Shown piece after piece: positions 1 through 30,271 of a stretch of DNA of 30,271 nt; position 1 is the first letter of the stretch, and each line of letters begins with the position of its first letter. Below the pieces are notes generated by a model that searched no databases, was not told where the DNA came from, and worked only from the letters and a program-made list of their open reading frames with translations. The DNA is taken from positions 1-30,271 of the IMG/VR virus record IMGVR_UViG_3300045922_000031; one strand, written 5' to 3'. Both the position numbers and the translations under genes were made by a program. The stretch comes from a virus.

Positions 1-178
1 ATTTGTCAAGCAGTGTTACAAGTTCTGTTCCGAATGCTGTGTATTTGTTTACTTTGGCAAAGTAAGTAGGCGATAGTTTGTTTGGTTTGTACTCCTCGAT
101 AGTGTGAGGCGTTTTTAGGGCCTCCCGCATCTCCCTATCCAATAAATAATTTATAGAGTTACTTTCGTTTGTTTTCAT
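1..178 (-). CDS. Hypothetical protein, C-terminus beyond window
   Basis: Open frame on the minus strand from an ATG at 176-178 to the window edge, 59 codons visible and no stop. The first residues are MKTNESNSINYLLDREMREA, followed by a hydrophilic stretch rich in K, T and P. An AGGGTG element about 6 nt upstream of the ATG can serve as the ribosome binding site. It is the most promoter-distal gene seen in the leftward operon, 14 nt after the preceding gene. I do not recognise the family and no domain is visible in the part present. Confidence 0.6.
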   Translation of the reverse strand, partial: MKTNESNSINYLLDREMREALKTPHTIEEYKPNKLSPTYFAKVNKYTAFGTELVTLLDK

Positions 179-192
179 TGTTCACCCTAATA

Positions 193-393
193 TTACTTTT
201 TGTTGTTTTCATTGCTTACGACATTAAGCAGAGCAGACGCCTTATCGTCGAGCTCTGCAAGAACTGTTTGGATAGCTTCAAGGTCATCCTGCAGTAAATT
301 TATCTGGCTATAAAATGAATCAAACTTATCTGTCAAATCTGTAGATAGATCAGAGACATCATACGTAAGCTCAACTAACTTCTTTTTTGTCAT
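193..393 (-). CDS. Small acidic, probably coiled-coil protein
   Basis: Encodes 66 residues. I chose the ATG at 391-393 over an in-frame start further upstream because AAGGAG lies 6 nt before it (revcomp of ctcctt) and because it abuts the end of the preceding gene. The protein begins MTKKKLVELTYDVSDLSTDL, then shows regularly spaced L, I and V residues with many D and E, which looks like one long amphipathic helix or coiled coil. There are no cysteines and no membrane segment. Function unknown; the position among small early genes is typical of phage accessory proteins. Confidence 0.65.
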   Translation of the reverse strand: MTKKKLVELTYDVSDLSTDLTDKFDSFYSQINLLQDDLEAIQTVLAELDDKASALLNVVSNENNKK

Positions 394-394
394 T

Positions 395-634
395 TTAATC
401 TCCTTTCTTGTAATTAGCTGGGACAGAAACTGTAGGATTCCGCGCATCTGGAACTCTTTTATCTAGAAGTCTATAAGGTGACCATTTTGTGTCAATGTTA
501 GGGGGCGACAGCCATAAAAGCGTTACGTTCAATGAACTGCATCTATAGCATATGATGGAGTCCTTGTTTTCTACCCAGGCTTCGCCTTCGTAACCACAGT
601 TGTTGCATCTATAATCGTAAACGAACAGTGCCAT
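395..634 (-). CDS. FmdB-like zinc-ribbon protein
   Basis: Encodes 79 residues. The N-terminus MALFVYDYRCNNCGYEGE followed by a second pair (CYRC) gives Cys10, Cys13, Cys29 and Cys32, a four-cysteine zinc ribbon. The short lead-in of hydrophobic/aromatic residues ahead of C-x2-C-G resembles the FmdB/CxxC_CxxC_SSSS family of small putative regulatory zinc ribbons. The C-terminal half is basic and proline-rich with no recognised domain. The start overlaps the stop of the preceding gene (TAATG at 632-636), so translation is probably coupled. Whether it binds nucleic acid or protein cannot be said from the sequence. Confidence 0.7.
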   Translation of the reverse strand: MALFVYDYRCNNCGYEGEAWVENKDSIICYRCSSLNVTLLWLSPPNIDTKWSPYRLLDKRVPDARNPTVSVPANYKKGD

Positions 635-867
635 TAGTTTAGCGCTCTTGATGTAAACATGTCAAGGTTATCAAAAATATCTGTTAGCATGGCTGCTTCC
701 TCCTCAAGTGTAGACGCAAGTTCCTTGTATAGGTGCTCATAGTTAGGCGAACTACGAGCCGCAAGCTTAGATGCGTTTACCTGTCGTATATAGCACGATA
801 TCGTTTTGTAAAAAGCGTGGGAAATCTTGATAAGTTTAAAAACGTCTTCATTAGATAGTGTAGCCAT
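634..867 (-). CDS. Hypothetical helical protein
   Basis: Encodes 77 residues from the second of two adjacent ATGs. AAGGAG lies only 3 nt before the first ATG (868-870) but 6 nt before the second, so the second is preferred. The protein is mostly helical in character, with an acidic segment around the LEEEAAMLTDIFDNLD stretch, and has no transmembrane segment or known motif. Its stop overlaps the start of the zinc-ribbon gene. Function unknown. Confidence 0.65.
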   Translation of the reverse strand: MATLSNEDVFKLIKISHAFYKTISCYIRQVNASKLAARSSPNYEHLYKELASTLEEEAAMLTDIFDNLDMFTSRALN

Positions 868-877
868 CATCTACTCC

Positions 878-1006
878 TTAGTGTAGACCTTTTATAATAA
901 CGAAAAGCTGCATCATAGCAATAATAATCAATAATGTTATTGTTGCTAAGCGGCTTAGCCATGTGGCTAGATTATCTTTAGATACGTATCTATGGCGTTT
1001 ACTCAT
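878..1006 (-). CDS. 42-residue single-pass membrane protein
   Basis: Small gene filling the gap between its neighbours. ATG at 1004-1006, stop TAA at 878-880, with GGAG 7-8 nt upstream of the ATG lying in the end of the preceding gene. The N-terminus MSKRHRYVSKDNLATW is basic and polar. It is followed by a hydrophobic segment of about 17-20 residues (LATITLLIIIAMMQLFVIIK) and a very short tail, so it should insert once in the inner membrane with the basic N-terminus in the cytoplasm. The gap-filling fit, Shine-Dalgarno site and clean membrane profile support a real gene. No family recognised. Confidence 0.6.
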   Translation of the reverse strand: MSKRHRYVSKDNLATWLSRLATITLLIIIAMMQLFVIIKGLH

Positions 1007-1010
1007 ATAG

Positions 1011-1247
1011 CTACTCCAAGTCTTCTTTGATTTCTTCGTCAAAGTGCTGTTTCAATAAGAAATACTTAGCATGCTCCAATAAGGCAATGTTGTCTTTATA
1101 GTCATATGTCGTACCTGCAATACATAATTCCTCATATTCATCGTAGCCAAGTATAAGAAATTCTTTTAGTGACCATTCTTTAGCTTTTTCTAGTAGAGCT
1201 TGTGGGTGTACTTTACCTGTCGGGAATAGTACAAGTTTTGAATCCAT
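1011..1247 (-). CDS. Hypothetical acidic protein
   Basis: Encodes 78 residues, starting MDSKLVLFPTGKVHPQALLE, with an ATG at 1245-1247 preceded by AAGGAG about 10 nt upstream. The C-terminal end is strongly acidic (FDEEIKEDLE). One cysteine, no membrane segment, no known motif. It lies directly downstream of the ribonucleotide reductase gene, so it is probably translated from the same transcript. Function unknown. Confidence 0.65.
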   Translation of the reverse strand: MDSKLVLFPTGKVHPQALLEKAKEWSLKEFLILGYDEYEELCIAGTTYDYKDNIALLEHAKYFLLKQHFDEEIKEDLE

Positions 1248-1261
1248 TTACAAATATCTCC

Positions 1262-3118
1262 TTATAGCTCACATGCTCCACCAATACAGGCAAGCTCTTG
1301 TGATGCTGTCGTTAAATCGTTAGTTTCTGGTATGTTATCAAAGTCGATATACTTGGGAAACTGACTCATCAGTCTTTCGTATTCCTCCTTTGTAATCTCT
1401 TCATAAGGTGCTTGCGGATAGATATGGTCATTGTGTGGGAAAAATGATATACCGTTTACGATATCGAAATTAGCATAAACCCATGCTGCTGTGCTAATCC
1501 ATTCATCTTCCTTTACATAGACAGTAAGGGATGGCTTGTGTTCGCAAAATTCCAAAGCCCATTTCTTCCACAGCTCCAATTGGGTTTTGGCATCCACGTC
1601 CTTGATGCAAACCGCATTATCGGGCGCCTTCATCGGAAACGAGAATACAATCTCATTAGGATTTGTCCGGCTCTGTTCCCAAGGTACGTTAGCTTCGATA
1701 AGAGTCCGACAAAGCGGATCCTTGTTATCTGATCGTACTCGCCTAATGTAGTAGGGAGCATAACGAGGATGCAAACCAGAAGAACTATCGACAAGCTGAC
1801 TGACCGTACCACTAGGTTTGACACAAGTAATAGCAGCAGAAGCAGATATACCAAGTTGGGCGGCATATTTTTCATTACATTTGATCGCATGTTCCTTAAG
1901 TCTTCCAAGTATACCTGGTGATGTACTCAATATAGGGCAATCTGTAATACCTGTAATAGATACTCCAAGTAGCCTTTCTTCTTCCGTATTGACCTTCCAT
2001 GCTGAGCTTAAATAGCGAAAGTTTGTTAGTGTACTCTGTAAGGTACCAGCAAGTGTAGCCAGTCGTATTTTACGCATTAGCGATTCTTCGGTGTCATTGG
2101 GCCTAGCTACGACTTCGGACAGATTACAGAATTGCTTGGAACGTAGCACGATTTCAGAGCACGGATTGGTACCCCAAACAATGTTATCTGTCTGTCTACG
2201 CTCTGGTGCCATTTTGGTACATGCTACACGATTAAAGATGCCACGTTCGCCGGCCTTGGATTGATAAAGCGCCAGCCATTCTTGTAGGAATGCATTGACA
2301 TCTGGCTTTTCTGTGTAGGCTACAGAATTATTCGCCAAAGCTCGATGTACGTCAGTGTCGAACCAATTTCCCATCTTGGCTTGTCGCATCCGTTCATCCG
2401 TCAAGTTACTAAGACTTAGTAGGGCGGACCTACGCACACCGCCGCACACCACAACTTCGGCAATTTTACAAACAATATCGTGACATTCGATTGATGTAAG
2501 TCTACGTCCAGCCGCTCGTTTGAATGTTTCAATTGTAAATTTGAATAGTTGATCCAATGGGTCTGGACCACTGGCTCTACCTCCAAATGTTTTTAGAGGC
2601 GAACCAGCCGGACGTACTTTAGATAGATCATATTTTGGAATACTTCCTGAATAAAGTAGTGCAATTAATTGTCTATAAGCTTTCGCCCAACCTATCTTAC
2701 TATCGTGTACCTGTAGCGTCGTATCGGTAAAATGAAATTCGTCGGCAATCTGCGGTAGCTTCTCGACATTACGTCGCTCAACCGAAAAGCCTACACCGGT
2801 CCCGCACATAAGTATATACATTATTTCATCGAATACCCTAGGATTATCTATAGCGGTATAGGCGCAGTTATAGCCCGCTACATTATCTTTTTGTAATGCT
2901 GGACCTGCGGTCATCATACACCGCATACTTGGCATGACTTCCAAGTTAAGAATTGCTTGCTCTAGTTCCTGTAATTCGGACGGATCAACGGGCTTTTCAC
3001 TAAAAAAGTCAATATAACGCTTGACAGTTTCCTGCCACGTTTCCCGACGCCCGGCGGATTCCAACCACCGGGCATAACGGGACTTGTGGATATAATTTTG
3101 ATATACAGTAGGAAGCAT
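1262..3118 (-). CDS. nrdJ: Adenosylcobalamin-dependent ribonucleoside-triphosphate reductase (class II)
   Basis: Encodes 618 residues. It reduces ribonucleotides to deoxyribonucleotides with a B12-generated thiyl radical and so supplies dNTPs for phage replication without oxygen or an R2 subunit. Visible signatures are YNCAYTAI with Cys85 (counterpart of the first redox cysteine), the ILMCGTGVGFSVE segment, NPCSEI with the thiyl-radical cysteine near residue 319, the partner cysteine in FCNLSE about 11 residues on, and the C-terminal CIGGACEL (Cys611/Cys616) that re-reduces the active site. Layout and N-terminus (YARWLE...ETWQETVKR) match the Lactobacillus leichmannii RTPR type. It is about 120 residues shorter than that enzyme, with the shortfall spread along the protein. 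No class I or III partner gene and no thioredoxin is nearby. Confidence 0.95.
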   Translation of the reverse strand: MLPTVYQNYIHKSRYARWLESAGRRETWQETVKRYIDFFSEKPVDPSELQELEQAILNLEVMPSMRCMMTAGPALQKDNVAGYNCAYTAIDNPRVFDEIMYILMCGTGVGFSVERRNVEKLPQIADEFHFTDTTLQVHDSKIGWAKAYRQLIALLYSGSIPKYDLSKVRPAGSPLKTFGGRASGPDPLDQLFKFTIETFKRAAGRRLTSIECHDIVCKIAEVVVCGGVRRSALLSLSNLTDERMRQAKMGNWFDTDVHRALANNSVAYTEKPDVNAFLQEWLALYQSKAGERGIFNRVACTKMAPERRQTDNIVWGTNPCSEIVLRSKQFCNLSEVVARPNDTEESLMRKIRLATLAGTLQSTLTNFRYLSSAWKVNTEEERLLGVSITGITDCPILSTSPGILGRLKEHAIKCNEKYAAQLGISASAAITCVKPSGTVSQLVDSSSGLHPRYAPYYIRRVRSDNKDPLCRTLIEANVPWEQSRTNPNEIVFSFPMKAPDNAVCIKDVDAKTQLELWKKWALEFCEHKPSLTVYVKEDEWISTAAWVYANFDIVNGISFFPHNDHIYPQAPYEEITKEEYERLMSQFPKYIDFDNIPETNDLTTASQELACIGGACEL

Positions 3119-3127
3119 ATTTGTACC

Positions 3128-3430
3128 TTAATATGTCACGTTTTCCTTATTCATAGATCGCTGTAGCTTCTTGTATAAAGCATACTCTGCGGCAAAAACC
3201 TTTCGAGCGTCCTTCAACAACTTGATAGTATCATCCAGTTCTTTGAGGGAATACATTCTAGACATAATATCGAATCCATTACAAAAAACAAATATAAATT
3301 CAGGTCTATAGACATGTTCCGATGTATGCCTTGTTTTATGAACAAGACACTTAACGAATGTCTTCGACCAGGCATCATCGTAATCTAGAGTAAACCTACT
3401 CACTTGGTAAACTTCATTTTCATCGCTCAT
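3128..3430 (-). CDS. Hypothetical protein, paralogue A of a tandem pair
   Basis: Encodes 100 residues, begins MSDENEVYQVSRFTLDYDDA, and lies 9 nt upstream of the reductase gene, with AAGGAG before its ATG. It is clearly related to the next upstream gene (3479-3784). Shared positions include an MSD(E/D)N start, F-T-x-D-Y-x-D-x-W, a Y-R-x-(D/E)-(F/I)-IFV core and S-L-x-ELD-(D/E)-TIK-(L/M)-LK-x-ARK in the second half. The end of the protein is a basic helix. No catalytic motif is visible and the family is not recognised. Confidence 0.75.
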   Translation of the reverse strand: MSDENEVYQVSRFTLDYDDAWSKTFVKCLVHKTRHTSEHVYRPEFIFVFCNGFDIMSRMYSLKELDDTIKLLKDARKVFAAEYALYKKLQRSMNKENVTY

Positions 3431-3478
3431 GTATAACTCCTTTATAATACTGATAAATAATAGGGAGTATATTAGGTA

Positions 3479-3784
3479 TTAATCTACCTGCTGTACTTTC
3501 TTAGATTTACTCGACTTTTTCAGTTTATCAGACATAGCCTTTTCTGTAACAAAAGCCTTGCGCGCTGCTTTCAACATTTTAATTGTCTCATCAAGCTCAT
3601 ACAGTGAAACCGGCCTATGAACGACTTTTGCTCCGTCACTAACAACAAATATAATATCTTGTCTATAAGTATCGTTAGATATACGGCCTGTTGTTTGGAT
3701 CAAACAAGTAAAGAATGCTGTAGTCCATACATCACTATAATCTGCGGTAAATTTAACAGCTTTGGCCCCATTATCGTCACTCAT
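3479..3784 (-). CDS. Hypothetical protein, paralogue B of a tandem pair
   Basis: Encodes 101 residues, starting MSDDNGAKAVKFTADYSDVW, and is a tandem duplicate of the 3128-3430 product; the two align over nearly their whole length without large gaps. It ends in a lysine- and serine-rich tail (KKSSKSKKVQQVD) that differs from its twin. A GGAG element lies about 8 nt upstream of the ATG, inside the end of the zinc-finger gene. The 48-nt spacer between the twins carries only the downstream ribosome binding site. Function unknown. Confidence 0.75.
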   Translation of the reverse strand: MSDDNGAKAVKFTADYSDVWTTAFFTCLIQTTGRISNDTYRQDIIFVVSDGAKVVHRPVSLYELDETIKMLKAARKAFVTEKAMSDKLKKSSKSKKVQQVD

Positions 3785-3959
3785 ATACGACTCCTTCTCC
3801 TTCGCAATATAGACACATAGTAACTAGCTTTGATTTGTAATCAACATTTGTCCCAGTACCTTTACATTTGGGGCATACAATAGGCTCCTCTGTTAACTCA
3901 GCAATTCTACGATGATACTCATGAGCATCGTCTTTAGAAAACTGCGGTTTGAATTGCAT
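3777..3959 (-). CDS. Small DnaJ-type CxxCxGxG zinc-finger protein
   Basis: Encodes 60 residues from the ATG at 3957-3959, chosen over one 30 nt upstream because it has the better purine-rich site (GAGAAG) and a smaller overlap with the upstream gene. Two CxxCxGxG-type repeats are present, CPKCKGTGT (Cys29/Cys32) and CLYCEGEG (Cys49/Cys52), as in the zinc-binding region of DnaJ. J and substrate-binding domains are absent, so this is a stand-alone zinc finger rather than a chaperone. Such mini-proteins are common in phage early regions; the role is unknown. Confidence 0.65.
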   Translation of the reverse strand: MQFKPQFSKDDAHEYHRRIAELTEEPIVCPKCKGTGTNVDYKSKLVTMCLYCEGEGVVYE

Positions 3960-4239
3960 CTTTCTTCTCACAGAAAAGTTCCTGCTCATATTCGTCTAGT
4001 TCCACCACTACATATTTCTTAGGTAATTCTACCATATTACAAGTATGTACAAGCACAAGACCTTTTGTTGAATCCTTCAATTCATCTGATGAGAGGTATA
4101 CATGATCCTCAAATAAAGACTTCTTAGACGAATCACCATCGAACTCTTTGAATTCAAGTTGTATGTAAAGACCATCGTTATTACTTCGACGTGGCTGTAT
4201 TTTTGTAACAGCCACTGCCATATTGCGTAAGATCTTCAC
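3934..4239 (-). CDS. Hypothetical protein, GTG start
   Basis: Encodes about 101 residues. The start is GTG at 4237-4239, overlapping the phosphoesterase stop as GTGA and preceded by GGAG 7 nt upstream; an internal ATG 18 nt later is the alternative. The sequence has a mixed alpha/beta look (MAVAVTKIQPRRSNNDGLYI, then an acidic central region) and no cysteine motif or membrane segment. Its 3' end overlaps the zinc-finger gene by 26 nt. Not recognised. Confidence 0.6.
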   Translation of the reverse strand: MKILRNMAVAVTKIQPRRSNNDGLYIQLEFKEFDGDSSKKSLFEDHVYLSSDELKDSTKGLVLVHTCNMVELPKKYVVVELDEYEQELFCEKKDAIQTAVF

Positions 4240-5015
4240 GTTGATCTCCGTTTTGTTGCTCCGTAAGTTTTACGCATTTTGCCTAGTGGAATAGGCATCC
4301 AACTAAATCTACCGTACTTATAGTGATCTACCAATACGATACCTCGCCAATAGCTAGTTATACTCCCTTTGGCGTAGTCATCTATATGCTCAAAGTAGCA
4401 ACCTACATTAAGAGCAATCTGTAGATGCGGCGCACCGTGTCTATGGACTGAAGCCGTATCTAGTTTATGAGTATGTCCAAAAATGACAGAATTATGGTTT
4501 ATATCTAGAGCTTTCGAGCATACGTACTTTCCGCCAATAGGTTTACCTGCTTCGTTAATTGGAATATGTGTAAAGTCTATTCCAGCAATGCTAATATAGC
4601 TCTTAAAAGGGGTGATAGTCCATTTATCAATGCCAAGGTCACGTATATAATCAACAGCGCCATCAAAGAGGGGGTCAGATTCAATATAACGGTGTAACCG
4701 TTGTTCATGATTTCCTTCGCAAAAATGCCAGTCGATTTTAGATATATTATGTATATGATTATAACACCTAGAAAGAAATTCTCGGCCTGCATGAATATCT
4801 CTTGCATAACGTCTACCTTCCATTGTTTTGCGTTTATCTTTATCCCACTCGGATAGACTATCGAAGTTAAGAAAGTCTCCGATAAATACAACTCTATTAG
4901 GTTCAAGATCAGCAATAGCCTTACCTAGTAGATCGGCGCGACGGAGGTCTTGCTTTGGCGCTACGTGAACGTCGCCTACTACTAGTGTCAGGTTGTCGCT
5001 TGTTAAAAGTCTCAT
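4236..5015 (-). CDS. Calcineurin-like metallophosphoesterase
   Basis: Encodes 259 residues. It carries the full metallophosphoesterase signature in order: GDVH (Asp15, His17), GDFLNF (Asp47), GNHE (Asn102, His103), a histidine in FTH (His150) and GHTH (His181, His183). These residues bind the two-metal centre. The fold hydrolyses phosphomono- or diesters; the real substrate (nucleotide, phosphorylated DNA end or protein) cannot be deduced. The ATG at 5013-5015 must be the start because GDVH is at residue 14, and AAAGGA precedes it. As a result its first 95 nt overlap the end of the DUF3310 gene in another frame. Similar genes are common in phage replication modules. Confidence 0.9.
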   Translation of the reverse strand: MRLLTSDNLTLVVGDVHVAPKQDLRRADLLGKAIADLEPNRVVFIGDFLNFDSLSEWDKDKRKTMEGRRYARDIHAGREFLSRCYNHIHNISKIDWHFCEGNHEQRLHRYIESDPLFDGAVDYIRDLGIDKWTITPFKSYISIAGIDFTHIPINEAGKPIGGKYVCSKALDINHNSVIFGHTHKLDTASVHRHGAPHLQIALNVGCYFEHIDDYAKGSITSYWRGIVLVDHYKYGRFSWMPIPLGKMRKTYGATKRRST

Positions 5016-5214
5016 ATTTATATTCCTTTATTAATTGTAGATAGTGTATAGCTTTATCTATATCTTCCTCTCCACCTTTGATTTCGTGTCTACAAGCATA
5101 TTTAACTACGTTGCCTTCTAAAAACCCTAAATTGTTTTTTATAATAAACTCCGTTGGTTGAATCTTAAAGCACTTATAGTGATTACCACCGACTTGTCGT
5201 TTACTAGCTTTCAT
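4921..5214 (-). CDS. DUF3310 family protein with basic overprinted tail
   Basis: Encodes 97 residues. Residues 1-65 match DUF3310, a small family widespread in phages: QVGGNHY near the N-terminus, then GNVVKYACRH and EDIDKAIHYLQLI. The last 30 or so residues are an unusual Arg/Ser-rich tail (SSRRRSRSAKARPPSRR) lying wholly within the 95-nt overlap with the metallophosphoesterase start. The start overlaps the upstream stop as ATGA. The family role is not established; DUF3310 genes usually sit with nucleotide or replication genes, as here. The tail may be a by-product of reading through the next gene in a second frame. Confidence 0.85.
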   Translation of the reverse strand: MKASKRQVGGNHYKCFKIQPTEFIIKNNLGFLEGNVVKYACRHEIKGGEEDIDKAIHYLQLIKEYKYETFNKRQPDTSSRRRSRSAKARPPSRRSTR

Positions 5215-5477
5215 AGTTCTTTAAATTCTTTCAATATAGTATATAGAGCCTCATCATCTAGGTTACATGTTGCCAATATAAATGATGTTACATATTGATT
5301 GATAAGTGCACTAGGCGACACTCTAAAAGTGTGCACTGCTTTACCATTAAACAAAATGGTTACTGTATATACATCCCAGTGCTTATCGTGTCCAAATGCT
5401 ACTGTTGTTTTATCTAGGCATTCTGAACTCTTTAATCCACTTTTTTGGTAAAGTTCCGATAGTGTACTTGATTTCAT
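5211..5477 (-). CDS. Hypothetical protein
   Basis: Encodes 88 residues from an ATG at 5475-5477; an in-frame GTG three codons earlier is also possible, and neither has a strong Shine-Dalgarno sequence. The gene overlaps the end of the endonuclease I gene by 68 nt and is probably translated by coupling. The product begins MKSSTLSELYQKSGLKSSEC and has a beta-rich middle (WDVYTVTILFNGKAVHTFRV) and a helical C-terminus. No family recognised. Confidence 0.55.
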   Translation of the reverse strand: MKSSTLSELYQKSGLKSSECLDKTTVAFGHDKHWDVYTVTILFNGKAVHTFRVSPSALINQYVTSFILATCNLDDEALYTILKEFKEL

Positions 5478-5838
5478 ACCTATCACACCACGTTGAGTAA
5501 AATACTTTACTACCTTTGGCTATACGGTTGTTCCGCATAAAGAACAAACGAAAGTCTACCTCTGGATATTGTTCCTTAAATGCAAGGATCTTTGTCCTAT
5601 CCTTGGAAGAAAACTTTCCTTTGGTTTCTATGTAGAATTTACCAGCAATTTTAAAGTCTGGTGTATAACTACGTTTTACTAGAACTTCTTTACTACCGCA
5701 TCCGCTACAGACTCCGCCGTGGACCGTGAGCATAATCGAAAACTTGTCGGGCTCATACTCCCACAGGAGTTTAAGCCGTGTCAAGTCGTCGGCGAACCGC
5801 TTTTCAAAACGGGATCTAAACTTAGGTATAGCTTGCAT
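5410..5838 (-). CDS. Endonuclease I (T7 gp3-like Holliday junction resolvase)
   Basis: Encodes 142 residues. It resolves branched DNA during phage recombination and packaging and may help degrade host DNA. The T7 endonuclease I layout is clear: N-terminal RFEKRF (Glu12), YTPDF (Asp61), ETKG (Glu71, Lys73) and a C-terminal P-x-x-WIKE. The four catalytic residues correspond to the T7 Glu-Asp-Glu-Lys set. Compared with T7 gp3 as I recall it, the loop before YTPDF is about 14 residues longer and contains CSGC (Cys44/Cys47). The start overlaps the exonuclease gene end by 17 nt. Confidence 0.9.
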   Translation of the reverse strand: MQAIPKFRSRFEKRFADDLTRLKLLWEYEPDKFSIMLTVHGGVCSGCGSKEVLVKRSYTPDFKIAGKFYIETKGKFSSKDRTKILAFKEQYPEVDFRLFFMRNNRIAKGSKVFYSTWCDRYEIKYTIGTLPKKWIKEFRMPR

Positions 5839-6688
5839 ATTGCCACGTAGTTTCTTCTACAGTAGGTACTTTGTTGACCTTGGTCAAGTAAACCTCCCTA
5901 TTTGCGTAGTCAAACGAACGTAGTCCAGGCCAACATTTGAACTTGAATTGACAATATATGCAAGGTGCCTTTAAAGCCTCATTAGAACCAATTGTTGTAG
6001 TCGGTAGACGAGCTAAATCATCCGGCGACTGTTTACGTGCCACGAGATAGCACTTATCCATACGATCCCTAAGATATGTTTCAGAATAACTAAGTACCAT
6101 CTTTTTGTTTTTATTAGGTACACTGGTAACTTCTTCAAACCAAGCATCACCCGTAGATTTGTTATACAACAACAATAGTCCGTATTGTGCATTCTTAGCT
6201 AACATATAAAAACTAAGTTGATGCAAATATCCATGCGGATCAAACTCATCGTTGAGTTCTTGGATATAGGACCTATCTACATAAGAACCTCGTTTCATGA
6301 TTCGGCTAAATCCCCAATCATTTATTGATTTAACTTCAACGACTACATCGTCAATCATGAAATCAATACGGCCAGATACAGTATATGTAGACCTGTTAAT
6401 TTCAACTCGTTCCTGTTCTGAATGTACTTTTATACCGCCATGTTCAAAAATACTTTTGACAAGTATTTCTACAGTATCACCAAGAATAAACTTGGATGCC
6501 GTATGTATATCAATAGGAATGGCTTTTTCTGGCATGTTGGTTTCATACCAGAGTTTACGGAAACAATGAGTACCTAAATCTCTGGCCCATAATTTAGCAG
6601 GACTTCGGGGGTCACGAAGACCCCCGCTATCCCGACTTTTAATTATGCCGGAAACAAACCCATCTTTGATGTAATCTAGATTACTCAT
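5822..6688 (-). CDS. RecB/Cas4-like PD-(D/E)XK exonuclease with Fe-S type cysteines
   Basis: Encodes 288 residues. The nuclease core shows GRIDF (Asp109), VVVEVKS (Glu118-x-Lys120) and a QxxxY motif in HQLSFYM (Gln157, Tyr161), the signature of the RecB/Cas4 branch of PD-(D/E)XK nucleases. One N-terminal cysteine (Cys42) plus the C-terminal cluster CIYCQFKFKC (Cys243, Cys246, Cys252) has the spacing expected for a 4Fe-4S cluster in this family. It probably acts as the 5'-3' exonuclease for recombination and host DNA breakdown, paired with endonuclease I directly downstream. The start overlaps the preceding gene by 8 nt. Confidence 0.85.
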   Translation of the reverse strand: MSNLDYIKDGFVSGIIKSRDSGGLRDPRSPAKLWARDLGTHCFRKLWYETNMPEKAIPIDIHTASKFILGDTVEILVKSIFEHGGIKVHSEQERVEINRSTYTVSGRIDFMIDDVVVEVKSINDWGFSRIMKRGSYVDRSYIQELNDEFDPHGYLHQLSFYMLAKNAQYGLLLLYNKSTGDAWFEEVTSVPNKNKKMVLSYSETYLRDRMDKCYLVARKQSPDDLARLPTTTIGSNEALKAPCIYCQFKFKCWPGLRSFDYANREVYLTKVNKVPTVEETTWQYASYT

Positions 6689-7169
6689 CCTTCAATGCCA
6701 ACTTCACTTCTCGCTGTCCACTGGAGAAGTCAGTGTACTTATAAGCCACAGCAAGGACTTTTTCCACGTAGTCATCTAAGCTAATAGTTCCTTCAGACTC
6801 GTACATTTCTGAGTAATGATATACGGTATCTACGGCTGACTTTAGCGCAGACTGTCTGATGATAGACATTTCAGGTGATTCGATACCCACTGGAAATGTA
6901 CGTACATTAGTAGATGAATTTGCATTATTTGACTTACCTAGCGCTGCGCTAGTGACACCAGAAGACGCGCTTGTTATTTTACGCTTACCATACTTGGTTT
7001 CGTATTCGATAGTTACTACATCACCAACCTTAAACGTAGGTACTTTGTAACCGCATTCGTAGTTAGCTCCATTAATTGTAGCTATATAAACTGGAAATAC
7101 ACGTCCAGTCTTAGGATTGGTAACATCATTCTTAAAAATATTCTCAACCTTACCAGATTCAAATGGCAT
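6681..7169 (-). CDS. Putative OB-fold single-stranded DNA-binding protein
   Basis: Encodes 162 residues with a strong AAGGAG site. The first 60 or so residues look like a small beta-barrel (KVGDVVTIEYETKYGKRKI), followed by a Ser/Asn-rich linker, then a helical C-terminal part beginning EMSIIRQSALKSAVD and ending in an acidic tail (ALKDE). Architecture, size and position between the polymerase and the exonuclease fit a phage ssDNA-binding protein. No diagnostic motif proves it, so the call rests on architecture and context. Confidence 0.45.
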   Translation of the reverse strand: MPFESGKVENIFKNDVTNPKTGRVFPVYIATINGANYECGYKVPTFKVGDVVTIEYETKYGKRKITSASSGVTSAALGKSNNANSSTNVRTFPVGIESPEMSIIRQSALKSAVDTVYHYSEMYESEGTISLDDYVEKVLAVAYKYTDFSSGQREVKLALKDE

Positions 7170-7180
7170 AGTAATTCTCC

Positions 7181-9268
7181 TTACTTAGTCCAAGTAGTAT
7201 TTATTTTAGTAGACATAACAATAGGTGGAACAATAACCCTAACATTAGGCCGATAAGCTTTTACCATACTTTGTATGACATATGGTAGCGCATCACTAGC
7301 CAGTAGTTCAAGTAGTGCAGTTAATTGATGACTTAAATCCTTAGGACATTCCCATACTAGTTCATCGTGTACATCCGCCACAAGTCGCAGTTCTTCTTTT
7401 CGGTAACTGACTGCAAGCTCAGTATCGCTTGTCGCAAAGATGTTGTCAAGCAGCGCTAGATACATCATCTTCCATTCAGCGGCTGTTCCTTGAATCGGCC
7501 GATCCTTAACTTCCGTCGAACTTACTGAAGGATCGTTGTTAGGGTAGATATTTGAATAATATTGCCTGAAGCTATAAGCATGGCCAGTTTGTGAGACGTA
7601 AAAGCCATACTTACACAGACGACCATCAGCGTCATAAATAACCTTCTTTGAAATTTTGGCATTATTATTGACATCTACGACACGCTTCAATTGTGCGTCA
7701 AATGCTGTTTTATAGTATTTGAATAGCGCTTTTTGAATAAGCGTTATAGCACTTACAGGCAGTTTCGTTTGCTCCGCAAGACCTTTAGGTGTTCCACCAT
7801 AAATCGTACCAAATACGACGCCCTTTACTTGGCGACGTTCTTCTTCAGTCAATGGTCTATCTGGTATCCAATCCTTGCCTGCCCGTGCATGAATATCTAC
7901 ATTGTTAAACAGATCATCTAGTAGTTCAAAATCCTGAGTTTCAAAAGCCAAGGCACAGATTTCAATTTGCTTGAAATCCCCAGTTACAATAACCTTGCCG
8001 GCTGGGGCTGTAATGTATTGTCTAATTACCTGAGGAATATTCTGTGCATTTGGACTACTAGAACTTAATCGACTTGTAGCTGTGACGCACGTATTATATT
8101 TGGAACGTACACGCCAGCTTTCAGAATCCTCACAAGCTTTAATAATAGATTTTACGTAAGTCGTAAGAAGTTTTCTATTCTTTACATACTGTTGATATGC
8201 TTTTAGATACTTAATTTTATCCGAATTGAAAAAACTATAATGATTATTTAAATGGTCAATAGCTTTCTGAATGACATCAGCATCGACAGGGCATTTATCT
8301 GTCTTTTGTAATCCGTCATCGGAAAGCTGTTTAAATTCCTTAGGCGCAGTATACTTAAGAGCTCTCCTTATGTTTGCTGGAAGTGTATAAACTAATTCCA
8401 CATCAGAATAGCACATATATCTGACGACATTCGTACCAGTTAAAAGTACATTATCACAAATATATTTAATAGTTTCAGGTTGATTATCAAAGTACGAATA
8501 ACAAGCTTCCGTATAACCTTGTGGAGCTACTGCATAATATGCCTCAGCCATTTGTTCAAGCAACGTTTTTTGTTCATCTTCAAGTAGCGTTTCAAAGGAA
8601 CGGAGCTTAGGCAAATCGACGTACAAACCATTCTGTTCGATATCGCCAATTAGAGTACTGGCCTTAGTATATAGCCAATACAAATATAGATTGGCTTTGT
8701 TGCAAGTAGCAAGAATTGTTTCGGCTACTAATCTTGTTATCTTCAGATCCTGTTTTAAATATTGGTCAAGATCCTTTATTGGAATATCCTGTGTTTTTAT
8801 ACCTTTATGAAGCGTATCAAGCTTACGTTCAGATACGCCCCAATACTCCGCTACTTGGTCTAGAGTAGGCGAAATAATCCTATGGCCTGAATGTAGATAG
8901 GTAGCAATGCCTATATCAATGAACAATCGAACATCTTTACGTGGCTCAACAGTACTGCCTTCTACTGAATTGAAATGCTTAATCAAATAAGCCCTATCAA
9001 ACTTTACGTTATGGCCCCATATTACGCCTTTAGTATTGTACGCCAAAAATGAATTAGGCTGTAATGTATAGTATTCATAAGCATAGTTATTTGAACTACT
9101 GTACTTGTTGTTTATAAAACTATACCCAAGAAGCAGTAATTTATTATCACGGTAATAAGCGTCGGGGGCGCCTTCTGGGCCTAATTGTGTGCATTCTACA
9201 TCGCAAGCATAATGCGTAGCTTGAGTAAGTTCAGTTTCAAACTCTTGATACAAATCAATGAATGACAT
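7181..9268 (-). CDS. Family A DNA polymerase with 3'-5' exonuclease (T7-like)
   Basis: Encodes 695 residues, the phage replicase. The N-terminal proofreading domain shows ACDVECT (Asp23, Glu25), GHNVKFD (Exo II) and YLKQD (Exo III). The polymerase domain shows motif A GDFKQIEICALAF near residue 430, motif B (RRQVKGVVFGTIYGG) near 484 and motif C DVHDELVWE near 632. Motif A is slightly unusual, with Lys where DYSQIEL enzymes have Ser and Cys in place of the usual Arg. Length matches T7 polymerase (about 700). Its ATG overlaps the helicase stop (TAATG), so primase, helicase and polymerase are translationally coupled. Confidence 0.95.
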   Translation of the reverse strand: MSFIDLYQEFETELTQATHYACDVECTQLGPEGAPDAYYRDNKLLLLGYSFINNKYSSSNNYAYEYYTLQPNSFLAYNTKGVIWGHNVKFDRAYLIKHFNSVEGSTVEPRKDVRLFIDIGIATYLHSGHRIISPTLDQVAEYWGVSERKLDTLHKGIKTQDIPIKDLDQYLKQDLKITRLVAETILATCNKANLYLYWLYTKASTLIGDIEQNGLYVDLPKLRSFETLLEDEQKTLLEQMAEAYYAVAPQGYTEACYSYFDNQPETIKYICDNVLLTGTNVVRYMCYSDVELVYTLPANIRRALKYTAPKEFKQLSDDGLQKTDKCPVDADVIQKAIDHLNNHYSFFNSDKIKYLKAYQQYVKNRKLLTTYVKSIIKACEDSESWRVRSKYNTCVTATSRLSSSSPNAQNIPQVIRQYITAPAGKVIVTGDFKQIEICALAFETQDFELLDDLFNNVDIHARAGKDWIPDRPLTEEERRQVKGVVFGTIYGGTPKGLAEQTKLPVSAITLIQKALFKYYKTAFDAQLKRVVDVNNNAKISKKVIYDADGRLCKYGFYVSQTGHAYSFRQYYSNIYPNNDPSVSSTEVKDRPIQGTAAEWKMMYLALLDNIFATSDTELAVSYRKEELRLVADVHDELVWECPKDLSHQLTALLELLASDALPYVIQSMVKAYRPNVRVIVPPIVMSTKINTTWTK

Positions 9269-10536
9269 TATCGTACTCCAAATAAAGATTCGTACCTACA
9301 TTTGTCGCCATCAAATAGAACTTCAAAGTGACCGTGCCTAAAGATACGTTCCATCCTGCCAGTTTCTGGTTTTTTATTCTTGCAGATGGTTAGAAACCTT
9401 CTGTCTTCTAATCCTGGATCATCGACTTTGCCAATCATAATCAATACATCAATCTCACCTTGTACACCAGTCTTAGAACCATACAATTGATTCTGATTTA
9501 ATTTCCGCTGATTTTCAGCAGATGCGTCTGCCTGTACGATGCCAAGTACGACACCATACTTATTGGCAATACTACGGCACCATTGTGCAAGCTTTTGCCT
9601 GCGTATTATATCGTCTTCTCGATCAAAGCCACGCAGTTTTTCCATTACATTTATACCAATCAACCAGTAATCACCACAAGAAAGAATTCTTTCTATCTCT
9701 TTGATAGAGATATCATTCTTGTCAACTACTTCAATGCGTCTATCGCCACGCCACTGATTGAAATCATCACGTACCTTCGCAGGGTCCGTTAAAATATCAG
9801 ACATACTGATATTTAACGCTGCCATTGGAATACGCTGTTTGATCTTATAACCGCCTTCTTCATTGTTGAAGATAATGGCATGTTTACCTTCCGGTAATTG
9901 ATGTAGCATATAGGTAAACTCACTGAGCATAAACGATGTGCCGCCAGTTTCAGGTCGTTTACCTACAACGATGAAATCCGAATGATGTACTGGACCAACT
10001 GAACGATTAAGTTCCTCTAAACGCCATTCAATACCGTGACCAGATGGCATGTACTTTTTAACCAGTTCCACGAGATCATCGGTTACGAAGTATTTTTCCA
10101 ATCCGGTATCTTGAGGTGAATTATCATGTTCATTAAGTAAGTCTTTGATTTTATTAAATATTTCTGGATCATTAGTTCCCTTGGCAACCCTATCGCATTC
10201 GGCCATGATCTTCAAAGCATAGTTGAGATCGTGGAACCGCTTTATAACCAGTGGATCAATAGGAGTCTTTATAGTGTTATCAAGAATGATATCGATAATA
10301 GCGTAACGCTCCGGCTTATAAGCCGGATGCCGCACTAATTTAAACCAAGTACGAAACTTATTCCAGTCAATTTGAATATCGCTAGGATAAGTAACGTAGT
10401 ACTCGTTGATATCTTTTATTAGACTACGTATCTCTGTATTAGTAGGTATGTTCTTAATTAAGTCATAATACTTATCGTAGTTTTCTTTTACAGAAAGTAG
10501 TGCCAATATTTGTAGCTCACTTGGGCTCGACTGCAT
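9268..10536 (-). CDS. DnaB-like replicative helicase with degenerate Walker A and B motifs
   Basis: Encodes 422 residues from the ATG at 10534-10536, which has GGAG 7 nt upstream; a longer frame is open but lacks this site. The C-terminal RecA-like domain follows the DnaB/T7 gp4 pattern: VVGKRPETGGTSFML in the Walker A position, FNNEEGG with the likely catalytic Glu, the Walker B region WLIGINVMEKLRGF, LGIVQA, and QLYGSKTGVQGEIDV. Two key residues differ. The P-loop lysine is Gly199 (codon GGC) and the Walker B aspartate is Asn296 (AAT). The N-terminal third is helical, as in helicase N-domains. It lies between primase and polymerase with short overlaps, so it is almost surely the replisome helicase. 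Confidence 0.85.
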   Translation of the reverse strand: MQSSPSELQILALLSVKENYDKYYDLIKNIPTNTEIRSLIKDINEYYVTYPSDIQIDWNKFRTWFKLVRHPAYKPERYAIIDIILDNTIKTPIDPLVIKRFHDLNYALKIMAECDRVAKGTNDPEIFNKIKDLLNEHDNSPQDTGLEKYFVTDDLVELVKKYMPSGHGIEWRLEELNRSVGPVHHSDFIVVGKRPETGGTSFMLSEFTYMLHQLPEGKHAIIFNNEEGGYKIKQRIPMAALNISMSDILTDPAKVRDDFNQWRGDRRIEVVDKNDISIKEIERILSCGDYWLIGINVMEKLRGFDREDDIIRRQKLAQWCRSIANKYGVVLGIVQADASAENQRKLNQNQLYGSKTGVQGEIDVLIMIGKVDDPGLEDRRFLTICKNKKPETGRMERIFRHGHFEVLFDGDKCRYESLFGVR

Positions 10537-11434
10537 CTTGTATCTCCGACAAAATGAACATTTCATTAACCATCTTTGGATCATCGAACGTTTTCGGCGA
10601 CTTTACAATCCATCCCATTATCTCGAATTTACTTTTTATATCTAGGGTTTTCTTTACAACCTCATGATTATCCCAGTCTGTCCAAAGTAGTGCAGTTGGC
10701 TTACCATAAAAGCCAAATCCCTGCATCAACTTGTATATATCCTCAAATGAAAACGATAGTCCAAGCATGCCAACACATGCTATATTTATCTTTTTATATA
10801 ATCTGCTTGATAAAACTGTATCCATAATATAATTAGAAGCAAGTATGTCTTCCGTCAAAACAACTAGATCCAATTTGAAATCAGATTCACATGAAGCAAT
10901 TATGTGGTGCTTGAAGTCAATTCTATTGTCATACCATTCAGTGATGTATTTTGGACTGTGCGGTTTATACAGATATCTACGTTGTTCTCCTGTTATCGCT
11001 CCAATAAATACATTTTTAATTTGGTATACAATGGCGTTTTCAACGTTATCATATACCAAACCATATGATTTACTTAAACTAAATCCAAGCTTTGGGTATT
11101 TTTTATCTAAATATTGCATAGCACTATATGGCATATTTACAAGCGTTAAACGTTGTGCACGTTTGTAAGAGGCCGTAGCGCGTGTCGTTTCAGCCACATC
11201 TTGTATAGGCAATGCCAAACGAACCGGATCTATATTATAACGACCGTGTTCCTGACAATTGAAACAATTGTAGAGCAAGAAAGCATTTCCTGTTTCTTCA
11301 TCGACACGTCGCGTAATGTAAAATCTAGAACGTATGTCCGTGCATGCCGGACAATTGAATCTGATAGTGCTAGACTCTTCGAGTAGCCCTTTGTCAATAA
11401 CACTATCGAGTAGATTTTTGACTACGTAATCCAT
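10517..11434 (-). CDS. DNA primase (zinc ribbon plus TOPRIM)
   Basis: Encodes 305 residues. An N-terminal zinc ribbon has Cys28/Cys31 (NCPAC) and Cys57/Cys60 (NCFNC), the site that reads template sequence in T7 gp4-type primases. The later part carries TOPRIM features: Glu195 in VVLTEDILAS and Asp253-x-Asp255 in LLWTDWDNH. In T7 primase and helicase are one protein; here they are two genes overlapping by 20 nt. The ATG overlaps the preceding stop (TGATG at 11432-11436). It would lay down RNA primers for the family A polymerase. Confidence 0.88.
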   Translation of the reverse strand: MDYVVKNLLDSVIDKGLLEESSTIRFNCPACTDIRSRFYITRRVDEETGNAFLLYNCFNCQEHGRYNIDPVRLALPIQDVAETTRATASYKRAQRLTLVNMPYSAMQYLDKKYPKLGFSLSKSYGLVYDNVENAIVYQIKNVFIGAITGEQRRYLYKPHSPKYITEWYDNRIDFKHHIIASCESDFKLDLVVLTEDILASNYIMDTVLSSRLYKKINIACVGMLGLSFSFEDIYKLMQGFGFYGKPTALLWTDWDNHEVVKKTLDIKSKFEIMGWIVKSPKTFDDPKMVNEMFILSEIQDAVEPK

Positions 11435-13152
11435 CACTCACATACCTCAAGAATATCTTCTTGGAATGTTTTAAGTAAAACGTCGGATATATCCGACATA
11501 TTGTTGACAATCTTTGCGTTACTGCCGTAGTAACGAGTTACGGAAGTGTCCTCCATACCAATTCCGTAAATATCAATACCAGAGTTTCGTAAATCCTTTA
11601 CTACTGTGCGCAATTCTGCATCGGGATCATCGCCACCAGCAGATGGCTGTCCATCTGACATTACAAGAATGATTTTTCGTTTTTCCTTACGGCGGCTTAG
11701 TCTTTCGGCAGCAAACACAACATTATGTGCGTCCCCATTACAAGAAGAAAATTGGTCAAAATATGTGAATGCTTGTCCAATCTCTACTGGAGTTACTTGC
11801 TTATCAAATTCCTTGACTATAAGATGAAATGGCTTTCTGCTGTACTCAAATGCAGCGATTTCGACTGGTACATGAAGAATATCACTAAAGATTTTATTGC
11901 ATTGAGTTACCGCTTGTACGGCAAGCGGTTTTTTGTTGCCGCTGCACATTGAACCTGACCAATCTACTAGAATAGATACGGCCGTATTGAGTTTCTTTAC
12001 ATCATCCTTCTTCTTGAAAATACGAAAATTCCAGTCTGAATTAGGACGCAGCGGCATAGCTATCCTGTACAGGGCACGTGTATTAAGTCTACCTGTAATC
12101 TTTTCAGGTATGATATTTACACGTTGTTTAGATTGGATATATCGGCGAATTTGATTAGCTAAGCCAAGATTCGAGGTTTCATTATAGTTATATACATTCT
12201 GACTGCCTTTGGGAATCATTAATGTAGGTTTAATATAACTAAAGCCTCCGTAATTAAGAGGCTTCCCAGTCCAATCGACACCGCCGCCACCGCCGAGGAT
12301 ACCATTTTCTTCTTCGTGATTGCTCGTATTAAGAAAGCGCCACGGAATTTTACCGCGCTTCAAACTAGCCTTGTCTTTAAGCTCCCTATCAGAGCGAGCT
12401 AAATCTTGTGAAGCGCTGCAACCATTCGATTTGTTTTTAGCTTTCTTTTGACATTCTTTGATATCATTTTCCGCTTTATTTTCCTCATCATAGATGAGAT
12501 TATAAAGCTTCTTGGCAACTTCGGCTGAATCTGTCGTAGTAACGGCCGCGCCCCATTCATCCAAAATACCACTATTAATAACCCGATCTACAATCTTCTT
12601 AGATTCGGGTGTATGATATTTTTCTAATAGCGTACCTTGAACTACAGATTCAGGGTGCCACCGAGCGCGTTCCTTGATTGAGATATCATTTATCGCAAAA
12701 AACCTGGCATTATCAATATCATCAGGATTTATTTTGTCCTTATTATTTTCCAGATACTCGCCAAGTTCTTTGTGAATTAAATTCAGAGCCTCTGCCATGT
12801 CGCGACGATCTCCGTAATAGTTCGCCAAATGTAGGCGTTCCATTACGGAATCTTCAACTACATTAACTACCCGCAATAACGGATGATCGGGCGGCAGGTT
12901 CCAACCTTCTACGATATCAAAAAGATCCCTCCTTATAATATGCAAAGGTTCATGGATCAATGCTGCCCTGTATTTGATCCATTCATTTTTGTTCATAGGC
13001 ATCTTTGGAATTGGCATCATAATTTCGCCGTGTGCATTGGCACACGGTACGCACACTTCATCCGTGAAGCGGAGCGTAACGCCATTATCACCGGCCCTAC
13101 GTTGAGCCTGATCCTGTGCGGAAATGATGGTTAGAATTGATACAGTATCCAT
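11434..13152 (-). CDS. CobT-like vWA protein with N-terminal HExxH domain
   Basis: Encodes 572 residues from the ATG at 13150-13152, which forms TAATG with the AAA+ gene stop and has GGAG 10 nt upstream. The C-terminal von Willebrand A domain has an intact metal site: DWSGSM (Asp397, Ser399, Ser401), Asp474 in GDAHN and Asp500 in MSDGQP. The N-terminal region has HEPLH (His67-Glu68, His71) and then NVVEDSVME (residues 97-105), a zincin-like pattern seen in CobT/DUF2201-type vWA partners. The middle is charged and low complexity. Such proteins work with MoxR/CobS AAA+ ATPases in metal insertion or protein remodelling; here the partner is directly upstream. The actual target is unknown. Confidence 0.82.
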   Translation of the reverse strand: MDTVSILTIISAQDQAQRRAGDNGVTLRFTDEVCVPCANAHGEIMMPIPKMPMNKNEWIKYRAALIHEPLHIIRRDLFDIVEGWNLPPDHPLLRVVNVVEDSVMERLHLANYYGDRRDMAEALNLIHKELGEYLENNKDKINPDDIDNARFFAINDISIKERARWHPESVVQGTLLEKYHTPESKKIVDRVINSGILDEWGAAVTTTDSAEVAKKLYNLIYDEENKAENDIKECQKKAKNKSNGCSASQDLARSDRELKDKASLKRGKIPWRFLNTSNHEEENGILGGGGGVDWTGKPLNYGGFSYIKPTLMIPKGSQNVYNYNETSNLGLANQIRRYIQSKQRVNIIPEKITGRLNTRALYRIAMPLRPNSDWNFRIFKKKDDVKKLNTAVSILVDWSGSMCSGNKKPLAVQAVTQCNKIFSDILHVPVEIAAFEYSRKPFHLIVKEFDKQVTPVEIGQAFTYFDQFSSCNGDAHNVVFAAERLSRRKEKRKIILVMSDGQPSAGGDDPDAELRTVVKDLRNSGIDIYGIGMEDTSVTRYYGSNAKIVNNMSDISDVLLKTFQEDILEVCE

Positions 13153-14171
13153 TACGGGTATGCTCCAAAAACCTGACGATAACAATCCATAGCGACTTGC
13201 TTACATGTATCACTCAATTTGTCCAGATAAGCAAGCCGATAAGCGGGACCGACATGCTCAAGCAGAGTATAATTTCGGTACCAATTGACAAGCCCACGAA
13301 TGCTTATCGTTTGCAGAACTTTATTCTGCATGAATGCCGGACGAATAAGACCCGCAACCTTAATCATTTGTTGTGCGGTCGTTTCGTCGAACTTGTCTTT
13401 GAATGTAACTCTTAGAACGCTAAGTTCTTCGACTTCCGACATGTAATCGACGAAGATACTAGTGGTAATACGATCCAAACTCGACACGTCTTGTACTTGG
13501 GCAATATACTTGCCCGTTGTGTCTCCAGTCCCTGTCGTATTATCGGTTAGGAAAATCCAAAGATCCTTTGCAGGTTCCAATGCCCGCTGAATCCCATGGG
13601 CATCCTGTAGTACTAGAGTCGGCGGAGACTCAAGTACAGACTGAATAGCCATAAGATTAGGTGCACGAAATGCTTCGTCAATGGTAAGGATACCGCCGTG
13701 CATGAAGGCCAGTACGACATCAGACGGTGCAGTTTTGGTGACAGGTACACCATTTTCAGCCACTACTGAAACAGAACCAAGGAACTCAGACGCTTCCATC
13801 TGAGCATGGCAAGATACACGCCAGAATGGCATGTTAAGGCGAGCAGCTAACTCCCTGATATTGCTCGTTTTTCCGGTACCTGTCGGACCGTGAAGCAGAC
13901 AAGTACGGCCTGCTTTCATGGCAAAAAGCAATTTGTCCAGAAGTTCCGGACTGAAGTAATGATCCGTCTTTTTCGGAATTCTTGGTTGAGCGGCAGCGTC
14001 CCAATACTCAGTTGGATACGGGTCGCGGCTCCAACGCTCATCAATCGGAGCATCAAAGATTTTATTGACCTCTTTCGAGGCCAATAGAGACGCATCCGCA
14101 GTATTTTCTTTGGCTCCTTTACGCTCCATGTGTTCACGGATGCGCCGCATTAATTCTTGGTCCTTGGTCAT
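13152..14171 (-). CDS. CobS/MoxR-like AAA+ ATPase
   Basis: Encodes 339 residues with GGAG before its ATG. Visible features are Walker A GPTGTGKT (95-102), Walker B ILTIDEA (161-167), a sensor-1 stretch TDNTTGTGD, and SLDRITTSIFVDY, the CobS-type arrangement. CobS works with CobT and CobN to insert cobalt during aerobic B12 synthesis; MoxR relatives act as chaperones together with vWA proteins. The coupled gene downstream encodes the vWA partner. No CobN-like large subunit occurs in the window, so a cobaltochelatase role is possible but unproven. CobS-like genes are known from other phages. Confidence 0.88.
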   Translation of the reverse strand: MTKDQELMRRIREHMERKGAKENTADASLLASKEVNKIFDAPIDERWSRDPYPTEYWDAAAQPRIPKKTDHYFSPELLDKLLFAMKAGRTCLLHGPTGTGKTSNIRELAARLNMPFWRVSCHAQMEASEFLGSVSVVAENGVPVTKTAPSDVVLAFMHGGILTIDEAFRAPNLMAIQSVLESPPTLVLQDAHGIQRALEPAKDLWIFLTDNTTGTGDTTGKYIAQVQDVSSLDRITTSIFVDYMSEVEELSVLRVTFKDKFDETTAQQMIKVAGLIRPAFMQNKVLQTISIRGLVNWYRNYTLLEHVGPAYRLAYLDKLSDTCKQVAMDCYRQVFGAYP

Positions 14172-14180
14172 GTTTTCTCC

Positions 14181-14717
14181 TTACTCACTGATATATTCGT
14201 AAATGCTTCGCCAAAACAATTCACGGACGGTATAAAACGTGTTACCGTCAGACTTAAGTACCGTGGACATTACCTCCTTACCGATGCTGTAATAAATGCT
14301 GCGAATTGGTTCCAATTTGACAATATTTTGTGCCGTTTCCCTAATCTCCGGTTTATCGTACAAACCAAACTCAATGTGAGTGATCTTTTTGAAAGGGCTC
14401 GGTAAAACGTACCTATACATTACCCTACAATGCCCATCATTGTAGGTGTAATCGTTTGTTTCTGTGCAATCGTACAATTTGATATAACTGTCTTTATTAG
14501 ATTCAAAATAGTCGTATAATTTCGGCGTGAATTTAGTATATACATCAATGTCATTGGCGACATTGACGTCTTCGTAAGCCCAAAGACTTCCCGCAAAATA
14601 CCATTGGCAAATGTCAACATGCCATAATGGAGTTTCAATGAATTTTGATTCGATCATAATCTCAATGAGTTCCGGCATCTTGTCTTTCAACACATCATAA
14701 TGTTTGACGTTAATCAT
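14181..14717 (-). CDS. Putative nucleotidyltransferase-fold protein
   Basis: Encodes 178 residues with a strong GGAGG site. The segment WYFAGSLWAYEDVNVANDID fits the polymerase-beta-like nucleotidyltransferase motif: G-S (Gly43, Ser44), a short helix, then Asp56-x-Asp58, with a possible third carboxylate in HIEFGLYD. These residues would bind two metals and transfer a nucleotide to protein, RNA or a small molecule. The family is too diverse to name the substrate. It is the first gene of a block with the AAA+ and vWA genes (9-nt gap) and has a strongly structured leader immediately upstream. Confidence 0.65.
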   Translation of the reverse strand: MINVKHYDVLKDKMPELIEIMIESKFIETPLWHVDICQWYFAGSLWAYEDVNVANDIDVYTKFTPKLYDYFESNKDSYIKLYDCTETNDYTYNDGHCRVMYRYVLPSPFKKITHIEFGLYDKPEIRETAQNIVKLEPIRSIYYSIGKEVMSTVLKSDGNTFYTVRELFWRSIYEYISE

Positions 14718-14730
14718 CGTAACCTCCGAA

Positions 14731-14860
14731 AAGAAATCCGACTGCCGATCTTTTCAATCTTCCAAGTAACCTTGGCTGTGATTTATCAAACGAACGTAGC
14801 TGTTCAAGCTACGAGTTTGTTTATTCACTCTTTTTGTTGGGCAGTCGTACAAAATTTCTT
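14731..14860 (-). ncRNA. Candidate structured leader RNA upstream of the nucleotidyltransferase gene
   Basis: This fills almost the whole gap between two genes. Outer stems are perfect: AAGAAAT (14731-14737) with ATTTCTT (14854-14860), then CGACTGCC (14739-14746) with GGCAGTCG (14840-14847). Inside are two hairpins: CCAAG/CTTGG (14762-14775) and a longer one, 14787-14819, pairing CAAAC and CGTAGCT with AGCTACG and GTTTG. A competing stem GAAAAGA/TCTTTTC (14728-14755) uses part of the outer stem and borders the GGAGG ribosome site, so two alternative folds could control translation. No known riboswitch signature, including the B12 box, is recognised. Transcription direction is inferred from flanking genes. 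Confidence 0.5.
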
Positions 14861-15131
14861 AAACGAGCCTCAAAGCTTTTAGGCTCTTTCTAATTCGGCC
14901 TACGGCAATATGGTAACCAAGACGTCGGCTAGGCTGGTCTTTCATTGAACAAATTGCGGCGTCCCATACAAGTTCTTCTTTTGTGTCTTCATCAATTGCC
15001 CTGGCTACTGTGACATAAGGTCGGCTTTTACGCGCTTCATAATTAAACACACGATCAAGTACAAGACGGCGACGTGACCCATCTGGGTCGTTGCCGTTAT
15101 GGAGATGATTAACGCAAATCTTAATCTTCAT
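14859..15131 (-). CDS. Hypothetical basic protein
   Basis: Encodes 90 residues, starting MKIKICVNHLHNGNDPDGSR, with AGGAG 8 nt before the ATG. It is rich in Arg and Lys, particularly at the C-terminus (GRIRKSLKALRLV), and contains a short acidic segment in the middle. Two cysteines, no membrane segment, no recognised motif. Its stop lies at the edge of the structured intergenic RNA. Function unknown; nucleic acid binding is possible from its charge only. Confidence 0.65.
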   Translation of the reverse strand: MKIKICVNHLHNGNDPDGSRRRLVLDRVFNYEARKSRPYVTVARAIDEDTKEELVWDAAICSMKDQPSRRLGYHIAVGRIRKSLKALRLV

Positions 15132-15140
15132 TTTAAACTC

Positions 15141-15218
15141 CTAAGAGGACGCAATTACAGAAAACCACAGAGCAACCATGAAACCAATACAAAAGCCGAC
15201 AAGAAAGGTGGTAATCAT
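15141..15218 (-). CDS. 25-residue membrane peptide
   Basis: Tiny gene between the tRNA and the 90-residue gene. ATG at 15216-15218, TAG at 15141-15143, with AAAGGAAAG ending about 8 nt upstream of the ATG. The product begins MITTFLVGFCIGFMVALWFS and is hydrophobic almost throughout, enough for one membrane helix, with Gly-x3-Gly type spacing. The ribosome binding site of the next gene immediately follows the stop. Too short to assign; it resembles the small membrane peptides often found in phage early regions. Confidence 0.5.
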   Translation of the reverse strand: MITTFLVGFCIGFMVALWFSVIASS

Positions 15219-15235
15219 TAATGCTTTCCTTTGAA

Positions 15236-15309
15236 TGGTGCCGCCACTAGGAATCGAACCTAGATCAAGCGATTACAAGTCGCTTGTTTTACCATTAAAC
15301 TATGGCGGC
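15236..15309 (-). tRNA. tRNA-Thr (anticodon UGU)
   Basis: A complete cloverleaf can be drawn on the minus strand. Acceptor stem GCCGCCA/TGGCGGC is 7 bp perfect; the discriminator is A followed by an encoded CCA (15236-15238). The anticodon stem AAGCGA/TCGCTT carries the loop CTTGTAA, anticodon TGT, reading ACA threonine codons. The T arm is CTAGG-TTCGATT-CCTAG and the D loop contains the usual AATGGTA. It lies inside the leftward gene array between two small genes and is presumably processed from the operon transcript. It is the only tRNA found in the window. Confidence 0.95.
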
Positions 15310-15326
15310 AAAATGCCTAAATAAGT

Positions 15327-15542
15327 TTACTTATTCACAGAGTATTTAGATCTTGGCCTATGCCAAGCGGCCGCTCCTCGTTGCTCTAGCGACTTAATTG
15401 CTGAATTAAGCGCTTCATTGTTAGGCTGTGTTTTTAAAGTCCGCTTCATCCTACGAATCTTGTTTTTGATCCGCTTATTTGCCATTGCATACGCTTTGCA
15501 ATATGGCTTATTTCTTTCAAACTTCCGATTATTTTTAGCCAC
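15327..15542 (-). CDS. Small highly basic protein, GTG start
   Basis: Encodes 71 residues. The start is GTG at 15540-15542, overlapping the preceding stop as TAGTG, with AGGAG 6 nt upstream. It is dominated by Lys, Arg and Asn (for example NKRIKNKIRRMKRTLK) and is probably a nucleic-acid or ribosome-binding helix-rich protein by charge alone. It ends 18 nt before the tRNA. No family recognised. Confidence 0.65.
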   Translation of the reverse strand: MAKNNRKFERNKPYCKAYAMANKRIKNKIRRMKRTLKTQPNNEALNSAIKSLEQRGAAAWHRPRSKYSVNK

Positions 15543-15841
15543 TAAAAACTCCTCTCAATATAGGATTGTGCCTCATCCAGCAAATTCAGGACGTTCTTAT
15601 AGGCTCCGTGCCTTTCAATCACGCCCTTAAGAGCAGCAATACCGTTAGAAACAGTGCCCATATTAGTGTAATATTTACGCTCATCTGCTTTAATTCTCCA
15701 AACCTTAATTGGAAACTCGCTTGCAGTAACGAACTTATCAGTTTTAAGTCCGTACTTTACAATGCCATGGTAACATCCTGTATCTGAATGGTACCGGATG
15801 TACTCAAACGGATTCTTTCGCGGTTTAACCTTGGTTTTCAT
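15542..15841 (-). CDS. Hypothetical protein
   Basis: Encodes 99 residues, begins MKTKVKPRKNPFEYIRYHSD and ends in an amphipathic helix (VLNLLDEAQSYIERSF). The first half looks beta-rich with many Tyr and Lys residues. Its 5' end overlaps the 80-residue gene by 17 nt and its stop overlaps the next start, so it is one of three coupled small genes. No motif or family recognised. Confidence 0.65.
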   Translation of the reverse strand: MKTKVKPRKNPFEYIRYHSDTGCYHGIVKYGLKTDKFVTASEFPIKVWRIKADERKYYTNMGTVSNGIAALKGVIERHGAYKNVLNLLDEAQSYIERSF

Positions 15842-16067
15842 CGTAGTTCTCCATTACAGTGTTTAATCCAGAGCCATAACACTTCAATACATTAACCCAA
15901 TATGCGCCCTTCTGAATCTGTAGCAATACATATTGATTCTTATCGGGCATCTTAGAGCAGAAGTTTCTGAGCATATTAAATGCTCTATATGCCTTATAGC
16001 GGTCATTGAAGTGCCGGATAAGACGCGGTTCGCCCCTGACGCCAGACAGTACGCGCCACAGTGCCAT
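15825..16067 (-). CDS. Hypothetical protein, first gene after the structured leader
   Basis: Encodes 80 residues, starting MALWRVLSGVRGEPRLIRHF, with a strong GGAGG site 10 nt upstream of the ATG. The N-terminal half is Arg-rich, with the pattern HFNDRYKAYRAFNMLRNF; the second half is beta-like (YVLLQIQKGAYWVNVLK). It is the first gene downstream of the terminator at 16205-16239, so the leftward operon may begin with its own promoter here or rely on read-through. No family recognised. Confidence 0.65.
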   Translation of the reverse strand: MALWRVLSGVRGEPRLIRHFNDRYKAYRAFNMLRNFCSKMPDKNQYVLLQIQKGAYWVNVLKCYGSGLNTVMENYDENQG

Positions 16068-16089
16068 GCTAGTTTCCTCCCAGACTCAC

Positions 16090-16182
16090 GTATAAGCCGC
16101 AGGATGCACGATCTAGGAAGGCCCGGTAGGGTAGTACAGGGTACCCGTTCCCGAACGCCCTAGGCCGTTATACGCGGCTTAT
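16090..16182 (-). ncRNA. Candidate structured 5' leader RNA
   Basis: About 90 nt between the terminator and the 80-residue gene is bracketed by a perfect 9-bp stem, ATAAGCCGC (16092-16100) with GCGGCTTAT (16174-16182). Within it CTAGG (16113-16117) can pair with CCTAG (16159-16163), and two hairpins form: GGGTA/TACCC (16129-16146) and CGTT/AACG (16146-16157, sharing one base). GTATAA (16090-16095) can instead pair with TTATAC (16168-16173), so two exclusive outer stems exist. The element is GC-rich and sits just before a strong ribosome binding site. It resembles no riboswitch I know. Strand is inferred from the downstream gene. Confidence 0.4.
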
Positions 16183-16204
16183 GCTTTTTGGTAATATGGG
16201 GAAT

Positions 16205-16239
16205 AGAAAAAAACCCCGTAAGCCGAAGCCTACGGGGTT
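16205..16239 (-). terminator. Rho-independent terminator
   Basis: On the minus strand a 12-bp stem (AACCCCGTAGGC with GCTTACGGGGTT, one G-T pair) closed by a TTCG tetraloop is followed directly by a run of T residues (TTTTTTCTATT). It lies 8 nt after the stop of the 158-residue gene and would end that transcript. Confidence 0.92.
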
Positions 16240-16247
16240 GAACGGTC

Positions 16248-16724
16248 TTAGCGGGCCAAGACGGCGCCCTTCGCCGCCAGCTTGGCGTTGAGTGCGGCGA
16301 GCACGTCGGCCCTACTGGCGAACTGCTGGAACCCTTCGGTCACCACGTTGTGGCCGTCCCAGACGCCGAGCGCCAACACGTAGTCGGCAGCACCAGTCTG
16401 CCGGTAACGCCGCGCCATGTCCACGTCCAGCGGCTTGTATGACATCATGCCGTAACGCCGCTGACGGTAAGCGACAACGAAGTCCCCCTCCTGCGCACCG
16501 TACTTCATCAGGATAATTGATGCTTTATCTGTCCAGCCTGCAGATTTCGTCTCCTTCACAACAGGTTCGGACATGATCGCTTCCCATTGATTAGCCGGCT
16601 TAGGTGCCGGCTTCGGGGGCGTCGATTTCTTGGCCCGAATTTCTTGGGCCTTTTTCATGATCTCCGCCCGTTGTTCCGGCGCCAAGCCGGCAAGTAAAGA
16701 CAGCATGGGATTCCCACGCGACAT
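16248..16724 (-). CDS. GC-rich hypothetical protein, monocistronic
   Basis: Encodes 158 residues with AGGAG about 9 nt before the ATG. The N-terminal part is helical and charged (PEQRAEIMKKAQEIRAKK), then a Pro/Lys linker (STPPKPAPKPANQ), then a folded C-terminal half with many aromatic and basic residues (DFVVAYRQRRYGMMSYKP). No family recognised. A sample line (16261-16320) has 44 of 60 G+C, far above neighbouring genes. It has its own terminator and stands first on the left arm, so it looks like an independently acquired moron-type gene. Confidence 0.7.
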   Translation of the reverse strand: MSRGNPMLSLLAGLAPEQRAEIMKKAQEIRAKKSTPPKPAPKPANQWEAIMSEPVVKETKSAGWTDKASIILMKYGAQEGDFVVAYRQRRYGMMSYKPLDVDMARRYRQTGAADYVLALGVWDGHNVVTEGFQQFASRADVLAALNAKLAAKGAVLAR

Positions 16725-16756
16725 CGTGATTACTCCTAGATGATTTTAAACAACGA

Positions 16757-16775
16757 GACCGGCCAAAGACCGGTC
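16757..16775 (-). other. Leader hairpin before the 158-residue gene
   Basis: GACCGG (16757-16762) and CCGGTC (16770-16775) form a 6-bp GC-rich hairpin with a 7-nt loop. On the minus strand it is followed by TCGTTGTTT, moderately T-rich, about 25 nt before the ribosome binding site, so a weak attenuator is possible. Confidence 0.35.
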
Positions 16776-16813
16776 GGCCGCTGCCGTACATGCAATCCGC
16801 GTGCCAACGTCGC

Positions 16814-16966
16814 AGAATCAAGGACTTACGGCGAAAACTTCGCGGTCCGTCTTAGGTTAGATCGCGGTATTTGTAAATGATTCCGACGTTTTCACGGAGA
16901 ATCAAGGACTTAGCGCCGACACCGTGCGCCCAGAAGTCGAAAAACTGTAGCAGAATCAACAATTTA
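16814..16966. repeat. Three direct repeats AGAATCAAGGACTTA
   Basis: Exact copies occur at 16814-16828 and 16898-16912, and a degenerate copy AGAATCAACAATTTA at 16952-16966 (11 of 15 identical). The centres are 84 and 54 nt apart. Flanks share CG-rich bits such as ACGTC or ACGTT. They lie upstream of the first leftward gene and may be binding sites for a regulator or initiator, or leftovers of a duplicated sequence. Confidence 0.6.
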
Positions 16967-17025
16967 GACTTTACAACGTCCACGTAGTGGATACTATGAA
17001 AAAATTTTACACTTTTTGACACTAG

Positions 17026-17082
17026 TTGACATGATGCACTGCAAAAAGAGTAAATTTTACATAATGCGACTTGACATAATGC
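17026..17082. repeat. Three iteron-like repeats TTGACATAATGC
   Basis: Copies are TTGACATGATGC (17026-17037), TTTACATAATGC (17056-17067) and TTGACATAATGC (17071-17082); each differs from the last by one base at most. Start-to-start spacing is 30 and 15 nt. They sit in AT-rich DNA left of the possible leftward promoter. Each includes a -35-like TTGACA but no good -10 follows at the right distance, so protein-binding sites are the better reading. Confidence 0.55.
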
Positions 17083-17125
17083 AATTATATATATCAATTA
17101 TCGGCATAATATAAATTTTAGATAG

Positions 17126-17154
17126 GGTATAAGGGGGTGACGGGGGTATTTCAA
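17126..17154 (-). promoter_or_regulatory. Possible leftward (early) promoter
   Basis: On the minus strand TTGAAA (17149-17154) and TATACC (17126-17131) are separated by 17 nt. The -35 has one mismatch and the -10 two mismatches to the sigma70 consensus. It points at the left-arm genes about 400 nt away and is the best candidate I find, but it is weak. Confidence 0.35.
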
Positions 17155-17309
17155 GAGGGAGAATGCACCTAAAAATTTTCTCATAGAAATTCCCAAACCA
17201 TATTTACTAAAATATTTTTATACATTCCTAAACTCGGGAACTTTTTGAATCCAATTGGGTCCAATCATCGAACATTACGAAAATTTAATGTTAAAAACGT
17301 GGAACCCTA

Positions 17310-17338
17310 TTGACTTGTGGATGTCTAAGTGCTATAAT
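17310..17338 (+). promoter_or_regulatory. Sigma70 promoter P1 (rightward)
   Basis: TTGACT (17310-17315), a 17-nt spacer and a perfect TATAAT (17333-17338). The spacer ends GTCTAAGTG, also present in P2. It should start transcription near 17345 towards the late genes. Confidence 0.88.
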
Positions 17339-17421
17339 AGAGGGAAATATAAAAGGTTATATTTTATAAATACTTGATCCATAAGGACTCTATAAATTTT
17401 ATATTTAGTTGGGGAACTATC

Positions 17422-17450
17422 TTGACTTTGGCTTGTCTAAGTGATATAAT
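17422..17450 (+). promoter_or_regulatory. Sigma70 promoter P2 (rightward)
   Basis: TTGACT (17422-17427), a 17-nt spacer and TATAAT (17445-17450), lying 112 nt after P1. It shares GGAAC ahead of the -35 and GTCTAAGTG before the -10 with P1, so the two are duplicated copies. Transcription from about 17457 would give a 450-nt leader before the first late gene. Confidence 0.88.
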
Positions 17451-17533
17451 GAGCCAATTGATGTTTTAGATGAATCCAATTTGAAGGAGTTGACGAATAC
17501 ACACTAATTCCGGGCTCTGTCCTTTCGCGCTTG

Positions 17534-17703
17534 GCGACTAACAGTTTGTGACACCCCGGCAGGTTGATACCTACGCCTAGCTAGTAACTAGGGACTTAGA
17601 TAGATATCTAAGGTGTATCAAGCTGATATACTAAGACTTCTTAGTTAGATTATTAGATAGATATAGTATATATATCAACCTGATAATCAAACTGGGAAGT
17701 CGC
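17534..17703 (+). ncRNA. Candidate structured RNA in the late leader
   Basis: The ends pair in three successive perfect stems in register: GCGACT (17534-17539) with AGTCGC (17698-17703); CAGTTTG (17542-17548) with CAAACTG (17688-17694); CAGGTTGATA (17560-17569) with TATCAACCTG (17673-17682). Enclosed are four local hairpins: CCTAG/CTAGG (17576-17592), CTTAGAT/ATCTAAG (17595-17612), TATCA/TGATA (17616-17628) and ACTAAG/CTTAGT (17630-17645). The 23 paired closing bases and the multi-hairpin core argue for a selected RNA or DNA structure. It starts about 80 nt after the predicted P2 start, so it is transcribed. No known RNA family is recognised; a DNA cruciform at an origin is the alternative. 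Confidence 0.6.
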
Positions 17704-17728
17704 AGTATACCTAAAATAATTAGATTAG

Positions 17729-17760
17729 TTATTTTAATAATAAATTTAATATTAAAATAA
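17729..17760. repeat. AT-only inverted repeat
   Basis: TTATTTTAATA (17729-17739) and TATTAAAATAA (17750-17760) are perfect 11-bp complements around a 10-nt A/T loop. The whole stretch from about 17710 to 17770 is almost entirely A/T, a plausible DNA-unwinding element. Confidence 0.6.
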
Positions 17761-17778
17761 TAAGTATTAAGCAGCCTT

Positions 17779-17819
17779 GTCTACTATCCAGTAACATTCC
17801 GTTATGATCGGATATAGAC
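17779..17819 (+). other. Leader stem-loop
   Basis: GTCTACTATCC (17779-17789) pairs with GGATATAGAC (17810-17819) with one bulged C, and TAAC/GTTA inside can extend it. GACTC (17817-17821) can also pair with GAGTC (17831-17835), which would compete with both this stem and the next one, a possible switch. Confidence 0.5.
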
Positions 17820-17828
17820 TCTAGGCTA

Positions 17829-17886
17829 GGGAGTCCCCGGCAAACAAAGCCAAGCGCGAAATCAACCTACCTGGCCGGGGGCTCCC
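17829..17886 (+). other. Strong GC-rich stem-loop ahead of the first late gene
   Basis: GGGAGTCCCCGGC (17829-17841) pairs with GCCGGGGGCTCCC (17874-17886) over 13 bp with one G-T pair, around a 32-nt loop. No T run follows, so it is not a typical terminator. It ends 10 nt before the AAAAGGAG ribosome binding site and could protect the mRNA 5' side or control translation. Confidence 0.65.
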
Positions 17887-17908
17887 GATCTTCTTAAAAG
17901 GAGTTTAT

Positions 17909-18442
17909 ATGTCTAGATTTGGTTTGACAGATGAAGAATTCCGTAAAGCCCTTCGGGATACGAAGGGAGCGTACCGTACCAAATCCCTATTCAGGGAACT
18001 CTCGGAGTCCAAGGACAAATATCCGTACTTCTTCAACTTGGGGGATGACGACGACGCCGAAACGATCTCGATGCGTAAGCACTATCTAGAAATAAACGAT
18101 CCCACGGAATACCGAACCGCCTACGCCCTCCTCGGATCCTGGGAACACTGGAAGGTACTTACGAATTCTCCAATGTTCGTAAAGTACTTTGAAAATCTTC
18201 GTATGGAACTAAAACAAAAGATTGCATCCGAAGCGTTTGCCTCCATCTACAAGGAGTCCATGTCGGGTAGCCAGCGGGCCTTAGAAGCTTCCAAATTCGT
18301 TATAGGCTACGTTCAAGGACCTAGCGCTACCCGACGTGGACGTCCCTCGAAGGACGAGCGTAAAGCCTATCTAAAGGCTCTGGCCGAAGAAGATCGGGAC
18401 ATTCTCGATGACTTGGAAAGGGTAAAGAACGTAAATGCCTAA
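17909..18442 (+). CDS. Terminase small subunit (putative)
   Basis: Encodes 177 residues with a strong AAAAGGAG site. The pattern YPYFFNLGDDDD, YLEINDPTEYRTAYALLGSWEHW, and a helical segment (MELKQKIASEAFASIYKE) followed by a basic RRGRPSKDER stretch resembles small terminase subunits of podoviruses, which recognise genome ends and recruit the large subunit. It is the first gene of the rightward arm. The large subunit lies about 4.5 kb further on rather than next door. The stop overlaps the start of tailspike 1 by 8 nt. No enzymatic motif exists to check, so the call rests on sequence pattern and position. Confidence 0.65.
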   Translation: MSRFGLTDEEFRKALRDTKGAYRTKSLFRELSESKDKYPYFFNLGDDDDAETISMRKHYLEINDPTEYRTAYALLGSWEHWKVLTNSPMFVKYFENLRMELKQKIASEAFASIYKESMSGSQRALEASKFVIGYVQGPSATRRGRPSKDERKAYLKALAEEDRDILDDLERVKNVNA

Positions 18443-20225
18443 AGTAACACTTCCAACAGTACCCAACTCGTGGCGATCTACCGCCACGATAAACTCCAAT
18501 TTCCAGACGTTGGCAAACGCCATCGACAACACACTCAGTCGAGATGGCACCACACCGAACTCGATGGCCGCCAACTTCGATATGAACTCGTATCGGATCA
18601 TCAATACGGGCGCGGCGGTAAATGATACCGATGTTCCGAACTTCGGACAAGTTGAAAGCCTAGTCGAGGCTTCGACGTTAGGAATTGGACGACATATATT
18701 CAATGTAAAAGTCTACGGAGCAACCGGTAACGGTGTGACCAACGATACAGCCGCTATTCAGACGGCGATTAATAAGGCTCGGGATGCCGGAGGCGGCATC
18801 GTCTATTTCCCTTCCGGAACTTATATGGTTACATCAATCAACGTAACGGGAGGGCTTACATTACTAGGAACCGGTTCAAGTGTCATTAAGCGTCCGGCTT
18901 CTCAACCAAACTGGACTAGGACGGTCACGACCTCAGTCGGAACGTACTATTGGAATCAATCATACGATAGTCCACCTCTTGAGATCCGCGGTTTAGTATT
19001 CGATGGTAACCGAGATGCCCAAGGAGCGTATATAGATTACCAATTGGAACAAGCGCATCTTTTGTTTCTAGCCGCCAATCCCGCAAGCGCTGGCCGCCTA
19101 CGAGTCATAATCGACTCATGTGTATTTAAGAATTCCGTAGCCGATGGTATCAGTGTCTATACTAATGTTGATCTAAGTGTATCGAATACACTTGCATACC
19201 AATGTTTCCGTGGTGGTTTGGTAATTTCAGGCGGCCACTCCAAGGTACAAGTAAACAACATGGCCATTCGAGGTGTAACCGCATCACGTGGACTCGATGT
19301 AGAAATCGATGGTATGGGTTATAATAACTCATTGGTTACTAACATAGCCGTTTCCAATATGGAAGTCAATGGATCAGTTGACATAACAACTACTGGTTCT
19401 GGATCCGTCGTACAGCTAACTAATGTTTACTATGGTGATATTTCACAATATGCTCAGTTCTATATTTATATAGCCCCAACCTCAGTATTTCAGGCCACGA
19501 ACTGTAATTTCCTTCTACCCAAACTTAGTGCCGGTACATTCTCTCAACTACGTTATACAGACAGTACACAATTCGTTAATTGCACGTTTACATTCTATCG
19601 TCCATCTGCTACGGGTGATTATCACGCACTTGTCATTTATGCTGAAAACAAACGAAAGGTTTCTTTCGACTCTTGTAAGTTCCTAGTAGCTCCGAATACT
19701 AATCTTACAAATCCGATTTATGGTCTTTATTTTACGGCTTCAGACTCGCTTACTAATCACGTCACGTTTGTTCGAGACTGTGAATTTGGTAAGGATCTAA
19801 ATTGGGGTATTTATGCTCCACAGGGTGGATTTTATCGTATATCGGATTGCTACTTTGACTCAACGGGCGGTGTCTATTGGGGCGGCGGCGGTACCTGGCC
19901 CATTCGAGTAGAGTTGATTAATCCAACAATAGGTGCAAATAATACAACGCTTCATTATCAAGGTGGAAATACTGCCGAGTGTACACTGGTTCTGTCTGGT
20001 GACATGGACCTTGCCAGCTACAATATGCAAGGAATTACCGGAGATGCTTGGTTGCTTCGAGGGGACTTTAGGCTTTGGGCCACGGCCCCACCGTCGTCCG
20101 GTATGTGGGTACGAGGTCAAAAAGTATATCATCCACGCCCCGATCCCGGTGGCATTCTTGGCTGGGTCTGTACGACCTCTGGATCACCGGGTACGTGGAA
20201 AGCATTTGGAGTCATTGATCTATGA
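18435..20225 (+). CDS. Tailspike 1, pectate-lyase-like beta-helix with virion-binding N-terminus
   Basis: Encodes 596 residues. Residues 1-80 (LPTVPNSWRSTATINSNFQ, then NMNSYRIINTGAAVND-like repeats) resemble the virion-attachment region of podovirus tail fibres. Residues from about 87 (FNVKVYGATGNGVTNDTAAI and GGGIVYFPSGTYMV) open a Pectate_lyase_3-type right-handed beta-helix that usually binds or cleaves host capsule or O-antigen. The last 25 residues (GWVCTTSGSPGTWKAFG) form a C-terminal module shared with tailspike 2. Catalytic acids cannot be assigned by eye. It overlaps the small terminase by 8 nt and tailspike 2 by 4 nt. Confidence 0.88.
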   Translation: MPKVTLPTVPNSWRSTATINSNFQTLANAIDNTLSRDGTTPNSMAANFDMNSYRIINTGAAVNDTDVPNFGQVESLVEASTLGIGRHIFNVKVYGATGNGVTNDTAAIQTAINKARDAGGGIVYFPSGTYMVTSINVTGGLTLLGTGSSVIKRPASQPNWTRTVTTSVGTYYWNQSYDSPPLEIRGLVFDGNRDAQGAYIDYQLEQAHLLFLAANPASAGRLRVIIDSCVFKNSVADGISVYTNVDLSVSNTLAYQCFRGGLVISGGHSKVQVNNMAIRGVTASRGLDVEIDGMGYNNSLVTNIAVSNMEVNGSVDITTTGSGSVVQLTNVYYGDISQYAQFYIYIAPTSVFQATNCNFLLPKLSAGTFSQLRYTDSTQFVNCTFTFYRPSATGDYHALVIYAENKRKVSFDSCKFLVAPNTNLTNPIYGLYFTASDSLTNHVTFVRDCEFGKDLNWGIYAPQGGFYRISDCYFDSTGGVYWGGGGTWPIRVELINPTIGANNTTLHYQGGNTAECTLVLSGDMDLASYNMQGITGDAWLLRGDFRLWATAPPSSGMWVRGQKVYHPRPDPGGILGWVCTTSGSPGTWKAFGVIDL

Positions 20226-22441
20226 CAATTAATCAGATATTACTTAGTCATCAACTTGGACCAGTCGTTACACAAACGACATCCGCCACACTTTCGGCTT
20301 CAGACTCTGGTAAGATAATCACTAATGCCGGGGCTACATCAAATATTACGTATACACTACCTTCTGCGGTAGTTGGTCGGCTATATAGGATCCGCAACGC
20401 CACCGACGCCTACACGTTGACGGTGGCCCCGAATGGGTCGGACAAGTTCGGGGGGTCTTCTGCTGGAGCGACTATCATCCTGCCGCCTCGCACTACGGCC
20501 GTTGTCGAGTGCCATACGACCGGGCAGTGGGCAGTAGCGAACTGGGCGCCAAATCCAGCAGCGGAGGCTACGGTAAAGCGTGTCCCATTACCGTCTGGCG
20601 GGGACGATACGGCCGCTTGGGAAGCGGCGATGGCCGGCGGCGGTACCATCGAGATCCCGCCGGGGACGTATCTGCTGGCCGACTGCCAGATCCCAAACAC
20701 TGTCGATGTGACTCTTAAGCCACTCGGTCCTGTCACAATCAAGTTTCCGAATACGGCATCGAATGGTGCTTTGTATGCTAGCTACATCACAGAAGGTGTC
20801 CATGTCAGTCCCGAAGTGACAATCACGGCCATTGAGCAGATAACGGTGGACTATCCCGTGGCCAATGGTCCTCCTCGGGCTAAGCTGACGGCAGCGTCAG
20901 GCACGTTCAATTCCTATAAAAATGGCGACATTGTTTTCCTGCAATCAGACCTGACCTATGTGGCTGGTAGTGCAGCGTTGTCTCGCATCAAGGCCGAGTG
21001 GGCCGTGGTATATGCGGTGGCCGATAGTGGCGCGACCTTGTATTTGATGAATCCGTTGAACTACGACTACACCGGGTTCACTATAGCGACCCTGCGCCGA
21101 TCACTTATTCAGCCCAAGTTGACAATTTTGCCAGGGATAACTCTCACTGCCTCAGTCGATCCAACTAGCGTTGGTACGACCCGTAGTGATGGTCTTGTTC
21201 TAACTATGCCGATCCAGCCTGACATCAGCATCAATGCAACTAATTACTACCGGATCGGTGTTCGCGTTAATGGTGCCTTCCGTGGTGAGTTTCGATGCAA
21301 GTTTTGGAACACAATGGTTAAATACTCGGATAATGCCTGGGGTTATGGCTTGTCGTTTTATGGTCCTACGCACCAAACAAAGCTTTGGCTACATGGCGAG
21401 AACATCGGCCACGTTGAAACCCTGAACGGCAACAACGTCAACACTCATAGTTCGAGTCAGTGGTATTTACGCGGCATTCCAATAGAAGTGGAAATCGTCG
21501 AACTGGTGGGCATCAACTGTAAGCGCACTGTGTTTGATTCCCACTATTCGCACCGTACCCTTGTGCGTAGTTTGCGGGTTATTAATTCGGACATCTCCTC
21601 GTACGAAACTGTCATCAACAGTTTCTGCATGGGCGGCACAGCCGTTGATCCCGTCATTGAGGATGTCTACGCCCGCAATGTTAAAGGTTTAGTGTACCTG
21701 TCTTCAGATCGCGGGTTCAAGTCTACTTATCGGTTCGGGCGAGTAGACATACAGCATATTGGCGGTAATCAAGCGTCAGCGCATCTTGTTGGGTACGAAA
21801 GCTCGCCACCGGCATCGGCAGTCACGACTGTAGTCATAGACAATCTGACGGCAACCATGCCCGCGTCTAACGACACGGACTTTTTCGAGTTGTCGTGGTC
21901 AAATGCACCTGACATTCTAGTTAACAACGCCACGTTCTTTGGTGGACGCGCTTTGCTTGTGGCAGGGGCAAACTCACCCGGCCCATGCCGCTTTGAAATT
22001 CGTAACGCTGTCTGGTATTGCGACGCCAACAGCTACCGGGCGCCAGTCTACTTGAGTGGCCCAGGTTTTGGAAGCGATTGCACCTTGATACTAGAGAATT
22101 TACGTATCGTCCCCTACAACGACATACAGAATGGCGTCTTCCGGGTTGCCTCTACGGCTGCAGGTTGCAAGACGTACGTAAAGAACGTCGTGCTGGAGCA
22201 TCCGACTAACGTACTCGCGAAGTACAGCAGCGATAGCAACCCGTCAGGCAGTGTGGACAATCTTGTTACACAGCAATACAGCACTGTGCAGGGGCGGTCT
22301 GCTGCTCCCACCACAGGTCGGTGGAGTGTTGGCGACATTGTCTACAATTCAACACCAACCGCTGGTGGAAACATAGGCTGGGTCTGCGTCACCGCCGGTT
22401 CGCCAGGGACGTGGAAGGCGTTCGGGACTATCGCCTCATGA
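20222..22441 (+). CDS. Tailspike 2, beta-helix receptor-binding protein
   Basis: Encodes 739 residues. The start overlaps tailspike 1 as ATGA, with GGAG about 10 nt upstream. It lacks the virion-binding domain of tailspike 1 and starts with a short beta module (QTTSATLSASDSGKIITNAG). A pectate-lyase-like helix follows from about residue 125 (GGGTIEIPPGTYLLAD). The C-terminus GWVCVTAGSPGTWKAFG matches tailspike 1. It may attach through tailspike 1, giving a branched receptor apparatus. Base composition jumps inside the gene: 21 of 60 G+C at 20221-20280, 42 of 60 at 20581-20640, so most of it was probably imported. Confidence 0.85.
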   Translation: MTINQILLSHQLGPVVTQTTSATLSASDSGKIITNAGATSNITYTLPSAVVGRLYRIRNATDAYTLTVAPNGSDKFGGSSAGATIILPPRTTAVVECHTTGQWAVANWAPNPAAEATVKRVPLPSGGDDTAAWEAAMAGGGTIEIPPGTYLLADCQIPNTVDVTLKPLGPVTIKFPNTASNGALYASYITEGVHVSPEVTITAIEQITVDYPVANGPPRAKLTAASGTFNSYKNGDIVFLQSDLTYVAGSAALSRIKAEWAVVYAVADSGATLYLMNPLNYDYTGFTIATLRRSLIQPKLTILPGITLTASVDPTSVGTTRSDGLVLTMPIQPDISINATNYYRIGVRVNGAFRGEFRCKFWNTMVKYSDNAWGYGLSFYGPTHQTKLWLHGENIGHVETLNGNNVNTHSSSQWYLRGIPIEVEIVELVGINCKRTVFDSHYSHRTLVRSLRVINSDISSYETVINSFCMGGTAVDPVIEDVYARNVKGLVYLSSDRGFKSTYRFGRVDIQHIGGNQASAHLVGYESSPPASAVTTVVIDNLTATMPASNDTDFFELSWSNAPDILVNNATFFGGRALLVAGANSPGPCRFEIRNAVWYCDANSYRAPVYLSGPGFGSDCTLILENLRIVPYNDIQNGVFRVASTAAGCKTYVKNVVLEHPTNVLAKYSSDSNPSGSVDNLVTQQYSTVQGRSAAPTTGRWSVGDIVYNSTPTAGGNIGWVCVTAGSPGTWKAFGTIAS

Positions 22442-22485
22442 CCTACCTCCGCAACCTCTGGCTCTGGCTTTGCCCGGTTCGGTGA
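22438..22485 (+). pseudogene. Truncated start of a foreign gene (15 codons)
   Basis: An ATG overlapping the tailspike 2 stop (ATGA) opens a 15-codon frame, MTYLRNLWLWLCPVR, ending at TGA 22483-22485. It has the GC-rich composition of tailspike 2 and then composition falls sharply. The simplest reading is that the start of the donor's next gene came along with the spike and was cut off. It could also be a real tiny hydrophobic peptide. Confidence 0.35.
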
Positions 22486-22508
22486 GATTGTTCACACTTT
22501 CTGTTGAC

Positions 22509-22712
22509 ATGGAGCACCCAGCAAAAATGAACAACAAGGTTAAGCCATCGTTTGTGCTAGTAACAAATAGTCTGTTAGACTAATTAAATCCGCTTATTTG
22601 GGAGCAATTAGTCAGTATCGGGCAGGATGCACCTGCTGGAACATGGGATATAGTGCCAGATGATTTATCACAGAGAATCGATAAAGTTGTATATTGTCAC
22701 TTTTCCACTTAA
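22509..22712 (+). pseudogene. Broken open frame with one in-frame TAA
   Basis: From ATG 22509 a frame reads MEHPAKMNNKVKPSF... for 24 codons to TAA (22581-22583). It then continues in the same frame for 42 sense codons (NPLIWEQLVSIGQDAPAGTW and on) to TAA at 22710-22712. The second part has protein-like composition but no start or ribosome site. I read it as the remnant of a small gene broken by a nonsense mutation. No Shine-Dalgarno site precedes the ATG. The rest of the 22442-22738 gap shows nothing else. Confidence 0.4.
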
Positions 22713-22738
22713 CGTTTCAAAATTATAAAGGATTATGT

Positions 22739-22927
22739 ATGAGCTATGATGTCGTTCAATTATCGAATGTTACATACTTCAATGTTTATAGAGATTCCCA
22801 GCTTCTTGGTTCTTATTCGTCAGAAGCCGAAGCTACCAAGGTCGCACTTAACGCACTTGAACAAGCCCCGGGTTGGGTTATTGTCTACGAATTCAAGCAC
22901 GACTCTAAGCAGTACATAAAGAATTAA
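22739..22927 (+). CDS. Hypothetical small protein before large terminase
   Basis: Encodes 62 residues from the ATG at 22739-22741, which follows AAAGGA by 7 nt; an upstream in-frame GTG lacks such a site. The product starts MSYDVVQLSNVTYFNVYRDS and looks like a small alpha/beta domain (beta strand, YSSEAEATKVALNALEQA helix, beta strand). No motif. It ends 2 nt before the TTG start of the large terminase and probably feeds ribosomes to it. Confidence 0.65.
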   Translation: MSYDVVQLSNVTYFNVYRDSQLLGSYSSEAEATKVALNALEQAPGWVIVYEFKHDSKQYIKN

Positions 22928-22929
22928 TT

Positions 22930-24483
22930 TTGACCAAGCCGACTAAAATTGACCTTATCCGAACGGCAGCCGAGGAGGATCTTTATACCTTTATCAAGCT
23001 TGTTGCACCTCATCGTGTACTCGGAGAGTGTCATCGTGAATTGATTCGTTGGTGGACACGTGAAGATGCCAAAGATCACCAGCTTACGTTGCTTCCTCGC
23101 GATCACCAGAAATCGGCAATGATTGCTTATCGTGTAGCTTGGGAGATTATACGCAATCCTGCGGTAACAATTCTTTATATCTCAAGTACGAGTAATCTAG
23201 CCGAGAAACAGCTTAAATTCATAAAAGATATCCTTGATTCAAGAATCGTACGTAGGTATTGGCCAGATTTACTTAATCCAGATGAAGGTAAGCGGGAAAA
23301 GTGGAGTTCTAGCGAAATTGCAGTGGATCATCCAATCCGTAAGCGGGAAGGTATTCGTGATCCTACTGTATTTACTGCTGGCCTTACTACTAGTATTACG
23401 GGTCTTCATTGCAATATCGCTGTACTTGACGATGTGGTTGTTCAGGAAAATGCGTATACCAAGGAAGGCCGCGACAAAGTAACAACACAATACAGTTTGC
23501 TTGCTTCTATTGAGACTACGGGTGCCAAGGAATGGGTTGTTGGCACTCGCTATCATCCCGATGATCTCTATGGTCAAATGTTAGAGATGCAACGTGAGAC
23601 ATATACTGAGAATGGAGAACTTCTAGAAAGTGAACCAATTTATGAATTGTTCCAGCGTGAGGTCGAAGATCGTGGGGATGGTACGGGTGAATTCCTTTGG
23701 CCTAGACAGCAAAGATACGACGGAAAGTGGTTTGGATTCAATCAACAGATTCTAGCAACCAAGCGGGCTCAATATCTGGATAAGACACAGTTTAGAGCAC
23801 AATATTATAACAATCCAAATGATCCGGATAATGAACGTATAAGTAGCGACTATTTTCAATACTACGATAGAAAGTATCTAGAGCAGTCACAAGGAGTCTG
23901 GTATTACCGTAATTCTGCTCTTAATGTTTATGCGGCTATCGACTTTGCGTTTAGCTTAAATAGTAAAGCCGACTATACGGCAATTGCCGTTGTTGGTATT
24001 AACGGTGAAGGTAATATTTATATAATGGAGATTGACCGTTTCCGCACCAACAGAATTACGGATTACTTTAATAAGATAATTGAGATGCACATTCAGTGGG
24101 GCTTTAGGAAAATACGGGCTGAGGTAACGGTCGCACAAGAGGCTATTGTCGAAGAACTCAAAGATCGTATTCGTCGTGGGGGCTATCCACTGTCTATTGA
24201 CAAGTATCGTCCAGCAAAGCACGAAGGTACCAAGGAGGAACGTATACACGCTATTCTGGCTCCACGTTATGAAAACATGTCCATATGGCACTATAAGGGT
24301 GGGGCTATTACAGACTTGGAGCAAGAACTTAGAATGGAACATTCACGTCACGACGACATGAAGGATGCATTGGCCAATGCTATCTCTATAGCCGTTGCAC
24401 CACGATTGAAGTCTAAAGTCAAGGAAATCTCAAATGTCGTTCCTATACATAGTCGTTTCGGTGGCGTAGCATTTAGGGGTTGA
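22930..24483 (+). CDS. terL: Terminase large subunit (packaging ATPase/nuclease), TTG start
   Basis: Encodes 517 residues. It pumps DNA into the prohead and cuts the concatemer. The ATPase shows a terminase-type Walker A (LLPRDHQKS, Lys61), the LYISSTSNLAEKQ segment and Walker B NIAVLDD (163-168). The nuclease domain starts at AAIDFAFS (Asp near 338) with KADYTAIAVVG next. No ATG fits the N-terminus: the frame is closed by TAA at 22906 and TTG at 22930 is the only common start before conserved sequence. The Shine-Dalgarno is weak (AAAGAA), so coupling to the small upstream gene is likely. Confidence 0.93.
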   Translation: MTKPTKIDLIRTAAEEDLYTFIKLVAPHRVLGECHRELIRWWTREDAKDHQLTLLPRDHQKSAMIAYRVAWEIIRNPAVTILYISSTSNLAEKQLKFIKDILDSRIVRRYWPDLLNPDEGKREKWSSSEIAVDHPIRKREGIRDPTVFTAGLTTSITGLHCNIAVLDDVVVQENAYTKEGRDKVTTQYSLLASIETTGAKEWVVGTRYHPDDLYGQMLEMQRETYTENGELLESEPIYELFQREVEDRGDGTGEFLWPRQQRYDGKWFGFNQQILATKRAQYLDKTQFRAQYYNNPNDPDNERISSDYFQYYDRKYLEQSQGVWYYRNSALNVYAAIDFAFSLNSKADYTAIAVVGINGEGNIYIMEIDRFRTNRITDYFNKIIEMHIQWGFRKIRAEVTVAQEAIVEELKDRIRRGGYPLSIDKYRPAKHEGTKEERIHAILAPRYENMSIWHYKGGAITDLEQELRMEHSRHDDMKDALANAISIAVAPRLKSKVKEISNVVPIHSRFGGVAFRG

Positions 24484-24484
24484 T

Positions 24485-26308
24485 ATGAAGCCTAAAGTAG
24501 TAGAAATCACAGACATCATTAATCAAGACCAGCTTGCCAAATACGTTGGCAGGCTTTGGGATTTGTGGAAAGCCCAACGTGTAAAATGGGCAGAGGCCAA
24601 GGACGAGTTGCGTCAATATCTGTTCGCTACGGATACAACGCAGACATCAAATGCAAAACTTCCTTGGAAAAACAGTACAACGATGCCTAAGTTGTGTCAG
24701 ATTCGAGATAACCTACATGCCAACTACATGGCCGCGTTGTTCCCAAATGAAGATTGGTTTAAGTGGGTAGGTGGAAACCAAGAATCTGAGACATGGCAAA
24801 AAGCCAAAGTTATTACCGCTTACATGAAAAACAAACTTAATGCTTCGGGGTTTCGAGCGGAGGTATCTAAGCTTGTTTTAGACTATATAGATTACGGCAA
24901 CGCCTTTGCAGAGGTTGTATATGTCAATGAATTGCACACTGATGAAACTGGGGCAACATATATTATTTATCAAGGACCACAGTTACGCCGTATATCTCCG
25001 TTTGACATTGTGTTTGATGTCACTGCCGCAAACTTCAAAGAAGCTCCTAAGGTTACAAGATCGTTGATGACACTTGGTCAGTTCAAGAAACTGGCCAATA
25101 CACAGCTAGGCACCAGTTGGGCACAAGAAGCTTTCGATATGGTGTTTGAAACACGCAAGCGACTGTCTGGATTCAAACGTGAAGAAGTAAAATATGATTC
25201 ATTTCGTGTAGATGGATTTGCCAGTCCGCTTGATTATTTCAATAGTGGGATGTGTGAAGTTCTTGAGTTTGAAGGAGACCTTTATATTCAAGAAACCGGA
25301 GACCTTCTAGAAAACAGGCAAATAATCGTTGTTGATAGATCATTTGTTCTAGTTAACAGACCATATATAAGCTGGCTTGGACGCTCTAATAAAGAGCACG
25401 TTGGGTGGCGCACACGTCCAGATAATCTAATGGCCATGGGTCCATTGGATAATCTAGTGGGCCTTCAGTATCGCATAGATCACCTTGAAAACCTTAAGGC
25501 AGACGTATTCGACCAGATTGCAACGCCTGTTGTTTACCAAAAAGGATATGTCGAAGAATGGGAGTGGGGTCCAAATCAGCGTATCTTTGGTGATATTGAG
25601 TCGGATGTAAAGGTACTAGCTCCTGATACAACGGCACTTCAGGCCGATCTTCAGATAGCTCAGCTTCTCAACTATATGGAAGAACTGGCTGGAGCACCTA
25701 AGCAAGCTATGGGTATCCGCACCCCGGGTGAGAAGACCGCCTATGAAGTCCAGAGCTTGGATAATGCCGCAGGACGTATTTTCCAAAATAAGGTTTCACA
25801 TTTTGAGGAAGTCTTCCTTGAGCCTATTCTGAATCAGATGCTTGCCGTTTCCGTAAAGTATATGAATACACCGGACGTAGTGCGTGTACTTGATGATGAT
25901 CTTGGTGTTGTAGATTTTATGACTATCACACAAGACGACATCAAAGCTTCTGGTAAGTTGGTTCCGATGGGTGCCAGACACTTTGCCCGTAAAGCACAGA
26001 TTGTACAGAATCTTACAAGTCTGTCTAATTCGGCTATCTATCAGGATCCGGCTGTTAATGTTCATATTTCTGGTAAGCGTATGGCTCAGCTAATTACAGA
26101 GCTCTTGGACGTTAGTCGCTTTGATCTCGTTCAGGACAACATTCGTGTTGTTGAAGGTATGGAGACCACACGACTGCAGACTATTGCACAGACGCAACTT
26201 GCCGAGGAGCAGGCTACTGGGGCTGTAATAGCTGAGGAACAAGCTCGTCAAGCTCAGATGCAAGAGGAACAGCTTATAGCGGAGGATATTAATGAGTCTC
26301 AAGCCTAA
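24485..26308 (+). CDS. Portal protein (head-tail connector)
   Basis: Encodes 607 residues, start 1 nt after the terminase stop. It forms the dodecameric ring through which DNA enters and leaves the capsid. Recognisable podovirus-portal features are the N-terminal helical region (WKAQRVKWAEAKDELRQYLF), NLHANYMAALFPNEDWF, DYIDYGNAFAEVVYV, ISPFDIVFD and a long C-terminal Gln/Glu/Ala-rich helix (EEQARQAQMQEEQLIAED). Size and place between large terminase and scaffold fit. The 3' end overlaps the next gene by 17 nt. Confidence 0.9.
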   Translation: MKPKVVEITDIINQDQLAKYVGRLWDLWKAQRVKWAEAKDELRQYLFATDTTQTSNAKLPWKNSTTMPKLCQIRDNLHANYMAALFPNEDWFKWVGGNQESETWQKAKVITAYMKNKLNASGFRAEVSKLVLDYIDYGNAFAEVVYVNELHTDETGATYIIYQGPQLRRISPFDIVFDVTAANFKEAPKVTRSLMTLGQFKKLANTQLGTSWAQEAFDMVFETRKRLSGFKREEVKYDSFRVDGFASPLDYFNSGMCEVLEFEGDLYIQETGDLLENRQIIVVDRSFVLVNRPYISWLGRSNKEHVGWRTRPDNLMAMGPLDNLVGLQYRIDHLENLKADVFDQIATPVVYQKGYVEEWEWGPNQRIFGDIESDVKVLAPDTTALQADLQIAQLLNYMEELAGAPKQAMGIRTPGEKTAYEVQSLDNAAGRIFQNKVSHFEEVFLEPILNQMLAVSVKYMNTPDVVRVLDDDLGVVDFMTITQDDIKASGKLVPMGARHFARKAQIVQNLTSLSNSAIYQDPAVNVHISGKRMAQLITELLDVSRFDLVQDNIRVVEGMETTRLQTIAQTQLAEEQATGAVIAEEQARQAQMQEEQLIAEDINESQA

Positions 26309-26567
26309 GTGGGAGCGTCCTACAAATATACAAGTTGATTGGTTCTCTGGACTAAATGAGGAGCAACGGCTTGTACTTAATCGACAACTTACGACCAATC
26401 AAGAGTTGTTCGATGCCCTTAGAAATATTCTTGAGCGTAGATTTGAGTCTGCTGATATAGGCGAATATCAATTCGATTGTCCGGCTTTTCAGGAGCGTCT
26501 TATCTTTTCTCAAGGATATAAAAAGGCACTTAAAGATATATATCGTCTACTACCGACCAAGGAGTAA
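26292..26567 (+). CDS. Hypothetical protein between portal and scaffold
   Basis: Encodes 91 residues. The ATG at 26292 follows GCGGAGG-like purines inside the portal gene end. The product is helical (NEEQRLVLNRQLTTNQELFD, then ALKDIYRLLPTKE) and lacks cysteine motifs and membrane segments; one cysteine is present. In podoviruses small genes here often serve in head assembly, but nothing specific supports that. It ends 3 nt before the scaffold gene. Confidence 0.65.
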   Translation: MSLKPKWERPTNIQVDWFSGLNEEQRLVLNRQLTTNQELFDALRNILERRFESADIGEYQFDCPAFQERLIFSQGYKKALKDIYRLLPTKE

Positions 26568-26570
26568 GTT

Positions 26571-27311
26571 ATGAGTGAAGATGTACTAAGTCCGCAACCC
26601 GACCAGAATGCGGCACCCGATAGTTCCGATGATATTCTTGCGTCTCTTGTCGGTCCCGATAAGAAGTTCAAGACTGTCGCGGATCTAGCAAAGGGAAAGC
26701 TTCAAGCTGACTCGCATATCTCACAGATCGAACGGGAAAACGCTGACCTGCGTAAAGCCCTTGAGACATACGAGGAACAGCTTAAGAAGCAGCGCACGTT
26801 GGAAGAACTCTTAGAGGCAATGAAGTCTAGTAAGGCGACGGACGGTAACCCCCAATCCCTCGACCTTGACACAGTGACTCAGCTTGTAAGGAACGTGACA
26901 AAGGAGGAGCGAGAAGCAGCTACTCGTGAAGCTAATCGAGCAAAGGTTAACGCAGCTATCCTTGAAGCGGCTGGAGGCGATGCCGCCAAGGCGCGAGCAT
27001 TGGTAGCACAGCGTGCAAAGGAACTCGGATTGACCACTGAGTATTTCCGTAATCTTAGCGAGACTAGCCCACAGGCCGCTCTAGCTCTTATTAATGCATC
27101 AACCAAATCTGGAACCTCGACTAGTATAAAGCCAGACGTAAATACCGAGGCCGTCCGTCAGCCGCTACGTGACAGTGATCCAAAACCTAACAGCTACTAT
27201 ATGGAACTGCGTAGGAAGATGGGCACTGCCAAGTTTTATGCTGACTATAATCTGGTTCGACGTATGTACGCCGATGCTGACAAACTAGGAGATGCGTTCC
27301 TTGATACATAA
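26571..27311 (+). CDS. Capsid scaffolding protein
   Basis: Encodes 246 residues. It is acidic and low-complexity at the N-terminus (SPQPDQNAAPDSSDDILASL), then has a coiled coil (IERENADLRKALETYEEQLK), an Ala-rich helical region around EANRAKVNAAILEAAGG, and a basic C-terminal end (NSYYMELRRKMGTAKFYADY) of the kind that binds coat protein. This architecture and the position just before the major capsid gene are typical of internal scaffolds of the T7/P22 kind, which guide prohead assembly and are then lost. Confidence 0.85.
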   Translation: MSEDVLSPQPDQNAAPDSSDDILASLVGPDKKFKTVADLAKGKLQADSHISQIERENADLRKALETYEEQLKKQRTLEELLEAMKSSKATDGNPQSLDLDTVTQLVRNVTKEEREAATREANRAKVNAAILEAAGGDAAKARALVAQRAKELGLTTEYFRNLSETSPQAALALINASTKSGTSTSIKPDVNTEAVRQPLRDSDPKPNSYYMELRRKMGTAKFYADYNLVRRMYADADKLGDAFLDT

Positions 27312-27323
27312 GGAGTAAGATAA

Positions 27324-28349
27324 ATGGCTATTACAAGTAATATCGCTAATCTTACTCGTACACAGATTTGGTCGAGCCAGCTCAAGGAAATCCTTAAGGA
27401 TGAGTTGATGGCCCAAGGCTACGTAAGGTGGCTTACGGACTTCCCAGATGGTAACATCATCAACATTCCTTCGATTGGTGAGGCGACCGTTCGTAACTAT
27501 ACGGAGAATGCTCCGATTGTTTACGATAGTCTGGATACGGGTAACTTCCAGTTCAGCATTACTGAGTACAAGCAGTCTGGTATCTATATTACCAAGAAGG
27601 CTCAGCAGGATCTCTACTATGCACAACAGCTAGAAGCTGGATTTGTTCCGAAGCAGGCACGTGCGCTTGCTGAGGAGGTCGAGTCCAATATTCTTGCGCT
27701 TGGTTGTGCATCGGGTGGTCCGGCTGGTCAGGGTGCTGGGCAGACGGCAAGTAACGCCAATCTGATTAACGGTGCTCCGCATCGTATCGTTGGTGGCGCT
27801 ACTTATACCGGCTCTAACTATACGGGTATGGCTACCGCAGACTTCGCCAAGGCTCTATTCTCTCTGAAGAAGGCCAACGTGCCCGATAGCAATCTTGTTG
27901 CTATTGTCGATCCTTCAGTTGAGTATCAGATGAATACAATGACTAACCTTATCAATCAGGCCAGCGCTACGACTGGTCCGTTGTGGGGTGACCTCATTCA
28001 GTCTGGTATTGGCGCTGGTGTGCGTTTCGTTCGTAACATCTATGGCTTCGACGTGTACGTAAGTAACTATCTAGGTAGTTCTGGCCCGTCGTACAATGGC
28101 GCGTCTGAGACTATCGGCACCACACTTACGGTGAACAACAATGATGGTGTTGTCAATCTCTTTATGAGTTTGGCTAGCCCTGAGATTGCTCCGTTCATTG
28201 GTGCGTGGCGTCAGGAGCCAGAGGTCGATAGTGAGTACAATAAGGACTTCCAGCGTTGGGAGTACCTTACGACGGCTCGTTATGGTCTCAAGCTCTATCG
28301 CCCCGAGAGCCTTGTTACGATTCTGACCTCCCGTTCGGCTACATTCTAA
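27324..28349 (+). CDS. Major capsid protein
   Basis: Encodes 341 residues with AAGGAG 8-9 nt upstream. The N-terminus MAITSNIANLTRTQIWSSQL, the GNIINIPSIGEATVRNYTEN segment, AQQDLYYAQQLEAGFVPKQA and ADFAKALFSLKKANVP are in the style of podovirus major coat proteins, and the position after the scaffold supports it. Codon choice is more GC-rich and regular than in neighbours, as expected for the most highly expressed gene. It would form the icosahedral shell. Fold class (HK97 is universal for tailed phages) is knowledge, not read from sequence. Confidence 0.88.
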   Translation: MAITSNIANLTRTQIWSSQLKEILKDELMAQGYVRWLTDFPDGNIINIPSIGEATVRNYTENAPIVYDSLDTGNFQFSITEYKQSGIYITKKAQQDLYYAQQLEAGFVPKQARALAEEVESNILALGCASGGPAGQGAGQTASNANLINGAPHRIVGGATYTGSNYTGMATADFAKALFSLKKANVPDSNLVAIVDPSVEYQMNTMTNLINQASATTGPLWGDLIQSGIGAGVRFVRNIYGFDVYVSNYLGSSGPSYNGASETIGTTLTVNNNDGVVNLFMSLASPEIAPFIGAWRQEPEVDSEYNKDFQRWEYLTTARYGLKLYRPESLVTILTSRSATF

Positions 28350-28364
28350 TAGGAGGTACAAATC

Positions 28365-28892
28365 ATGGCTAAGCAAAGTTCTTGGAGCAATAATGACGGT
28401 CTCGTGGTCCGCTTTGGTGCACGTACCGTCGAAACAAGCCCGGCTGTAACGGCAACGGAAGGTGTTGAAAAGCAGCTTACGCTGACGTTCGGTCCAGGCG
28501 TCGGTCTTCAGACGATTGGTACCGGTAATCTTACTGCGGCTCAGAAGGCAACGGAGGATTTCGTCAATGCTCCGGTCATTCCACAGGGCGCCCGTATTAC
28601 GGGTGTTCGGTGGTGGGTCTCTGGCGGCGACATTACCGGCGGTATAACTAATGCAACGTTGGAGTTCTATCAGTCAAAAGCGGCAGCCAATCCGGGTAAC
28701 CGGGTATCGGCTGCGTCGGCGGGCTTCGGTGGCACGTTTACCAATGGTACATTGGTTACGAGTGCGCCGTCGTCTGGAACGAGTGCCGTTGTAAGTACGC
28801 CTGGCGGTTGTGTTCTTGGCTTGAATACAACGGGTGCTGTCATTTCTGGCGGCAATCTCAATGTTGTTGTTAGTTACGTGGTTAAGGCGTAA
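28365..28892 (+). CDS. Putative capsid decoration or head-associated protein
   Basis: Encodes 175 residues with AGGAGG before the ATG. It is rich in Gly, Thr, Ser and Val with alternating hydrophobics (LTFGPGVGLQTIGTGNLTAA; GGNLNVVVSYVVKA), so likely all-beta. One cysteine, no membrane segment. It lies directly after the capsid gene, before a strong hairpin, where decoration proteins are often encoded. Strong ribosome site and regular codon use suggest high expression. Head fibre or minor capsid protein are alternatives. Confidence 0.55.
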   Translation: MAKQSSWSNNDGLVVRFGARTVETSPAVTATEGVEKQLTLTFGPGVGLQTIGTGNLTAAQKATEDFVNAPVIPQGARITGVRWWVSGGDITGGITNATLEFYQSKAAANPGNRVSAASAGFGGTFTNGTLVTSAPSSGTSAVVSTPGGCVLGLNTTGAVISGGNLNVVVSYVVKA

Positions 28893-28906
28893 GGAGTAAG
28901 GGGGAT

Positions 28907-28922
28907 GGGGGCTTCGGCCCCC
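28907..28922 (+). terminator. TTCG hairpin after the capsid/decoration genes, partial terminator or mRNA stabiliser
   Basis: GGGGGC (28907-28912), TTCG and GCCCCC (28917-28922) make a 6-bp all-GC stem with an extra-stable tetraloop. No T run follows (TGAACCCACATT). It may hold back 3' exonucleases and stabilise capsid mRNA, or cause partial termination, rather than fully end transcription. Confidence 0.55.
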
Positions 28923-28934
28923 TGAACCCACATT

Positions 28935-29288
28935 ATGTATCTTAAAAACATAAAACTATGGCTACAAGGATTTGGAAAACTTGACCAGCTTACGTATAAG
29001 CCGGGATGGAATAAGTACAAATTCTTTTTCCTGTATCTTCTAGATCATGGAACACACGTTATTTTAAGCGGCGGTGCCGTGGTATCATGGTCTCGTTGGT
29101 TCTACGAGACACGTAAAAAGTATAAATATTCCAAGTTCTTGACTCGTCTATTGAATTGGTTCGACAAGGATCATGGTGCAGAGGCTCCAAGTGCTTATTG
29201 GAATTCAGAACCATGTCCACCGAGGCAACGTGCAATAATTGCACTAACTTGGACAGTTCTATTTATTTTGTATTTTATTTGGAGATAA
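28935..29288 (+). CDS. Hypothetical membrane protein
   Basis: Encodes 117 residues starting MYLKNIKLWLQGFGKLDQLT. A moderately hydrophobic stretch (FFFLYLLDHGTHVILSGGAV) lies near residues 30-50, a basic middle (YETRKKYKYSKFLTRLLNW) follows, and the C-terminus is a clear membrane helix (AIIALTWTVLFILYFIWR). Small proteins with a similar LLD...WFD...H layout occur in podovirus head regions, but I cannot name a function. The Shine-Dalgarno is poor (the start follows the TTCG hairpin), so expression may depend on hairpin opening or coupling. Confidence 0.65.
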   Translation: MYLKNIKLWLQGFGKLDQLTYKPGWNKYKFFFLYLLDHGTHVILSGGAVVSWSRWFYETRKKYKYSKFLTRLLNWFDKDHGAEAPSAYWNSEPCPPRQRAIIALTWTVLFILYFIWR

Positions 29289-29292
29289 ACAA

Positions 29293-29655
29293 ATGCCGTT
29301 GACTACTTCTACAAGAAATTCTATGTTAGATCAGGCTATTCCAAATACTGTATATCTTCAGTTGCATACGGGTGATCCCGGTTCAAATGGTACTAATAAC
29401 GTATCGACAATTGGTTCGCGCCAGTCCGTAAGCCTTGGCGCGGCTAATAATGGCGTAAGAGCCTCAACGAATAACGCTAGTTGGACAAATATCGATATTA
29501 CACCACAATCGGAAACGCTGACACATTTTAGTATTTGGACTCTTGTAACTAATGGAGTTTGTCTTGGATATAATGCGCTAGCTACAAGTCGAACAGTAGC
29601 GGATGGTGATACTGTTACGTGTAATGCAGGTGCGTTGACAATTACGCTTACATAA
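29293..29655 (+). CDS. Virion structural protein with LHTGDPG motif
   Basis: Encodes 120 residues. The segment YLQLHTGDPGSNGTNN is characteristic of a small family of phage structural proteins found near head or tail-fibre genes; their precise place in the virion is usually not known. The rest is beta-rich with Thr/Asn/Ser (SRTVADGDTVTCNAGALTIT). It starts 4 nt after the membrane-protein stop. AT-rich composition (20 of 60 G+C at 29521-29580) contrasts with the next gene. Confidence 0.6.
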   Translation: MPLTTSTRNSMLDQAIPNTVYLQLHTGDPGSNGTNNVSTIGSRQSVSLGAANNGVRASTNNASWTNIDITPQSETLTHFSIWTLVTNGVCLGYNALATSRTVADGDTVTCNAGALTITLT

Positions 29656-29683
29656 AAGATAAAAACTTACTTGCGAGGTAATC

Positions 29684-30190
29684 ATGCCAAATATAGGCCC
29701 AACACCGCTTGCTACCGTCCGCCACGCCAACAGTGGGTTGGACGCCCTTGCTTCATCTGGTACTCGTTTGACGGGCTACGAGACGGCTGCCTATGACATC
29801 GCCGGGCACGCAAGCGCGCCGCTGCATGATGTGATCGTGTCGGCGCGGTTCGTGGTGGGTGCGTCTGGTCTGACGGCGAGCCAGATCGATTTCTGGGCCG
29901 TTCCGTCCCTGAATGACACGCCGGATTGGCCTGGGCCGTTCGATGGTACCGCAGGGTCGGTGACCGTCAATCACTTCGGTCAACTGCAAGGCTACGGCAG
30001 ACTTCTCAAGTCGTGGCTGACGACCGCTAACGCAAGCCTTGCCTACGAGTGTGAGGTATCCCTTGCCGAAGCCTTCGGCGGGATCTTGCCGCTCAGGGTG
30101 GTGTTCTTCGTCGCCCACTCCACGGGCGCGAACTTAGCTGGATCGAACTCGAACTGGATCGACCTGACGCCGCTCGTCGTCGCGGGGTAA
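29684..30190 (+). CDS. GC-rich probable virion protein
   Basis: Encodes 168 residues with GAGGT 6 nt before the ATG. The start MPNIGPTPLATVRHANSGLD is followed by a beta-rich domain (HDVIVSARFVVGASGLTASQ, then PLRVVFFVAHSTGANLAGS). I do not recognise a family; context suggests a virion component. Composition changes abruptly: 39 of 60 G+C at 29761-29820 against 20 of 60 in the previous gene, with many GC-ending codons, so the segment probably entered from another phage. Confidence 0.6.
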   Translation: MPNIGPTPLATVRHANSGLDALASSGTRLTGYETAAYDIAGHASAPLHDVIVSARFVVGASGLTASQIDFWAVPSLNDTPDWPGPFDGTAGSVTVNHFGQLQGYGRLLKSWLTTANASLAYECEVSLAEAFGGILPLRVVFFVAHSTGANLAGSNSNWIDLTPLVVAG

Positions 30191-30193
30191 GCC

Positions 30194-30271
30194 GTGGCTG
30201 TTCGGCGGATAGCGCGGCGTTTCAGGGCGACCCAGCAGTCGCAAGGGCCGGTTGTCGTTGCCGATTCGTGG
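30194..30271 (+). CDS. Start of a GC-rich gene, cut by window end
   Basis: A GTG at 30194-30196, 3 nt after the previous stop and with GGGGTAA just upstream, opens a frame that stays open for 26 codons to the window edge (product begins MAVRRIARRFRATQQSQGPV). It has the same high G+C as the gene before it. Too little is present to guess the product. Confidence 0.5.
   Translation, partial: MAVRRIARRFRATQQSQGPVVVADSW

Follow-up and report, generated by a model that had tools for sequence, protein, structure and literature searches.

What a long non-coding stretch beside the genome terminus of a podovirus does for the packaging and virion genes that follow it is the question raised by the IMG/VR fragment IMGVR_UViG_3300045922_000031, whose 30,271 bases, from an uncultivated virus, make up the window analysed here. 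A sequence-only reading had placed a large multi-stem RNA or cruciform at 17534-17703, in the leader of the late transcript, and had assigned it a closing stem of three complementary blocks around four small hairpins.

The window TerL is about 60% identical to those of Zobellviridae/Cobavirinae phages, and the virus is a Zobellviridae-like podovirus. Its other genes encode a head-tail adaptor, a major head protein, ribonucleotide reductase, DNA polymerase, helicase, primase, and endonuclease I as well as CobT- and AAA-like proteins, and they are laid out in two arms, the left on the minus strand and the right on the plus strand. The CobT-like (VWA) gene adjoins the AAA ATPase gene at 11434-14171, and this pair may belong to a MoxR-VWA type ATPase system rather than to cobalamin biosynthesis. 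Along the right arm, the order is a terminus motif, two sigma-70-like promoters, the leader, and a putative small terminase gene (terS; 17909-18442, plus strand; phrog_8035, 177 aa), whose homologues immediately precede terL in many relatives. The earlier placement of the structured region directly upstream of the small terminase gene is thus borne out by position, with the gene itself called putatively, on gene position only; a PDB sequence and fold search did not confirm the identity, the match to the NV1 small terminase (E 4.8) being non-significant. The Shine-Dalgarno sequence of this gene, AAGGAG, can be read directly at 17898-17903 on the plus strand.

The conserved genome-terminus motif (17126-17199, plus strand) combines a G-rich block with a following stretch of the CACCTAAAAATTTTCTCATAGAAATT type, occurs at many Zobellviridae-like loci, and was described by a profile from seven phages, the window included. 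It was found in 19 records at E < 0.005, the window and the seed sequences counted, and weakly in about ten more, always oriented toward the terminase side and with all matches on the plus strand. In ICBM2, it coincides with the inner boundary of the direct terminal repeat (DTR) as annotated, and cobaviruses have terminal repeats of 159-173 bp with a conserved GC-rich end (Bischoff et al., PMC6775973); on these two grounds the leader is taken to start just inside the genome end, and the motif probably marks where terminase cuts, at the border of the repeat. Upstream of the motif, an 18-nt repeat of the CGCAGAATCAAGGACTTA type occurs three times at 16811-16966.

Two promoter-like sites follow on the plus strand at 17310-17338 and 17422-17450, each composed of TTGACT, a 17-nt spacer, and TATAAT with an extended -10 TG. 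Both are near-consensus sigma-70-type sites in a consensus scan (11 of 12 matches each), in agreement with the two strong upstream promoters of the sequence-only reading, and transcription from the second would start near 17458. They lie inside near-duplicate 38-nt segments (17301-17338 and 17413-17450; 79% identical, spacing 112), and TGTCTAAGTG is common to both between the -35 and -10 elements.

About 370 untranslated bases precede the packaging and virion genes, and they fold much more stably than chance would predict. No plus-strand ORF of at least 20 aa is present between 17470 and 17908, which leaves no room for a protein, as had been claimed, and the 170-nt region of the original description folds at -59.6 kcal/mol (z -6.5), with none of 200 shuffles as good. 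Among 754 windows scanned over the whole record on both strands, the best was 17601-17760 on the plus strand (z about -9.6), so that no part of the record stands out more in its folding than the leader, into which both promoters aim. The minus strand of the same 160-base stretch ranks second in the scan (z -7.6), 17501-17892 folds nearly equally on the two strands (-134.7 versus -132.8), and the plus strand of the leader shows no excess of G-U pairs. Since both strands fold alike and G-U pairs show no enrichment, the fold carries no signature that would favour RNA over DNA.

A function at the DNA level therefore has to be weighed, in which palindromes and AT-rich DNA beside the terminal repeat would serve replication initiation or packaging as a cruciform, an origin, or a terminase site. 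Besides the similar folding of the two strands, such a function would suit the location about 330 bp from the conserved terminus motif and an AT-rich palindrome detected by repeat search at 17729-17760 (plus strand; 16-nt arms, 94% complementary), which resembles an unwinding element. Inverted repeats were also once proposed near the ends of SIO1, but Bischoff et al. judged those ends misplaced (PMC6775973). The terminus motif is conserved family-wide, however, while the structure is absent from relatives, and members of one family should have a packaging or origin site in common. We consider the DNA-level explanation unlikely; the promoters, the place before a ribosome-binding site, and the lack of family-wide conservation make a transcribed leader the more likely reading.

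The three in-register blocks of the sequence-only reading, running through 17534-17569 on the 5′ side (6, 7, and 10 nt) and 17673-17703 on the 3′ side (plus strand), are all exact and comprise 23 pairs: GCGACT (17534-17539) with AGTCGC (17698-17703), CAGTTTG (17542-17548) with CAAACTG (17688-17694), and CAGGTTGATA (17560-17569) with TATCAACCTG (17673-17682). Such ordered pairing is, as had been argued, improbable by chance, since a nested 23-bp chain arose in none of 300 dinucleotide shuffles (mean 8.3, maximum 18). As a working structure, the three-block closing stem is nevertheless disfavoured by ensemble, constrained-fold, and growing-transcript calculations. Enforcing the blocks costs 8 kcal/mol (-51.5 versus -59.6 kcal/mol for the free fold), their pairs have ensemble probabilities of about 1e-8 to 1e-10 in the 17458-17908 transcript, and the stem is absent from all minimum-energy folds of growing transcripts. 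The enforced fold, by our count, has fewer independent hairpins inside it than the four proposed, and the structure extends well beyond 17534-17703, to about 17511-17887.

Instead of the three-block stem, the minimum-energy fold of this region consists of two adjacent hairpins on the plus strand. Hairpin A (17542-17625) is branched, with an outer stem CAGTTTG/CAAGCTG (pair probability 0.95), and hairpin B (17627-17709) is a predicted long, near-continuous stem of 6+12+9+6 = 33 bp whose interruptions are small and symmetric and whose GACTTC/GAAGTC pairs reach a probability of 0.9996; the stretch 17626-17712 has a z of about -8, and the 3′ blocks of the earlier model lie inside the 3′ half of hairpin B. 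A 33-nt segment is common to the two hairpins at 79% identity, with an alignment score above all 1000 shuffles. Because A and B are partly duplicated, the 3′ half of B offers the 5′ half of A a second partner, in register and at long range, and the three-block stem looks like cross-pairing of this kind.

The same duplication, together with that of the 38-nt promoter segments (likewise 79%), would also suit a neutral or weakly selected origin, in which the leader evolves fast and its hairpins arose as short segments were duplicated locally and repeats grew; the leaders of relatives are unrelated and repeat-rich, as illustrated by the AT microsatellites in MW202697. What duplication leaves unexplained is a perfect, GC-containing 13-bp closing repeat (0.1% of shuffles) and the placement of a GC hairpin just before the Shine-Dalgarno sequence, and on balance this explanation appears unlikely.

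That closing repeat pairs TTTCGCGCTTGGC (17523-17535) with GCCAAGCGCGAAA (17849-17861), both on the plus strand. A long-range closing stem thus does exist, but it differs from the one first proposed and had been missed. The isolated duplex has an energy of -23.1 kcal/mol, and a perfect 13-bp repeat occurs in 0.45% of shuffles, or in 0.1% when at least 7 G or C are demanded. No target-site duplication flanks 17523/17861 and no other copy was found in the window or in phage records, and a MITE-like element was accordingly rejected. The 3′ arm falls within the 32-nt loop of a GC-rich 13-bp hairpin (17829-17886, plus strand; arms 17829-17841 and 17874-17886; probability 0.85; -28.3 kcal/mol), and a model that allows only nested pairs forces a choice between the closing stem (0.14) and this hairpin (0.85). 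Since the two have no base in common and would be joined by linkers of 7 and 12 nt, they can coexist as an H-type pseudoknot, which is possible on geometry rather than on a computed pseudoknot energy. Between hairpin B and the GC hairpin lies hairpin D (17773-17827, plus strand), which folds at -18.7 kcal/mol on its own stretch. In the growing-transcript series, A forms first, followed by B, the closing stem, and the 3′ hairpin in turn, and the terS Shine-Dalgarno sequence falls outside the GC hairpin.

A strong GC hairpin just before terS invites a further explanation, namely that the leader is an attenuator or antitermination leader, in which the hairpin and the GAUCUUCUU that follows it would form a conditional terminator of the late operon, and upstream segments (17554-17568 or the closing stem) would compete with it or modify RNA polymerase. 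A mutually exclusive partner for the 3′ arm of the hairpin is indeed available: CCCCGGC-AGGTTGAT at 17554-17568, that is, CCCCGGCAGGTTGAT, can pair with 17861-17868 and 17874-17880 (15 bp, 5-nt bulge; isolated duplex -24.0 versus -28.3 for the hairpin), and a direct repeat of CCCCGGCA at 17554 and 17835 permits the competition. At equilibrium, however, this alternative pairing has a probability of only about 1e-6. An intrinsic terminator would further combine a GC stem with a short loop and a U-run, whereas the loop here measures 32 nt, the tail GATCTTCTT has a weak U-run, and no terminator was called anywhere in 17290-17910. The hairpin is a weak attenuator candidate, and we regard the attenuator reading as unlikely.

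The distribution of the leader among relatives bears on all of these explanations. The TerL search gave 80 relatives (best identity 70%), the portal search seven (48-56%), and the bacterial genome search two distant loci, which were examined for the terminus motif and TerS only. A query with TerS alone returned no relatives. No alignable leader was found among the TerL and portal relatives. In the nearest TerL relative (L012, 70%), the leader is missing because the contig ends there, and a resemblance between L012 and the leader was rejected, its score (17.5) being under that of the best shuffle (21.5). Distant blastn searches of about 50,700 phage records for leader homologues returned chance matches or none. 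Exact-pattern matches in IMG/VR, seven to CCCCGGCAGGTTGATA and over 119 to GCCAAGCGCGAAATC, likewise look like chance, with no further similarity to the leader, and the match in MW202697 (L003) is an AT simple repeat.

The order of terminus, leader, and first right-arm gene is kept in 20 relatives. When the stretch from the terminus motif to the first right-arm gene was compared between these 20 records and the window, the leaders of the relatives measured 155-497 nt, with whole-leader z values from 0.1 to -5.8, some of them folding better than shuffles; none aligned with the window or contained a clear long-range stem like that of the window. At 709 nt from the motif, the window leader exceeds all the others in length, and with a whole-leader z of -7.0 it ranks first of the 21 in structure. 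As the relatives manage with shorter, unrelated leaders, the structure is inessential to the phage group. In several relatives (L037, L040, L042, L051, and L064), the leader contains a promoter-like TATGTTATAAT inside an inverted repeat (CCCGGT...ACCGGGG), which resembles an operator overlying the right-arm promoter. Inspection by eye also revealed tRNA-like sequences upstream of terS in L065 (700-1040) and L014 (230-306).

The claim that the structure is unlike known RNA families agrees with the lack of any Rfam match for the leader: with Rfam 15 at the gathering threshold, the whole window yielded only a tRNA elsewhere, and a permissive scan of 17290-17920 returned matches far below threshold only. 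One might picture a trans-acting or large structured non-coding RNA, stable, processed, about 370 nt long, closed by the pseudoknot, and with its own function in infection, and the compact multi-arm form closed by a 13-bp long-range stem, the dedicated promoters, and the absence of an ORF would all fit. Against it stand the absence of a homologue in the roughly 50,700 phage records and of any Rfam match, IMG/VR pattern matches at chance level only, and the lack of a separate terminator before terS, and we find this possibility improbable. Only a slim chance is likewise given to a new family of pseudoknot-closed phage RNAs of about 370 nt with their own promoters at the terminus, acting in trans or as a switch for late genes or packaging.

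Most likely, the leader is a lineage-specific, cis-acting part of the late transcript. The earlier reading is upheld as far as the structured non-coding character, the promoters, and the position are concerned, and it is not supported for the three-block closing stem. How such a leader may act can be proposed as follows. Transcription would begin at one or both of the sigma-70-type promoters just inside the genome terminus and cross about 450 nt of untranslated RNA into terS and the right arm, which carries the packaging and virion genes. The two hairpins, A and the 33-bp B, would fold during transcription, the 13-bp closing stem and the GC hairpin would form later at the 3′ end, possibly jointly as a pseudoknot, and the terS ribosome-binding site would stay outside the GC hairpin. 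An enzyme of the RNase III type could then act on the double-stranded hairpin B, and the new 5′ end of the late mRNA could be shielded by the terminal GC hairpin or by the pseudoknot. A structured 5′ leader that acts in cis, is processed at hairpin B, and lets the GC hairpin or the pseudoknot shield the mRNA is the account we tentatively prefer, at somewhat less than even probability. The RNase III processing or mRNA protection within it is a mechanistic guess modelled on the leaders of T7-type phages.

In T7-type phages, leaders are processed by RNase III at R sites. The present phage is likewise a podovirus, has direct terminal repeats, and carries a long double-stranded hairpin ahead of structural genes; with 6+12+9+6 bp, hairpin B has the length asked of an RNase III-processed late leader, a duplex of some 20 bp or more with few or no interruptions. 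T7 R sites, however, are shorter and lie between genes, whereas here a 33-bp hairpin with putative cleavage lies in a 450-nt leader behind host-type promoters. The late leader of lambda, the pR' 6S RNA with tR', has at its end an evident intrinsic terminator under the control of Q. Lying between a late promoter and the late genes, this leader likewise goes untranslated, but the window hairpin has no good U-run, and no Q-like gene was seen among the proteins scanned. The put RNA of HK022, about 70 nt with two stem-loops, is also a structured RNA directly downstream of a phage promoter, a likeness drawn by description only.

Among large RNAs, GOLLD and ROOL are frequent in phages. GOLLD, ROOL, and OLE, known as large ornate RNAs (PMC12286853), are similarly large and multi-stemmed, but the window leader matches no Rfam model, occurs once, and lies upstream of terS without a terminator of its own. 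The cobaviruses ICBM1/2 and SIO1 (PMC6775973) have in common with the window the two-arm genome, the DTR with a conserved GC-rich end, and the non-coding stretch before the first right-arm gene; the leaders of ICBM2, CRP-4, and the others compared have no sequence or long-range stem in common with that of the window. A retron msr-msd RNA, considered for the terminal inverted repeats and the long hairpin, was rejected in that no reverse transcriptase occurs among the larger ORFs scanned. Structured phage leaders are already known, and the window leader belongs to no known family. Literature searches on structured late leaders, put RNA, and RNase III-processed late leaders found no matching work, and no study was found on the control or protection of the packaging and virion transcript in Zobellviridae.

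For the reading of structure by eye, the locus advises caution, since partial duplication between hairpins can by itself generate a conspicuous long-range pairing. Positions 17126-17909 form a compact region, with the leader beside a conserved terminus motif, in which packaging, transcription start, and late control could be examined jointly. If the leader is transcribed, it marks how a T7-like phage, seemingly reliant on host-type promoters, governs or safeguards the entire transcript of its packaging and virion genes.
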